Shown here in pieces: positions 1 to 31,164 of a stretch of DNA of 31,164 nucleotides (position 1 is the stretch's first letter; every line of letters begins with the position of its first letter). The notes beneath the pieces are model-generated. The model was given only the letters and a program-made list of their open reading frames with translations. It did no database searches and was not told where the DNA came from. The position numbers were made by a program, and so were the translations under genes. The stretch is from a virus. The stretch lies in IMG/VR virus record IMGVR_UViG_3300020166_000075, positions 1-31,164 of that record, one strand, 5' to 3'.

Positions 1-129
1 CTCACTGATGATGCTGCAGCAAAGATTGACAATATGGATACTGAACCACGTGAGCAGATCGTATTGGCTATTGCTGGTGAGTATGGCAATGGATATGTAG
101 AAACTGTACTAGGTTATGAGGTATCATAA
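1..129 (+). CDS. 3' end of an unidentified protein
   Basis: The window opens inside an open frame that reads 42 residues and stops with TAA at 127-129. The tail is acidic and ends in GYEVS. No family is recognisable from so short a piece. A strong sigma70 promoter begins six bases after the stop, so this gene closes an upstream unit. Confidence 0.6.
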   Translation, partial: LTDDAAAKIDNMDTEPREQIVLAIAGEYGNGYVETVLGYEVS

Positions 130-134
130 AAAGG

Positions 135-163
135 TTGACAATACTAACGAATCACTATATAGT
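135..163 (+). promoter_or_regulatory. Early sigma70 promoter P1 with CGAATC spacer element
   Basis: TTGACA (135-140), 17-bp spacer, TATAGT (158-163). The spacer holds CGAATC at 148-153, four bases before the -10. The downstream leader (AGTAATTATGTAATCA) is a variant of the leader shared with promoters at 1573, 12010, 12223 and 12810. It drives the gene at 194. Confidence 0.85.
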
Positions 164-193
164 AATTATGTAATCAACGAAAAGGACTAACAA

Positions 194-637
194 ATGGCTT
201 ATATGTCTCAAGAACGCAAAAAAGAAATCGCTAAAAATGTTAAAGCAGTTGCTAAAGCATATGGTTTCAGTGGTCGTGATATTACTGTCGGTGTGCATCA
301 TCACAGTTCACTTGTTGTAAACATCTTTAAAGGTCCGTTAGACTTCATCGGCGATATCAATGCTTACAATCGTGAGATTGCACAACGCCGTGGTGAGCAG
401 GTTCGTTCTACTACTGGTAACTATCAAGTTAATCCTTACTGGTGTGAGGAACATGCAGTTGATCCGACAATCAAACGTTTCTTCGGTGACTTGCTTGCCG
501 CAATCAAATCTACTGGCTACTATAACAATAGCGATGCGCAGATTGATTATTTTGAGCATGACTTTTATATCGATATTAATGTTGGCAAATGGGATCGTGA
601 TTATGTTTGCTACAGCGAAATGAAGGAAGCGGCATAA
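194..637 (+). CDS. Conserved plasmid/phage protein (LPD29-like)
   Basis: A 147-residue cytoplasmic protein starting MAYMSQERKKEIAKNVKAV. Segments such as HHHSSLVVNIFKGPLDFI, NVNPYW-like VNPYW, NSDAQIDYF and FYIDINVGKWDRDYV match my memory of a family common on conjugative plasmids and phages, sometimes labelled large polyvalent protein-associated domain 29. Its role is unknown. It has no signal peptide or membrane segment. It is the first gene after promoter P1 and has an AAAGGA ribosome site 8 bases upstream of the ATG. The family assignment is from recall and needs a profile search. Confidence 0.75.
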   Translation: MAYMSQERKKEIAKNVKAVAKAYGFSGRDITVGVHHHSSLVVNIFKGPLDFIGDINAYNREIAQRRGEQVRSTTGNYQVNPYWCEEHAVDPTIKRFFGDLLAAIKSTGYYNNSDAQIDYFEHDFYIDINVGKWDRDYVCYSEMKEAA

Positions 638-762
638 TGTATATTATAAAAGATAAAGATAGCGGCACAACTGTAGCTATCTGCACCCGCCGAGAGGATG
701 CAAAAGCATTTTTAATGGCACAATCTCTTGATAAAAAATCTTACATCATTGTAGAGGAATAA
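637..762 (+). CDS. Small hypothetical protein (41 aa)
   Basis: ATG at 637 overlaps the TAA of the preceding gene (TAATG), so translation is probably coupled. The product is 41 residues, beginning MYIIKDKDSGTTVAICTRRE and ending IIVEE. It looks like a small beta-alpha-beta unit (a strand, then a helix after CTRREDA, then a strand). Function unknown. The tight packing between two genes and the in-frame fit support it as real. Confidence 0.6.
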   Translation: MYIIKDKDSGTTVAICTRREDAKAFLMAQSLDKKSYIIVEE

Positions 763-765
763 GAT

Positions 766-957
766 ATGAGTAAAATGGGAAATTATGTTGTGGAAGTTGA
801 AGAATTTGCTTTAGACTTCATGGATGCATATGGCGAGTTCGAAATCCCTTATAGTGATGTAGAAGATAAGGTTCGTGAAGTATACGGTAGCATGGGTGTT
901 CAGGTTTTGTCAAACCTAATGAACATTGATGATGAATTTTTAATTGACGAAATGTAA
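766..957 (+). CDS. Small acidic hypothetical protein (63 aa)
   Basis: Starts three bases after the previous stop, with GAGGAATAAG as ribosome site. The sequence is strongly acidic (VEVEEFALDFMDAYGEFEI near the N-terminus) and predicted helical, without transmembrane segments or motifs I recognise. It belongs to the early unit read from promoter P1. Small acidic early phage proteins often bind host factors, but nothing here shows that directly. Confidence 0.65.
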   Translation: MSKMGNYVVEVEEFALDFMDAYGEFEIPYSDVEDKVREVYGSMGVQVLSNLMNIDDEFLIDEM

Positions 958-968
958 AGGATAAAAAA

Positions 969-1229
969 ATGAACCTAGCAAAAACAACATCATTGGAAAC
1001 AGCAGTTGAAAAGAATTATCCAGTATATGTGGTATATAACTCTGAGACTAAAGAACTCCTAAACTGGTTTGCGTTTGGTGAGAAAATGGCACAACTTGAT
1101 GCCGCTGACCGGTGTGCAAAAACTGGACCTGATACGCATGAATATGCAGAATGGTCCAAGTACGTTGTCATACGTGAGCGACATGATGCACACCTTGCAG
1201 ATGTAAATGCGGAGTGGCGCAAAAGATAA
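969..1229 (+). CDS. Hypothetical early protein (86 aa)
   Basis: Preceded by AAAGGATAAAAAA, a good ribosome site. The 86-residue product has a beta-rich N-terminal half (NYPVYVVYNSETKELLNWF) and a charged helical C-terminus ending EWRKR. No family recognised. It is the last gene of the unit read from P1; the next promoter starts four bases after its stop. Confidence 0.65.
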   Translation: MNLAKTTSLETAVEKNYPVYVVYNSETKELLNWFAFGEKMAQLDAADRCAKTGPDTHEYAEWSKYVVIRERHDAHLADVNAEWRKR

Positions 1230-1232
1230 TTC

Positions 1233-1261
1233 TTGACAAATCCTCGAATCAATGCTATAAA
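1233..1261 (+). promoter_or_regulatory. Early sigma70 promoter P2 with CGAATC element
   Basis: TTGACA (1233-1238), 17-bp spacer, TATAAA (1256-1261), with an extended -10 TG two bases ahead. CGAATC lies at 1245-1250, five bases before the -10. The downstream leader is not the common one. It drives the gene at 1292. Confidence 0.85.
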
Positions 1262-1291
1262 CATCATGTGTTAAACAAAAGGAGAATACAC

Positions 1292-1570
1292 ATGATGTTT
1301 TTTTATAGCGATACTGAAAAGCGTACATTCGCTTCTGCATTTAATGCAGAAAAATACGATGCAAATCACATGATTTGTAAGCATCTTGAAAATTACTTCT
1401 TCCTGAAATTCATACTTCTAAAAAGTGACGATACAGTTGAAAAGCATCATGCATCTAAAGAGTTAGACATATGTGAGCGTAAGATGAATTTTTGGAAACG
1501 TCAATCTAACTTCTGTTCGAAGCAGTATGAGAAAGATATCGAAGCATATCGCAAAATGTATGCAGAATAA
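1292..1570 (+). CDS. Hypothetical early protein (92 aa)
   Basis: I place the start at ATG 1292 because AAGGAG lies 8 bases upstream and promoter P2 lies between the earlier in-frame GTG at 1214 and this ATG. The product begins MMFFYSDTEKRTFASAFNAE and is charged and helical, rich in K, H and C, ending RKMYAE. No transmembrane segment or known domain. It forms a single-gene unit between P2 and P3. Confidence 0.7.
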   Translation: MMFFYSDTEKRTFASAFNAEKYDANHMICKHLENYFFLKFILLKSDDTVEKHHASKELDICERKMNFWKRQSNFCSKQYEKDIEAYRKMYAE

Positions 1571-1572
1571 AC

Positions 1573-1600
1573 TTGACAAATCCTCGAATCATGCTATATT
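1573..1600 (+). promoter_or_regulatory. Early sigma70 promoter P3 with common leader
   Basis: TTGACA (1573-1578), 16-bp spacer, TATATT (1595-1600), extended -10 TG at 1592. CGAATC at 1585-1590. It is followed by the common leader TAATTAAGTAATCAGAGA (1599-1616). It drives the AAA+ ATPase at 1631. Confidence 0.9.
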
Positions 1601-1630
1601 AATTAAGTAATCAGAGAGAAAGAGAATCAC

Positions 1631-2608
1631 ATGTCAGTAGTTCAAATCACAAACGGCTTCTATCGCAATCAAGAAGTAACAGGCGTGTTTCCTGTAGTCG
1701 CAGAAATGAAAGAAGCAAAAGACGGAACTCATTTTATCACAGTAGACGGTTCTGAAACCGAGTTTGGTAAAGAAAAGATGCGTGTCAAAGTTCTACCTGA
1801 GAATGTTGAAACTGTATCTGAGCATCGTGAGTCAGATGAACAGGTCATGGATCGTATCGCAGAACGTTTCTCTATCTTAGATGAAATGACAGAAGCTACT
1901 ATCGATGGTGTAGTACGCGGAATGGTCGTCTCAGGACCTCCTGGGATCGGTAAAACATATGGCGTTGAACAGATACTTGAGAAAGATTCACTGTTTGACG
2001 TAATGGCAGACAATCCGCTTCGTCACACTTTCGTCAAAGGTACAATGTCACCGATTGGCTTGTATGCAATGTTGTACAAGTATTCAGATGCAAAGAACAT
2101 CGTTGTTCTGGATGACTGTGATAGTATTTTGTTTGACGAGAATGCTCTGAACATTCTTAAAGCGGCTCTTGATAGCGGTAAGAAGCGTATGATTTCTTGG
2201 AACTCTGACTCTCACTTCTTGCGCAGAGAAGGTGTTCCGGATCGTTTCGAGTTTAAAGGTTCTGTAATCTTTATCACAAACTTGAAGTTCGACAATGTAC
2301 GCTCAACTAAAATCAAGGATCACTTGGAAGCTATCATGTCACGTTGTCACTATCTTGATTTGACACTTGATACTACACGTGACAAAATCTTGCGCATCAA
2401 GCAGATTGCACGTGATGGTGGTTTGTTTGATACTAAAGGTCTGAGCAAGGATCAAGAAGTAGATATCGTATCGTTCTTAGAAGAAAATCAAAAGCGTATG
2501 CGTGAGATTTCACTGCGTATGGCTCAGAAACTAGCAGACTTGTGCAAGATGGCTCCTGCAAATAATCGTTGGAAGCGTCTAGCAGAAACAACTTGTATGA
2601 AGCGTTAA
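1631..2608 (+). CDS. AAA+ ATPase
   Basis: A 325-residue cytoplasmic ATPase. The Walker A GPPGIGKT is at residues 102-109 and the Walker B VVLDDCD at 158-164. A sensor-1-like strand VIFITNL follows, and a helical C-terminal part resembles an AAA+ lid. The first 90 residues include a small beta-rich domain (TNGFYRNQEVTGVF). AAA+ proteins of this type remodel protein or DNA complexes; the partner is not evident. It is a single-gene unit with promoter P3 upstream and a hairpin terminator downstream, so it is likely expressed early and strongly. It is not the sliding-clamp loader gp44 by organisation, although that cannot be fully excluded. Confidence 0.9.
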   Translation: MSVVQITNGFYRNQEVTGVFPVVAEMKEAKDGTHFITVDGSETEFGKEKMRVKVLPENVETVSEHRESDEQVMDRIAERFSILDEMTEATIDGVVRGMVVSGPPGIGKTYGVEQILEKDSLFDVMADNPLRHTFVKGTMSPIGLYAMLYKYSDAKNIVVLDDCDSILFDENALNILKAALDSGKKRMISWNSDSHFLRREGVPDRFEFKGSVIFITNLKFDNVRSTKIKDHLEAIMSRCHYLDLTLDTTRDKILRIKQIARDGGLFDTKGLSKDQEVDIVSFLEENQKRMREISLRMAQKLADLCKMAPANNRWKRLAETTCMKR

Positions 2609-2622
2609 TCGCTTCATCTATC

Positions 2623-2674
2623 AAAGACAGTTATCGGTTTTTTTGCTCCTTTTTGTGCCGATAACTGTCTTTTT
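2623..2674 (+). terminator. Hairpin terminator with T-rich loop
   Basis: A perfect 15-bp stem, AAAGACAGTTATCGG (2623-2637) with CCGATAACTGTCTTT (2658-2672), continues into a T run (2670-2674). The 20-base loop is itself T-rich, with a T7 run directly after the left arm. It closes the ATPase unit. A new promoter starts five bases later. Confidence 0.9.
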
Positions 2675-2678
2675 GTAT

Positions 2679-2707
2679 TTGACAATTACCCTTAAAAGTG
2701 TTATTAT
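2679..2707 (+). promoter_or_regulatory. Sigma70 promoter P4, predicted leaderless
   Basis: TTGACA (2679-2684), 17-bp spacer, TATTAT (2702-2707), six bases, then ATG at 2714. The -35 begins exactly 35 bases before the ATG, so transcription should start at or next to the start codon. There is no CGAATC element and no ribosome binding site. Confidence 0.8.
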
Positions 2708-2713
2708 ATTATT

Positions 2714-3028
2714 ATGAATATCGAAGAAACAAAAGAAAAGATTATTGAAAATCTTAAAGAAGTATACGATCCCGATCTTGGCATTGATGTATACAACATG
2801 GGATTAATTTATAATCTAACAGTTGGGGAAGGATATGCAGATATCACAATGACCCTGACTAGTGCATTTTGTCCGTCAGCAGATGACATTATTGCAGATG
2901 TTAAAAATGCCGCACAGACAGTTGAAGGTGTTAATCTTGTAAGTGTTGATGTTACTTTTGAACCGCAATGGGGACCGGAGCATCTATCAGAAGAAGCACA
3001 AATGATGATGGATTGGATGTTCAATTGA
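2714..3028 (+). CDS. MIP18/SufT-like Fe-S cluster assembly protein
   Basis: A 104-residue protein matching the MIP18 (DUF59) family. It has DPDLGIDVYNMGLIY at residues 19-33, a TLTSAFCPSADD segment with the family's conserved Cys at 53, and the typical C-terminal PQWGPEHLSEEAQ. Family members (SufT, PaaD, Cia2) help deliver Fe-S clusters to client proteins. The length fits a stand-alone single-domain member. It is the first gene of a long operon, overlaps UvsW by 4 bp, and has a predicted leaderless start. A radical SAM protein in this window and other phage Fe-S enzymes could be clients; that is inference. Confidence 0.88.
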   Translation: MNIEETKEKIIENLKEVYDPDLGIDVYNMGLIYNLTVGEGYADITMTLTSAFCPSADDIIADVKNAAQTVEGVNLVSVDVTFEPQWGPEHLSEEAQMMMDWMFN

Positions 3029-4476
3029 AAAAATGTACGATAGTAATCAAAGACGAAGTGAACGTCAAACTAGATGGACTAGATCCAGCAACACGCCGCA
3101 AGTGTTCGGATGCTCTAAAGTTTTTCTTGCCACATGCATATCATATGCCAGCATATAAGTTGGGACGTTGGGATGGTACTGTTCGCTTCTGTGATGTTGG
3201 TGGTCGTACATATATTAATCTACTAGATGATTTACTTCCTATCATTATGGAAGCCGGTTACGAAATTGAAGTAGATGACCATCGTACTAGTGAAGCATTA
3301 GAATTCACTCAAGTAACAGAACGATTCTGGGCTGACCAAGGGGTTGTATGGCCAGAAGGTCATCCGGTCGAAGGACAGGAAATTATGCTACGTGACTATC
3401 AAGTTGATGTAGTAAATAAATTTATTGAGAACCCACAGTGTTTGCAAGAGATTGCGACAGGTGCAGGCAAGACCATTATGACTGCTACATTATCTAAGCT
3501 GGCAGAAAAATATGGGCGCACTATTGTAATTGTACCGAATAAGGATTTGGTACGGCAGACCGAAGAAGATTATATCAACTGTGGGTTAGATGCCGGGGTG
3601 TACTTCGGCGACCGTAAGGATATTGGCAAAACGCATACTATCTGTACATGGCAATCACTCAATAGCTTGTTGAAGAAAACAAAGAAGGGTGAAGACAACA
3701 TCATGGATTTTATCGAAGATGTTGTATGCGTTATGGTTGACGAAGTACACCAGGCTAAAGCAGACGTACTAAAAGACTTGCTTACTAGCGTATTCGCAAA
3801 TGTTCCACTGCGTTGGGGACTAACAGGCACTATTCCAAAGTCGGATCATGAGTTTGCAACTATTCGTGCAAGTTTAGGAAGCGTTGTTAATAGACTAGCG
3901 GCAAAAGAACTACAAGATATTGGCGTACTATCTAACTGTCATGTTAATGTAATTCAAACGCAAGAAACCGGGGAGTATTCGAATTATCAGAGTGAACTTA
4001 AATTTTTATTAGAAGATGATAAACGACAAGAATTTATTGCGAATATGATTAAAGAAGTATCGCAAACAGGAAATACGCTTGTACTAACAAGTCGTATTAA
4101 TTCAGGAAATAAACTACAAGAGCTGATTCCAGAAGCAGATTTCGTACAAGGTTCGATGAAATCTGATGATAGGAAGACGGCATACAAGGACATAAATGAA
4201 GCTACTAATTCAATCACTATTGCTACTTATGGTGTTGCCGCTGTTGGTATTAACATCCCTCGCATTTTCAACTTGGTTCTTTTGGAGCCTGGCAAGTCTT
4301 TTGTGCGTGTTATACAGTCTATCGGTCGCGGGGTACGTGTGGCAAAAGACAAAGATTTTGTTCAAATCTGGGATGTCACAAGTAGATGTAAGTTTGCCAA
4401 ACGACACCTAACTGAACGCAAAAAGTTTTATAAGGATGCAGAATATCCATTCACAATTGACAAGGTAAAATACTAA
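3025..4476 (+). CDS. uvsW: UvsW-like DNA/RNA helicase
   Basis: A 483-residue superfamily 2 helicase that, in T4, unwinds branched recombination intermediates and R-loops. The N-terminal UvsW domain contains LGRWDGTVRF (residues 46-55). Walker A ATGAGKT is at 144-150, DEVH at 239-242, an LTGT motif follows, and motif VI QSIGRGVRV is near the C-terminus. Length is close to T4 UvsW (about 500). I choose TTG at 3025 as start: it overlaps the upstream TGA as TTGA, and the protein then begins MKKCTIVIKD, where the UvsW domain should begin. In-frame starts further upstream would add residues coded by the Fe-S gene. Confidence 0.93.
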   Translation: MKKCTIVIKDEVNVKLDGLDPATRRKCSDALKFFLPHAYHMPAYKLGRWDGTVRFCDVGGRTYINLLDDLLPIIMEAGYEIEVDDHRTSEALEFTQVTERFWADQGVVWPEGHPVEGQEIMLRDYQVDVVNKFIENPQCLQEIATGAGKTIMTATLSKLAEKYGRTIVIVPNKDLVRQTEEDYINCGLDAGVYFGDRKDIGKTHTICTWQSLNSLLKKTKKGEDNIMDFIEDVVCVMVDEVHQAKADVLKDLLTSVFANVPLRWGLTGTIPKSDHEFATIRASLGSVVNRLAAKELQDIGVLSNCHVNVIQTQETGEYSNYQSELKFLLEDDKRQEFIANMIKEVSQTGNTLVLTSRINSGNKLQELIPEADFVQGSMKSDDRKTAYKDINEATNSITIATYGVAAVGINIPRIFNLVLLEPGKSFVRVIQSIGRGVRVAKDKDFVQIWDVTSRCKFAKRHLTERKKFYKDAEYPFTIDKVKY

Positions 4477-4976
4477 TGAAAATTTTAACACCAGAAAATA
4501 AGACATTCGAAATGAATAGTCTACCAGAAGAAATAGAAGACATACGTTATTGTGTAATGGATGTCACAGATAAAGCAGAACCTGATTTCTTCTTTATTCC
4601 ACTGGTGTTTATCGAAACATTTAATGCACCAAGTATTTCATTAAACATTGGTCCACATACAATTGAAATGCCAATTGATTGGAATATTCTTATTGGTGAA
4701 CGTGACTTGGGGCAACTTGAATTTATACCACTTACAAGTATTAATGAGCGTAGCTTCGACACAATTGTTACTAATCCACTCCAAGGCTTCACTATGGGCT
4801 GGGAGCCTATTAGAGTGAATAACGTATTCGCAGATGTTAAATGGTTCTTCCCTAAATTGAAATACGGTCATATCCTTGCTATTCCATTAGAACATGGTTA
4901 TAAACCAAAGTGCGCATATTTTGTTAAAGATATGAACAGAATTCCAGATTTGTTAAACAGTTATGATTTTTTCTAA
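4476..4976 (+). CDS. Conserved hypothetical protein downstream of uvsW
   Basis: A 166-residue, beta-rich, soluble protein (FFFIPLVFIETFNAP, PHTIEMPIDWNILIGERDL, FFPKLKYGHILAIPLEHGY). The ATG overlaps the uvsW stop (TAATG). I do not recognise a characterised family. Regular hydrophobic strands and conserved-looking Gly/Pro turns suggest a compact two-lobed beta fold. Its translational coupling to uvsW suggests a role in replication or recombination, but that is only context. Confidence 0.75.
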   Translation: MKILTPENKTFEMNSLPEEIEDIRYCVMDVTDKAEPDFFFIPLVFIETFNAPSISLNIGPHTIEMPIDWNILIGERDLGQLEFIPLTSINERSFDTIVTNPLQGFTMGWEPIRVNNVFADVKWFFPKLKYGHILAIPLEHGYKPKCAYFVKDMNRIPDLLNSYDFF

Positions 4977-5196
4977 GACTAAGACACAGGATAAAATGCA
5001 CAGAGTACAGATAGTAGATGCTTCTGTATCTGATGTTGCGCATAAATGGTGCGCCGAGATACTATTCGAAGATGAATGGGAGAGTGAAGTTTTTGACAAT
5101 TTCGATTGTTTTTACTTTACATCCAAGTCAATATGTAGTATGTTTATGTTAGTACATGGCGGTAAATATATCGCTCCACCTAGAGGTTATAAATGA
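4963..5196 (+). CDS. Small hypothetical protein (up to 77 aa)
   Basis: Two starts are possible: ATG 4963, inside the end of the previous gene and without a ribosome site, or ATG 4996, preceded by CAGGATAAA. The second has better spacing and yields MHRVQIVDASVSDVAHKWCA, 66 residues. The product contains aromatic-rich strands (FDNFDCFYFTS) and ends PPRGYK. No family recognised. It overlaps the next gene by 4 bases (ATGA), so it is part of the coupled operon. Confidence 0.65.
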   Translation: MIFSKTKTQDKMHRVQIVDASVSDVAHKWCAEILFEDEWESEVFDNFDCFYFTSKSICSMFMLVHGGKYIAPPRGYK

Positions 5197-5672
5197 GTGA
5201 TAAGATACCACTGAATGATGTTCTGCAAGCGGTGGATCGCCGAGACTTCGGTTGGTATGCGAGACTATCAGATGAACACAAAAAGAAATGGTCAAGCTGG
5301 TTGTTCCTACGTTACATTAGTAGTGTTAAAGGTTCTAATGCGGGTGATGCACTACTTGATGCAAACGAGTTCGTCAACAAGCACTACACTGACTTGTACA
5401 AGCATGAAGAACTAATCTGGAAGCTAATGTGTCTCACTGGTACAGGTAAGAAACAGTATCACGAATGGATCAAGCCTCCTACATCTACTAAGAAAAAAGA
5501 TAAGATATCTGAGTTTGTAACAGAGACGTATCCGCATATGAAAGCAGATGAAATTGAATTGTACAGACAATTAAATAGTGATGATGATATCAAGCAGATG
5601 GCGTTTGATATGGGCATGTTAGAAAAAGATATTGAAGAAATATTTGGTAAGAAGAAAAGGAAGAAAAAATGA
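5193..5672 (+). CDS. 62: gp62-like clamp-loader small subunit
   Basis: A 159-residue protein. The pattern LNDVLQAVDRRDFGWYARL, then WLFLRYISSVKGS, then NEFVNKHYTDLYKHEELIW and YHEWIKPP follows the gp62 family as I remember it from T4-like cyanophages and pelagiphages. In T4, gp62 pairs with the ATPase gp44 to load the gp45 clamp. The C-terminus is lysine-rich (GKKKRKKK). It overlaps both neighbours as ATGA. The gp44 and gp45 genes are not in this window. Assignment rests on motif recall. Confidence 0.65.
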   Translation: MSDKIPLNDVLQAVDRRDFGWYARLSDEHKKKWSSWLFLRYISSVKGSNAGDALLDANEFVNKHYTDLYKHEELIWKLMCLTGTGKKQYHEWIKPPTSTKKKDKISEFVTETYPHMKADEIELYRQLNSDDDIKQMAFDMGMLEKDIEEIFGKKKRKKK

Positions 5673-6082
5673 AGTGGTATAATATTCAAAATGCTCAGAA
5701 GTGGGGCATTAGTGAAATACAACATTTCATTAATAAAGATACAAATACCGGATTGAAAATCGATACTAATTGGAAATGGGGATCCTTTGATATTGGACAC
5801 GATGGGGTAGTTGAGTCTAAAGAAGAAACAATTGATGTGTACGCAGAGTTTGATGAACCAATGGTTAATTCGTTAAACAGTGGCACTGATGAATTCATTT
5901 TTTATAATTTAGAAACTGGCGAAGAGTACGACACAAAAGACTACGAAGATTTTATAAACAATTATCATGATGAAGGTATAAACTGCCTATATGATAATGG
6001 GTACGATGATGGCGATGATCCAGAGTTTTTGATTGAAGGTGGATTTATAGTAGAAGAAACAGAATGTCCATATGAGCTTTGA
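5669..6082 (+). CDS. Acidic hypothetical protein (137 aa)
   Basis: Starts at an ATGA overlap with the gp62-like gene. Very acidic, with many D, E and N residues, including YDNGYDDGDDPEFLIEGGF near the C-terminus. The first 30 residues (MKWYNIQNAQKWGISEIQHF) look helical and aromatic. No recognised domain. Strongly acidic phage proteins can act as DNA mimics; charge alone is not enough to claim it here. Confidence 0.7.
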   Translation: MKWYNIQNAQKWGISEIQHFINKDTNTGLKIDTNWKWGSFDIGHDGVVESKEETIDVYAEFDEPMVNSLNSGTDEFIFYNLETGEEYDTKDYEDFINNYHDEGINCLYDNGYDDGDDPEFLIEGGFIVEETECPYEL

Positions 6083-6746
6083 ATGTCAATTTTGTAAGAA
6101 GTCTTTTAAAAAAGAAAAGACATTATCTGTTCACTTGTGCGAACAGAAACGTAGGTGGATTAACCGAGATGAAAAATATGTTCGTCTCGGCTTCCTTGCA
6201 TATAATCGCTTCTACGAGATTACACAAGGTGCAACTAAGCCCAAGACATATGAACACTTTGCAAAATCAAATTACTACACTGGGTTCACACGTTTTGGTA
6301 AACACACACTAGAAATAAATGCAATCGATCCAGAGAAATTTGTTGACTTTGTTATAACAAATAGTGTAGCATTAGATAAGTGGTGTAGCGATTCTGTGTA
6401 TGAAACGTACATCAGGGAGTTGAATAAGAAAGAAACCGCAGAACGTGCAGTAGAACGTGGCATTTTATTGATGCAACAATGGAGTAGAGAAAATGATAGA
6501 CCGTATAATGTATTCTTTAGGGAGATTAGCAGGCCGCGTCTTATACATTGGATCAAATCCGGACGCATCAGCCCTTGGATTATTTTTAATTGTGATTCTG
6601 GTGATGCATCTATTGCAGCAATGACAGACCATGAACAGAATATGATTATGGAATATTTAGAACCTACATTCTGGCAGAGAAAGTTTTCTACGCGCCAAGA
6701 AGATGTAGATTTTGTACAGATGGTATTAAAGGAGGCTGGACTATGA
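6072..6746 (+). CDS. Zinc-finger phage protein
   Basis: A 224-residue protein beginning with a C2HC-type finger: C5 and C8 (ECQFCKKSF), then H21 and C23 (SVHLCEQKRRW). A conserved-looking KRRW and an arginine-rich stretch follow, and then a mostly helical body with many W and Y (RPRLIHWIKSGRISPWIIF). The finger suggests binding of nucleic acid or a protein partner. I recall similar unannotated proteins in T4-like marine phages but cannot name a function. It overlaps the preceding gene by 11 bases and the next by 4. Confidence 0.75.
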   Translation: MSFECQFCKKSFKKEKTLSVHLCEQKRRWINRDEKYVRLGFLAYNRFYEITQGATKPKTYEHFAKSNYYTGFTRFGKHTLEINAIDPEKFVDFVITNSVALDKWCSDSVYETYIRELNKKETAERAVERGILLMQQWSRENDRPYNVFFREISRPRLIHWIKSGRISPWIIFNCDSGDASIAAMTDHEQNMIMEYLEPTFWQRKFSTRQEDVDFVQMVLKEAGL

Positions 6747-6946
6747 GTACTAAAAGAGTAAGTAGTGTAGAAGAAAGTTCTACTCTAGTAATTCAAGAAG
6801 ATCCCGATACAGGCGAACCGTTTATCGAATTGCCACAACGATTGTTAGAACAATTGGGTTGGAAAGAAGGGGACGATTTACAGTGGGTTGAAGGCACTGA
6901 TGGATCATGGACTATCAAGAAGGTAGAAAAAGATGAAGACGAATGA
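6743..6946 (+). CDS. AbrB/MazE-like small DNA-binding protein
   Basis: 67 residues. The segment FIELPQRLLEQLGWKEGDD followed by LQWVEGTDGSWTIKKV fits the swapped-hairpin AbrB/SpoVT/MazE fold (strand, helix, L-G-W-x-x-G-D turn, strand). Such proteins act as transcription factors or antitoxins. No toxin-like gene is adjacent, so a regulatory role is more likely than an antitoxin role. AGGAGGCT upstream is a strong ribosome site; start overlaps the previous stop as ATGA. Confidence 0.7.
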   Translation: MSTKRVSSVEESSTLVIQEDPDTGEPFIELPQRLLEQLGWKEGDDLQWVEGTDGSWTIKKVEKDEDE

Positions 6947-7379
6947 TGAAATCGATGACATGATTAAGCCTTATATCTACGAGTCTCCAGACAATGGCGA
7001 TACGGTTTATCGCAGGGAAATGGGATCATCTGTTAAAGAATTGGTATCCACTGTTGTTCCTTCTGTAGAGGATACAAGCTATTATTCTGATTTACTTGAT
7101 GATACACTTGATATTATAGATATATCAAATATAGGAAATATAACATTGTCGGATCCATCACAAAGCGATATTACTTTAAAAGTTGATGGGAAAGATAGAA
7201 AAGTTTCAGAGTTATTTAATGCGATAGATGCTATTGAAAAACGTCTTGGTATCTTGAAACCTGATCCAAAGTTACTAGATAAATATGAATTACTACAAAG
7301 TCTATATGAACAATATAAAGCCGCAGAAGCTATGTTGTATGAAGACGATAACGAAAACGACGAGGAGTTCCCGTTTTGA
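6933..7379 (+). CDS. Conserved hypothetical phage protein (148 aa)
   Basis: Begins 14 bases inside the AbrB-like gene. The middle (SDITLKVDGKDRKVSELFNA) looks like a beta segment followed by a helix. The C-terminal helix (DKYELLQSLYEQYKAAEAML) resembles a segment repeated in T4-like phage proteins of unknown role. The tail is acidic (EDDNENDEEFPF). No enzyme motif. A coiled-coil scaffold or adaptor role is possible but not shown. Confidence 0.7.
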   Translation: MKTNDEIDDMIKPYIYESPDNGDTVYRREMGSSVKELVSTVVPSVEDTSYYSDLLDDTLDIIDISNIGNITLSDPSQSDITLKVDGKDRKVSELFNAIDAIEKRLGILKPDPKLLDKYELLQSLYEQYKAAEAMLYEDDNENDEEFPF

Positions 7380-7873
7380 AAACTATAACTTATGATTGGA
7401 ATAAAACTGAATATGCAATTCGTGATATTGCGATGTCAATGTACAAAGATAATTGGCGACCAGATTATATTGTTGGTATAACTCGTGGCGGACTTGTTCC
7501 GGCAGTTATGCTTTCTCATATGACTGGTATCCCAATGCACACACTGTGCGTTCAACTTGCCGCAGATGGTCTTGATGAAAATACTGAGAGCAATTGTTGG
7601 ATGGCTGAAGATGCATTCGGGTATGAAAAGGATCCAAAGGATATTCTTATCATTGATGATATTAATCGTGGCGGAGACGCTATGGAATGGATCATGAAAG
7701 ATTGGCAAGCAGGTTGTCTACCAAATGCAGAACGTTGGAATGAAGTGTGGCATAACAATGTCCGCTTTGCATCACTACTGAGTAGTCCAAACTCTATTGT
7801 AGATACTGACTACTGGAGCGCAGAGTTCTCTGATGAAGAAGAAAACTGGATCGCATTCCCGTGGGAATTGTAA
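7376..7873 (+). CDS. Phosphoribosyltransferase
   Basis: A 165-residue type I phosphoribosyltransferase, close in layout to xanthine/guanine enzymes. The PRPP-binding loop ILIIDDINRGGDAM is at residues 90-103, the pyrophosphate loop GITRGGLVPAVML at 34-46, and a C-terminal FPWEL is typical of Gpt-like proteins. It would make purine nucleotides from free bases and PRPP, supporting phage DNA synthesis. The start is TTG at 7376, overlapping the upstream TGA as TTGA. GAGGAG at 7362-7367 lies 8 bases upstream, which supports this start strongly. Confidence 0.88.
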   Translation: MKTITYDWNKTEYAIRDIAMSMYKDNWRPDYIVGITRGGLVPAVMLSHMTGIPMHTLCVQLAADGLDENTESNCWMAEDAFGYEKDPKDILIIDDINRGGDAMEWIMKDWQAGCLPNAERWNEVWHNNVRFASLLSSPNSIVDTDYWSAEFSDEEENWIAFPWEL

Positions 7874-7888
7874 TAAAGGAATATTAAA

Positions 7889-7927
7889 TTGAAGAATATT
7901 GTGAACTTACTGCTGGTGTCGAGGTAA
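7889..7927 (+). CDS. Possible 12-residue leader peptide
   Basis: TTG at 7889 is preceded by AAGGA with 8-base spacing and opens a 12-codon frame ending TAA at 7927 (MKNIVNLLLVSR). It sits between the phosphoribosyltransferase and the gene at 7933, whose ribosome site GAGG lies over its last codons. It could be a short coupling peptide or chance. Confidence 0.25.
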   Translation: MKNIVNLLLVSR

Positions 7928-7932
7928 AGTAG

Positions 7933-8745
7933 ATGCAAATTCCAGATGAAATAAAAATCGGTACTCACATGTTAGAATATAATCCCGGTGTGTACGGTGA
8001 TTTCGTATGCGATATAGTATCTAATTCTGTAGATGGATTTTTCTCTCCTAGTTACAATGGCGGCGAAAGATATTGGTACGCTAATAATTCCTCGGTCTTA
8101 CGAAATCAATATCCATTAAGTTGTCGCGGAGGCGGATACGAACATGTTGAGCGGTATACAGAATTTATGCTTTCGCACAAAATTTTCTTAGATTTCCCCA
8201 AATTACTGGATAATGATATAATATCAAATTATGAGAACATTATATTCAATACTCATTCTAGATTGCCAAAAAGTAACCAGTTTGATTCTATTTCTGAAAA
8301 TTTATGTAGAACGTTAAATAACAATTTAACTAAAACTAATATAAAGTTCTTGACAATTGATGATAGTTTTGATAGTATATTATTGAGTGCATGTAACGAG
8401 TATTTTACAAGTAACGGTGGTCATAGAAAATTAGATATTAAACAACTATTTGTTTTGTTTGTAAACCGATTAAAAGTTAGTAGATGGACAGCACATCACT
8501 TAACTGATGAACAAAAATTAGACATAGGCGATATCAATAAATTTGATAGTGATTGTATTAGATGTTATGGAAATGTAAATCAAGCTAAGTTTGATATGCA
8601 CTTGAAAGAATTCCAAGAAAAAAAACTAATGATTTTACAAAAGTTATGCAATAGTACACTTGATAAGATTAAATCTACGCCAGACTATTATAAAAAGTTT
8701 ATAACCAACTTTGAAAAAGAATATGATGATTTCTTTAATGAATAA
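7933..8745 (+). CDS. Hypothetical protein (270 aa)
   Basis: A 270-residue soluble protein. N-terminal region has PGVYGDFVCDIVSNSVDGFF and a Cys/Gly-rich SCRGGGYEHVERY, followed by an AT-rich, lysine- and asparagine-rich helical body. The opening loosely resembles the GVTGGDFLRS opening of the minus-strand protein at 9973-10791, which may point to a shared fold in these phages. No catalytic motif recognised. The coding region is more AT-rich than its neighbours, perhaps a recent arrival. Confidence 0.7.
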   Translation: MQIPDEIKIGTHMLEYNPGVYGDFVCDIVSNSVDGFFSPSYNGGERYWYANNSSVLRNQYPLSCRGGGYEHVERYTEFMLSHKIFLDFPKLLDNDIISNYENIIFNTHSRLPKSNQFDSISENLCRTLNNNLTKTNIKFLTIDDSFDSILLSACNEYFTSNGGHRKLDIKQLFVLFVNRLKVSRWTAHHLTDEQKLDIGDINKFDSDCIRCYGNVNQAKFDMHLKEFQEKKLMILQKLCNSTLDKIKSTPDYYKKFITNFEKEYDDFFNE

Positions 8746-9031
8746 AAGCAGAACAAAAGACTTGCTTGATAGACTTCGTAAGATTAGAGGTGAAGTGAGG
8801 GATAGGCGAAAGTTTTTCTCTGACTTTGATAACAAAGAGTTTCTAAAGTGGACTCCTGTATCTAAAGAAGGTATTAAGTTTGAAAAAGAAATTGTTCCGG
8901 GCAGCGGTGTTTTAACAGAATTGATTGACTGGTGCAACGACAATTGTAATGGATACTATGTAGCACATCGTGGAGATTTATTCTTTGAGGATGACAATGA
9001 TGCAGCAATGTTCATAATGGTATGGAAATGA
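8738..9031 (+). CDS. Hypothetical protein (97 aa)
   Basis: I choose ATG 8738, which overlaps the end of the previous gene by 8 bases and gives MNKSRTKDLLDRLRKIRGEV, a basic helix with phage-like character. Then come an acidic middle and a beta-rich end (GYYVAHRGDLFFEDDNDAAM). In-frame starts further upstream (8711, 8723) would lie deeper in the preceding gene. Function unknown. It couples to the next gene through an ATGA overlap at 9028. Confidence 0.65.
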   Translation: MNKSRTKDLLDRLRKIRGEVRDRRKFFSDFDNKEFLKWTPVSKEGIKFEKEIVPGSGVLTELIDWCNDNCNGYYVAHRGDLFFEDDNDAAMFIMVWK

Positions 9032-9615
9032 AAACTCAAACAGATATTGATATTGATGTACTGAACCGTGATGTAGTTCTAGAAAAACTGCCACACATTC
9101 CAGCATCTATCAATAAGAATGGTGTGTATACTAAGCACAATAGCGGAGTGTATGTACACGCTATTCCGCATGATCCTGCATCTAATCTAGCAAGCATTGA
9201 ATACAAAGAAGCAGAGGAACGCGGCTACTTCAAACTAGACTTTCTTAACAACTCATTATATGATGGGGTAAGAGACGAAGCACATTTGAATGACTTAATG
9301 GAACGTGAACCTGTTTGGGATCTATTTCAGCATCGGGAAGTCGTAGAGAATCTAGCGCACGTTTCTAACCACATCGATGTATTGCGAGTACTAAAGCCAC
9401 AAAGTGTTATGGAGCTTGCAGAGGTACTGGCTATTATTCGTCCAGCAAAAAGATATTTGCTGAATGAAACAAAGGAAGTAATCAAAGCAGAAGTATGGAC
9501 TAGGCCTTCAGGTGATGCTTACTATTTTAAAAAAGCACACGCTGTAGCGTATGCAGTAAGTATCGTAGTTCAGCTTAATCTATTTTGCGAACAAGTTGCA
9601 CAGAACGGCGCTTGA
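9028..9615 (+). CDS. Miniature DnaE (Pol III alpha)-like protein
   Basis: 195 residues. Several segments follow bacterial DNA polymerase III alpha in the right order. EERGYFKLDFLNNSLYD (64-80) resembles the palm GLlKfDfLG region. LKPQSVMELAEVLAIIRPAK (122-141) resembles the finger motif ending in ALyRPG. FKKAHAVAYAVSIVVQ (167-182) resembles the finger NKSHAvaYa helix. The PHP domain, the catalytic palm aspartates and the C-terminal domains are absent, so it is not a polymerase. It may be a DNA-binding or host-replisome-mimicking remnant. Start at 9028 gives an ATGA overlap; ATG 9022 is the alternative. Confidence 0.6.
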   Translation: MKTQTDIDIDVLNRDVVLEKLPHIPASINKNGVYTKHNSGVYVHAIPHDPASNLASIEYKEAEERGYFKLDFLNNSLYDGVRDEAHLNDLMEREPVWDLFQHREVVENLAHVSNHIDVLRVLKPQSVMELAEVLAIIRPAKRYLLNETKEVIKAEVWTRPSGDAYYFKKAHAVAYAVSIVVQLNLFCEQVAQNGA

Positions 9616-9964
9616 TACGTTTTTGAATAATATTATTCAGTGACGTTTCTGGTCCCCACATGATTTGCACATCTTTGGAATTCATATTAGTAATCCAGTT
9701 TTTATAAACTGAAATCTGTGAGCCCAAGAACAAGTTAATTGGTATAAGTCTATTTGACTCCCACCACCATTGTTCTCCAAGTTCGATAAACTCTTTTCGT
9801 AATTCTGGAGTTGGTATATCTTCGAAATTATACATAGAGGTAATAACATTGTCAGTATTAATTAAAATACCGATGTACTCACGGTATTCTTTTTTACCGT
9901 AACGCACACAAGAGAAGAACGGATAGTTCTCCTGCATCCATTTTACCTTTTCATCATCAATCAT
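9575..9964 (-). CDS. Minus-strand hypothetical protein (129 aa)
   Basis: A 129-residue protein starting MIDDEKVKWMQENYPFFSCV and ending in a basic tail (KRIKRRSVQLVRKID). The middle carries beta strands (YIGILINTDNVITSMYNF) and a tryptophan-rich WWWESNR. No recognised family. It converges with the plus-strand gene at 9028-9615 and overlaps its last 41 bases. A TATAAATA late box ends five bases before the ATG, so its mRNA may be leaderless. The frame and promoter together support it as a true gene. Confidence 0.65.
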   Translation of the reverse strand: MIDDEKVKWMQENYPFFSCVRYGKKEYREYIGILINTDNVITSMYNFEDIPTPELRKEFIELGEQWWWESNRLIPINLFLGSQISVYKNWITNMNSKDVQIMWGPETSLNNIIQKRIKRRSVQLVRKID

Positions 9965-9969
9965 ACTTA

Positions 9970-9977
9970 TATTTATA
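9970..9977 (-). promoter_or_regulatory. T4-type late promoter box, leaderless geometry
   Basis: TATAAATA on the minus strand, followed by five bases and ATGATT. In T4 the late box sits at about -13 to -6, which places the transcription start at the ATG of the gene ending at 9575. The box overlaps the stop codon of the upstream minus-strand gene. Confidence 0.65.
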
Positions 9978-10791
9978 CAACATTTAAATCGTTACTTTTT
10001 ATGAGTTCTAGTAATTCGTAGTACTTTGTTGGAGGATTTTTTAATTTATTCACTTTGCTATATATGTCATACCAATGTTCGTATATATCTGTTTTTTCTA
10101 AATTAAAAAAAGTATGTATTTTATCATCTAATAAATCACCGTGTGATATTATGTTGTTATCTTTTATGCCGGCACCTTTAATTAGCCACTTTGGAGACTC
10201 TAGTCTTCTTTTGGCATCTTCAATTATCGCATCGGTATCTTTATCATAGTGTATGTTTTTAACTGAATCAAAATATAAACTCCAAGCGGTGTCTTCTAGT
10301 GATTGATTAAATATCCAATATACGTGATCCCATTTATGGTTAAAAATTTCAGAAATATGGTGGTCTCTTTCTTTTAATATATTTTTAACTTCCCAGTATC
10401 TTTTGGTGCTAACTTCCCATGGGTCATGTGTTATTTGGATGTCAACGTTAGAATTTAGTGAATCGCTATCTAGATTCCTGTTCATGCGTTGCATGTTGTA
10501 TTCGTACTTTAAATATATCTCCCAATTAGTCTGCACCTTTAAACCTCTTTGTCTCTTATTGTCTAAATTAGTCCATCTTAGTAGATCCATCAATCTTGAA
10601 ACATTTGGATTTGGAACAACTTGTCCAGTCGGCATGATCTTAAATAGCCATTCAGAACCTAATCTCAGGTGATTATTTTGGTCTATGTATAAATCTTTAT
10701 CTGGGTTCTTTAAAATCCACAAACAGCTACGTAAGAAGTCCCCACCCGTAACTCCTTCGTAGTTTATTAGAATATTTTCTTTATTAATCAT
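9973..10791 (-). CDS. Minus-strand hypothetical protein (272 aa)
   Basis: I place the start at the ATG at 10791, five bases after a TATAAATA late box, rather than at the upstream in-frame ATG 10863, which would run through the divergent promoter. The protein begins MINKENILINYEGVTGGDFL. The GVTGGDFLRS turn followed by a helix faintly recalls a sulfotransferase P-loop, but without the usual RSGT signature. The body is rich in W, H and D (KWDHVYWIFNQSLEDTAW). Function unknown. The small gene downstream starts nine bases past its stop. Confidence 0.7.
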   Translation of the reverse strand: MINKENILINYEGVTGGDFLRSCLWILKNPDKDLYIDQNNHLRLGSEWLFKIMPTGQVVPNPNVSRLMDLLRWTNLDNKRQRGLKVQTNWEIYLKYEYNMQRMNRNLDSDSLNSNVDIQITHDPWEVSTKRYWEVKNILKERDHHISEIFNHKWDHVYWIFNQSLEDTAWSLYFDSVKNIHYDKDTDAIIEDAKRRLESPKWLIKGAGIKDNNIISHGDLLDDKIHTFFNLEKTDIYEHWYDIYSKVNKLKNPPTKYYELLELIKSNDLNVV

Positions 10792-10796
10792 ACCCA

Positions 10797-10804
10797 TATT
10801 TATA
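10797..10804 (-). promoter_or_regulatory. T4-type late promoter box, leaderless geometry
   Basis: TATAAATA on the minus strand, then TGGGT and ATGATTAAT. Same five-base spacing as the box at 9970-9977, predicting that the mRNA starts at the ATG. Confidence 0.65.
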
Positions 10805-10826
10805 GAAAAATTTAGTGCTCCTGGGA

Positions 10827-10834
10827 GATAAATA
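10827..10834 (+). promoter_or_regulatory. Late promoter box, leaderless geometry
   Basis: GATAAATA followed by CAACT and ATGATTAAT at 10840. The five-base spacing mirrors the divergent minus-strand box 23 bp away. GGGAG at 10823-10827 is too far (12 bases) and would lie upstream of the transcription start. Confidence 0.65.
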
Positions 10835-10839
10835 CAACT

Positions 10840-11640
10840 ATGATTAATTATAATGTATTTCAATATGAGCGAGAAATCGAAGTAGTGTGTTTGGACGGGA
10901 ACAACACCACTACTATGAACAACTACCTAGGAAACATGCCAATGTATGACGGAACACACAAACTACACAAGGGTATAGATAATACTCTTAGATTTAAAAT
11001 TAAAGATACAGATAGAAAACCAATTGACTTGACTAACAAGACAGTCATTTGGAAGATGTATGACCGTGAAAGTCGTGAAAACGTATTGTTCAGATATTTG
11101 ACTATTGAAAATGCAGAAAAAGGTATGTGTTCCCTAGTACTCCATGCTGCAGACCATATTATGTTACCAGAGGGATTTTATCAATTTGCGATGTATACGG
11201 TTGAAGACGGTGTAGAACAAATCATTTATACAGATGTAAATGATAATGCTAAAGGTACGATTGAAGTAATTGATGATGTTTATCCAGAGTTTGAAGATTC
11301 ACAAGAGACAACTACATTCTACGATGATGGTCAAAAGTATGTAACAACAGTATTCGACGGTAGTGGTAACACAATCAAGTCACGCTCACTTCATACGTTT
11401 GCTCTTTACTTTGATGGCTTTACAGGCGATGTAAACATTCAGGGCGATCTATCAGTTCAACCGAGTACAAACGATGATGATTGGTTCGACTTAACACCAG
11501 ACCTAGTATATGATCCTAACATTCGTATTAACAATGAAACAGGCGTGCAGGGTTACGTTGTACAAGCAAATGTAAACTGGATACGAATCTCTTACACGAA
11601 AACAGCTGGCGAAATTACTAAAGTACTTCTACGAAATTAA
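10840..11640 (+). CDS. Virion protein with BppU-like N-terminus
   Basis: A 266-residue beta-rich protein. Residues about 40-125 follow the layout of phage baseplate-upper-protein N-terminal domains: a strand IDNTLRFKIKDTDRKPIDL, then TVIWKMYDRES, a GMCSLVLHAADH strand and the LPEGFYQFAMYTV strand. The C-terminal half has short strands with WFDLTPDL and ends with NWIRISYTKTAGEITKVLL. Probably a tail or baseplate accessory protein. It stands alone between a divergent late promoter pair and early promoter P5, separate from the main structural region. Confidence 0.7.
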   Translation: MINYNVFQYEREIEVVCLDGNNTTTMNNYLGNMPMYDGTHKLHKGIDNTLRFKIKDTDRKPIDLTNKTVIWKMYDRESRENVLFRYLTIENAEKGMCSLVLHAADHIMLPEGFYQFAMYTVEDGVEQIIYTDVNDNAKGTIEVIDDVYPEFEDSQETTTFYDDGQKYVTTVFDGSGNTIKSRSLHTFALYFDGFTGDVNIQGDLSVQPSTNDDDWFDLTPDLVYDPNIRINNETGVQGYVVQANVNWIRISYTKTAGEITKVLLRN

Positions 11641-11643
11641 TAC

Positions 11644-11671
11644 TTGACAATATAGCGAATCGTGTTATCTT
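11644..11671 (+). promoter_or_regulatory. Early sigma70 promoter P5 with palindromic leader
   Basis: TTGACA (11644-11649), 16-bp spacer, TATCTT (11666-11671), CGAATC at 11656-11661, extended -10 TG. The 8-bp inverted repeat ATTATTGA/TCAATAAT at 11673-11689 lies just after the -10 and could be an operator. It replaces the common leader found at sister promoters. Confidence 0.8.
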
Positions 11672-11701
11672 TATTATTGAATCAATAATAGGGATAATAA
11701 A

Positions 11702-12013
11702 ATGCTAGACAATCAAAAACCTGCTTATATCGTAACTGAACCTGCTCTCACATCACTTCACACATCACAACTTTTAACACAACAAGAACACGTCACAGCA
11801 AGACGTGTGTGGGGAGAATATGCATTCAATGTCGAAGCATATGATGAAGAACTGTATTCAAAACTATTCAATGAATATGTAATGAGTGACGAATTCAAAA
11901 ATCGTGACTTTGTAATCGAGCGTTTAAATCAACCTGATTATATATCAGCACATAAAAAGTTCTATGAACAAATGATGTCAAATGAAGATAACTTGTACGA
12001 TGAAATATCTTGA
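11702..12013 (+). CDS. Hypothetical early protein (103 aa)
   Basis: ATG 11702 follows TAGGGATAATAAA. The product begins MLDNQKPAYIVTEPALTSL and is otherwise helical and acidic, with a helix-rich C-terminus (SAHKKFYEQMMSNEDNLYDE). No family recognised. Its TGA stop is embedded in the TTGACA of the next promoter. It forms a single-gene unit. Confidence 0.7.
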   Translation: MLDNQKPAYIVTEPALTSLHTSQLLTQQEHVTARRVWGEYAFNVEAYDEELYSKLFNEYVMSDEFKNRDFVIERLNQPDYISAHKKFYEQMMSNEDNLYDEIS

Positions 12014-12038
12014 CAAATAAAACGAATCACGATATATT
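12010..12038 (+). promoter_or_regulatory. Early sigma70 promoter P6 with common leader
   Basis: TTGACA (12010-12015), 17-bp spacer, TATATT (12033-12038), CGAATC at 12023-12028, then the common leader ending CAGAGAGAAAGGGATG. It drives the small gene at 12068. Confidence 0.9.
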
Positions 12039-12067
12039 AATTAAGTAATCAGAGAGAAAGGGATGTT

Positions 12068-12226
12068 ATGACTCTTACTAAAGAAGAAATAATGGAAGTG
12101 GTCGAAGAAAAGTTGGGCGAAGTACATGACTTGGTTTACGATAACATGCCAGGTCTCGAAGGAAAAACTCATCCTGTATTGGTAGAAATGTGGGAAGTCT
12201 TAGAAAAATTAAAAAAGATAGCTTGA
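12068..12226 (+). CDS. Small helical early protein (52 aa)
   Basis: ATG at 12068 lies 7 bases after an AAAGGGA ribosome site, in a unit with its own strong promoter. The 52 residues begin MTLTKEEIMEVVEEKLGEVH and end EVLEKLKKIA, an amphipathic two-helix layout with an acidic first half. The stop codon TGA lies in the TTGACA of promoter P7. Function unknown; the dedicated promoter argues that it is expressed. Confidence 0.7.
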   Translation: MTLTKEEIMEVVEEKLGEVHDLVYDNMPGLEGKTHPVLVEMWEVLEKLKKIA

Positions 12227-12250
12227 CAAATCAGCGAATCATGCTATATT
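12223..12250 (+). promoter_or_regulatory. Early sigma70 promoter P7 with common leader
   Basis: TTGACA (12223-12228), 16-bp spacer, TATATT (12245-12250), extended -10 TG, CGAATC at 12235-12240, and the common leader. Its -35 overlaps the stop codon of the gene at 12068. Confidence 0.9.
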
Positions 12251-12278
12251 AATTAAGTAATCAGAGAGAGGTACTATC

Positions 12279-12803
12279 ATGTATAACGTAATGATCTTGA
12301 AAAATGAAAAGACAAAAACTGCTTATGTTCGCACGAACAAGAAGTCAATGTCTTTGAATGAACTTGAGTACTTGAAAACAAAGTACCTGTCAACACAGAA
12401 GCGTCATGAGAACAACACTCTGACTTCATTCATCACTGATAACTATAGTGAGTTGACGCAAGAAGTGATTGCTGTTGATACCGATGTACAAGAAGAAGCA
12501 GAAGCAGTTAAAGCATCTGAAATGACAAAACTAGTAGCATCTTCTTACACTCTCGCTAACGTAAACCTCTCAATGTCAGGAGGTTTTCACGAATCTTCGT
12601 CTGTCAAGCGCATGTTCAAGCGTTACAAGAAGATGTACCAAGTGCTGACAGATGAACGCACAGCAGATTCAGTGTTTCCTGAACTGTTTAACAAGTACGA
12701 TATCAACGAACTTGTAGCAAAGTACTCACGTGAGACTGTGTTGCAAGCACGTAAAACACTAACCGTAAACGAATTTGAATTGCGCTTTTTTGATGTTGCA
12801 TAA
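12279..12803 (+). CDS. Hypothetical early protein (174 aa)
   Basis: A 174-residue protein with GAGAGAGG as ribosome site. It starts MYNVMILKNEKTKTAYVRTN (strand-rich), followed by helices, an acidic linker (VQEEAEAVKASEM) and a basic helix SSVKRMFKRYKKMYQVL. No recognised domain or catalytic motif. Single-gene unit between P7 and P8. Confidence 0.75.
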   Translation: MYNVMILKNEKTKTAYVRTNKKSMSLNELEYLKTKYLSTQKRHENNTLTSFITDNYSELTQEVIAVDTDVQEEAEAVKASEMTKLVASSYTLANVNLSMSGGFHESSSVKRMFKRYKKMYQVLTDERTADSVFPELFNKYDINELVAKYSRETVLQARKTLTVNEFELRFFDVA

Positions 12804-12809
12804 AAAAAC

Positions 12810-12837
12810 TTGACAAATCTGCGAATCATGTTATATT
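12810..12837 (+). promoter_or_regulatory. Early sigma70 promoter P8 with common leader
   Basis: TTGACA (12810-12815), 16-bp spacer, TATATT (12832-12837), extended -10 TG, CGAATC at 12822-12827, common leader. It drives the 539-residue gene at 12869. Confidence 0.9.
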
Positions 12838-12868
12838 AATTAAGTAATCAGAGAAGAGGAATAGTCAT

Positions 12869-14488
12869 ATGATGACCCCACAACAAGAAAAACTAATCAG
12901 GTCTGGTATGAACAGACGCAACAAAATTCAAAAAGCATTGCCGATGAACCCACTTGGTTTCATTTCTCAAAATGAATCTCCGAACACTGCTACTTGTGTA
13001 TCTGTCTTGCTTTTTAATCTTGCAAAGTATCAACCGCAAGCACTTATGAAAATGTATGAGAGTTCCAAAGATGTACTTTCGATGTCACGAAAACTAATGG
13101 TTGAAAAAGGACGCATTGCAGAAAATGAAGGTGTGACGAAATGTGGCGGCTTTGCAATCGCAAATGTACTAGACTGCTATTGGTTAGAACCGATGCGTGA
13201 GAACGCATGGGACGCTCCAGGACAACGCCTAGCTAACCCAGATGAACAAGTAGAACACTTCTTAAACTATGATCCTAAGATGGTACAACCTGCTATCGGA
13301 CTTGCTATCGACTCGTCAGTCGTAGACGCAGAAGGCAAAGCGTATGTAATTGCTGATGGTGGTAACGGAACCGTTATCAATACGATGCCAGAAGTTATTC
13401 AAAGTTGGGTTAACACATTCTTCGATGATGAAAAGGGTGTATTGAAAAAAGATGCAGACTTTACTCGGTCAACAGATATGATTGAACGTATGCTACAAGA
13501 TAATCCTGTATTTGTTCAAGTCTATCTTGACCATGATGGTACATGTCCTTTGCAATGTGATGATAAAGATGCTGTCCGTCGCCGAGTAATTGAAATCTTT
13601 CGTAAGAATAACAAAGGCGAAAAGGCAGAGATCCCGAACAATATCAACAATGTTCACTTGACCAAGATGCAAGAAGGTTCTTATGAACGTGCAATCGGTG
13701 ATGTAGTTAAGAACATGATGGTAAACGTAGGTGCTACAACGGGCCTGTCAAATGATTCACTTGGTGGGTTTTCTGGTGACTTTGAAAAGTTGCTGACTAC
13801 AATGATGAACAATGGCATGAACTTCACTCCGGGATGGGGAGATGCATGTATGTATATGGCAAGTCGTATGTCAGTTGTACGAGGCGAAGTTGTAGGCTTC
13901 AATGATATGGATCTGATGGTCTGGAACAATGTATTTCAAACAGCAGTGCGGGACTACAAAGCAATGGGCTTCAAGTTTGACCATAACTCCGCAGAATTCA
14001 AAGCACTAGTAGAAGAGTTTGAACAGGTTGTCAGCTTCTATGCCAAGCCGGGCGCGTTTCAAGTTCTTGGTAACATGGTTGATGTTAATCGTGAATTGCA
14101 AGAAGGCGTCAAGCACGATGATGGTAAGAAGTTTGAATATGCGGCGCGCGTACTACTAGAATTGCATTCTGCATGTTTTGGCACACAGGCTTGGGATAAT
14201 CTGTTTAGCTCAAACGGTCAAATCAACGTTAAGGCATTGCGCACATATACAGTAGTAGACAATGACAATCAAGTATCAGCGCATACTCTAGAGAATCTTG
14301 TCTTTTATACAGGCGATAAGAATAAGTCTTATTTCTTTAAAGATGGTAAAAAATCAATCTCTTCCATTCAACAACTTGCAAAACTTGTCAATCCTCAGGG
14401 TGTAGACAAAGTTAAAAAGCAAGAGGCTGTTGCAAAAGAAAAAGAAGAACTACTACAGCGTTTAGCACAACTTGAAGCGGTAGCATAA
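12869..14488 (+). CDS. Large early protein of unknown function (539 aa)
   Basis: 539 residues; ATG 12869 has AGAGGA eight bases upstream. The region from about 125 to 190 (EQVEHFLNYDPKMVQPAIGL, then AYVIADGGNGTVINT) has the order seen in ParB/DndB-type domains, where a strand ends in a DGxxR-like turn. Here the turn is ADGGNG, without the arginine. The C-terminus is a charged coiled coil (KKQEAVAKEKEELLQRLAQL). Middle region is Met/Asn-rich with NNGMNFTPGWGDACMYMASR. It is the largest early gene here, with its own strong promoter. The ParB-like reading is weak. Confidence 0.75.
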   Translation: MMTPQQEKLIRSGMNRRNKIQKALPMNPLGFISQNESPNTATCVSVLLFNLAKYQPQALMKMYESSKDVLSMSRKLMVEKGRIAENEGVTKCGGFAIANVLDCYWLEPMRENAWDAPGQRLANPDEQVEHFLNYDPKMVQPAIGLAIDSSVVDAEGKAYVIADGGNGTVINTMPEVIQSWVNTFFDDEKGVLKKDADFTRSTDMIERMLQDNPVFVQVYLDHDGTCPLQCDDKDAVRRRVIEIFRKNNKGEKAEIPNNINNVHLTKMQEGSYERAIGDVVKNMMVNVGATTGLSNDSLGGFSGDFEKLLTTMMNNGMNFTPGWGDACMYMASRMSVVRGEVVGFNDMDLMVWNNVFQTAVRDYKAMGFKFDHNSAEFKALVEEFEQVVSFYAKPGAFQVLGNMVDVNRELQEGVKHDDGKKFEYAARVLLELHSACFGTQAWDNLFSSNGQINVKALRTYTVVDNDNQVSAHTLENLVFYTGDKNKSYFFKDGKKSISSIQQLAKLVNPQGVDKVKKQEAVAKEKEELLQRLAQLEAVA

Positions 14489-14489
14489 A

Positions 14490-15161
14490 ATGAAACTAAA
14501 CACTTCATATACAGTAGCAGATGATAAGGTTCTCTATGAATCTAATGGTAGTCTTACATCACACATCAATGGGGGAGTAACATGTTGCTTCCCCGGATGC
14601 TCTCATAGACCTAAGGTTGTTCCTGGTGAAATGGATGTCAACACGGGTGATAAACTCTACCGTTCATTATGTGAAATCCACGAAGAAGTGTTTGCAGTGG
14701 CGAAACCTACACAATGGGGTAAACTAAAAAAGTACTATGAACTTTGGGATAGAAGTTCGATATTGTTGAATGCTATGAATGCGAACATCAAAATATGGCC
14801 TAGATATACAAAGGAATGGCTTTATACTGTATTTTATCCTGCGTTACAAGAACAGATTGATTCTGGTGATTTAGAACTAGCATATAATACAGCACGAGGA
14901 TTGCGTTGTGTATTTGATTGTGACCACATTCTAGGTAATAAAGATTATGGAGACGAGTTTATTGTTCCGTTGGACAAAGCTATGCACAGCGTTAAATCAA
15001 CCTTACTTGGAGACAATATTAAGAATTCGAATACACATACAAAAGCTACCCAGCTTTATAACTATCTGACAGATGATGTTTTGCAAGAAATGGAACTTGA
15101 CTATACACAAGAAGACTTATATAATGCATTGACAAGCAAGGTACAATCTGCTATAGTATAG
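14490..15161 (+). CDS. Putative zinc-binding protein (223 aa)
   Basis: 223 residues. N-terminal Cys/His pattern TCCFPGCSHRP followed by SLCEIHEE looks like a four-ligand zinc site (C-x3-C, then C-x2-H). A second pair, CVFDCDH, lies around residue 140. The rest is helical and tryptophan/tyrosine-rich. Position directly before primase suggests a nucleic-acid-related role, but no named family is recognised. Its last 30 bases contain promoter P11 for the primase. Confidence 0.7.
   Translation: MKLNTSYTVADDKVLYESNGSLTSHINGGVTCCFPGCSHRPKVVPGEMDVNTGDKLYRSLCEIHEEVFAVAKPTQWGKLKKYYELWDRSSILLNAMNANIKIWPRYTKEWLYTVFYPALQEQIDSGDLELAYNTARGLRCVFDCDHILGNKDYGDEFIVPLDKAMHSVKSTLLGDNIKNSNTHTKATQLYNYLTDDVLQEMELDYTQEDLYNALTSKVQSAIV
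15129..15157 (+). promoter_or_regulatory. Sigma70 promoter P11 inside a gene, predicted leaderless
   Basis: TTGACA (15129-15134), 17-bp spacer, TATAGT (15152-15157), six bases, ATG at 15164. Same 35-base geometry as P4, P9 and P10. It lies within the last codons of the upstream gene. The primase has no ribosome site. Confidence 0.75.
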
Positions 15162-15163
15162 TT

Positions 15164-16162
15164 ATGGAATTACAACAAGCAATATATTCACACCTTCCAC
15201 ATCAGCGAAGACAATCATCCGGCGGTTGGTTGTCTTTTAATTGTCCATGCTGTGTAGACAATGGTGAAGCACGTAATGATACACGTCAACGTGGCGGTAT
15301 CAGAAGCGACAATGAGAGTGTATCGTATCATTGCTTTAACTGTGGGTTTACAGCGTCACACAAGTCCGGTAGGGTCCTTAATAAGAAGATGCTAGTACTA
15401 TTGCGTAATCTTGGTATGCCAGAAAGCGATATCAAACGATTACAACTTGACGCTATTAGACAAAAAGAATTAGCAGACGGCCCAACACTATTCATTAGCA
15501 AAACACAAGTAACACGTATACCATCATTCAAAGAATGCGAACTTCCAGAAGGTTCTGAATTGCTAGAAGATATACTACGCAGTGACAGCCCAGATGAACG
15601 TGCTATATCAGCCGCTAAATATCTATTAGATAGAGGCATATACGATTTTGTAGATACATATTGGTCTCCGCATCCTGTATTCAGACAGCGTGTTATATTT
15701 CCTTTCTTGCAAGGAGATAGGATAGTTGGATATAGTGGCAGAGACTTTACTGGTAAGAACGAAGCTAAGTATATGAGTAAGACACCCAAAGACTTTCTCT
15801 ATAATATAGATGCTATCAAACGAAATAGAAAGTACTTGATAGTAACAGAAGGGACAATTGATGCGGCATGTTTAGATGCAGTAGCGATTATGAGTAATGA
15901 AGCAAGCGACACACAAATAGATTATATCAATCAATTCAAAGGTGAAGTGATTGTCTGTCCTGACAGAGATAAAGCAGGTGAGAAATTAATTAAACAAGCT
16001 ATCGAAAATGGATGGAGTGTATCTTTCCCAAGATGGGAAGATGATTTAAAAGATGCGGGAGATGCTATACAGAGATATGGTAAACTGTACACTCTAAAAA
16101 GTATTATCGACGGTAGTATAAGTAATAGTACAAAGATTAACGTAAAGATGCGTTTAGGATAA
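15164..16162 (+). CDS. 61: DNA primase, gp61-like
   Basis: A 332-residue DnaG-type primase that makes RNA primers for lagging-strand synthesis. The zinc-binding N-terminus has CPCC (27-30) and HCFNC (56-60). The TOPRIM core has TEG (228-230, catalytic E229) and PDRDKAG (266-272). Length fits T4 gp61 (about 340). It has no ribosome site and a promoter with leaderless spacing. In T4 it works with the gp41 helicase, whose homologue lies 1.2 kb downstream. Confidence 0.92.
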   Translation: MELQQAIYSHLPHQRRQSSGGWLSFNCPCCVDNGEARNDTRQRGGIRSDNESVSYHCFNCGFTASHKSGRVLNKKMLVLLRNLGMPESDIKRLQLDAIRQKELADGPTLFISKTQVTRIPSFKECELPEGSELLEDILRSDSPDERAISAAKYLLDRGIYDFVDTYWSPHPVFRQRVIFPFLQGDRIVGYSGRDFTGKNEAKYMSKTPKDFLYNIDAIKRNRKYLIVTEGTIDAACLDAVAIMSNEASDTQIDYINQFKGEVIVCPDRDKAGEKLIKQAIENGWSVSFPRWEDDLKDAGDAIQRYGKLYTLKSIIDGSISNSTKINVKMRLG

Positions 16163-16171
16163 GGAAATAAA

Positions 16172-16855
16172 ATGGCTAAAGCACCTAAGAAGAAAGTAAC
16201 GAAAAAAGCTCCGGCTAAAAAACCAGCGGAAACGACAAAAGTAATCCCGACACCTAAGGTAGCGCCAACCGCGCCACCGATGCCTATGCCACAACCACCG
16301 GCACAACCAAAGAAACCAGGTGAACTACTGTACGATGCAGGCGTTCTATTCATGGACAAAGAGTTCAATCAAGAGAACTGTATGCCACTAGTCAAAATGA
16401 TTATGGAATACAATATGATGCCAGAAGATACTCGCCCAGAAGTAATTCATCTATATATTAATTCACCGGGCGGCGCAGTTAACAGTGCGTTCCATCTAAT
16501 TGACGTAATTAAACAAAGTTCTATTCCAGTATACACATACGGTATGGGAATGATTGCATCATGTGGTGTGCTTCTAATGATGGCAGGCGAAAAAGGACAT
16601 CGTTATATCACACAAAATACAAGTGTAATGTCACACCAGTACTCTTGGGGATCACGTGGTAAAGAACACGAACTAATGTCTATCGTAAAAGAGTTCGAAC
16701 TATCAACCGAACGCATGATGGATCATTACAAGAAATGTACTGGTAAGAACGAAGCATATATTCGCAAATGGTTACTTCCAGAAAGTGACTGTTGGTTGAA
16801 CCCAGAGGAAACACTGAAGCATGGAATCGCAGATCACATTATTGAGACTTACTAA
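16172..16855 (+). CDS. clpP: ClpP-like serine protease
   Basis: 227 residues. A Lys/Pro/Ala-rich tail (residues 1-50) precedes a ClpP fold. The catalytic triad is visible: S130 in MIASCG, H155 in SVMSHQYS, and D206 in ESDCWLNPEE, aligned with the ClpP Asp. The oxyanion-loop INSPGG is at 97-102 and the end HGIADHI fits the family. In bacteria ClpP degrades proteins with an ATPase partner. No ClpX/A partner is in this window, so it may use the host's or act in head maturation. The AAGGAA site fits ATG 16172. Confidence 0.88.
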   Translation: MAKAPKKKVTKKAPAKKPAETTKVIPTPKVAPTAPPMPMPQPPAQPKKPGELLYDAGVLFMDKEFNQENCMPLVKMIMEYNMMPEDTRPEVIHLYINSPGGAVNSAFHLIDVIKQSSIPVYTYGMGMIASCGVLLMMAGEKGHRYITQNTSVMSHQYSWGSRGKEHELMSIVKEFELSTERMMDHYKKCTGKNEAYIRKWLLPESDCWLNPEETLKHGIADHIIETY

Positions 16856-16935
16856 TGAGCGGACAACGCAAGTGGCTTAAAGTTTGGGCAAGAACTGTAA
16901 GGATGCCAGAGGATACAGGCTGGATGATATCATGA
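16855..16935 (+). CDS. Small basic peptide (26 aa)
   Basis: ATG 16855 overlaps the clpP stop (TAATG) and opens a frame of 26 codons, MSGQRKWLKVWARTVRMPED onward, ending TGA at 16935. That stop overlaps the next ATG as ATGA. Overlaps at both ends match the coupling style of this operon. Basic and amphipathic. Function unknown. Confidence 0.45.
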   Translation: MSGQRKWLKVWARTVRMPEDTGWMIS

Positions 16936-17123
16936 GTCTAAAAAGTAAATGTGACCAATATGATGTAGCAGTCAAGGAGTTGTTTAGTCTTCTTGACGCT
17001 ACTGAAGAAACTGACGAAGGTAGAGTGCATCGACCAGTTCAAATAGTTTGTGTACGTACTGATATGTTGATCAAACTTGAAAACGTCTTGGCTACATTAA
17101 AAAGCACAATGGAAGAGGATTAG
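16932..17123 (+). CDS. Small hypothetical protein (63 aa)
   Basis: Start at ATG 16932 chosen because it forms an ATGA overlap with the 26-residue gene; a longer in-frame start at 16884 would overlap that gene in full. The protein, MSLKSKCDQYDVAVKELFSL onward, is helical with a central strand (VQIVCVRTDML). No family recognised. Confidence 0.6.
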   Translation: MSLKSKCDQYDVAVKELFSLLDATEETDEGRVHRPVQIVCVRTDMLIKLENVLATLKSTMEED

Positions 17124-17127
17124 GGTT

Positions 17128-17346
17128 ATGGTAAAACCTAATGAGAACTTTAAATTATCTGTCAGAGACTTAGAAATTATTGAGAACGCATTAAATGCCA
17201 AAGTATCCAGGCGTTCTATGAAACTAATGGAAAACTATGATGCCGAATTAGCAAAAGAAGTGTCCGAATTGCGTGAACTTCTTGGACGATTCCATAATCA
17301 AAAGATTTTCTATAGACCCGCAGACCGATTTGCTATTAAGAAATAG
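17128..17346 (+). CDS. Small helical hypothetical protein (72 aa)
   Basis: GAGGATTAGGGTT supplies the ribosome site. The 72 residues include LSVRDLEIIENALNAKVSRR and ELRELLGRFHNQKIFYRP. I recall similar small proteins in phages near primase/helicase genes, without known function. Helical and amphipathic, no membrane segment. Promoter P9 begins one base after its stop. Confidence 0.7.
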   Translation: MVKPNENFKLSVRDLEIIENALNAKVSRRSMKLMENYDAELAKEVSELRELLGRFHNQKIFYRPADRFAIKK

Positions 17347-17347
17347 C

Positions 17348-17376
17348 TTGACAATGTAACCATTTTTTGATATAGT
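17348..17376 (+). promoter_or_regulatory. Sigma70 promoter P9, predicted leaderless
   Basis: TTGACA (17348-17353), 17-bp spacer, TATAGT (17371-17376), six bases GAGAGA, ATG at 17383. Same geometry as P4, P10 and P11. GAGAGA touches the ATG directly, too close to work as a ribosome site. Confidence 0.8.
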
Positions 17377-17382
17377 GAGAGA

Positions 17383-18792
17383 ATGTCAGAAGTAAAAAAT
17401 TATAGCCCCGATTTACAACAACTGTTCGTACAGTTCATGTTTAGTGATCCAGAACTTTATTCAAGAGTTCGGAGTATCATTAAGCCTGAATACTTTGACC
17501 GCAGCGTCCGTCCTGTGGTAAAGCAGTTAATCGCACACAGTGATGAATATTCATCTATCCCAAGTCTTGAAATGGTTAAGGCAGAAACGGGAGTGACTGT
17601 AGAGAAACTGGATAACATCGACCAGCATATCGAATGGTTTGTTGATGAATTTGAAACATTCTGCCGACATAAGGCTATTGAGAAGGCTATTATCGATAGT
17701 GCTGATTTGTTGGAGACTGGCAAATACGGTGAAGTAGAACTTAGAATCAAGGAAGCAGTTCAAACCGGACTGGCACGTTCATTGGGTACAGATTATTTTG
17801 CTGACCCTAGAGGTGTATTGGAAGGACTGAAAAACGATAACGGTCAAATGACTACAGGCTGGAAAGCCCTTGATGATAAGCTATATGGTGGCATTAATCG
17901 TGGGGAGATCACGATTTTTGCAGGAGGCTCTGGCGCAGGCAAATCTCTATTCATGCAAAATATGAGCCTGAATTGGGCAGAGGCTGGTCTTAATTGTGTC
18001 TACATCACTCTGGAACTTTCGGAATCGCTTTCATCGATGCGTATGTATGCAATGCAGACGGACAGAAGTACAAAAGGCATCTTTAAAAGTTTGGACGAAG
18101 TGGAACTGATGGTCAAAGCAAAAGGTAAACAGTCCGGACAGCTTAGAATCAAATATCTCCCATCAGGGTCAAGCGTTAATGACATTAGGTCATATCTGAA
18201 AGAGTTACAAATCCAGACAGGTAAGAAGGTCGATTGTTTGTGCGTTGACTATCTCGACCTTCTTACTCCTGCGACTATGAAAGTACAAGCAGGTGATACT
18301 TATACTAAAGACAAATACGTAACAGAAGAAATGCGTAACTTCGCTATGGAGACTGGTTCTGTGTTAGTAACAGCATCACAGTTGAACCGTAGTGCAGTTG
18401 AAGAAATTGAATTTGATCACTCGCACATCGCTGGTGGTATCTCTAAAATTCAAACAGCAGATAACGTGATTGGTATCTTTACATCTAACGCTATGCGTGA
18501 ACGTGGACAGTATCAACTACAGCTTCTAAAAACTCGTTCATCTAGTGGTGTAGGTAGTAAGGTAAATCTCGTATTCGATAGAGATAGTTTGCGTATCTCA
18601 GATGATACAAGTGAAAATTCAGACAACAATATTACTAGTTCAGGTACGTCAAGTGTAGTGGATCAACTACGCAAAAAGACAACTGTAACTAAAGAAGAAG
18701 ATGATACTCCAGTAATGGATAAAGGCCAAGCCGCATCATCTCTTAGAGCAATGCTCAAAACTAAGTCTCGTTCCGCTTTTGACGAAACTTGA
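17383..18792 (+). CDS. 41: Replicative DNA helicase, gp41/DnaB-like
   Basis: A 469-residue RecA-fold helicase that unwinds DNA at the fork and works with primase. The N-terminal domain (1-130) is helical, a linker follows, and the ATPase core carries Walker A GGSGAGKS (181-188), Walker B CVDYLDLL (287-294) and later ASQLNR and LKTRSSSGVGSKVNL. Length fits T4 gp41 (about 475). The tail is Ser/Thr-rich. It is preceded by a leaderless-type promoter. A late promoter box begins in its stop codon, so early and late transcription meet here. Confidence 0.93.
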   Translation: MSEVKNYSPDLQQLFVQFMFSDPELYSRVRSIIKPEYFDRSVRPVVKQLIAHSDEYSSIPSLEMVKAETGVTVEKLDNIDQHIEWFVDEFETFCRHKAIEKAIIDSADLLETGKYGEVELRIKEAVQTGLARSLGTDYFADPRGVLEGLKNDNGQMTTGWKALDDKLYGGINRGEITIFAGGSGAGKSLFMQNMSLNWAEAGLNCVYITLELSESLSSMRMYAMQTDRSTKGIFKSLDEVELMVKAKGKQSGQLRIKYLPSGSSVNDIRSYLKELQIQTGKKVDCLCVDYLDLLTPATMKVQAGDTYTKDKYVTEEMRNFAMETGSVLVTASQLNRSAVEEIEFDHSHIAGGISKIQTADNVIGIFTSNAMRERGQYQLQLLKTRSSSGVGSKVNLVFDRDSLRISDDTSENSDNNITSSGTSSVVDQLRKKTTVTKEEDDTPVMDKGQAASSLRAMLKTKSRSAFDET

Positions 18793-18798
18793 TAAATA
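18791..18798 (+). promoter_or_regulatory. Late promoter box
   Basis: GATAAATA followed by C, 21 bases before the ATG at 18820; GGAG lies in between. The box begins inside the helicase TGA stop. It opens the late operon 18820-22363. Confidence 0.8.
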
Positions 18799-18819
18799 CA
18801 CTATAACGGAGATTTTATC

Positions 18820-19056
18820 ATGACTAAGCGCAAAAGCCTGTTCGAAGAACTTAATTCTCTTTCACTAGAAAAAGAACGCCTTGTTGAACAAAAGGGTGAA
18901 CACATTATTGTCGGCGCAATTAATCTTATGGAGTACATTGAACGTACTTTTGACGAAGATGTTGCCAGTGACTTGACTAAGCGTTTAGTCAACAGTATCC
19001 GTGCCAAAGACCCTCGTAAGTTTAAGAGAGGCATGACTAGTGCAAAGAAGAAGTAA
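18820..19056 (+). CDS. Small conserved late protein (78 aa)
   Basis: GGAG lies upstream in the leader. The sequence begins MTKRKSLFEELNSLSLEKER and ends SIRAKDPRKFKRGMTSAKKK, a layout I recall from T4-like cyanophages (an acidic helix followed by a basic tail). Possibly a head-associated protein, by its late promoter and basic C-terminus. Not characterised. Confidence 0.7.
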   Translation: MTKRKSLFEELNSLSLEKERLVEQKGEHIIVGAINLMEYIERTFDEDVASDLTKRLVNSIRAKDPRKFKRGMTSAKKK

Positions 19057-19278
19057 GTGGATTTAGAAACACAACTAAAACAATTAAAAGTTCTTGCTGG
19101 GATATATAAACCTTATGATGTGTCACAACATCAGGAGAATATCTCTCATACTGGTACGGAAAAAGGCGAATATCAACGTAAGAATGATATTCAGCCCGGC
19201 ACTCCTGAATGGTTTAAATTATGGTTTTCTCGTCCTCAGTTGACTGGAGAAAGCCCATTCGGAAAGAGACAATTATGA
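19057..19278 (+). CDS. Small conserved late protein, GTG start (73 aa)
   Basis: Starts at GTG 19057, directly after the previous stop; upstream AAGAAG is a weak ribosome site, so translation is probably coupled. The C-terminal half, QPGTPEWFKLWFSRPQLTGE, resembles a short conserved segment found in marine T4-like phages. Role unknown. It ends in an ATGA overlap with the large enzyme gene. Confidence 0.65.
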   Translation: MDLETQLKQLKVLAGIYKPYDVSQHQENISHTGTEKGEYQRKNDIQPGTPEWFKLWFSRPQLTGESPFGKRQL

Positions 19279-21326
19279 AGATTAGTGAGATTATTTTAAG
19301 TCAAGGTATTGAACGTAGATTTAGAGGTCCACGTAAACCTCGTTTAAAGCAAAAAGGCTTTCACAAGCGTATGGCTAGTTTACTGGATAGCACAACTATC
19401 AGTGAAGGCGGCGCAATGCCAGGTGTGGGTATTATTCATCACAGTGAAATTAAACCTACATTATTGAAGCTAGAAAAAGAATTGGGTATTCCACTAATTA
19501 AGAATGCACTAGGTTCTGTTGGTAAGAAAGAGTTCAGTGGCGATATTGATATTGCAGTTAAGCTAGATAAAGATCAGATTGCAGACTTTGCTGAAAGACT
19601 AGAAGCAGCACCAAGCATTCAAGAAATCAAAAAGTCAAGTGTGTTTATGACCGTAGTTGATATTGTTAACTATGATCCAGATAAGCAACTAGATGGCAAG
19701 ACACGTACCGGTAAAGTACAAGTAGACTTCATGCCTGGTGATGTAGACTTTATGAAGAACTACTACCACTCCCCTCACTCAAAAGAAATGAGTCAAGACG
19801 GTAGAAGTAGTAACTATAAAGGCATTCATCGTAATATTATGATTGCTTCAATTGCAGGCGCAATTGATGTAAAGGCAAGTAAAGAAACTACAAGTGACGG
19901 CAGACCACTAGAGATGGAACGTTGGATGTTCTCTCCTACTGACGGTATGGTGCGTGTAATTCGCAGACCAGTTGAAAAGAAAAGTGGAATAGGTCATACT
20001 AAAGCAAATAAGAATGAAACAATCAAAGGCCCATTTAAGGATCCAAAAGATTGGGCAAAAATCTTAAAGCTAGATAGCGCAGATGATTTGTACAGTTTTG
20101 AATCATTGTATGCGGCAGTTAAGAAAAACTATCCAGAAGAACTAGCACAAAAGATTTTCAAAGACTTCAAATCAAATCCAAGTATTCAAGGTGCAGGTGT
20201 ACCAACCGAACTAGGCGAAAGCGTAGAAGTTAAAGCACCGCTAAGAGAAGATGCACGTATTCAACACGTAGAAGATTTTGCTATCTGGCACGGTACTCAG
20301 GGTATTGGAAAAGCAATCAAAACATTGAAAGACTTAGAAACATCACCGGATAATATCACAGTTAAATGGGATGGTTCTCCAGCAGTTATCTTTGGTCGTA
20401 ATGAAAATGGAGAGTTTGTACTAACTGATAAATCAGGTTTCGGTGCAAAGGGCTACGATGGGAAAGTTACAAGCAAAGAAGAAATGTCATCTATGTTCTT
20501 GCGTAGAGGCAAAGAGGCTCCAGATGCTAATAGAAAAGCATTTGTTAAAAAGATGACAAACATTTGGGACATCTATGAGCAAGCTACGCCAGAGAAATTT
20601 AGAGGCTATGTACACGGTGATCTACTATACTTTACAACACCAGGTGTTGATGATGGTCATTATGAGTTTACTCCAAACATTGTTACATATCGTGTTAAAC
20701 AAAAGAGTGACATTGGTAAACAGATTTCGCAAAGTCAGTCAGGTGTAGTACTACATGCTAAGATTGAACTAGACGGTTCTAAATCTAAAGTAGATGCATC
20801 AGAACTAAACGCTGGTAGATTGCTTATCATGCCGCCTGTAACAGTCACACAAGCGCCTAAAGTAGAAGCAGACAACTTAGACAAAGTAACAGCATTTGCA
20901 AGACAAAATGCATCAAAGATTGATTCCCTACTAGAAGATGAATTCTTAAAATCTAATAAGCTAGGTTCGTTCAAGCAAGCACTATACAAGTACGTTAACA
21001 ACATGACAAAAGCACGTAAGCTAGACAATCTAGTAAGTGATTGGGGTCAGTGGTTAGCGAATGAAAAAATGTCAGAGTCAATGCGTGAACGTATGGCAAA
21101 TCATGTTAACAATAATGCAGACGGAATGAAAGCACTATTCACAGTTATCACAAGTTTAATGGCTGTAAAAAATGATATTATCGGACAGTTAGACTCAGCA
21201 GAAGCAGATGTAGAAGCGTATACAGCTGGAGAACGCGGCGGCGAGGGCTATGTTATTGGTCAAGGTGACAGTAAATTAGTAAATCGCAGTGGTTTCAGTG
21301 CTGCAAATATGAGTAAGGAAAGATAA
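19275..21326 (+). CDS. Nucleotidyltransferase fused to ligase-like domain
   Basis: 683 residues; ATG 19275 overlaps the previous stop as ATGA. N-terminal domain: NALGSVGKKEFSGDIDIAV (77-95), the G-S...D-x-D signature of Pol-beta-type nucleotidyltransferases (D90, D92), with a third acid D151 in GKVQVDF. C-terminal part: KWDG (364-367), the motif I of covalent ATP-dependent ligases/capping enzymes (DUF6267-like from memory), GYVHGDLLYF (444-453) as a motif III-like strand, then GGEGYV (655-660) and KLVNR (667-671), like motifs IV and V. A basic segment (20-32) and ISE/GG (42-46) lie at the N-terminus. Substrates unknown. Late operon, so possibly packaged. Confidence 0.75.
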   Translation: MKISEIILSQGIERRFRGPRKPRLKQKGFHKRMASLLDSTTISEGGAMPGVGIIHHSEIKPTLLKLEKELGIPLIKNALGSVGKKEFSGDIDIAVKLDKDQIADFAERLEAAPSIQEIKKSSVFMTVVDIVNYDPDKQLDGKTRTGKVQVDFMPGDVDFMKNYYHSPHSKEMSQDGRSSNYKGIHRNIMIASIAGAIDVKASKETTSDGRPLEMERWMFSPTDGMVRVIRRPVEKKSGIGHTKANKNETIKGPFKDPKDWAKILKLDSADDLYSFESLYAAVKKNYPEELAQKIFKDFKSNPSIQGAGVPTELGESVEVKAPLREDARIQHVEDFAIWHGTQGIGKAIKTLKDLETSPDNITVKWDGSPAVIFGRNENGEFVLTDKSGFGAKGYDGKVTSKEEMSSMFLRRGKEAPDANRKAFVKKMTNIWDIYEQATPEKFRGYVHGDLLYFTTPGVDDGHYEFTPNIVTYRVKQKSDIGKQISQSQSGVVLHAKIELDGSKSKVDASELNAGRLLIMPPVTVTQAPKVEADNLDKVTAFARQNASKIDSLLEDEFLKSNKLGSFKQALYKYVNNMTKARKLDNLVSDWGQWLANEKMSESMRERMANHVNNNADGMKALFTVITSLMAVKNDIIGQLDSAEADVEAYTAGERGGEGYVIGQGDSKLVNRSGFSAANMSKER

Positions 21327-21327
21327 T

Positions 21328-21537
21328 ATGTTTAGTAAAGAATGCAAAGCACACTTAAAAGAAGCACAGATGGGTCCACTACAACATGCACAATTTGCAA
21401 TGGGCATCGCACTAGAACTTCAAATTGCAGTGATTGCAATTACTTTACACTCATTTATTCCTAGATGCTGTAAAACATATGCAAGTGATAAGATTAAAGA
21501 ACTTGCTGATAGATTTAAAGAGATGAACGATGAGTAA
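21328..21537 (+). CDS. Small protein with hydrophobic helix (DUF6356-like)
   Basis: 69 residues with a hydrophobic stretch LELQIAVIAITLHSFIPRC flanked by charged helices. The order (HAxFA, long hydrophobic helix, HSFIP, then AS-DKIKELADRFKE) resembles small phage/bacterial membrane proteins of the DUF6356 type, by recall. Probably membrane-associated. It is followed by an 8-base overlap with the next gene. Confidence 0.65.
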   Translation: MFSKECKAHLKEAQMGPLQHAQFAMGIALELQIAVIAITLHSFIPRCCKTYASDKIKELADRFKEMNDE

Positions 21538-22363
21538 GAAAAAATATACAGCAAATGAGTGGGCACAGATTGAAGGTGGTCACACATTCGAAGAAAATAA
21601 TGATAGTAAGCTACAACTCATACATGAACTTACTGAAAGTCGTTTGTTTAGAAACAAGAAGATTGCAAGCAGTGTCAATATAGATGATGCGGCAAATCTA
21701 GCTTTCGTACAGTTAATGATGCTAAACGTATTCAACAAAGATTACGACTTTGCACCACTAGCTAGTGAATATGCTAGTCGTACAGGAGCATTCAAGAGTT
21801 TTGATTACTTTAGAACAAGCGGCACAGACTTATATATTGCTCTTAATAGACTTATGGGCAAAGACCAAGACTATTCTAGCGATAAAGATAAAGTTGCTAT
21901 GTCTCGTATCAGTGTTAAGAAAGCAGATGTAATGCGCTATCTAAATCATATCGGTACAAACAAATCTAATGCTAGTTTCGAGAAATCTATGCTAATGCGT
22001 TTAGAAAGACAGTTGAACGTACAAGATGGTATGTTAAAGTCTATGCGCAGACTGGTAGGTGATTGGGATAATCTAAATCAAAATCAACGTGCGCTAGTAG
22101 TAACACGTATGGCACAGTATATGCGTTCATCAGCAATGCGCAGTGAACTTACACCAGCACTTCTAAAGTTTCAGAAGCGCGGCAACTTCATTATTGATGA
22201 TAAGAAAGATAAAAAGAAAAAGATTTGGGATAAGCCAATTGTCAAAGCGGCTGCGGCAGTAGGCGCAATCTATGGTGCAGGTAAGCTAGGTTCATATCTA
22301 GGTAAAACCTCATATCAGACAGGTAGAAAACTTGGCGGAAAGTTTCAGTCAAGGGACAAATAA
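21530..22363 (+). CDS. Late protein with glycine-zipper end (277 aa)
   Basis: 277 residues, starting MSKKKYTANEWAQIEGGHTF. The body is helical and basic (RLMGKDQDYSSDKDK, MRLERQLNVQDGMLKSMRRL). Near the C-terminus, KKIWDKPIVKAAAAVGAIYG plus GAGKLGSYLGK forms an Ala/Gly-rich helix like a glycine zipper, which could insert in membrane or self-associate. It is the last gene of the operon with the ligase-like enzyme. Possible virion or ejected protein; unproved. Confidence 0.7.
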   Translation: MSKKKYTANEWAQIEGGHTFEENNDSKLQLIHELTESRLFRNKKIASSVNIDDAANLAFVQLMMLNVFNKDYDFAPLASEYASRTGAFKSFDYFRTSGTDLYIALNRLMGKDQDYSSDKDKVAMSRISVKKADVMRYLNHIGTNKSNASFEKSMLMRLERQLNVQDGMLKSMRRLVGDWDNLNQNQRALVVTRMAQYMRSSAMRSELTPALLKFQKRGNFIIDDKKDKKKKIWDKPIVKAAAAVGAIYGAGKLGSYLGKTSYQTGRKLGGKFQSRDK

Positions 22364-22375
22364 CTGAACAAAAAA

Positions 22376-22383
22376 GATAAATA
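22376..22383 (+). promoter_or_regulatory. Late promoter box
   Basis: GATAAATA followed by ATAG, 47 bases before ATG 22431. A 5-bp hairpin lies just after the predicted transcription start. Confidence 0.75.
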
Positions 22384-22390
22384 ATAGTAT

Positions 22391-22406
22391 AGAGACACAT
22401 AGTCTC
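22391..22406 (+). promoter_or_regulatory. 5'-end mRNA stem-loop
   Basis: GAGAC (22392-22396), loop ACATA, GTCTC (22402-22406). It starts about three bases after the predicted late transcription start (near 22389). Stem-loops at the extreme 5' end often protect phage mRNAs from decay. Confidence 0.45.
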
Positions 22407-22430
22407 GCAAACATTTAATGGAGAAATAAA

Positions 22431-22679
22431 ATGGCAAAAGCACACGAATCATATGACGCAGGTCAATTCCTAACAGGTTCACTAGTACACTTCGACATCT
22501 CAAACGTAGATGGCATCGTTGCAAAAGACGTAGTTGAAACAGCATCAACACGTGCAACAGTAGTAATCCTAGGCGCAGGCGCAGCACGTATCGCAGTTGA
22601 AAACAACGGCGCATGGTCAGCGGCTGATCTACAAGCAGCACTAGGCGGCAACTACGTAGTAGCAGATTTCGACTACTAA
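22431..22679 (+). CDS. Small abundant-type late protein (82 aa)
   Basis: 82 residues, beginning MAKAHESYDAGQFLTGSLVH and rich in Ala, Val and Gly, no membrane segment. Codon use is highly uniform (GCA, GTA, GAC, AAC), unlike its neighbours, which fits high expression. It has its own late promoter, a 5' hairpin, a strong GGAG ribosome site and a 13-bp terminator. These features suit a capsid decoration or other high-copy virion protein. The opening resembles the next gene (LTG/LSG, HF/NFY). Confidence 0.7.
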   Translation: MAKAHESYDAGQFLTGSLVHFDISNVDGIVAKDVVETASTRATVVILGAGAARIAVENNGAWSAADLQAALGGNYVVADFDY

Positions 22680-22702
22680 GTTTAAACCCCCCAGGTTAAA
22701 AC

Positions 22703-22736
22703 AAAAGACTCAGTATTAATTTACTGGGTCTTTTTT
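22703..22736 (+). terminator. Strong hairpin terminator
   Basis: 13-bp stem AAAAGACTCAGTA (22703-22715) with TACTGGGTCTTTT (22722-22734), one G-T pair, loop TTAATT, then further T residues to 22736. Insulates the 82-residue gene from the next one. Confidence 0.9.
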
Positions 22737-22747
22737 ATTGGCTAGAA

Positions 22748-22755
22748 GATAAATA
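22748..22755 (+). promoter_or_regulatory. Late promoter box
   Basis: GATAAATA followed by C, 28 bases before ATG 22784, with TTGGAG in between. Directly downstream of the terminator. Confidence 0.8.
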
Positions 22756-22783
22756 CTACTATAATTAACATTGGAGATTAACA

Positions 22784-23176
22784 ATGGCGAGAATACATGG
22801 CGCAGCATCAGCAGGCGAGAATTTGTCAGGTAATATTAACTTTTATACATTATATGTTTCAGGTTTAGATATTACAGCGACAGGTGACGTAACTGACCAA
22901 ACACAACAAAACTTCGATGACGTATGCAACTTAATCAATCTAGTAGCACAACCAGTCATTATGAATAACCCTATAGCAGTAACATTAGACGTACTAGCAC
23001 CAACGTTAACAGGTCCAGGCTTTATCTTTAAGTTTGCAGTTGAACACGGTGCGGTCTTCGAAAGAAATGGTGACACAGTTTCAATTCTTAAAGAAATTTT
23101 TGAAGGCGTGACAATCAATAACGTTACTCTATCATCACCAGCAAATATTGAATTTGCAATGTCAGAACTACTATAA
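22784..23176 (+). CDS. Late virion-type protein (130 aa)
   Basis: 130 residues, MARIHGAASAGENLSGNINF onward, beta-rich and without charged clusters or membrane segments. It has its own late promoter and a GGAG site. It resembles a small single-domain beta protein such as a head decoration or tail accessory protein. Its N-terminus loosely matches that of the 82-residue gene upstream, so they may be related. No named family recognised. Confidence 0.7.
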   Translation: MARIHGAASAGENLSGNINFYTLYVSGLDITATGDVTDQTQQNFDDVCNLINLVAQPVIMNNPIAVTLDVLAPTLTGPGFIFKFAVEHGAVFERNGDTVSILKEIFEGVTINNVTLSSPANIEFAMSELL

Positions 23177-23291
23177 ATTTATTAAATAATTCTCTTTGGT
23201 ACGCACCCACTCATCTGATGGTATTGGGGTCACATGTACATAGTTACAGTATCGTACAGTATATGGACACACATTAAGCAAGAGATGTTAG
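23177..23291 (+). other. Non-coding stretch with 8-bp direct repeat
   Basis: About 115 bases between a stop and a terminator with no convincing gene. It contains TACAGTAT at 23245-23252 and again at 23255-23262, two bases apart. A 19-codon ATG frame (23218-23277) has no ribosome site. No tRNA-like T-loop or anticodon arm is visible. It may be a 3' UTR or small RNA. Confidence 0.4.
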
Positions 23292-23320
23292 CCCGATGCA
23301 TTTATTGTGTCGGGTTTTTT
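23292..23320 (+). terminator. Hairpin terminator
   Basis: Stem CCCGATGCA (23292-23300) with TGTGTCGGG (23306-23314), nine pairs including two G-T, loop TTTAT, followed by T6 at 23315-23320. Confidence 0.85.
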
Positions 23321-23327
23321 GTTCGTA

Positions 23328-23335
23328 GATAAATA
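23328..23335 (+). promoter_or_regulatory. Late promoter box (upstream of a tandem pair)
   Basis: GATAAATA followed by AAAC, 52 bases before ATG 23388 and 22 bp upstream of the second box. Confidence 0.65.
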
Positions 23336-23349
23336 AAACAAGCTACAAT

Positions 23350-23357
23350 GATAAATA
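23350..23357 (+). promoter_or_regulatory. Late promoter box (downstream of a tandem pair)
   Basis: GATAAATA followed by C, 30 bases before ATG 23388, with TTGGAG in the leader. Two boxes in tandem suggest strong or differently timed late expression of the following operon. Confidence 0.75.
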
Positions 23358-23387
23358 CAAGAAACAATTAATCATTGGAGCCCTACA

Positions 23388-23639
23388 ATGTCTGAAATAG
23401 AAGCTAAACTAGCACGTGTCGAAGCAGAAAAACTTGATGTACATGTTGCTGCAAATCACGAAAGATTTAAAAACATCGACCAGTCAATAGCACGAGTCGA
23501 AACACAGATTGAGAAAAATCATACTGATATCAAAGAAGACATCAGTGAACTAAAGAAAGTAGTAGTATGGGCAGTGTCAACCTTATTTGGTACTATGTTA
23601 ATCGCACTACTAACTTCTGTATTTAAGGTAACGTTTTAA
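23388..23639 (+). CDS. Holin-like coiled-coil membrane protein
   Basis: 83 residues. Residues 1-58 form a charged coiled coil (HERFKNIDQSIARVETQIEK), then a single C-terminal hydrophobic segment, VVWAVSTLFGTMLIALLTSV, with a short end KVTF. This layout matches XhlA-type phage membrane proteins, which act with holins in lysis. Start ATG 23388 has TTGGAG upstream. No endolysin is recognised in the window. Alternative: a membrane tether not involved in lysis. Confidence 0.6.
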   Translation: MSEIEAKLARVEAEKLDVHVAANHERFKNIDQSIARVETQIEKNHTDIKEDISELKKVVVWAVSTLFGTMLIALLTSVFKVTF

Positions 23640-23923
23640 TGCTCATTGAAGAAATTATTGGAACACAAGAAGCACTAGACGAAGCAAAGCTGGTATATGC
23701 CCGAAAAGGTAAATCAGTTGTTCGTAAGTATCGTTGTGCAAGTGGCAGACTAAAGGGCAAGACAGTCGCTAACCCAACATCGTGTTTCAAACCAGTAGAT
23801 ATTAAAAAGCGTTTCACGTTAGCACGTACTAAAGCTAAAATGGGTTCTAGAATGGCTAGAAAGTCAAAGATGACAAAGCGTATGAACCCAGCTTCACGTA
23901 GATTGAAGTCACTAAATAGGTAG
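23639..23923 (+). CDS. Highly basic conserved late protein (94 aa)
   Basis: Start overlaps the previous stop (TAATG). 94 residues: an acidic head (MLIEEIIGTQEALDEAKLVY), then a strongly basic body (RKGKSVVRKYRCASGRLKGK, KRFTLARTKAKMGSRMARKS). I recall close relatives in T4-like cyanophages with the same RxARKxKxTxRxNPASRRL end. Probably nucleic-acid- or virion-associated. The first 11 residues could be a removable propeptide ending in TQE. Confidence 0.7.
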   Translation: MLIEEIIGTQEALDEAKLVYARKGKSVVRKYRCASGRLKGKTVANPTSCFKPVDIKKRFTLARTKAKMGSRMARKSKMTKRMNPASRRLKSLNR

Positions 23924-23930
23924 AGAGAAA

Positions 23931-24437
23931 ATGACATTAAGAAAAGACATAGAAAAAGCAATGCTAAACGAAACAGCAACACCATACAATACACGCCTAG
24001 CAAATATCGCTGATATGGCTGGAGCATCAGAGGATGATGTGCGTGAGCGTATGAAATCTCTTGACTTTCCTGATTATGTCAATCTAATGCGTTCATTGCG
24101 TGACCGTGATGAGCAAGCGATTAAAGAATTATTGGGGCTTGTGAGAGAAGCATACTCAGGTGGCGGCACTGTATCTCCAAGTGAAATGAGAGCAAACAAA
24201 ACATCAGCTCCATCAGCACAGAAAGCACAATCTATGCAACGTCTAGGCAAAAAGAACTTAGGTGGCGCAACAGGTCAGCAAGCGGCGGATGCGGTAGATA
24301 AAGCGGGCCAAGGTAAGACATTATCTCCAATCCAGCGCAAAGCAATGGCGGCACAAGCATCGTCAGTTGAAAAATTAGCAAGCGATCCAAGGACAGCGAC
24401 ACAATTTAGAAATCTTTTGAATAAGATTAATAAGTAA
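23931..24437 (+). CDS. Late protein, Ala/Gln-rich (168 aa)
   Basis: 168 residues with MTLRKDIEKAMLNETATPYN at the start; MLNE followed by T-A fits a prohead-protease-type LxE site. The body has a helical domain (ANIADMAGASEDDVRERM) and a Ser/Ala/Gln/Gly-rich C-terminal half. No enzyme motif. It lies in an operon of basic or low-complexity late proteins, typical of T4-like head or internal proteins. Confidence 0.65.
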   Translation: MTLRKDIEKAMLNETATPYNTRLANIADMAGASEDDVRERMKSLDFPDYVNLMRSLRDRDEQAIKELLGLVREAYSGGGTVSPSEMRANKTSAPSAQKAQSMQRLGKKNLGGATGQQAADAVDKAGQGKTLSPIQRKAMAAQASSVEKLASDPRTATQFRNLLNKINK

Positions 24438-24446
24438 GGAGTTTCT

Positions 24447-24641
24447 ATGAGACTTACAGAAGTTCTAGGTGGTCTATATGTAATGATCACAGAAGAAGAA
24501 AATGATTTAATCATGAAATTCTTCACAGAGAATGAATATGTTAATGAATCACAGCTATCAGACCGTGAAGGATTGATAGCTGATAAACTAACACACAAAG
24601 GTGTGTTGGTACCAACACTACGTGGTTATAGAACTGTATAA
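24447..24641 (+). CDS. Small late protein (64 aa)
   Basis: 64 residues, TAAGGAG upstream. Begins MRLTEVLGGLYVMITEEEND. After a short N-terminal helix comes a winged-helix-like layout: a helix ENDLIMKFFTENEYVNES, a second helix LSDREGLIADKLTHKG, then VLVPTLRGYRTV. The fold guess is a small DNA-binding domain, unproved. Function unknown. Confidence 0.6.
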   Translation: MRLTEVLGGLYVMITEEENDLIMKFFTENEYVNESQLSDREGLIADKLTHKGVLVPTLRGYRTV

Positions 24642-24656
24642 TAGAAAGAGGCAAAA

Positions 24657-25286
24657 ATGACAGCACCAACAAAAAAAGATGTAGACGCAATGAGTAATCT
24701 TATGAAAGCACTTAACGGTGATAAGAGTGGGGTTAAACAACAAGCACAACAAGAAGCACAAGCACGTGAAGCTGATGGCATCATTGATACTGCACCTGGT
24801 GTGAAAACAGCAGATATTAAAGCTATGGAAAATATCCTTAAAGGCTTTCATAATGCATCAACTAATGTTTCAAAGAAAGTAGCAACTACTATCAATGAAG
24901 CAAAGAAAACAACAACTGGCGTTGATATCGGACTTTACTCAGTGGAGAAAAATGACGATGGATACTACGACATACGTGATAATCGTACACACGATACGCT
25001 ATTTGAAGGCCTATATATTTACGAAACTGCATTTGTTATCTCAAAGCATCTGAATGAAGGTAAAAAAGTAAACTCAACAGAAATTACTAGAGTAATGGCA
25101 GCAAATGCACTTTTTGAACAGAGTTATGAAGATGCACTTGTACATAAGAATTCGTTTAAAGTAGCAAAGAAGCGAAATGATACCAATAAGATGGATATTG
25201 CAGAAGCACGTTTTTCAAGAGCAAAAGGCGATGCTAATCAAGCAAAGAAAAAAATTAAGTCCATTTATGAGTCATTCAACAAGTAA
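24657..25286 (+). CDS. Late protein, charged helical (209 aa)
   Basis: 209 residues, AAAGAGG upstream. N-terminal half is Gln/Ala-rich helical (KQQAQQEAQAREADGII), the middle is a small beta domain (VDIGLYSVEKNDDGYYDIRD), the C-terminus is a basic coiled coil (KRNDTNKMDIAEARFSRAKG). Probably a virion or scaffolding component. The middle domain resembles short conserved segments of T4-like phage head proteins; no specific family named. Confidence 0.65.
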   Translation: MTAPTKKDVDAMSNLMKALNGDKSGVKQQAQQEAQAREADGIIDTAPGVKTADIKAMENILKGFHNASTNVSKKVATTINEAKKTTTGVDIGLYSVEKNDDGYYDIRDNRTHDTLFEGLYIYETAFVISKHLNEGKKVNSTEITRVMAANALFEQSYEDALVHKNSFKVAKKRNDTNKMDIAEARFSRAKGDANQAKKKIKSIYESFNK

Positions 25287-25319
25287 ATACTTCCTTAAAA
25301 ATTAAATATGATCTTAAAT

Positions 25320-25327
25320 GATAAATA
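25320..25327 (+). promoter_or_regulatory. Late promoter box
   Basis: GATAAATA followed by C, 32 bases before ATG 25360, with GGGG as ribosome site at 25347-25350. Confidence 0.75.
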
Positions 25328-25359
25328 CATAATATAACTATGTATTGGGGTACATTACC

Positions 25360-26538
25360 ATGAAAAAAACAATTTTTTATAACACAGATCCAGTAGCGAT
25401 TTCTACTCGACTAAATGAGTATATGAAATCTAACTTCGGCTATGAGGTCGAAAGCGATTTAGAATCACTAAGAGAAGCTAAAGTAGCATTAGAAGCACAG
25501 AAACGTGAGATGAGAGCGGATCATCAAAACCGTGCATACGTTGAAAACATGCTTATGCTAGAAACAATCAAGTCATTACTTAAGGCGCATGTAGCAGAAG
25601 GTAAACTGCCGCCAGCATTACAAGCGTATCAAGATAAGAAAAATGGCAAGAAAAAAGATGATGCTAAAGATACCAAAGAAGAAAAGGTAAATGAAGCAGA
25701 AAAGCGTTGGAAGCAAACTTCAATGTCTGCGGCAGAAGCTGAAAAAGAATACGGCAAATCAAATGTCAAGGTTAAAAAAGGCGCATTGCGCAATGGCGAT
25801 GACATGGTAGAAGTATTTGTTGAAGGTCGCATGAGTGATATGATTATTGATGATTCAGAAACATTGACAAAAGAAGAATTCGCTAAAAAGTACGGCAAAG
25901 AAATGGCAAATGAGTACTACGAATCAATCAATGAAGGTAAGTATAAGTCAGATGCGCAGCGTAAAGCAGTACATGCTGCAAAAGCAGAAAAAGCAAATGA
26001 GGGCGAAACACCAAAATTTGACACAATGACAAAGTATAGCAATACTTACGAAGCACCAAAGGAATACAAAATGAAAAAAGAAAAGCTAGAAGAAGGTCTG
26101 ATGGCACAACTTAATGCTCTACTTGAAGCAGATGCAGCAGACGCAGAAATCACAATGGCGGCTCGTGGTATTGTAGACGAACTACAAGACATGATCGAAA
26201 AGCTAGGTAAAATTCAAAATGACCAACTAGGCCCACTTGCAGATGAAATGGCATATTCACATGGTCCAGAACAATCAGCATCATTCAAAGAAGCTACAGA
26301 CTCAGCAATTGCAAGTCTACTAGGACAAGCACGTTCAACTAAAGATGCAGTTAACGATGCAGTACTAGTACTAACTGGTCAGCAACCAGCATCAGACATG
26401 GCGGCAACAGGTGCAGAACTTGGTGGCGACATGGGCGCAGATATGGAAGATGATATCTCAATGGATATGGAACTTTCAGGCGGTGACGAATCAATGTCAG
26501 GCCCAGAAGATGAACCATTAGGTCGTGCAAAGAGATAA
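25360..26538 (+). CDS. Large late protein, prohead/internal-like (392 aa)
   Basis: I start at ATG 25360 (MKKTIFYNTDPVAISTRLNE), nine bases after GGGG; a TTG at 25345 is less likely. The protein has a long helical N-terminus (SLREAKVALEAQKREMRADH), Lys/Asp-rich linkers, a conserved-looking domain ITMAARGIVDELQDMIEKLG followed by QNDQLGPLADEMAYSHGPEQ, and an acidic Met/Asp/Gly tail. I recall the ELQDMIEKLGKIQ...LGPLADE segment in cyanophage late proteins. Likely a head core or internal protein. Repeated NEA/NEG boundaries could be protease sites. Confidence 0.7.
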   Translation: MKKTIFYNTDPVAISTRLNEYMKSNFGYEVESDLESLREAKVALEAQKREMRADHQNRAYVENMLMLETIKSLLKAHVAEGKLPPALQAYQDKKNGKKKDDAKDTKEEKVNEAEKRWKQTSMSAAEAEKEYGKSNVKVKKGALRNGDDMVEVFVEGRMSDMIIDDSETLTKEEFAKKYGKEMANEYYESINEGKYKSDAQRKAVHAAKAEKANEGETPKFDTMTKYSNTYEAPKEYKMKKEKLEEGLMAQLNALLEADAADAEITMAARGIVDELQDMIEKLGKIQNDQLGPLADEMAYSHGPEQSASFKEATDSAIASLLGQARSTKDAVNDAVLVLTGQQPASDMAATGAELGGDMGADMEDDISMDMELSGGDESMSGPEDEPLGRAKR

Positions 26539-26541
26539 TAG

Positions 26542-26862
26542 ATGAAAATTTCAACACTTTTAAACGAAGATGCAAATTCACATGCGCAATTGATTAATGA
26601 TATTAATGCGTATCTAGTTCGTTTAAAGGCGAATTCAATTTTCACTATCGGTACGGATATTTTAGCTAGAGAGTTAAATGATATGGGTCACACAGTGACA
26701 CCTGAATCAATTGTTGACTTAATGCGCAATAGCAAGTATACTAGTAAGGTAACAGTAGATGCTATCACACTCGTCGGAGCCCCAACTCAAGGTGAGGAAA
26801 ACAGTGATAGAGAAACAGTTAAAAAACTTGCTAACAAAGCAACTGATAAGAGGATTGGATAA
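26542..26862 (+). CDS. Late protein, winged-helix-like (106 aa)
   Basis: 106 residues starting MKISTLLNEDANSHAQLIND. MKISTLLNE followed by D-A is a candidate capsid-targeting peptide with an LxE site. The body has helices INDINAYLVRLKAN and ILARELNDMGHTVTPESIVD, which together look like a helix-turn-helix or winged helix, then a basic end ANKATDKRIG. Role unknown; could be an internal DNA-binding protein. Confidence 0.6.
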   Translation: MKISTLLNEDANSHAQLINDINAYLVRLKANSIFTIGTDILARELNDMGHTVTPESIVDLMRNSKYTSKVTVDAITLVGAPTQGEENSDRETVKKLANKATDKRIG

Positions 26863-27329
26863 TGCCATTAATTATTAAAGGTGATAAAGAATTAAAAATT
26901 ATTTCTAAAAAAGAAATGAACGAAAAAATACATGCGGAACGTGACAAGTTAAATGCAGAAGAACTAGCACTTTCTAAACTTCCACCAGAAGTAGCGGAAC
27001 GTAGACGTGAAATTCTTGATGCAAAGCGACACAGAGAGTTTATGGCAAAGGTAGCTCGTACAGAAGAAGAAGCGATGCGTAAATTGCGTGAAGCAGATGT
27101 GGAAGTTACAAACGAACTTGTAGTAGACACTGGTCCAGACCCAATCATTATTAAGCATAATGATGTAGTAAAAGTAAGTCCAGTTGAGGATGTGAAAGTA
27201 GAAACACCAGATTTTGAAGCAATGACTAAAAAAGAGTTAGATGAATGGGCAGAAGAAGCACTTGGTCTAACACTTGACCGCAGAAAAAAGAAAGCGGATA
27301 TGATAGAAATTGTAAAAAAGAACTTGTAA
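26862..27329 (+). CDS. Late protein with HeH/Rho-N-like C-terminus
   Basis: 155 residues; start overlaps the previous stop (TAATG). The middle is a charged coiled coil (AERRREILDAKRHREFMAKV). The last 35 residues, MTKKELDEWAEEALGLTLDR followed by RKKKADMIEIVKK, match the small helix-extended-helix fold seen in HeH and Rho N-terminal modules, which bind nucleic acids or proteins. It sits at the end of a late operon; its stop is inside the -35 box of promoter P10. Confidence 0.65.
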   Translation: MPLIIKGDKELKIISKKEMNEKIHAERDKLNAEELALSKLPPEVAERRREILDAKRHREFMAKVARTEEEAMRKLREADVEVTNELVVDTGPDPIIIKHNDVVKVSPVEDVKVETPDFEAMTKKELDEWAEEALGLTLDRRKKKADMIEIVKKNL

Positions 27330-27352
27330 TTCATTACGAATCATAGTATACT
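27324..27352 (+). promoter_or_regulatory. Promoter P10, CGAATC and leaderless geometry
   Basis: TTGTAA (27324-27329), 17-bp spacer with CGAATC at 27337-27342, TATACT (27347-27352), six bases, ATG at 27359. The -35 is imperfect, but the spacing to the ATG matches P4, P9 and P11 exactly. It is the only promoter that combines CGAATC with a leaderless start. Confidence 0.7.
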
Positions 27353-27358
27353 ACTTGT

Positions 27359-28048
27359 ATGCTAAAAGAAACATATACATATAGTCCTCTAGAGCGAGTG
27401 AATGTGAACGGATCCCGTCATTATCAAACGCCTGGAGGACAACCATTACCGAGTGTCACTACTGTATTGAGTGCGCTTAAAGATAAAACAGCCTTACATG
27501 AATGGCGCCGACGTGTCGGCAACGAGGAAGCGGATCGTATTATGCGTCTCGCTACTGGTATCGGAACTCAAGTGCATCTACACTTAGAGCGATTTATTCT
27601 AGAAGAAGATCGTCCATCAGGATCGAATCTTATTCATCAGATGGCTAAAGAACTATCAGACATTGTAATTGACAAAGGACTCAGCAATCTAGATGAATGT
27701 TGGGGGACAGAAGTACCACTATACTACCCAGGTCTTTACGCTGGAACGGCAGATTGTATTGGTGTATGGAATGGTAAACCTGCAATGGTCGATTTCAAAA
27801 CTACTCGTAAGCCTAAGAAGCGTGAGTGGATTGATGATTACTTCTTGCAAGGTGCGGCGTATGCTGCAGCCCACAATGAGTTGTATGGTACTGACATCAA
27901 AACAATTGTTATTATGATGATTGGTTGGGATGCAGAAGCAGACAACTTGGGCAATTATCAAGAGTTTGTAGTTGAAGGTGCAGAGTTTGAGAAGTATTCG
28001 TTAGAGTGGGCACAGAAGGTTCAAGAGTATTTTGATAAATACATGTAA
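27359..28048 (+). CDS. PD-(D/E)XK exonuclease
   Basis: 229 residues. Layout of the RecB/MGME1-type nuclease family: GTQVHLHLE (69-77), WGTEVPLYYPGLYAGTADCI (115-134) with E118 and D132, MVDFKTT (143-149) supplying D145 and K147, and YFLQGAAYA (161-169) with the conserved Q164. Such enzymes are 5'-3' or single-strand exonucleases in recombination or end processing. Related nucleases occur in T4-like cyanophages, by recall. Its ATG has no ribosome site and sits 35 bases from the promoter. A late box for the next gene overlaps its final codons. Confidence 0.85.
   Translation: MLKETYTYSPLERVNVNGSRHYQTPGGQPLPSVTTVLSALKDKTALHEWRRRVGNEEADRIMRLATGIGTQVHLHLERFILEEDRPSGSNLIHQMAKELSDIVIDKGLSNLDECWGTEVPLYYPGLYAGTADCIGVWNGKPAMVDFKTTRKPKKREWIDDYFLQGAAYAAAHNELYGTDIKTIVIMMIGWDAEADNLGNYQEFVVEGAEFEKYSLEWAQKVQEYFDKYM
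28034..28041 (+). promoter_or_regulatory. Late promoter box inside a gene end
   Basis: GATAAATA followed by C, 24 bases before ATG 28066. It codes for D-K-Y at the end of the nuclease, so coding chance is possible, but the spacing and the GGAG in the leader match the other late boxes. Confidence 0.6.
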
Positions 28049-28065
28049 CGACTAGGAGTTACATA

Positions 28066-28854
28066 ATGTCTACAGAAAACGTAAAAATTTTATTAAGACG
28101 CGGTTTCCGCGATGAAATCACATCTGCTACACTTGAAACAGGCGAAATGGGGTTTACTACAGACACCAATCAACTGTTTGTTGGTATTGATGACGCAATT
28201 AATGAGATACAGTTTGATCCATTCGCAAACGCACATGCTGTAATACAGTCATGGTTGGATAGTGTGGATAACCCAGAACCAGGACTAGTAATTGACGAAG
28301 ACCTTGTGATCCGTCACGTAGTAGATGTAGAAGCATTGCTTACTGCAATGAATAACACTGCATCATTCAACGTAGCAGAGTATGGTCGTCCAAGAAAACA
28401 AGTTGAAGTAGTTACTGAAAACTCATTCAACCAGCTATTTGCAGATCAACACCTAAGTTCATTAGACGTAGTAACTGGTTTACGTCCGAGTCTATTCAGA
28501 AAAACATTTACAGATACAAATGGCGTATTTTTAAAATACCATCGTGATATCTGTACATCATTCTTTGTTGATTATTCTTTAAAACAATATGATGGTAACG
28601 TAACTTATGTTCGTGTTGGACAAATTAAAGTAATTAATGGATATCCATTGGGTATTACAACAACTCCAGCTAAGTTAACAGATGATAATACTGAAATTTG
28701 GCAAGACGACAGTGACGGTATTGCAGAAGTTGATGAATTCTCAAACATCGAATTCTCTGCCAGTATCAATGGTGACAATTTAGAAATCAACTTCACCCAG
28801 AATGAAAACTTCACAACAGAGGTAAGTTATACAGTTAAACGTTGGTCTATGTAA
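28066..28854 (+). CDS. Tail-fibre-like protein
   Basis: 262 residues. The N-terminus, LLRRGFRDEITSATLETGEM followed by GFTTDTNQLFVGID, matches the short virion-attachment repeat seen in many phage tail fibres and hyaluronidase-type proteins (a GE-G-TDT-LFxG pattern). The rest is beta-rich, with a C-terminal sandwich-like part (SASINGDNLEINFTQN). It lacks long collagen or coiled-coil segments, so it is a short fibre or baseplate protein. Late promoter and GGAG upstream. Confidence 0.7.
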   Translation: MSTENVKILLRRGFRDEITSATLETGEMGFTTDTNQLFVGIDDAINEIQFDPFANAHAVIQSWLDSVDNPEPGLVIDEDLVIRHVVDVEALLTAMNNTASFNVAEYGRPRKQVEVVTENSFNQLFADQHLSSLDVVTGLRPSLFRKTFTDTNGVFLKYHRDICTSFFVDYSLKQYDGNVTYVRVGQIKVINGYPLGITTTPAKLTDDNTEIWQDDSDGIAEVDEFSNIEFSASINGDNLEINFTQNENFTTEVSYTVKRWSM

Positions 28855-28855
28855 T

Positions 28856-29305
28856 ATGAAAGATACAGCTACTCGGTTATTTGAATGGCGCCAAACACGA
28901 CTAAATCTAAAAGAAGATTTCTCAGAAAAGAATTTACAATTAGCTATAGATTTTTGGAAATCATTAGATTATAGTAGACATGGGTTTGATTATGATCGTC
29001 CGCAGGTATGGCCAGATGTTTGGGAATATATTTCAGAAGAATTTTATACTAACAGTGGAAATGGCGTAGGTTGTTTCTATTCGGTGTATCATGCTCGTCC
29101 GGATTTAAATCCGGAAGTATGGTTAGTACATGATTTATCATTGGGAGATATGTATCTGGTTTGTTATGTGGACGGGTATGTCCTGAATAGATTACATGGA
29201 AAAGTGGATAAATTTGAACGTGTACAAAATGATTTAGATATCCTAAAGAAATATACCGCAAGCACAATAATTGATGCAGTTAAGGATAGAAACGCTAATG
29301 GATGA
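28856..29305 (+). CDS. Hypothetical protein (149 aa)
   Basis: ATG follows the previous stop by one base. The protein has an aromatic, polar body: RPQVWPDVWEYISEEF, NSGNGVGCFYSVYHARPD, then VWLVHDLSLGDMYLVCYVDG. Compact alpha/beta layout without membrane segments. I do not recognise the family. It overlaps the start of the radical SAM gene by 8 bases, so the two are probably made together; it may be its partner or substrate. Confidence 0.65.
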   Translation: MKDTATRLFEWRQTRLNLKEDFSEKNLQLAIDFWKSLDYSRHGFDYDRPQVWPDVWEYISEEFYTNSGNGVGCFYSVYHARPDLNPEVWLVHDLSLGDMYLVCYVDGYVLNRLHGKVDKFERVQNDLDILKKYTASTIIDAVKDRNANG

Positions 29306-30611
29306 TGATAAGAAATATAGATGTATTATGCCATTTTCACACCTGAATATTACAGGTCGAGGTGCAGTATTACCTTGTTGTAATTATGACTGGAAAAAAG
29401 CAGATCGCGAACATACAATTAAAAATACTCCATATCATAATGCAGTAAAAGAAACATTCTCTTGGCAAAAGGTTCCAGAATTTCATTGGATACAAGATGC
29501 AGGATTAGAACCTATATTAAATTCTAAAGATTGGACAAATCTTAGAAAGCAATCAGTAAAAAATATACCTGCAACTGGTTGCCATGATTGTTACCGTACT
29601 GAAAAGTCTGGGTCAGGTAGTAGAAGAATTTGGGCAAATAGTGAATTTCCTACGGCTGACAAAGAAACTAAATTAAAAAGTATAGAATTAAAATTAGGAG
29701 CAAAATGCAATCTTGAATGTAGAACATGCTCAGGCCCTGTTTCTAACAAATTATTAAGAGAAGATTCGTATATCAATGAAGGTGCCATAAACAAAAAATA
29801 TATTAAAAAAATGACTGCACTTAGTTCCTGGATTAATGATGATGTTACTTGGGATCATATTAAAAAAGCATCTAAAGACTTAGAATACATTCAATTTACT
29901 GGCGGTGAACCTTTAATAATACCACAGCATTATGAATATCTGGAATGGTTAGCAGAAAATAATATCGACCCTAAAATACAATACATAACAAATGGGACAA
30001 TAGGAGTTGATGATTACAAAGAAAAACTATGGGATAAATTCTCATCCCTAACAGTTGATTTTAGTTTAGATGGCACTGAAGACTTAGGTGAATACGTGCG
30101 AACAGGTTCAATATGGAGTGAACAAGTCAAAAATGCTATCAGTTTTGTAGAATATATGAAAAGACGAAATAAAAATAATTTATTTTCTCAAATGGGTGTT
30201 GCGATAACAGTAAGTATTTTAAATATACACAATATAAGACCCCTATTGAACTTTGTTAATACATTAAATGCTAGAATGTCAGATTCAGGTATTAAGTATA
30301 TACAGTTATCAACAAACATTGTTTATGGCCCTGATTGGATGGATGTTGCAAATCTTAAAGGTGAAGCAAAAGAATATGCATTAAAACATGTACAATCAAT
30401 TATCGATGATGAAATATATAATAGTGATAACCGAGATAAATTAAAATGTATTGCAGACAGAATACAAGATGCTCCTACAACAAATTTAAAATTTACAGAG
30501 ATGATTCAAAATAAAGACAAAGCTCATAATTTTGTTAATCCATATAGAGATATAAGTTTTGAACGTGTAGCACCAAAATGGTGGGATATTCTTAAAAGCA
30601 GTGGTATGTAA
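29298..30611 (+). CDS. Radical SAM protein with N-terminal SPASM-like region
   Basis: 437 residues from ATG 29298, preceded by AAGGAT. The radical SAM core has C137, C141 and C144 (KCNLECRTC), which bind the SAM-coordinating 4Fe-4S cluster, and TGGEP at 201-205. The first 100 residues carry CIMPFSHLNITGRGAVLPCC (9-28) and GCHDCYR (94-100), Cys patterns normally found in the C-terminal SPASM/twitch domain, so auxiliary-cluster ligands precede the core here. Members modify peptides or other substrates by radical chemistry. The gene is more AT-rich than its neighbours. The Fe-S assembly protein at 2714 could serve it. Confidence 0.88.
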   Translation: MDDDKKYRCIMPFSHLNITGRGAVLPCCNYDWKKADREHTIKNTPYHNAVKETFSWQKVPEFHWIQDAGLEPILNSKDWTNLRKQSVKNIPATGCHDCYRTEKSGSGSRRIWANSEFPTADKETKLKSIELKLGAKCNLECRTCSGPVSNKLLREDSYINEGAINKKYIKKMTALSSWINDDVTWDHIKKASKDLEYIQFTGGEPLIIPQHYEYLEWLAENNIDPKIQYITNGTIGVDDYKEKLWDKFSSLTVDFSLDGTEDLGEYVRTGSIWSEQVKNAISFVEYMKRRNKNNLFSQMGVAITVSILNIHNIRPLLNFVNTLNARMSDSGIKYIQLSTNIVYGPDWMDVANLKGEAKEYALKHVQSIIDDEIYNSDNRDKLKCIADRIQDAPTTNLKFTEMIQNKDKAHNFVNPYRDISFERVAPKWWDILKSSGM

Positions 30612-30633
30612 AATATACATACTTAATAATAAC

Positions 30634-30641
30634 GATAAATA
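30634..30641 (+). promoter_or_regulatory. Late promoter box
   Basis: GATAAATA followed by C, 23 bases before ATG 30665, with CGAGGATA as ribosome site. Confidence 0.8.
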
Positions 30642-30664
30642 CAACATAGCAGAACGAGGATAAT

Positions 30665-30976
30665 ATGTTAATAGAAAACAAATATAAAGTAAATGATATT
30701 ATTACAATTGCACTAATGAGCGGACAAGAAGCTCTTGGTAAGTTTGTAAGCGAAGATGATGATGTGATCGTACTACAACGACCATTAACTATCGCCTTTG
30801 GTCAACAAGGTGCTACATTTCAGCCGTTTACTATCACAGGAGATAGTGAGGGCGCAGTAGGATTTAGACTAGATAAAGTAGTATCTATTTTACAGACTAA
30901 TAAAGAAACAACTGAAGCATATCGTGCAGCAACATCTGGTCTTGTCGTCCCAGAAAAATCAGGATTAATCACATAA
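30665..30976 (+). CDS. Lsm/Hfq-like SH3-fold protein
   Basis: 103 residues. The start YKVNDIITIALMSGQEALGK followed by FVSEDDDVIVLQRPLTIAF follows the Sm-fold pattern (a strand, G-x-x-hG-K, a strand with acidic turn, then hxxPh). GFRLDKVVSILQTNKE closes the barrel. Similar short proteins occur in T4-like cyanophages, by recall. An RNA-binding or virion role is possible; Hfq's proximal-face residues are not evident. Late-expressed and coupled to the PAAR gene (TAATG). Confidence 0.65.
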   Translation: MLIENKYKVNDIITIALMSGQEALGKFVSEDDDVIVLQRPLTIAFGQQGATFQPFTITGDSEGAVGFRLDKVVSILQTNKETTEAYRAATSGLVVPEKSGLIT

Positions 30977-31164
30977 TGCCAAGCGCTGCTAGAACAACAG
31001 ATAGTACAACTAATCACCCACCATGTGGTCCGGGTAAATGTTCCAGCGGCTCAAGCAATGTAATCATTAATGGACTGCAAGCATTCAGAGTTGGAGACAG
31101 TGATACCCCACATGGTGTTCCGCGAGGTTCACCACCATCTTGTGTGCCGCATGTTACACCAACC
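30976..31164 (+). CDS. 5.4: PAAR-repeat spike-tip protein (5' part)
   Basis: The frame runs off the window after 63 residues. NHPPCGPGKCSSGSSNVIIN followed by GLQAFRVGDSD and GVPRGSPPSCVPHVTP has the proline/glycine-rich PAAR pattern: short strands with S-x-x-V-xx-N-G and R-V-G-D turns, plus Cys/His that bind a metal at the tip. In T4, gp5.4 caps the central spike and sharpens it for membrane piercing. The start overlaps the Lsm-like stop as TAATG. Confidence 0.85.
   Translation, partial: MPSAARTTDSTTNHPPCGPGKCSSGSSNVIINGLQAFRVGDSDTPHGVPRGSPPSCVPHVTPT

Follow-up and report, generated by a model that had tools for sequence, protein, structure and literature searches.

The locus and its relatives

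The stretch of DNA analyzed here (hereafter, the window) is a 31-kb viral fragment from IMG/VR (31,164 nucleotides), which, judging from its proteins, belongs close to the jumbo phages PA5oct, Atu_ph07, 121Q and Phosso, and it is syntenic with these phages with respect to a DnaE-like gene, an inverted gene of PHROG 11637, a structural gene, the primase and the helicase. Three genes are the focus of this analysis. The first, on the minus strand (9575..9964), encodes a 129-aa PHROG 11637 protein and is the conserved inverted gene between the DnaE-like and structural genes. The last, on the plus strand (10840..11640), encodes a 266-aa virion structural protein (PHROG 14467), the PA5oct orthologue of which has been detected in virions by mass spectrometry. 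Between the two, a minus-strand gene (9973..10791), here called the cargo gene, encodes a 272-aa protein with a weak sulfotransferase-like fold and is absent from most relatives. The 129-aa protein, whose gene is always inverted at that place across jumbo phages, contains a WWW motif that does not vary and a tail of basic character (KRIKRR), and matched no known fold in a fold comparison.

A DNA-level search of GenBank phages with positions 9000-12000 of the window gave no match, and the structural protein had no relative among the GTDB genomes scanned; 65 relatives were recovered from viral contigs, some of them on contigs of 150-340 kb. The group is one of large marine phages that are distantly related to T4.

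Late boxes adjacent to start codons

Each of the three genes is preceded by a NATAAATA box that ends exactly 5 nt ahead of the ATG, with sequence and coordinates as claimed in an earlier note on this DNA: TATAAATA at 9977-9970 on the minus strand, with the spacer taagt, before ATG 9964; TATAAATA at 10804-10797, likewise on the minus strand, with the spacer tgggt, before ATG 10791; and GATAAATA at 10827-10834 on the plus strand, with the spacer caact, before ATG 10840. The window contains 12 occurrences of NATAAATA, namely, these 3 at spacing 5, 1 that is intragenic (7278), and the rest at 21-52 nt from a start codon, the range already ascribed to them; most of the genes with such leaders carry AGGA or GGAG 4-8 nt before the ATG. 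For comparison, the GATAAATA box at 18791..18798 on the plus strand stands 21 nt before ATG 18820, which has a GGAG site, and further leadered boxes are located at 22376, 22748, 23328, 23350, 25320, 28034 and 30634, the gap between the 25320 box and the next gene being about 32 nt, assuming that the in-frame ATG 25360 is the start of that gene. Against a chance control of 31 permuted or compositionally similar AT-rich 7-mers, 3 spacing-5 sites were observed in the window vs 0.03 expected (Poisson P about 5e-6). Given that TATAAATA by itself is no more frequent in the window than expected (2 occurrences vs 3.8), the signal lies in the placement of the motif and not in its number.

Conservation of the spacing

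The expectation that relatives conserve the distance from box to ATG holds throughout for the structural gene: GATAAATA-N5-ATG is present in 63 of the 63 loci that have upstream sequence (the window included), which represent 31 distinct upstreams with 7 different spacers. In PA5oct, the orthologue, which aligns with 29% identity, also has a spacing of 5 (TATAAATA-CGTGT-ATG), and 5 is likewise the spacing for the cargo gene. For the 129-aa gene, the spacing among distinct upstreams is 5 in 15, 6 in 15 and 8 in one, and some of the orthologues carry boxes of the sequence CTAAATA, which has been predicted to serve as the late box in phage Aeh1 (PMC1524935). The start codons of these genes are backed by protein alignments. 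The ATG-to-ATG distance between the structural gene and its divergent neighbor is 44-54 nt across most relatives; this distance varies while that from box to ATG is constant, and therefore, indels appear to be tolerated between the two ATGs, but not between a box and its ATG. In leadered late genes, the box distance drifts among orthologues (for example, 46/48/48/54/60/47). For many of the genes with a box at spacing 5, which we call leaderless in accordance with the interpretation developed below, the leaderless state is labile.

The divergent promoter and the cargo site

The cargo gene of the window is bracketed by two copies of a direct repeat, each encompassing a start codon and promoter (9956..9980 on one side and 10783..10807 on the other, with a 21/25 match), whereas locus L003 has the direct repeat in a single copy. 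An extra minus-strand gene lies between the divergent genes in the window, L026, L035 and L040/L042. The inserts in L035 and L040/L042 encode homologues of the 272-aa protein of the window, the insert in L026 encodes an unrelated protein with an SGNH-hydrolase-like N-terminus (as judged by eye), and every inserted cargo gene carries its own box-N5-ATG. Nothing was recovered when the 272-aa protein was searched for by pattern, and its homologues came up only at this same site.

In L035 and L040, the divergent boxes overlap (TATTTAGATAAATA), with 24 nt from ATG to ATG, and in the Pelagibacter phage HTVC008M, gp2 and gp4 form another close divergent pair (26 nt). At G001:C1:3117-3144, the 12-bp sequence TATTTATAAATA amounts to two overlapping divergent late boxes for two genes with 22 nt between the ATGs; one of these genes appears, by eye, to be radical-SAM-like. 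Overall, an opposite-strand neighbor was found for 17 of the 49 leaderless genes vs 45 of the 253 leadered ones (P = 0.01, with the caveat that related genomes are not independent). Divergent placement was rejected as the whole explanation because this excess is only modest and most leaderless genes lack an opposite-strand neighbor.

A gene class in several phage genomes

The class is not peculiar to this island, because spacing-5 genes occur genome-wide in relatives; it does stand apart from the leadered late genes, as had been proposed, with a spike at exactly 5 and, in several genomes, hardly any genes at 6-19. In the box-to-ATG histograms of two 342-kb relatives, the distance is exactly 5 in 11 genes (G001) and 8 genes (G005), the interval of 6-19 nt is almost empty, and 49-58 genes fall at 20-59; the controls yield 0.4-0.6 expected genes at spacing 5 (P = 5e-13 for G001 and 3e-7 for G005). 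HTVC008M has 9 genes at spacing 5 (P = 3e-11), Mosig 6, Melnitz 3, and Rhizobium phage RHph_I1_18 3. Only 2 such genes were detected in PA5oct, not a significant number for a class; none of the 65 boxes of T4 lies 5 nt before an ORF start; and among Syn9, KVP40 and P-SSM2, all three of which, like some contigs, were scanned in part, the first two have no spacing-5 genes and the third has 1.

The annotations of HTVC008M, Mosig and Melnitz independently support the spacing-5 start codons. In HTVC008M, the independently annotated starts at this spacing include those of the tape measure, the DNA end protector, the baseplate tail-tube cap, the baseplate wedge and other proteins, and the gene for the DNA end protector has box-N5-ATG in all three phages. 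In PA5oct (NC_071039, minus strand, about 180252-180267), a box-N5-ATG lies some 15 nt downstream of the start annotated for gp213, and judged by this rule, that annotation is probably wrong. In several leaderless genes, the N-terminus is of the MKI-EI--E or MRYSELTE-like kind and recalls the capsid-targeting sequences of T4 (L073-L108 in G001 and G005, L109-L123 in PA5oct, and L220-L228); leaderless genes are not significantly enriched in such N-termini (9/50 vs 29/284, P = 0.14).

Promoter type and translation signals

The T4 late box occupies positions -13 to -6 relative to the transcription start (PMC1524935), which puts +1 at the sixth base past the box; at spacing 5, this base is predicted to be the A of the ATG. 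The assignment of the boxes in the earlier note to T4-type late promoters with such a start is supported, at the level of sequence, by the spacing, by the gp55 homologue and by the purine at the sixth base. In the leadered late promoters of the clade, the sixth base past the box is A in 59% and G in 15% of the cases (a purine in about 74%), and the base before it is a pyrimidine in 60%; T4, HTVC008M and PA5oct likewise favor A at the sixth base. The flanks are common to leaderless and leadered boxes, the box being followed by C in the clade and by GT in HTVC008M, and because these clade-specific flanks are shared, the two kinds of boxes look like one promoter type. A gp55-type late sigma (PHROG 234) was matched in G001, G005, G007, G008 and PA5oct; 4 of the 6 relatives searched encode this sigma, the 2 without a match are fragments, and the window, itself a fragment, is not expected to carry the gene.

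The leaderless starts are ATG only, with no GTG or TTG at spacing 5 in the window clade or in HTVC008M. Shine-Dalgarno (SD) sequences of 4 nt or more precede 5 of the 27 leaderless genes vs 133 of the 179 leadered ones. With respect to A-rich downstream codons, leaderless genes show no difference.

Sigma70-type promoters at start codons

The sigma70-type pattern used for the window was TTGACA-17-TATNNT. On the plus strand, TTGACA-17-TATAGT ends 6 nt before the ATG of the primase gene (promoter at 15129..15163, ATG 15164) and 6 nt before that of the helicase gene (17348..17382, ATG 17383), and TTGACA-17-TATTAT ends 6 nt before ATG 2714 (2679..2713). An excess of sigma70-type promoters at 6 nt before ATG is apparent in several relatives as well. 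For the primase, the distance of 6 is kept in 26 of the 29 distinct relatives that have the promoter, and for the helicase, in 13 upstreams, with another sub-clade that appears to use a leadered start; the arrangement at ATG 2714 is unsupported in both relatives examined. Because this placement would put +1 on the ATG of the primase and helicase, the trait does not seem to be late-specific. These early replication genes also appear to be leaderless, these phages seem to resort to leaderless initiation as a general habit, and the observations suggest that the hosts translate leaderless mRNAs well.

Discussion

It appears highly likely (with a probability of roughly 0.85) that the three genes of the window are leaderless late genes, the transcription of which would start on the A of the ATG via a gp55-type sigma. 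The T4-type late sigma would bring the host RNA polymerase to NATAAATA, and, given a box at -13 to -6, transcription would begin on the A of the ATG, giving rise to an mRNA with a 5'-terminal AUG and no SD leader, on which ribosomes would start directly by AUG-dependent leaderless initiation. What we infer here is the start site, the leaderless mode of translation and the benefit. One likely benefit is the very compact divergent promoter, with 22-54 nt between two ATGs, a compactness that is visible in the sequence; another could be strictly late expression, with the ATGs silent until the late promoters fire, because in read-through RNA, the same ATG would be internal and lack a good ribosome-binding site.

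Among the competing explanations, the most resilient, although improbable in our assessment, is that the boxes are late promoters, yet the main mRNA comes from a promoter farther upstream or has a short leader, and a weak upstream SD is used, such as the GGGAG 12 nt before ATG 10840. Many relatives, although not all, retain GGGAG or GGAAG, and the spacings of 6 (in about half of the distinct upstreams) and 8 in some orthologues of the 9964 gene are compatible with this possibility; however, the motif is missing in L018, L019, L026, L035 and L040, all of which retain the spacing, GGGAG is too distant from the ATG for the usual SD, and both the genome-wide spike at exactly 5 and the confinement of the starts to ATG would be left unexplained. 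Less plausible still is that the inverted repeat ATTAATCATA/TATGATTAAT of the divergent starts functions as an operator or RNA element, with the spacing as its by-product. The repeat reported in the earlier note is real in the window, with 10/10 matching positions, but is incidental, existing because both genes begin Met-Ile-Asn: it is poorly kept in relatives (4-9/10), on which ground the operator was rejected, and most leaderless genes elsewhere are not divergent, 32 of 50 having their upstream neighbor on the same strand. Chance adjacency of AT-rich words and ATG, with which the ordinary abundance of TATAAATA in the window would agree, is refuted by the probabilities calculated above for the window and for the 342-kb relative G001 along with the conservation in 63/63 loci.

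Beyond the leaderless transcription of late genes, one could speculate on a second translation channel, in which leaderless expression would be deliberate both for early replication genes, by way of sigma70-type promoters, and for late genes of structure and cargo, by way of gp55-type promoters, and in which the initiation machinery would be altered during infection, through a change encoded by phage or host, so as to favor the 5'-terminal AUG over SD. This idea seems doubtful to us, but should it be true, promoter choice alone would set both the mode and the timing of translation.

The likeness to the T4 late promoters (gp55/gp33/gp45) extends to the box sequence, the inferred distance to +1, the gp55 homologue in relatives and the replication-linked phage context; unlike the window clade, however, T4 lacks spacing-5 boxes, and in the clade, the box mostly begins with G. 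Leaderless mRNAs and T4 late promoters are each well known, and what appears to be new, not having been found in the open literature, is a recurrent gene class that combines the two. Leaderless transcripts of phage genes include those of lambda cI and of the Thermus phage phiYS40, but these involve other phages, hosts and promoters, without a T4-type late box. In Sinorhizobium meliloti, 171 leaderless mRNAs, all AUG-initial, have been identified (PMC3616915). Such bacterial leaderless mRNAs resemble those proposed here in having the promoter directly before the ATG, ATG as the only start codon and no SD, but in the present case, a phage late sigma would be at work and membership in the class is tied to particular phage genes. 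HTVC008M, Mosig and Melnitz (Kyanoviridae) share the same NATAAATA-N5-ATG class, although they are distant from the jumbo clade of the window, have it mostly in other genes, and extend the box with GT instead of C. No description of leaderless T4-type late genes was found in the searchable open-licence literature, which is incomplete.

These observations indicate that in marine phages, those of SAR11 hosts among them, T4-type late transcription can give rise to a stable class of leaderless mRNAs that is specific to certain genes. The NATAAATA-N5-ATG arrangement provides a simple rule for correcting start annotations and predicting late timing, and cultivated pairs of phage and host, for example, HTVC008M on Pelagibacter, make it possible to test the biological role of leaderless translation directly.
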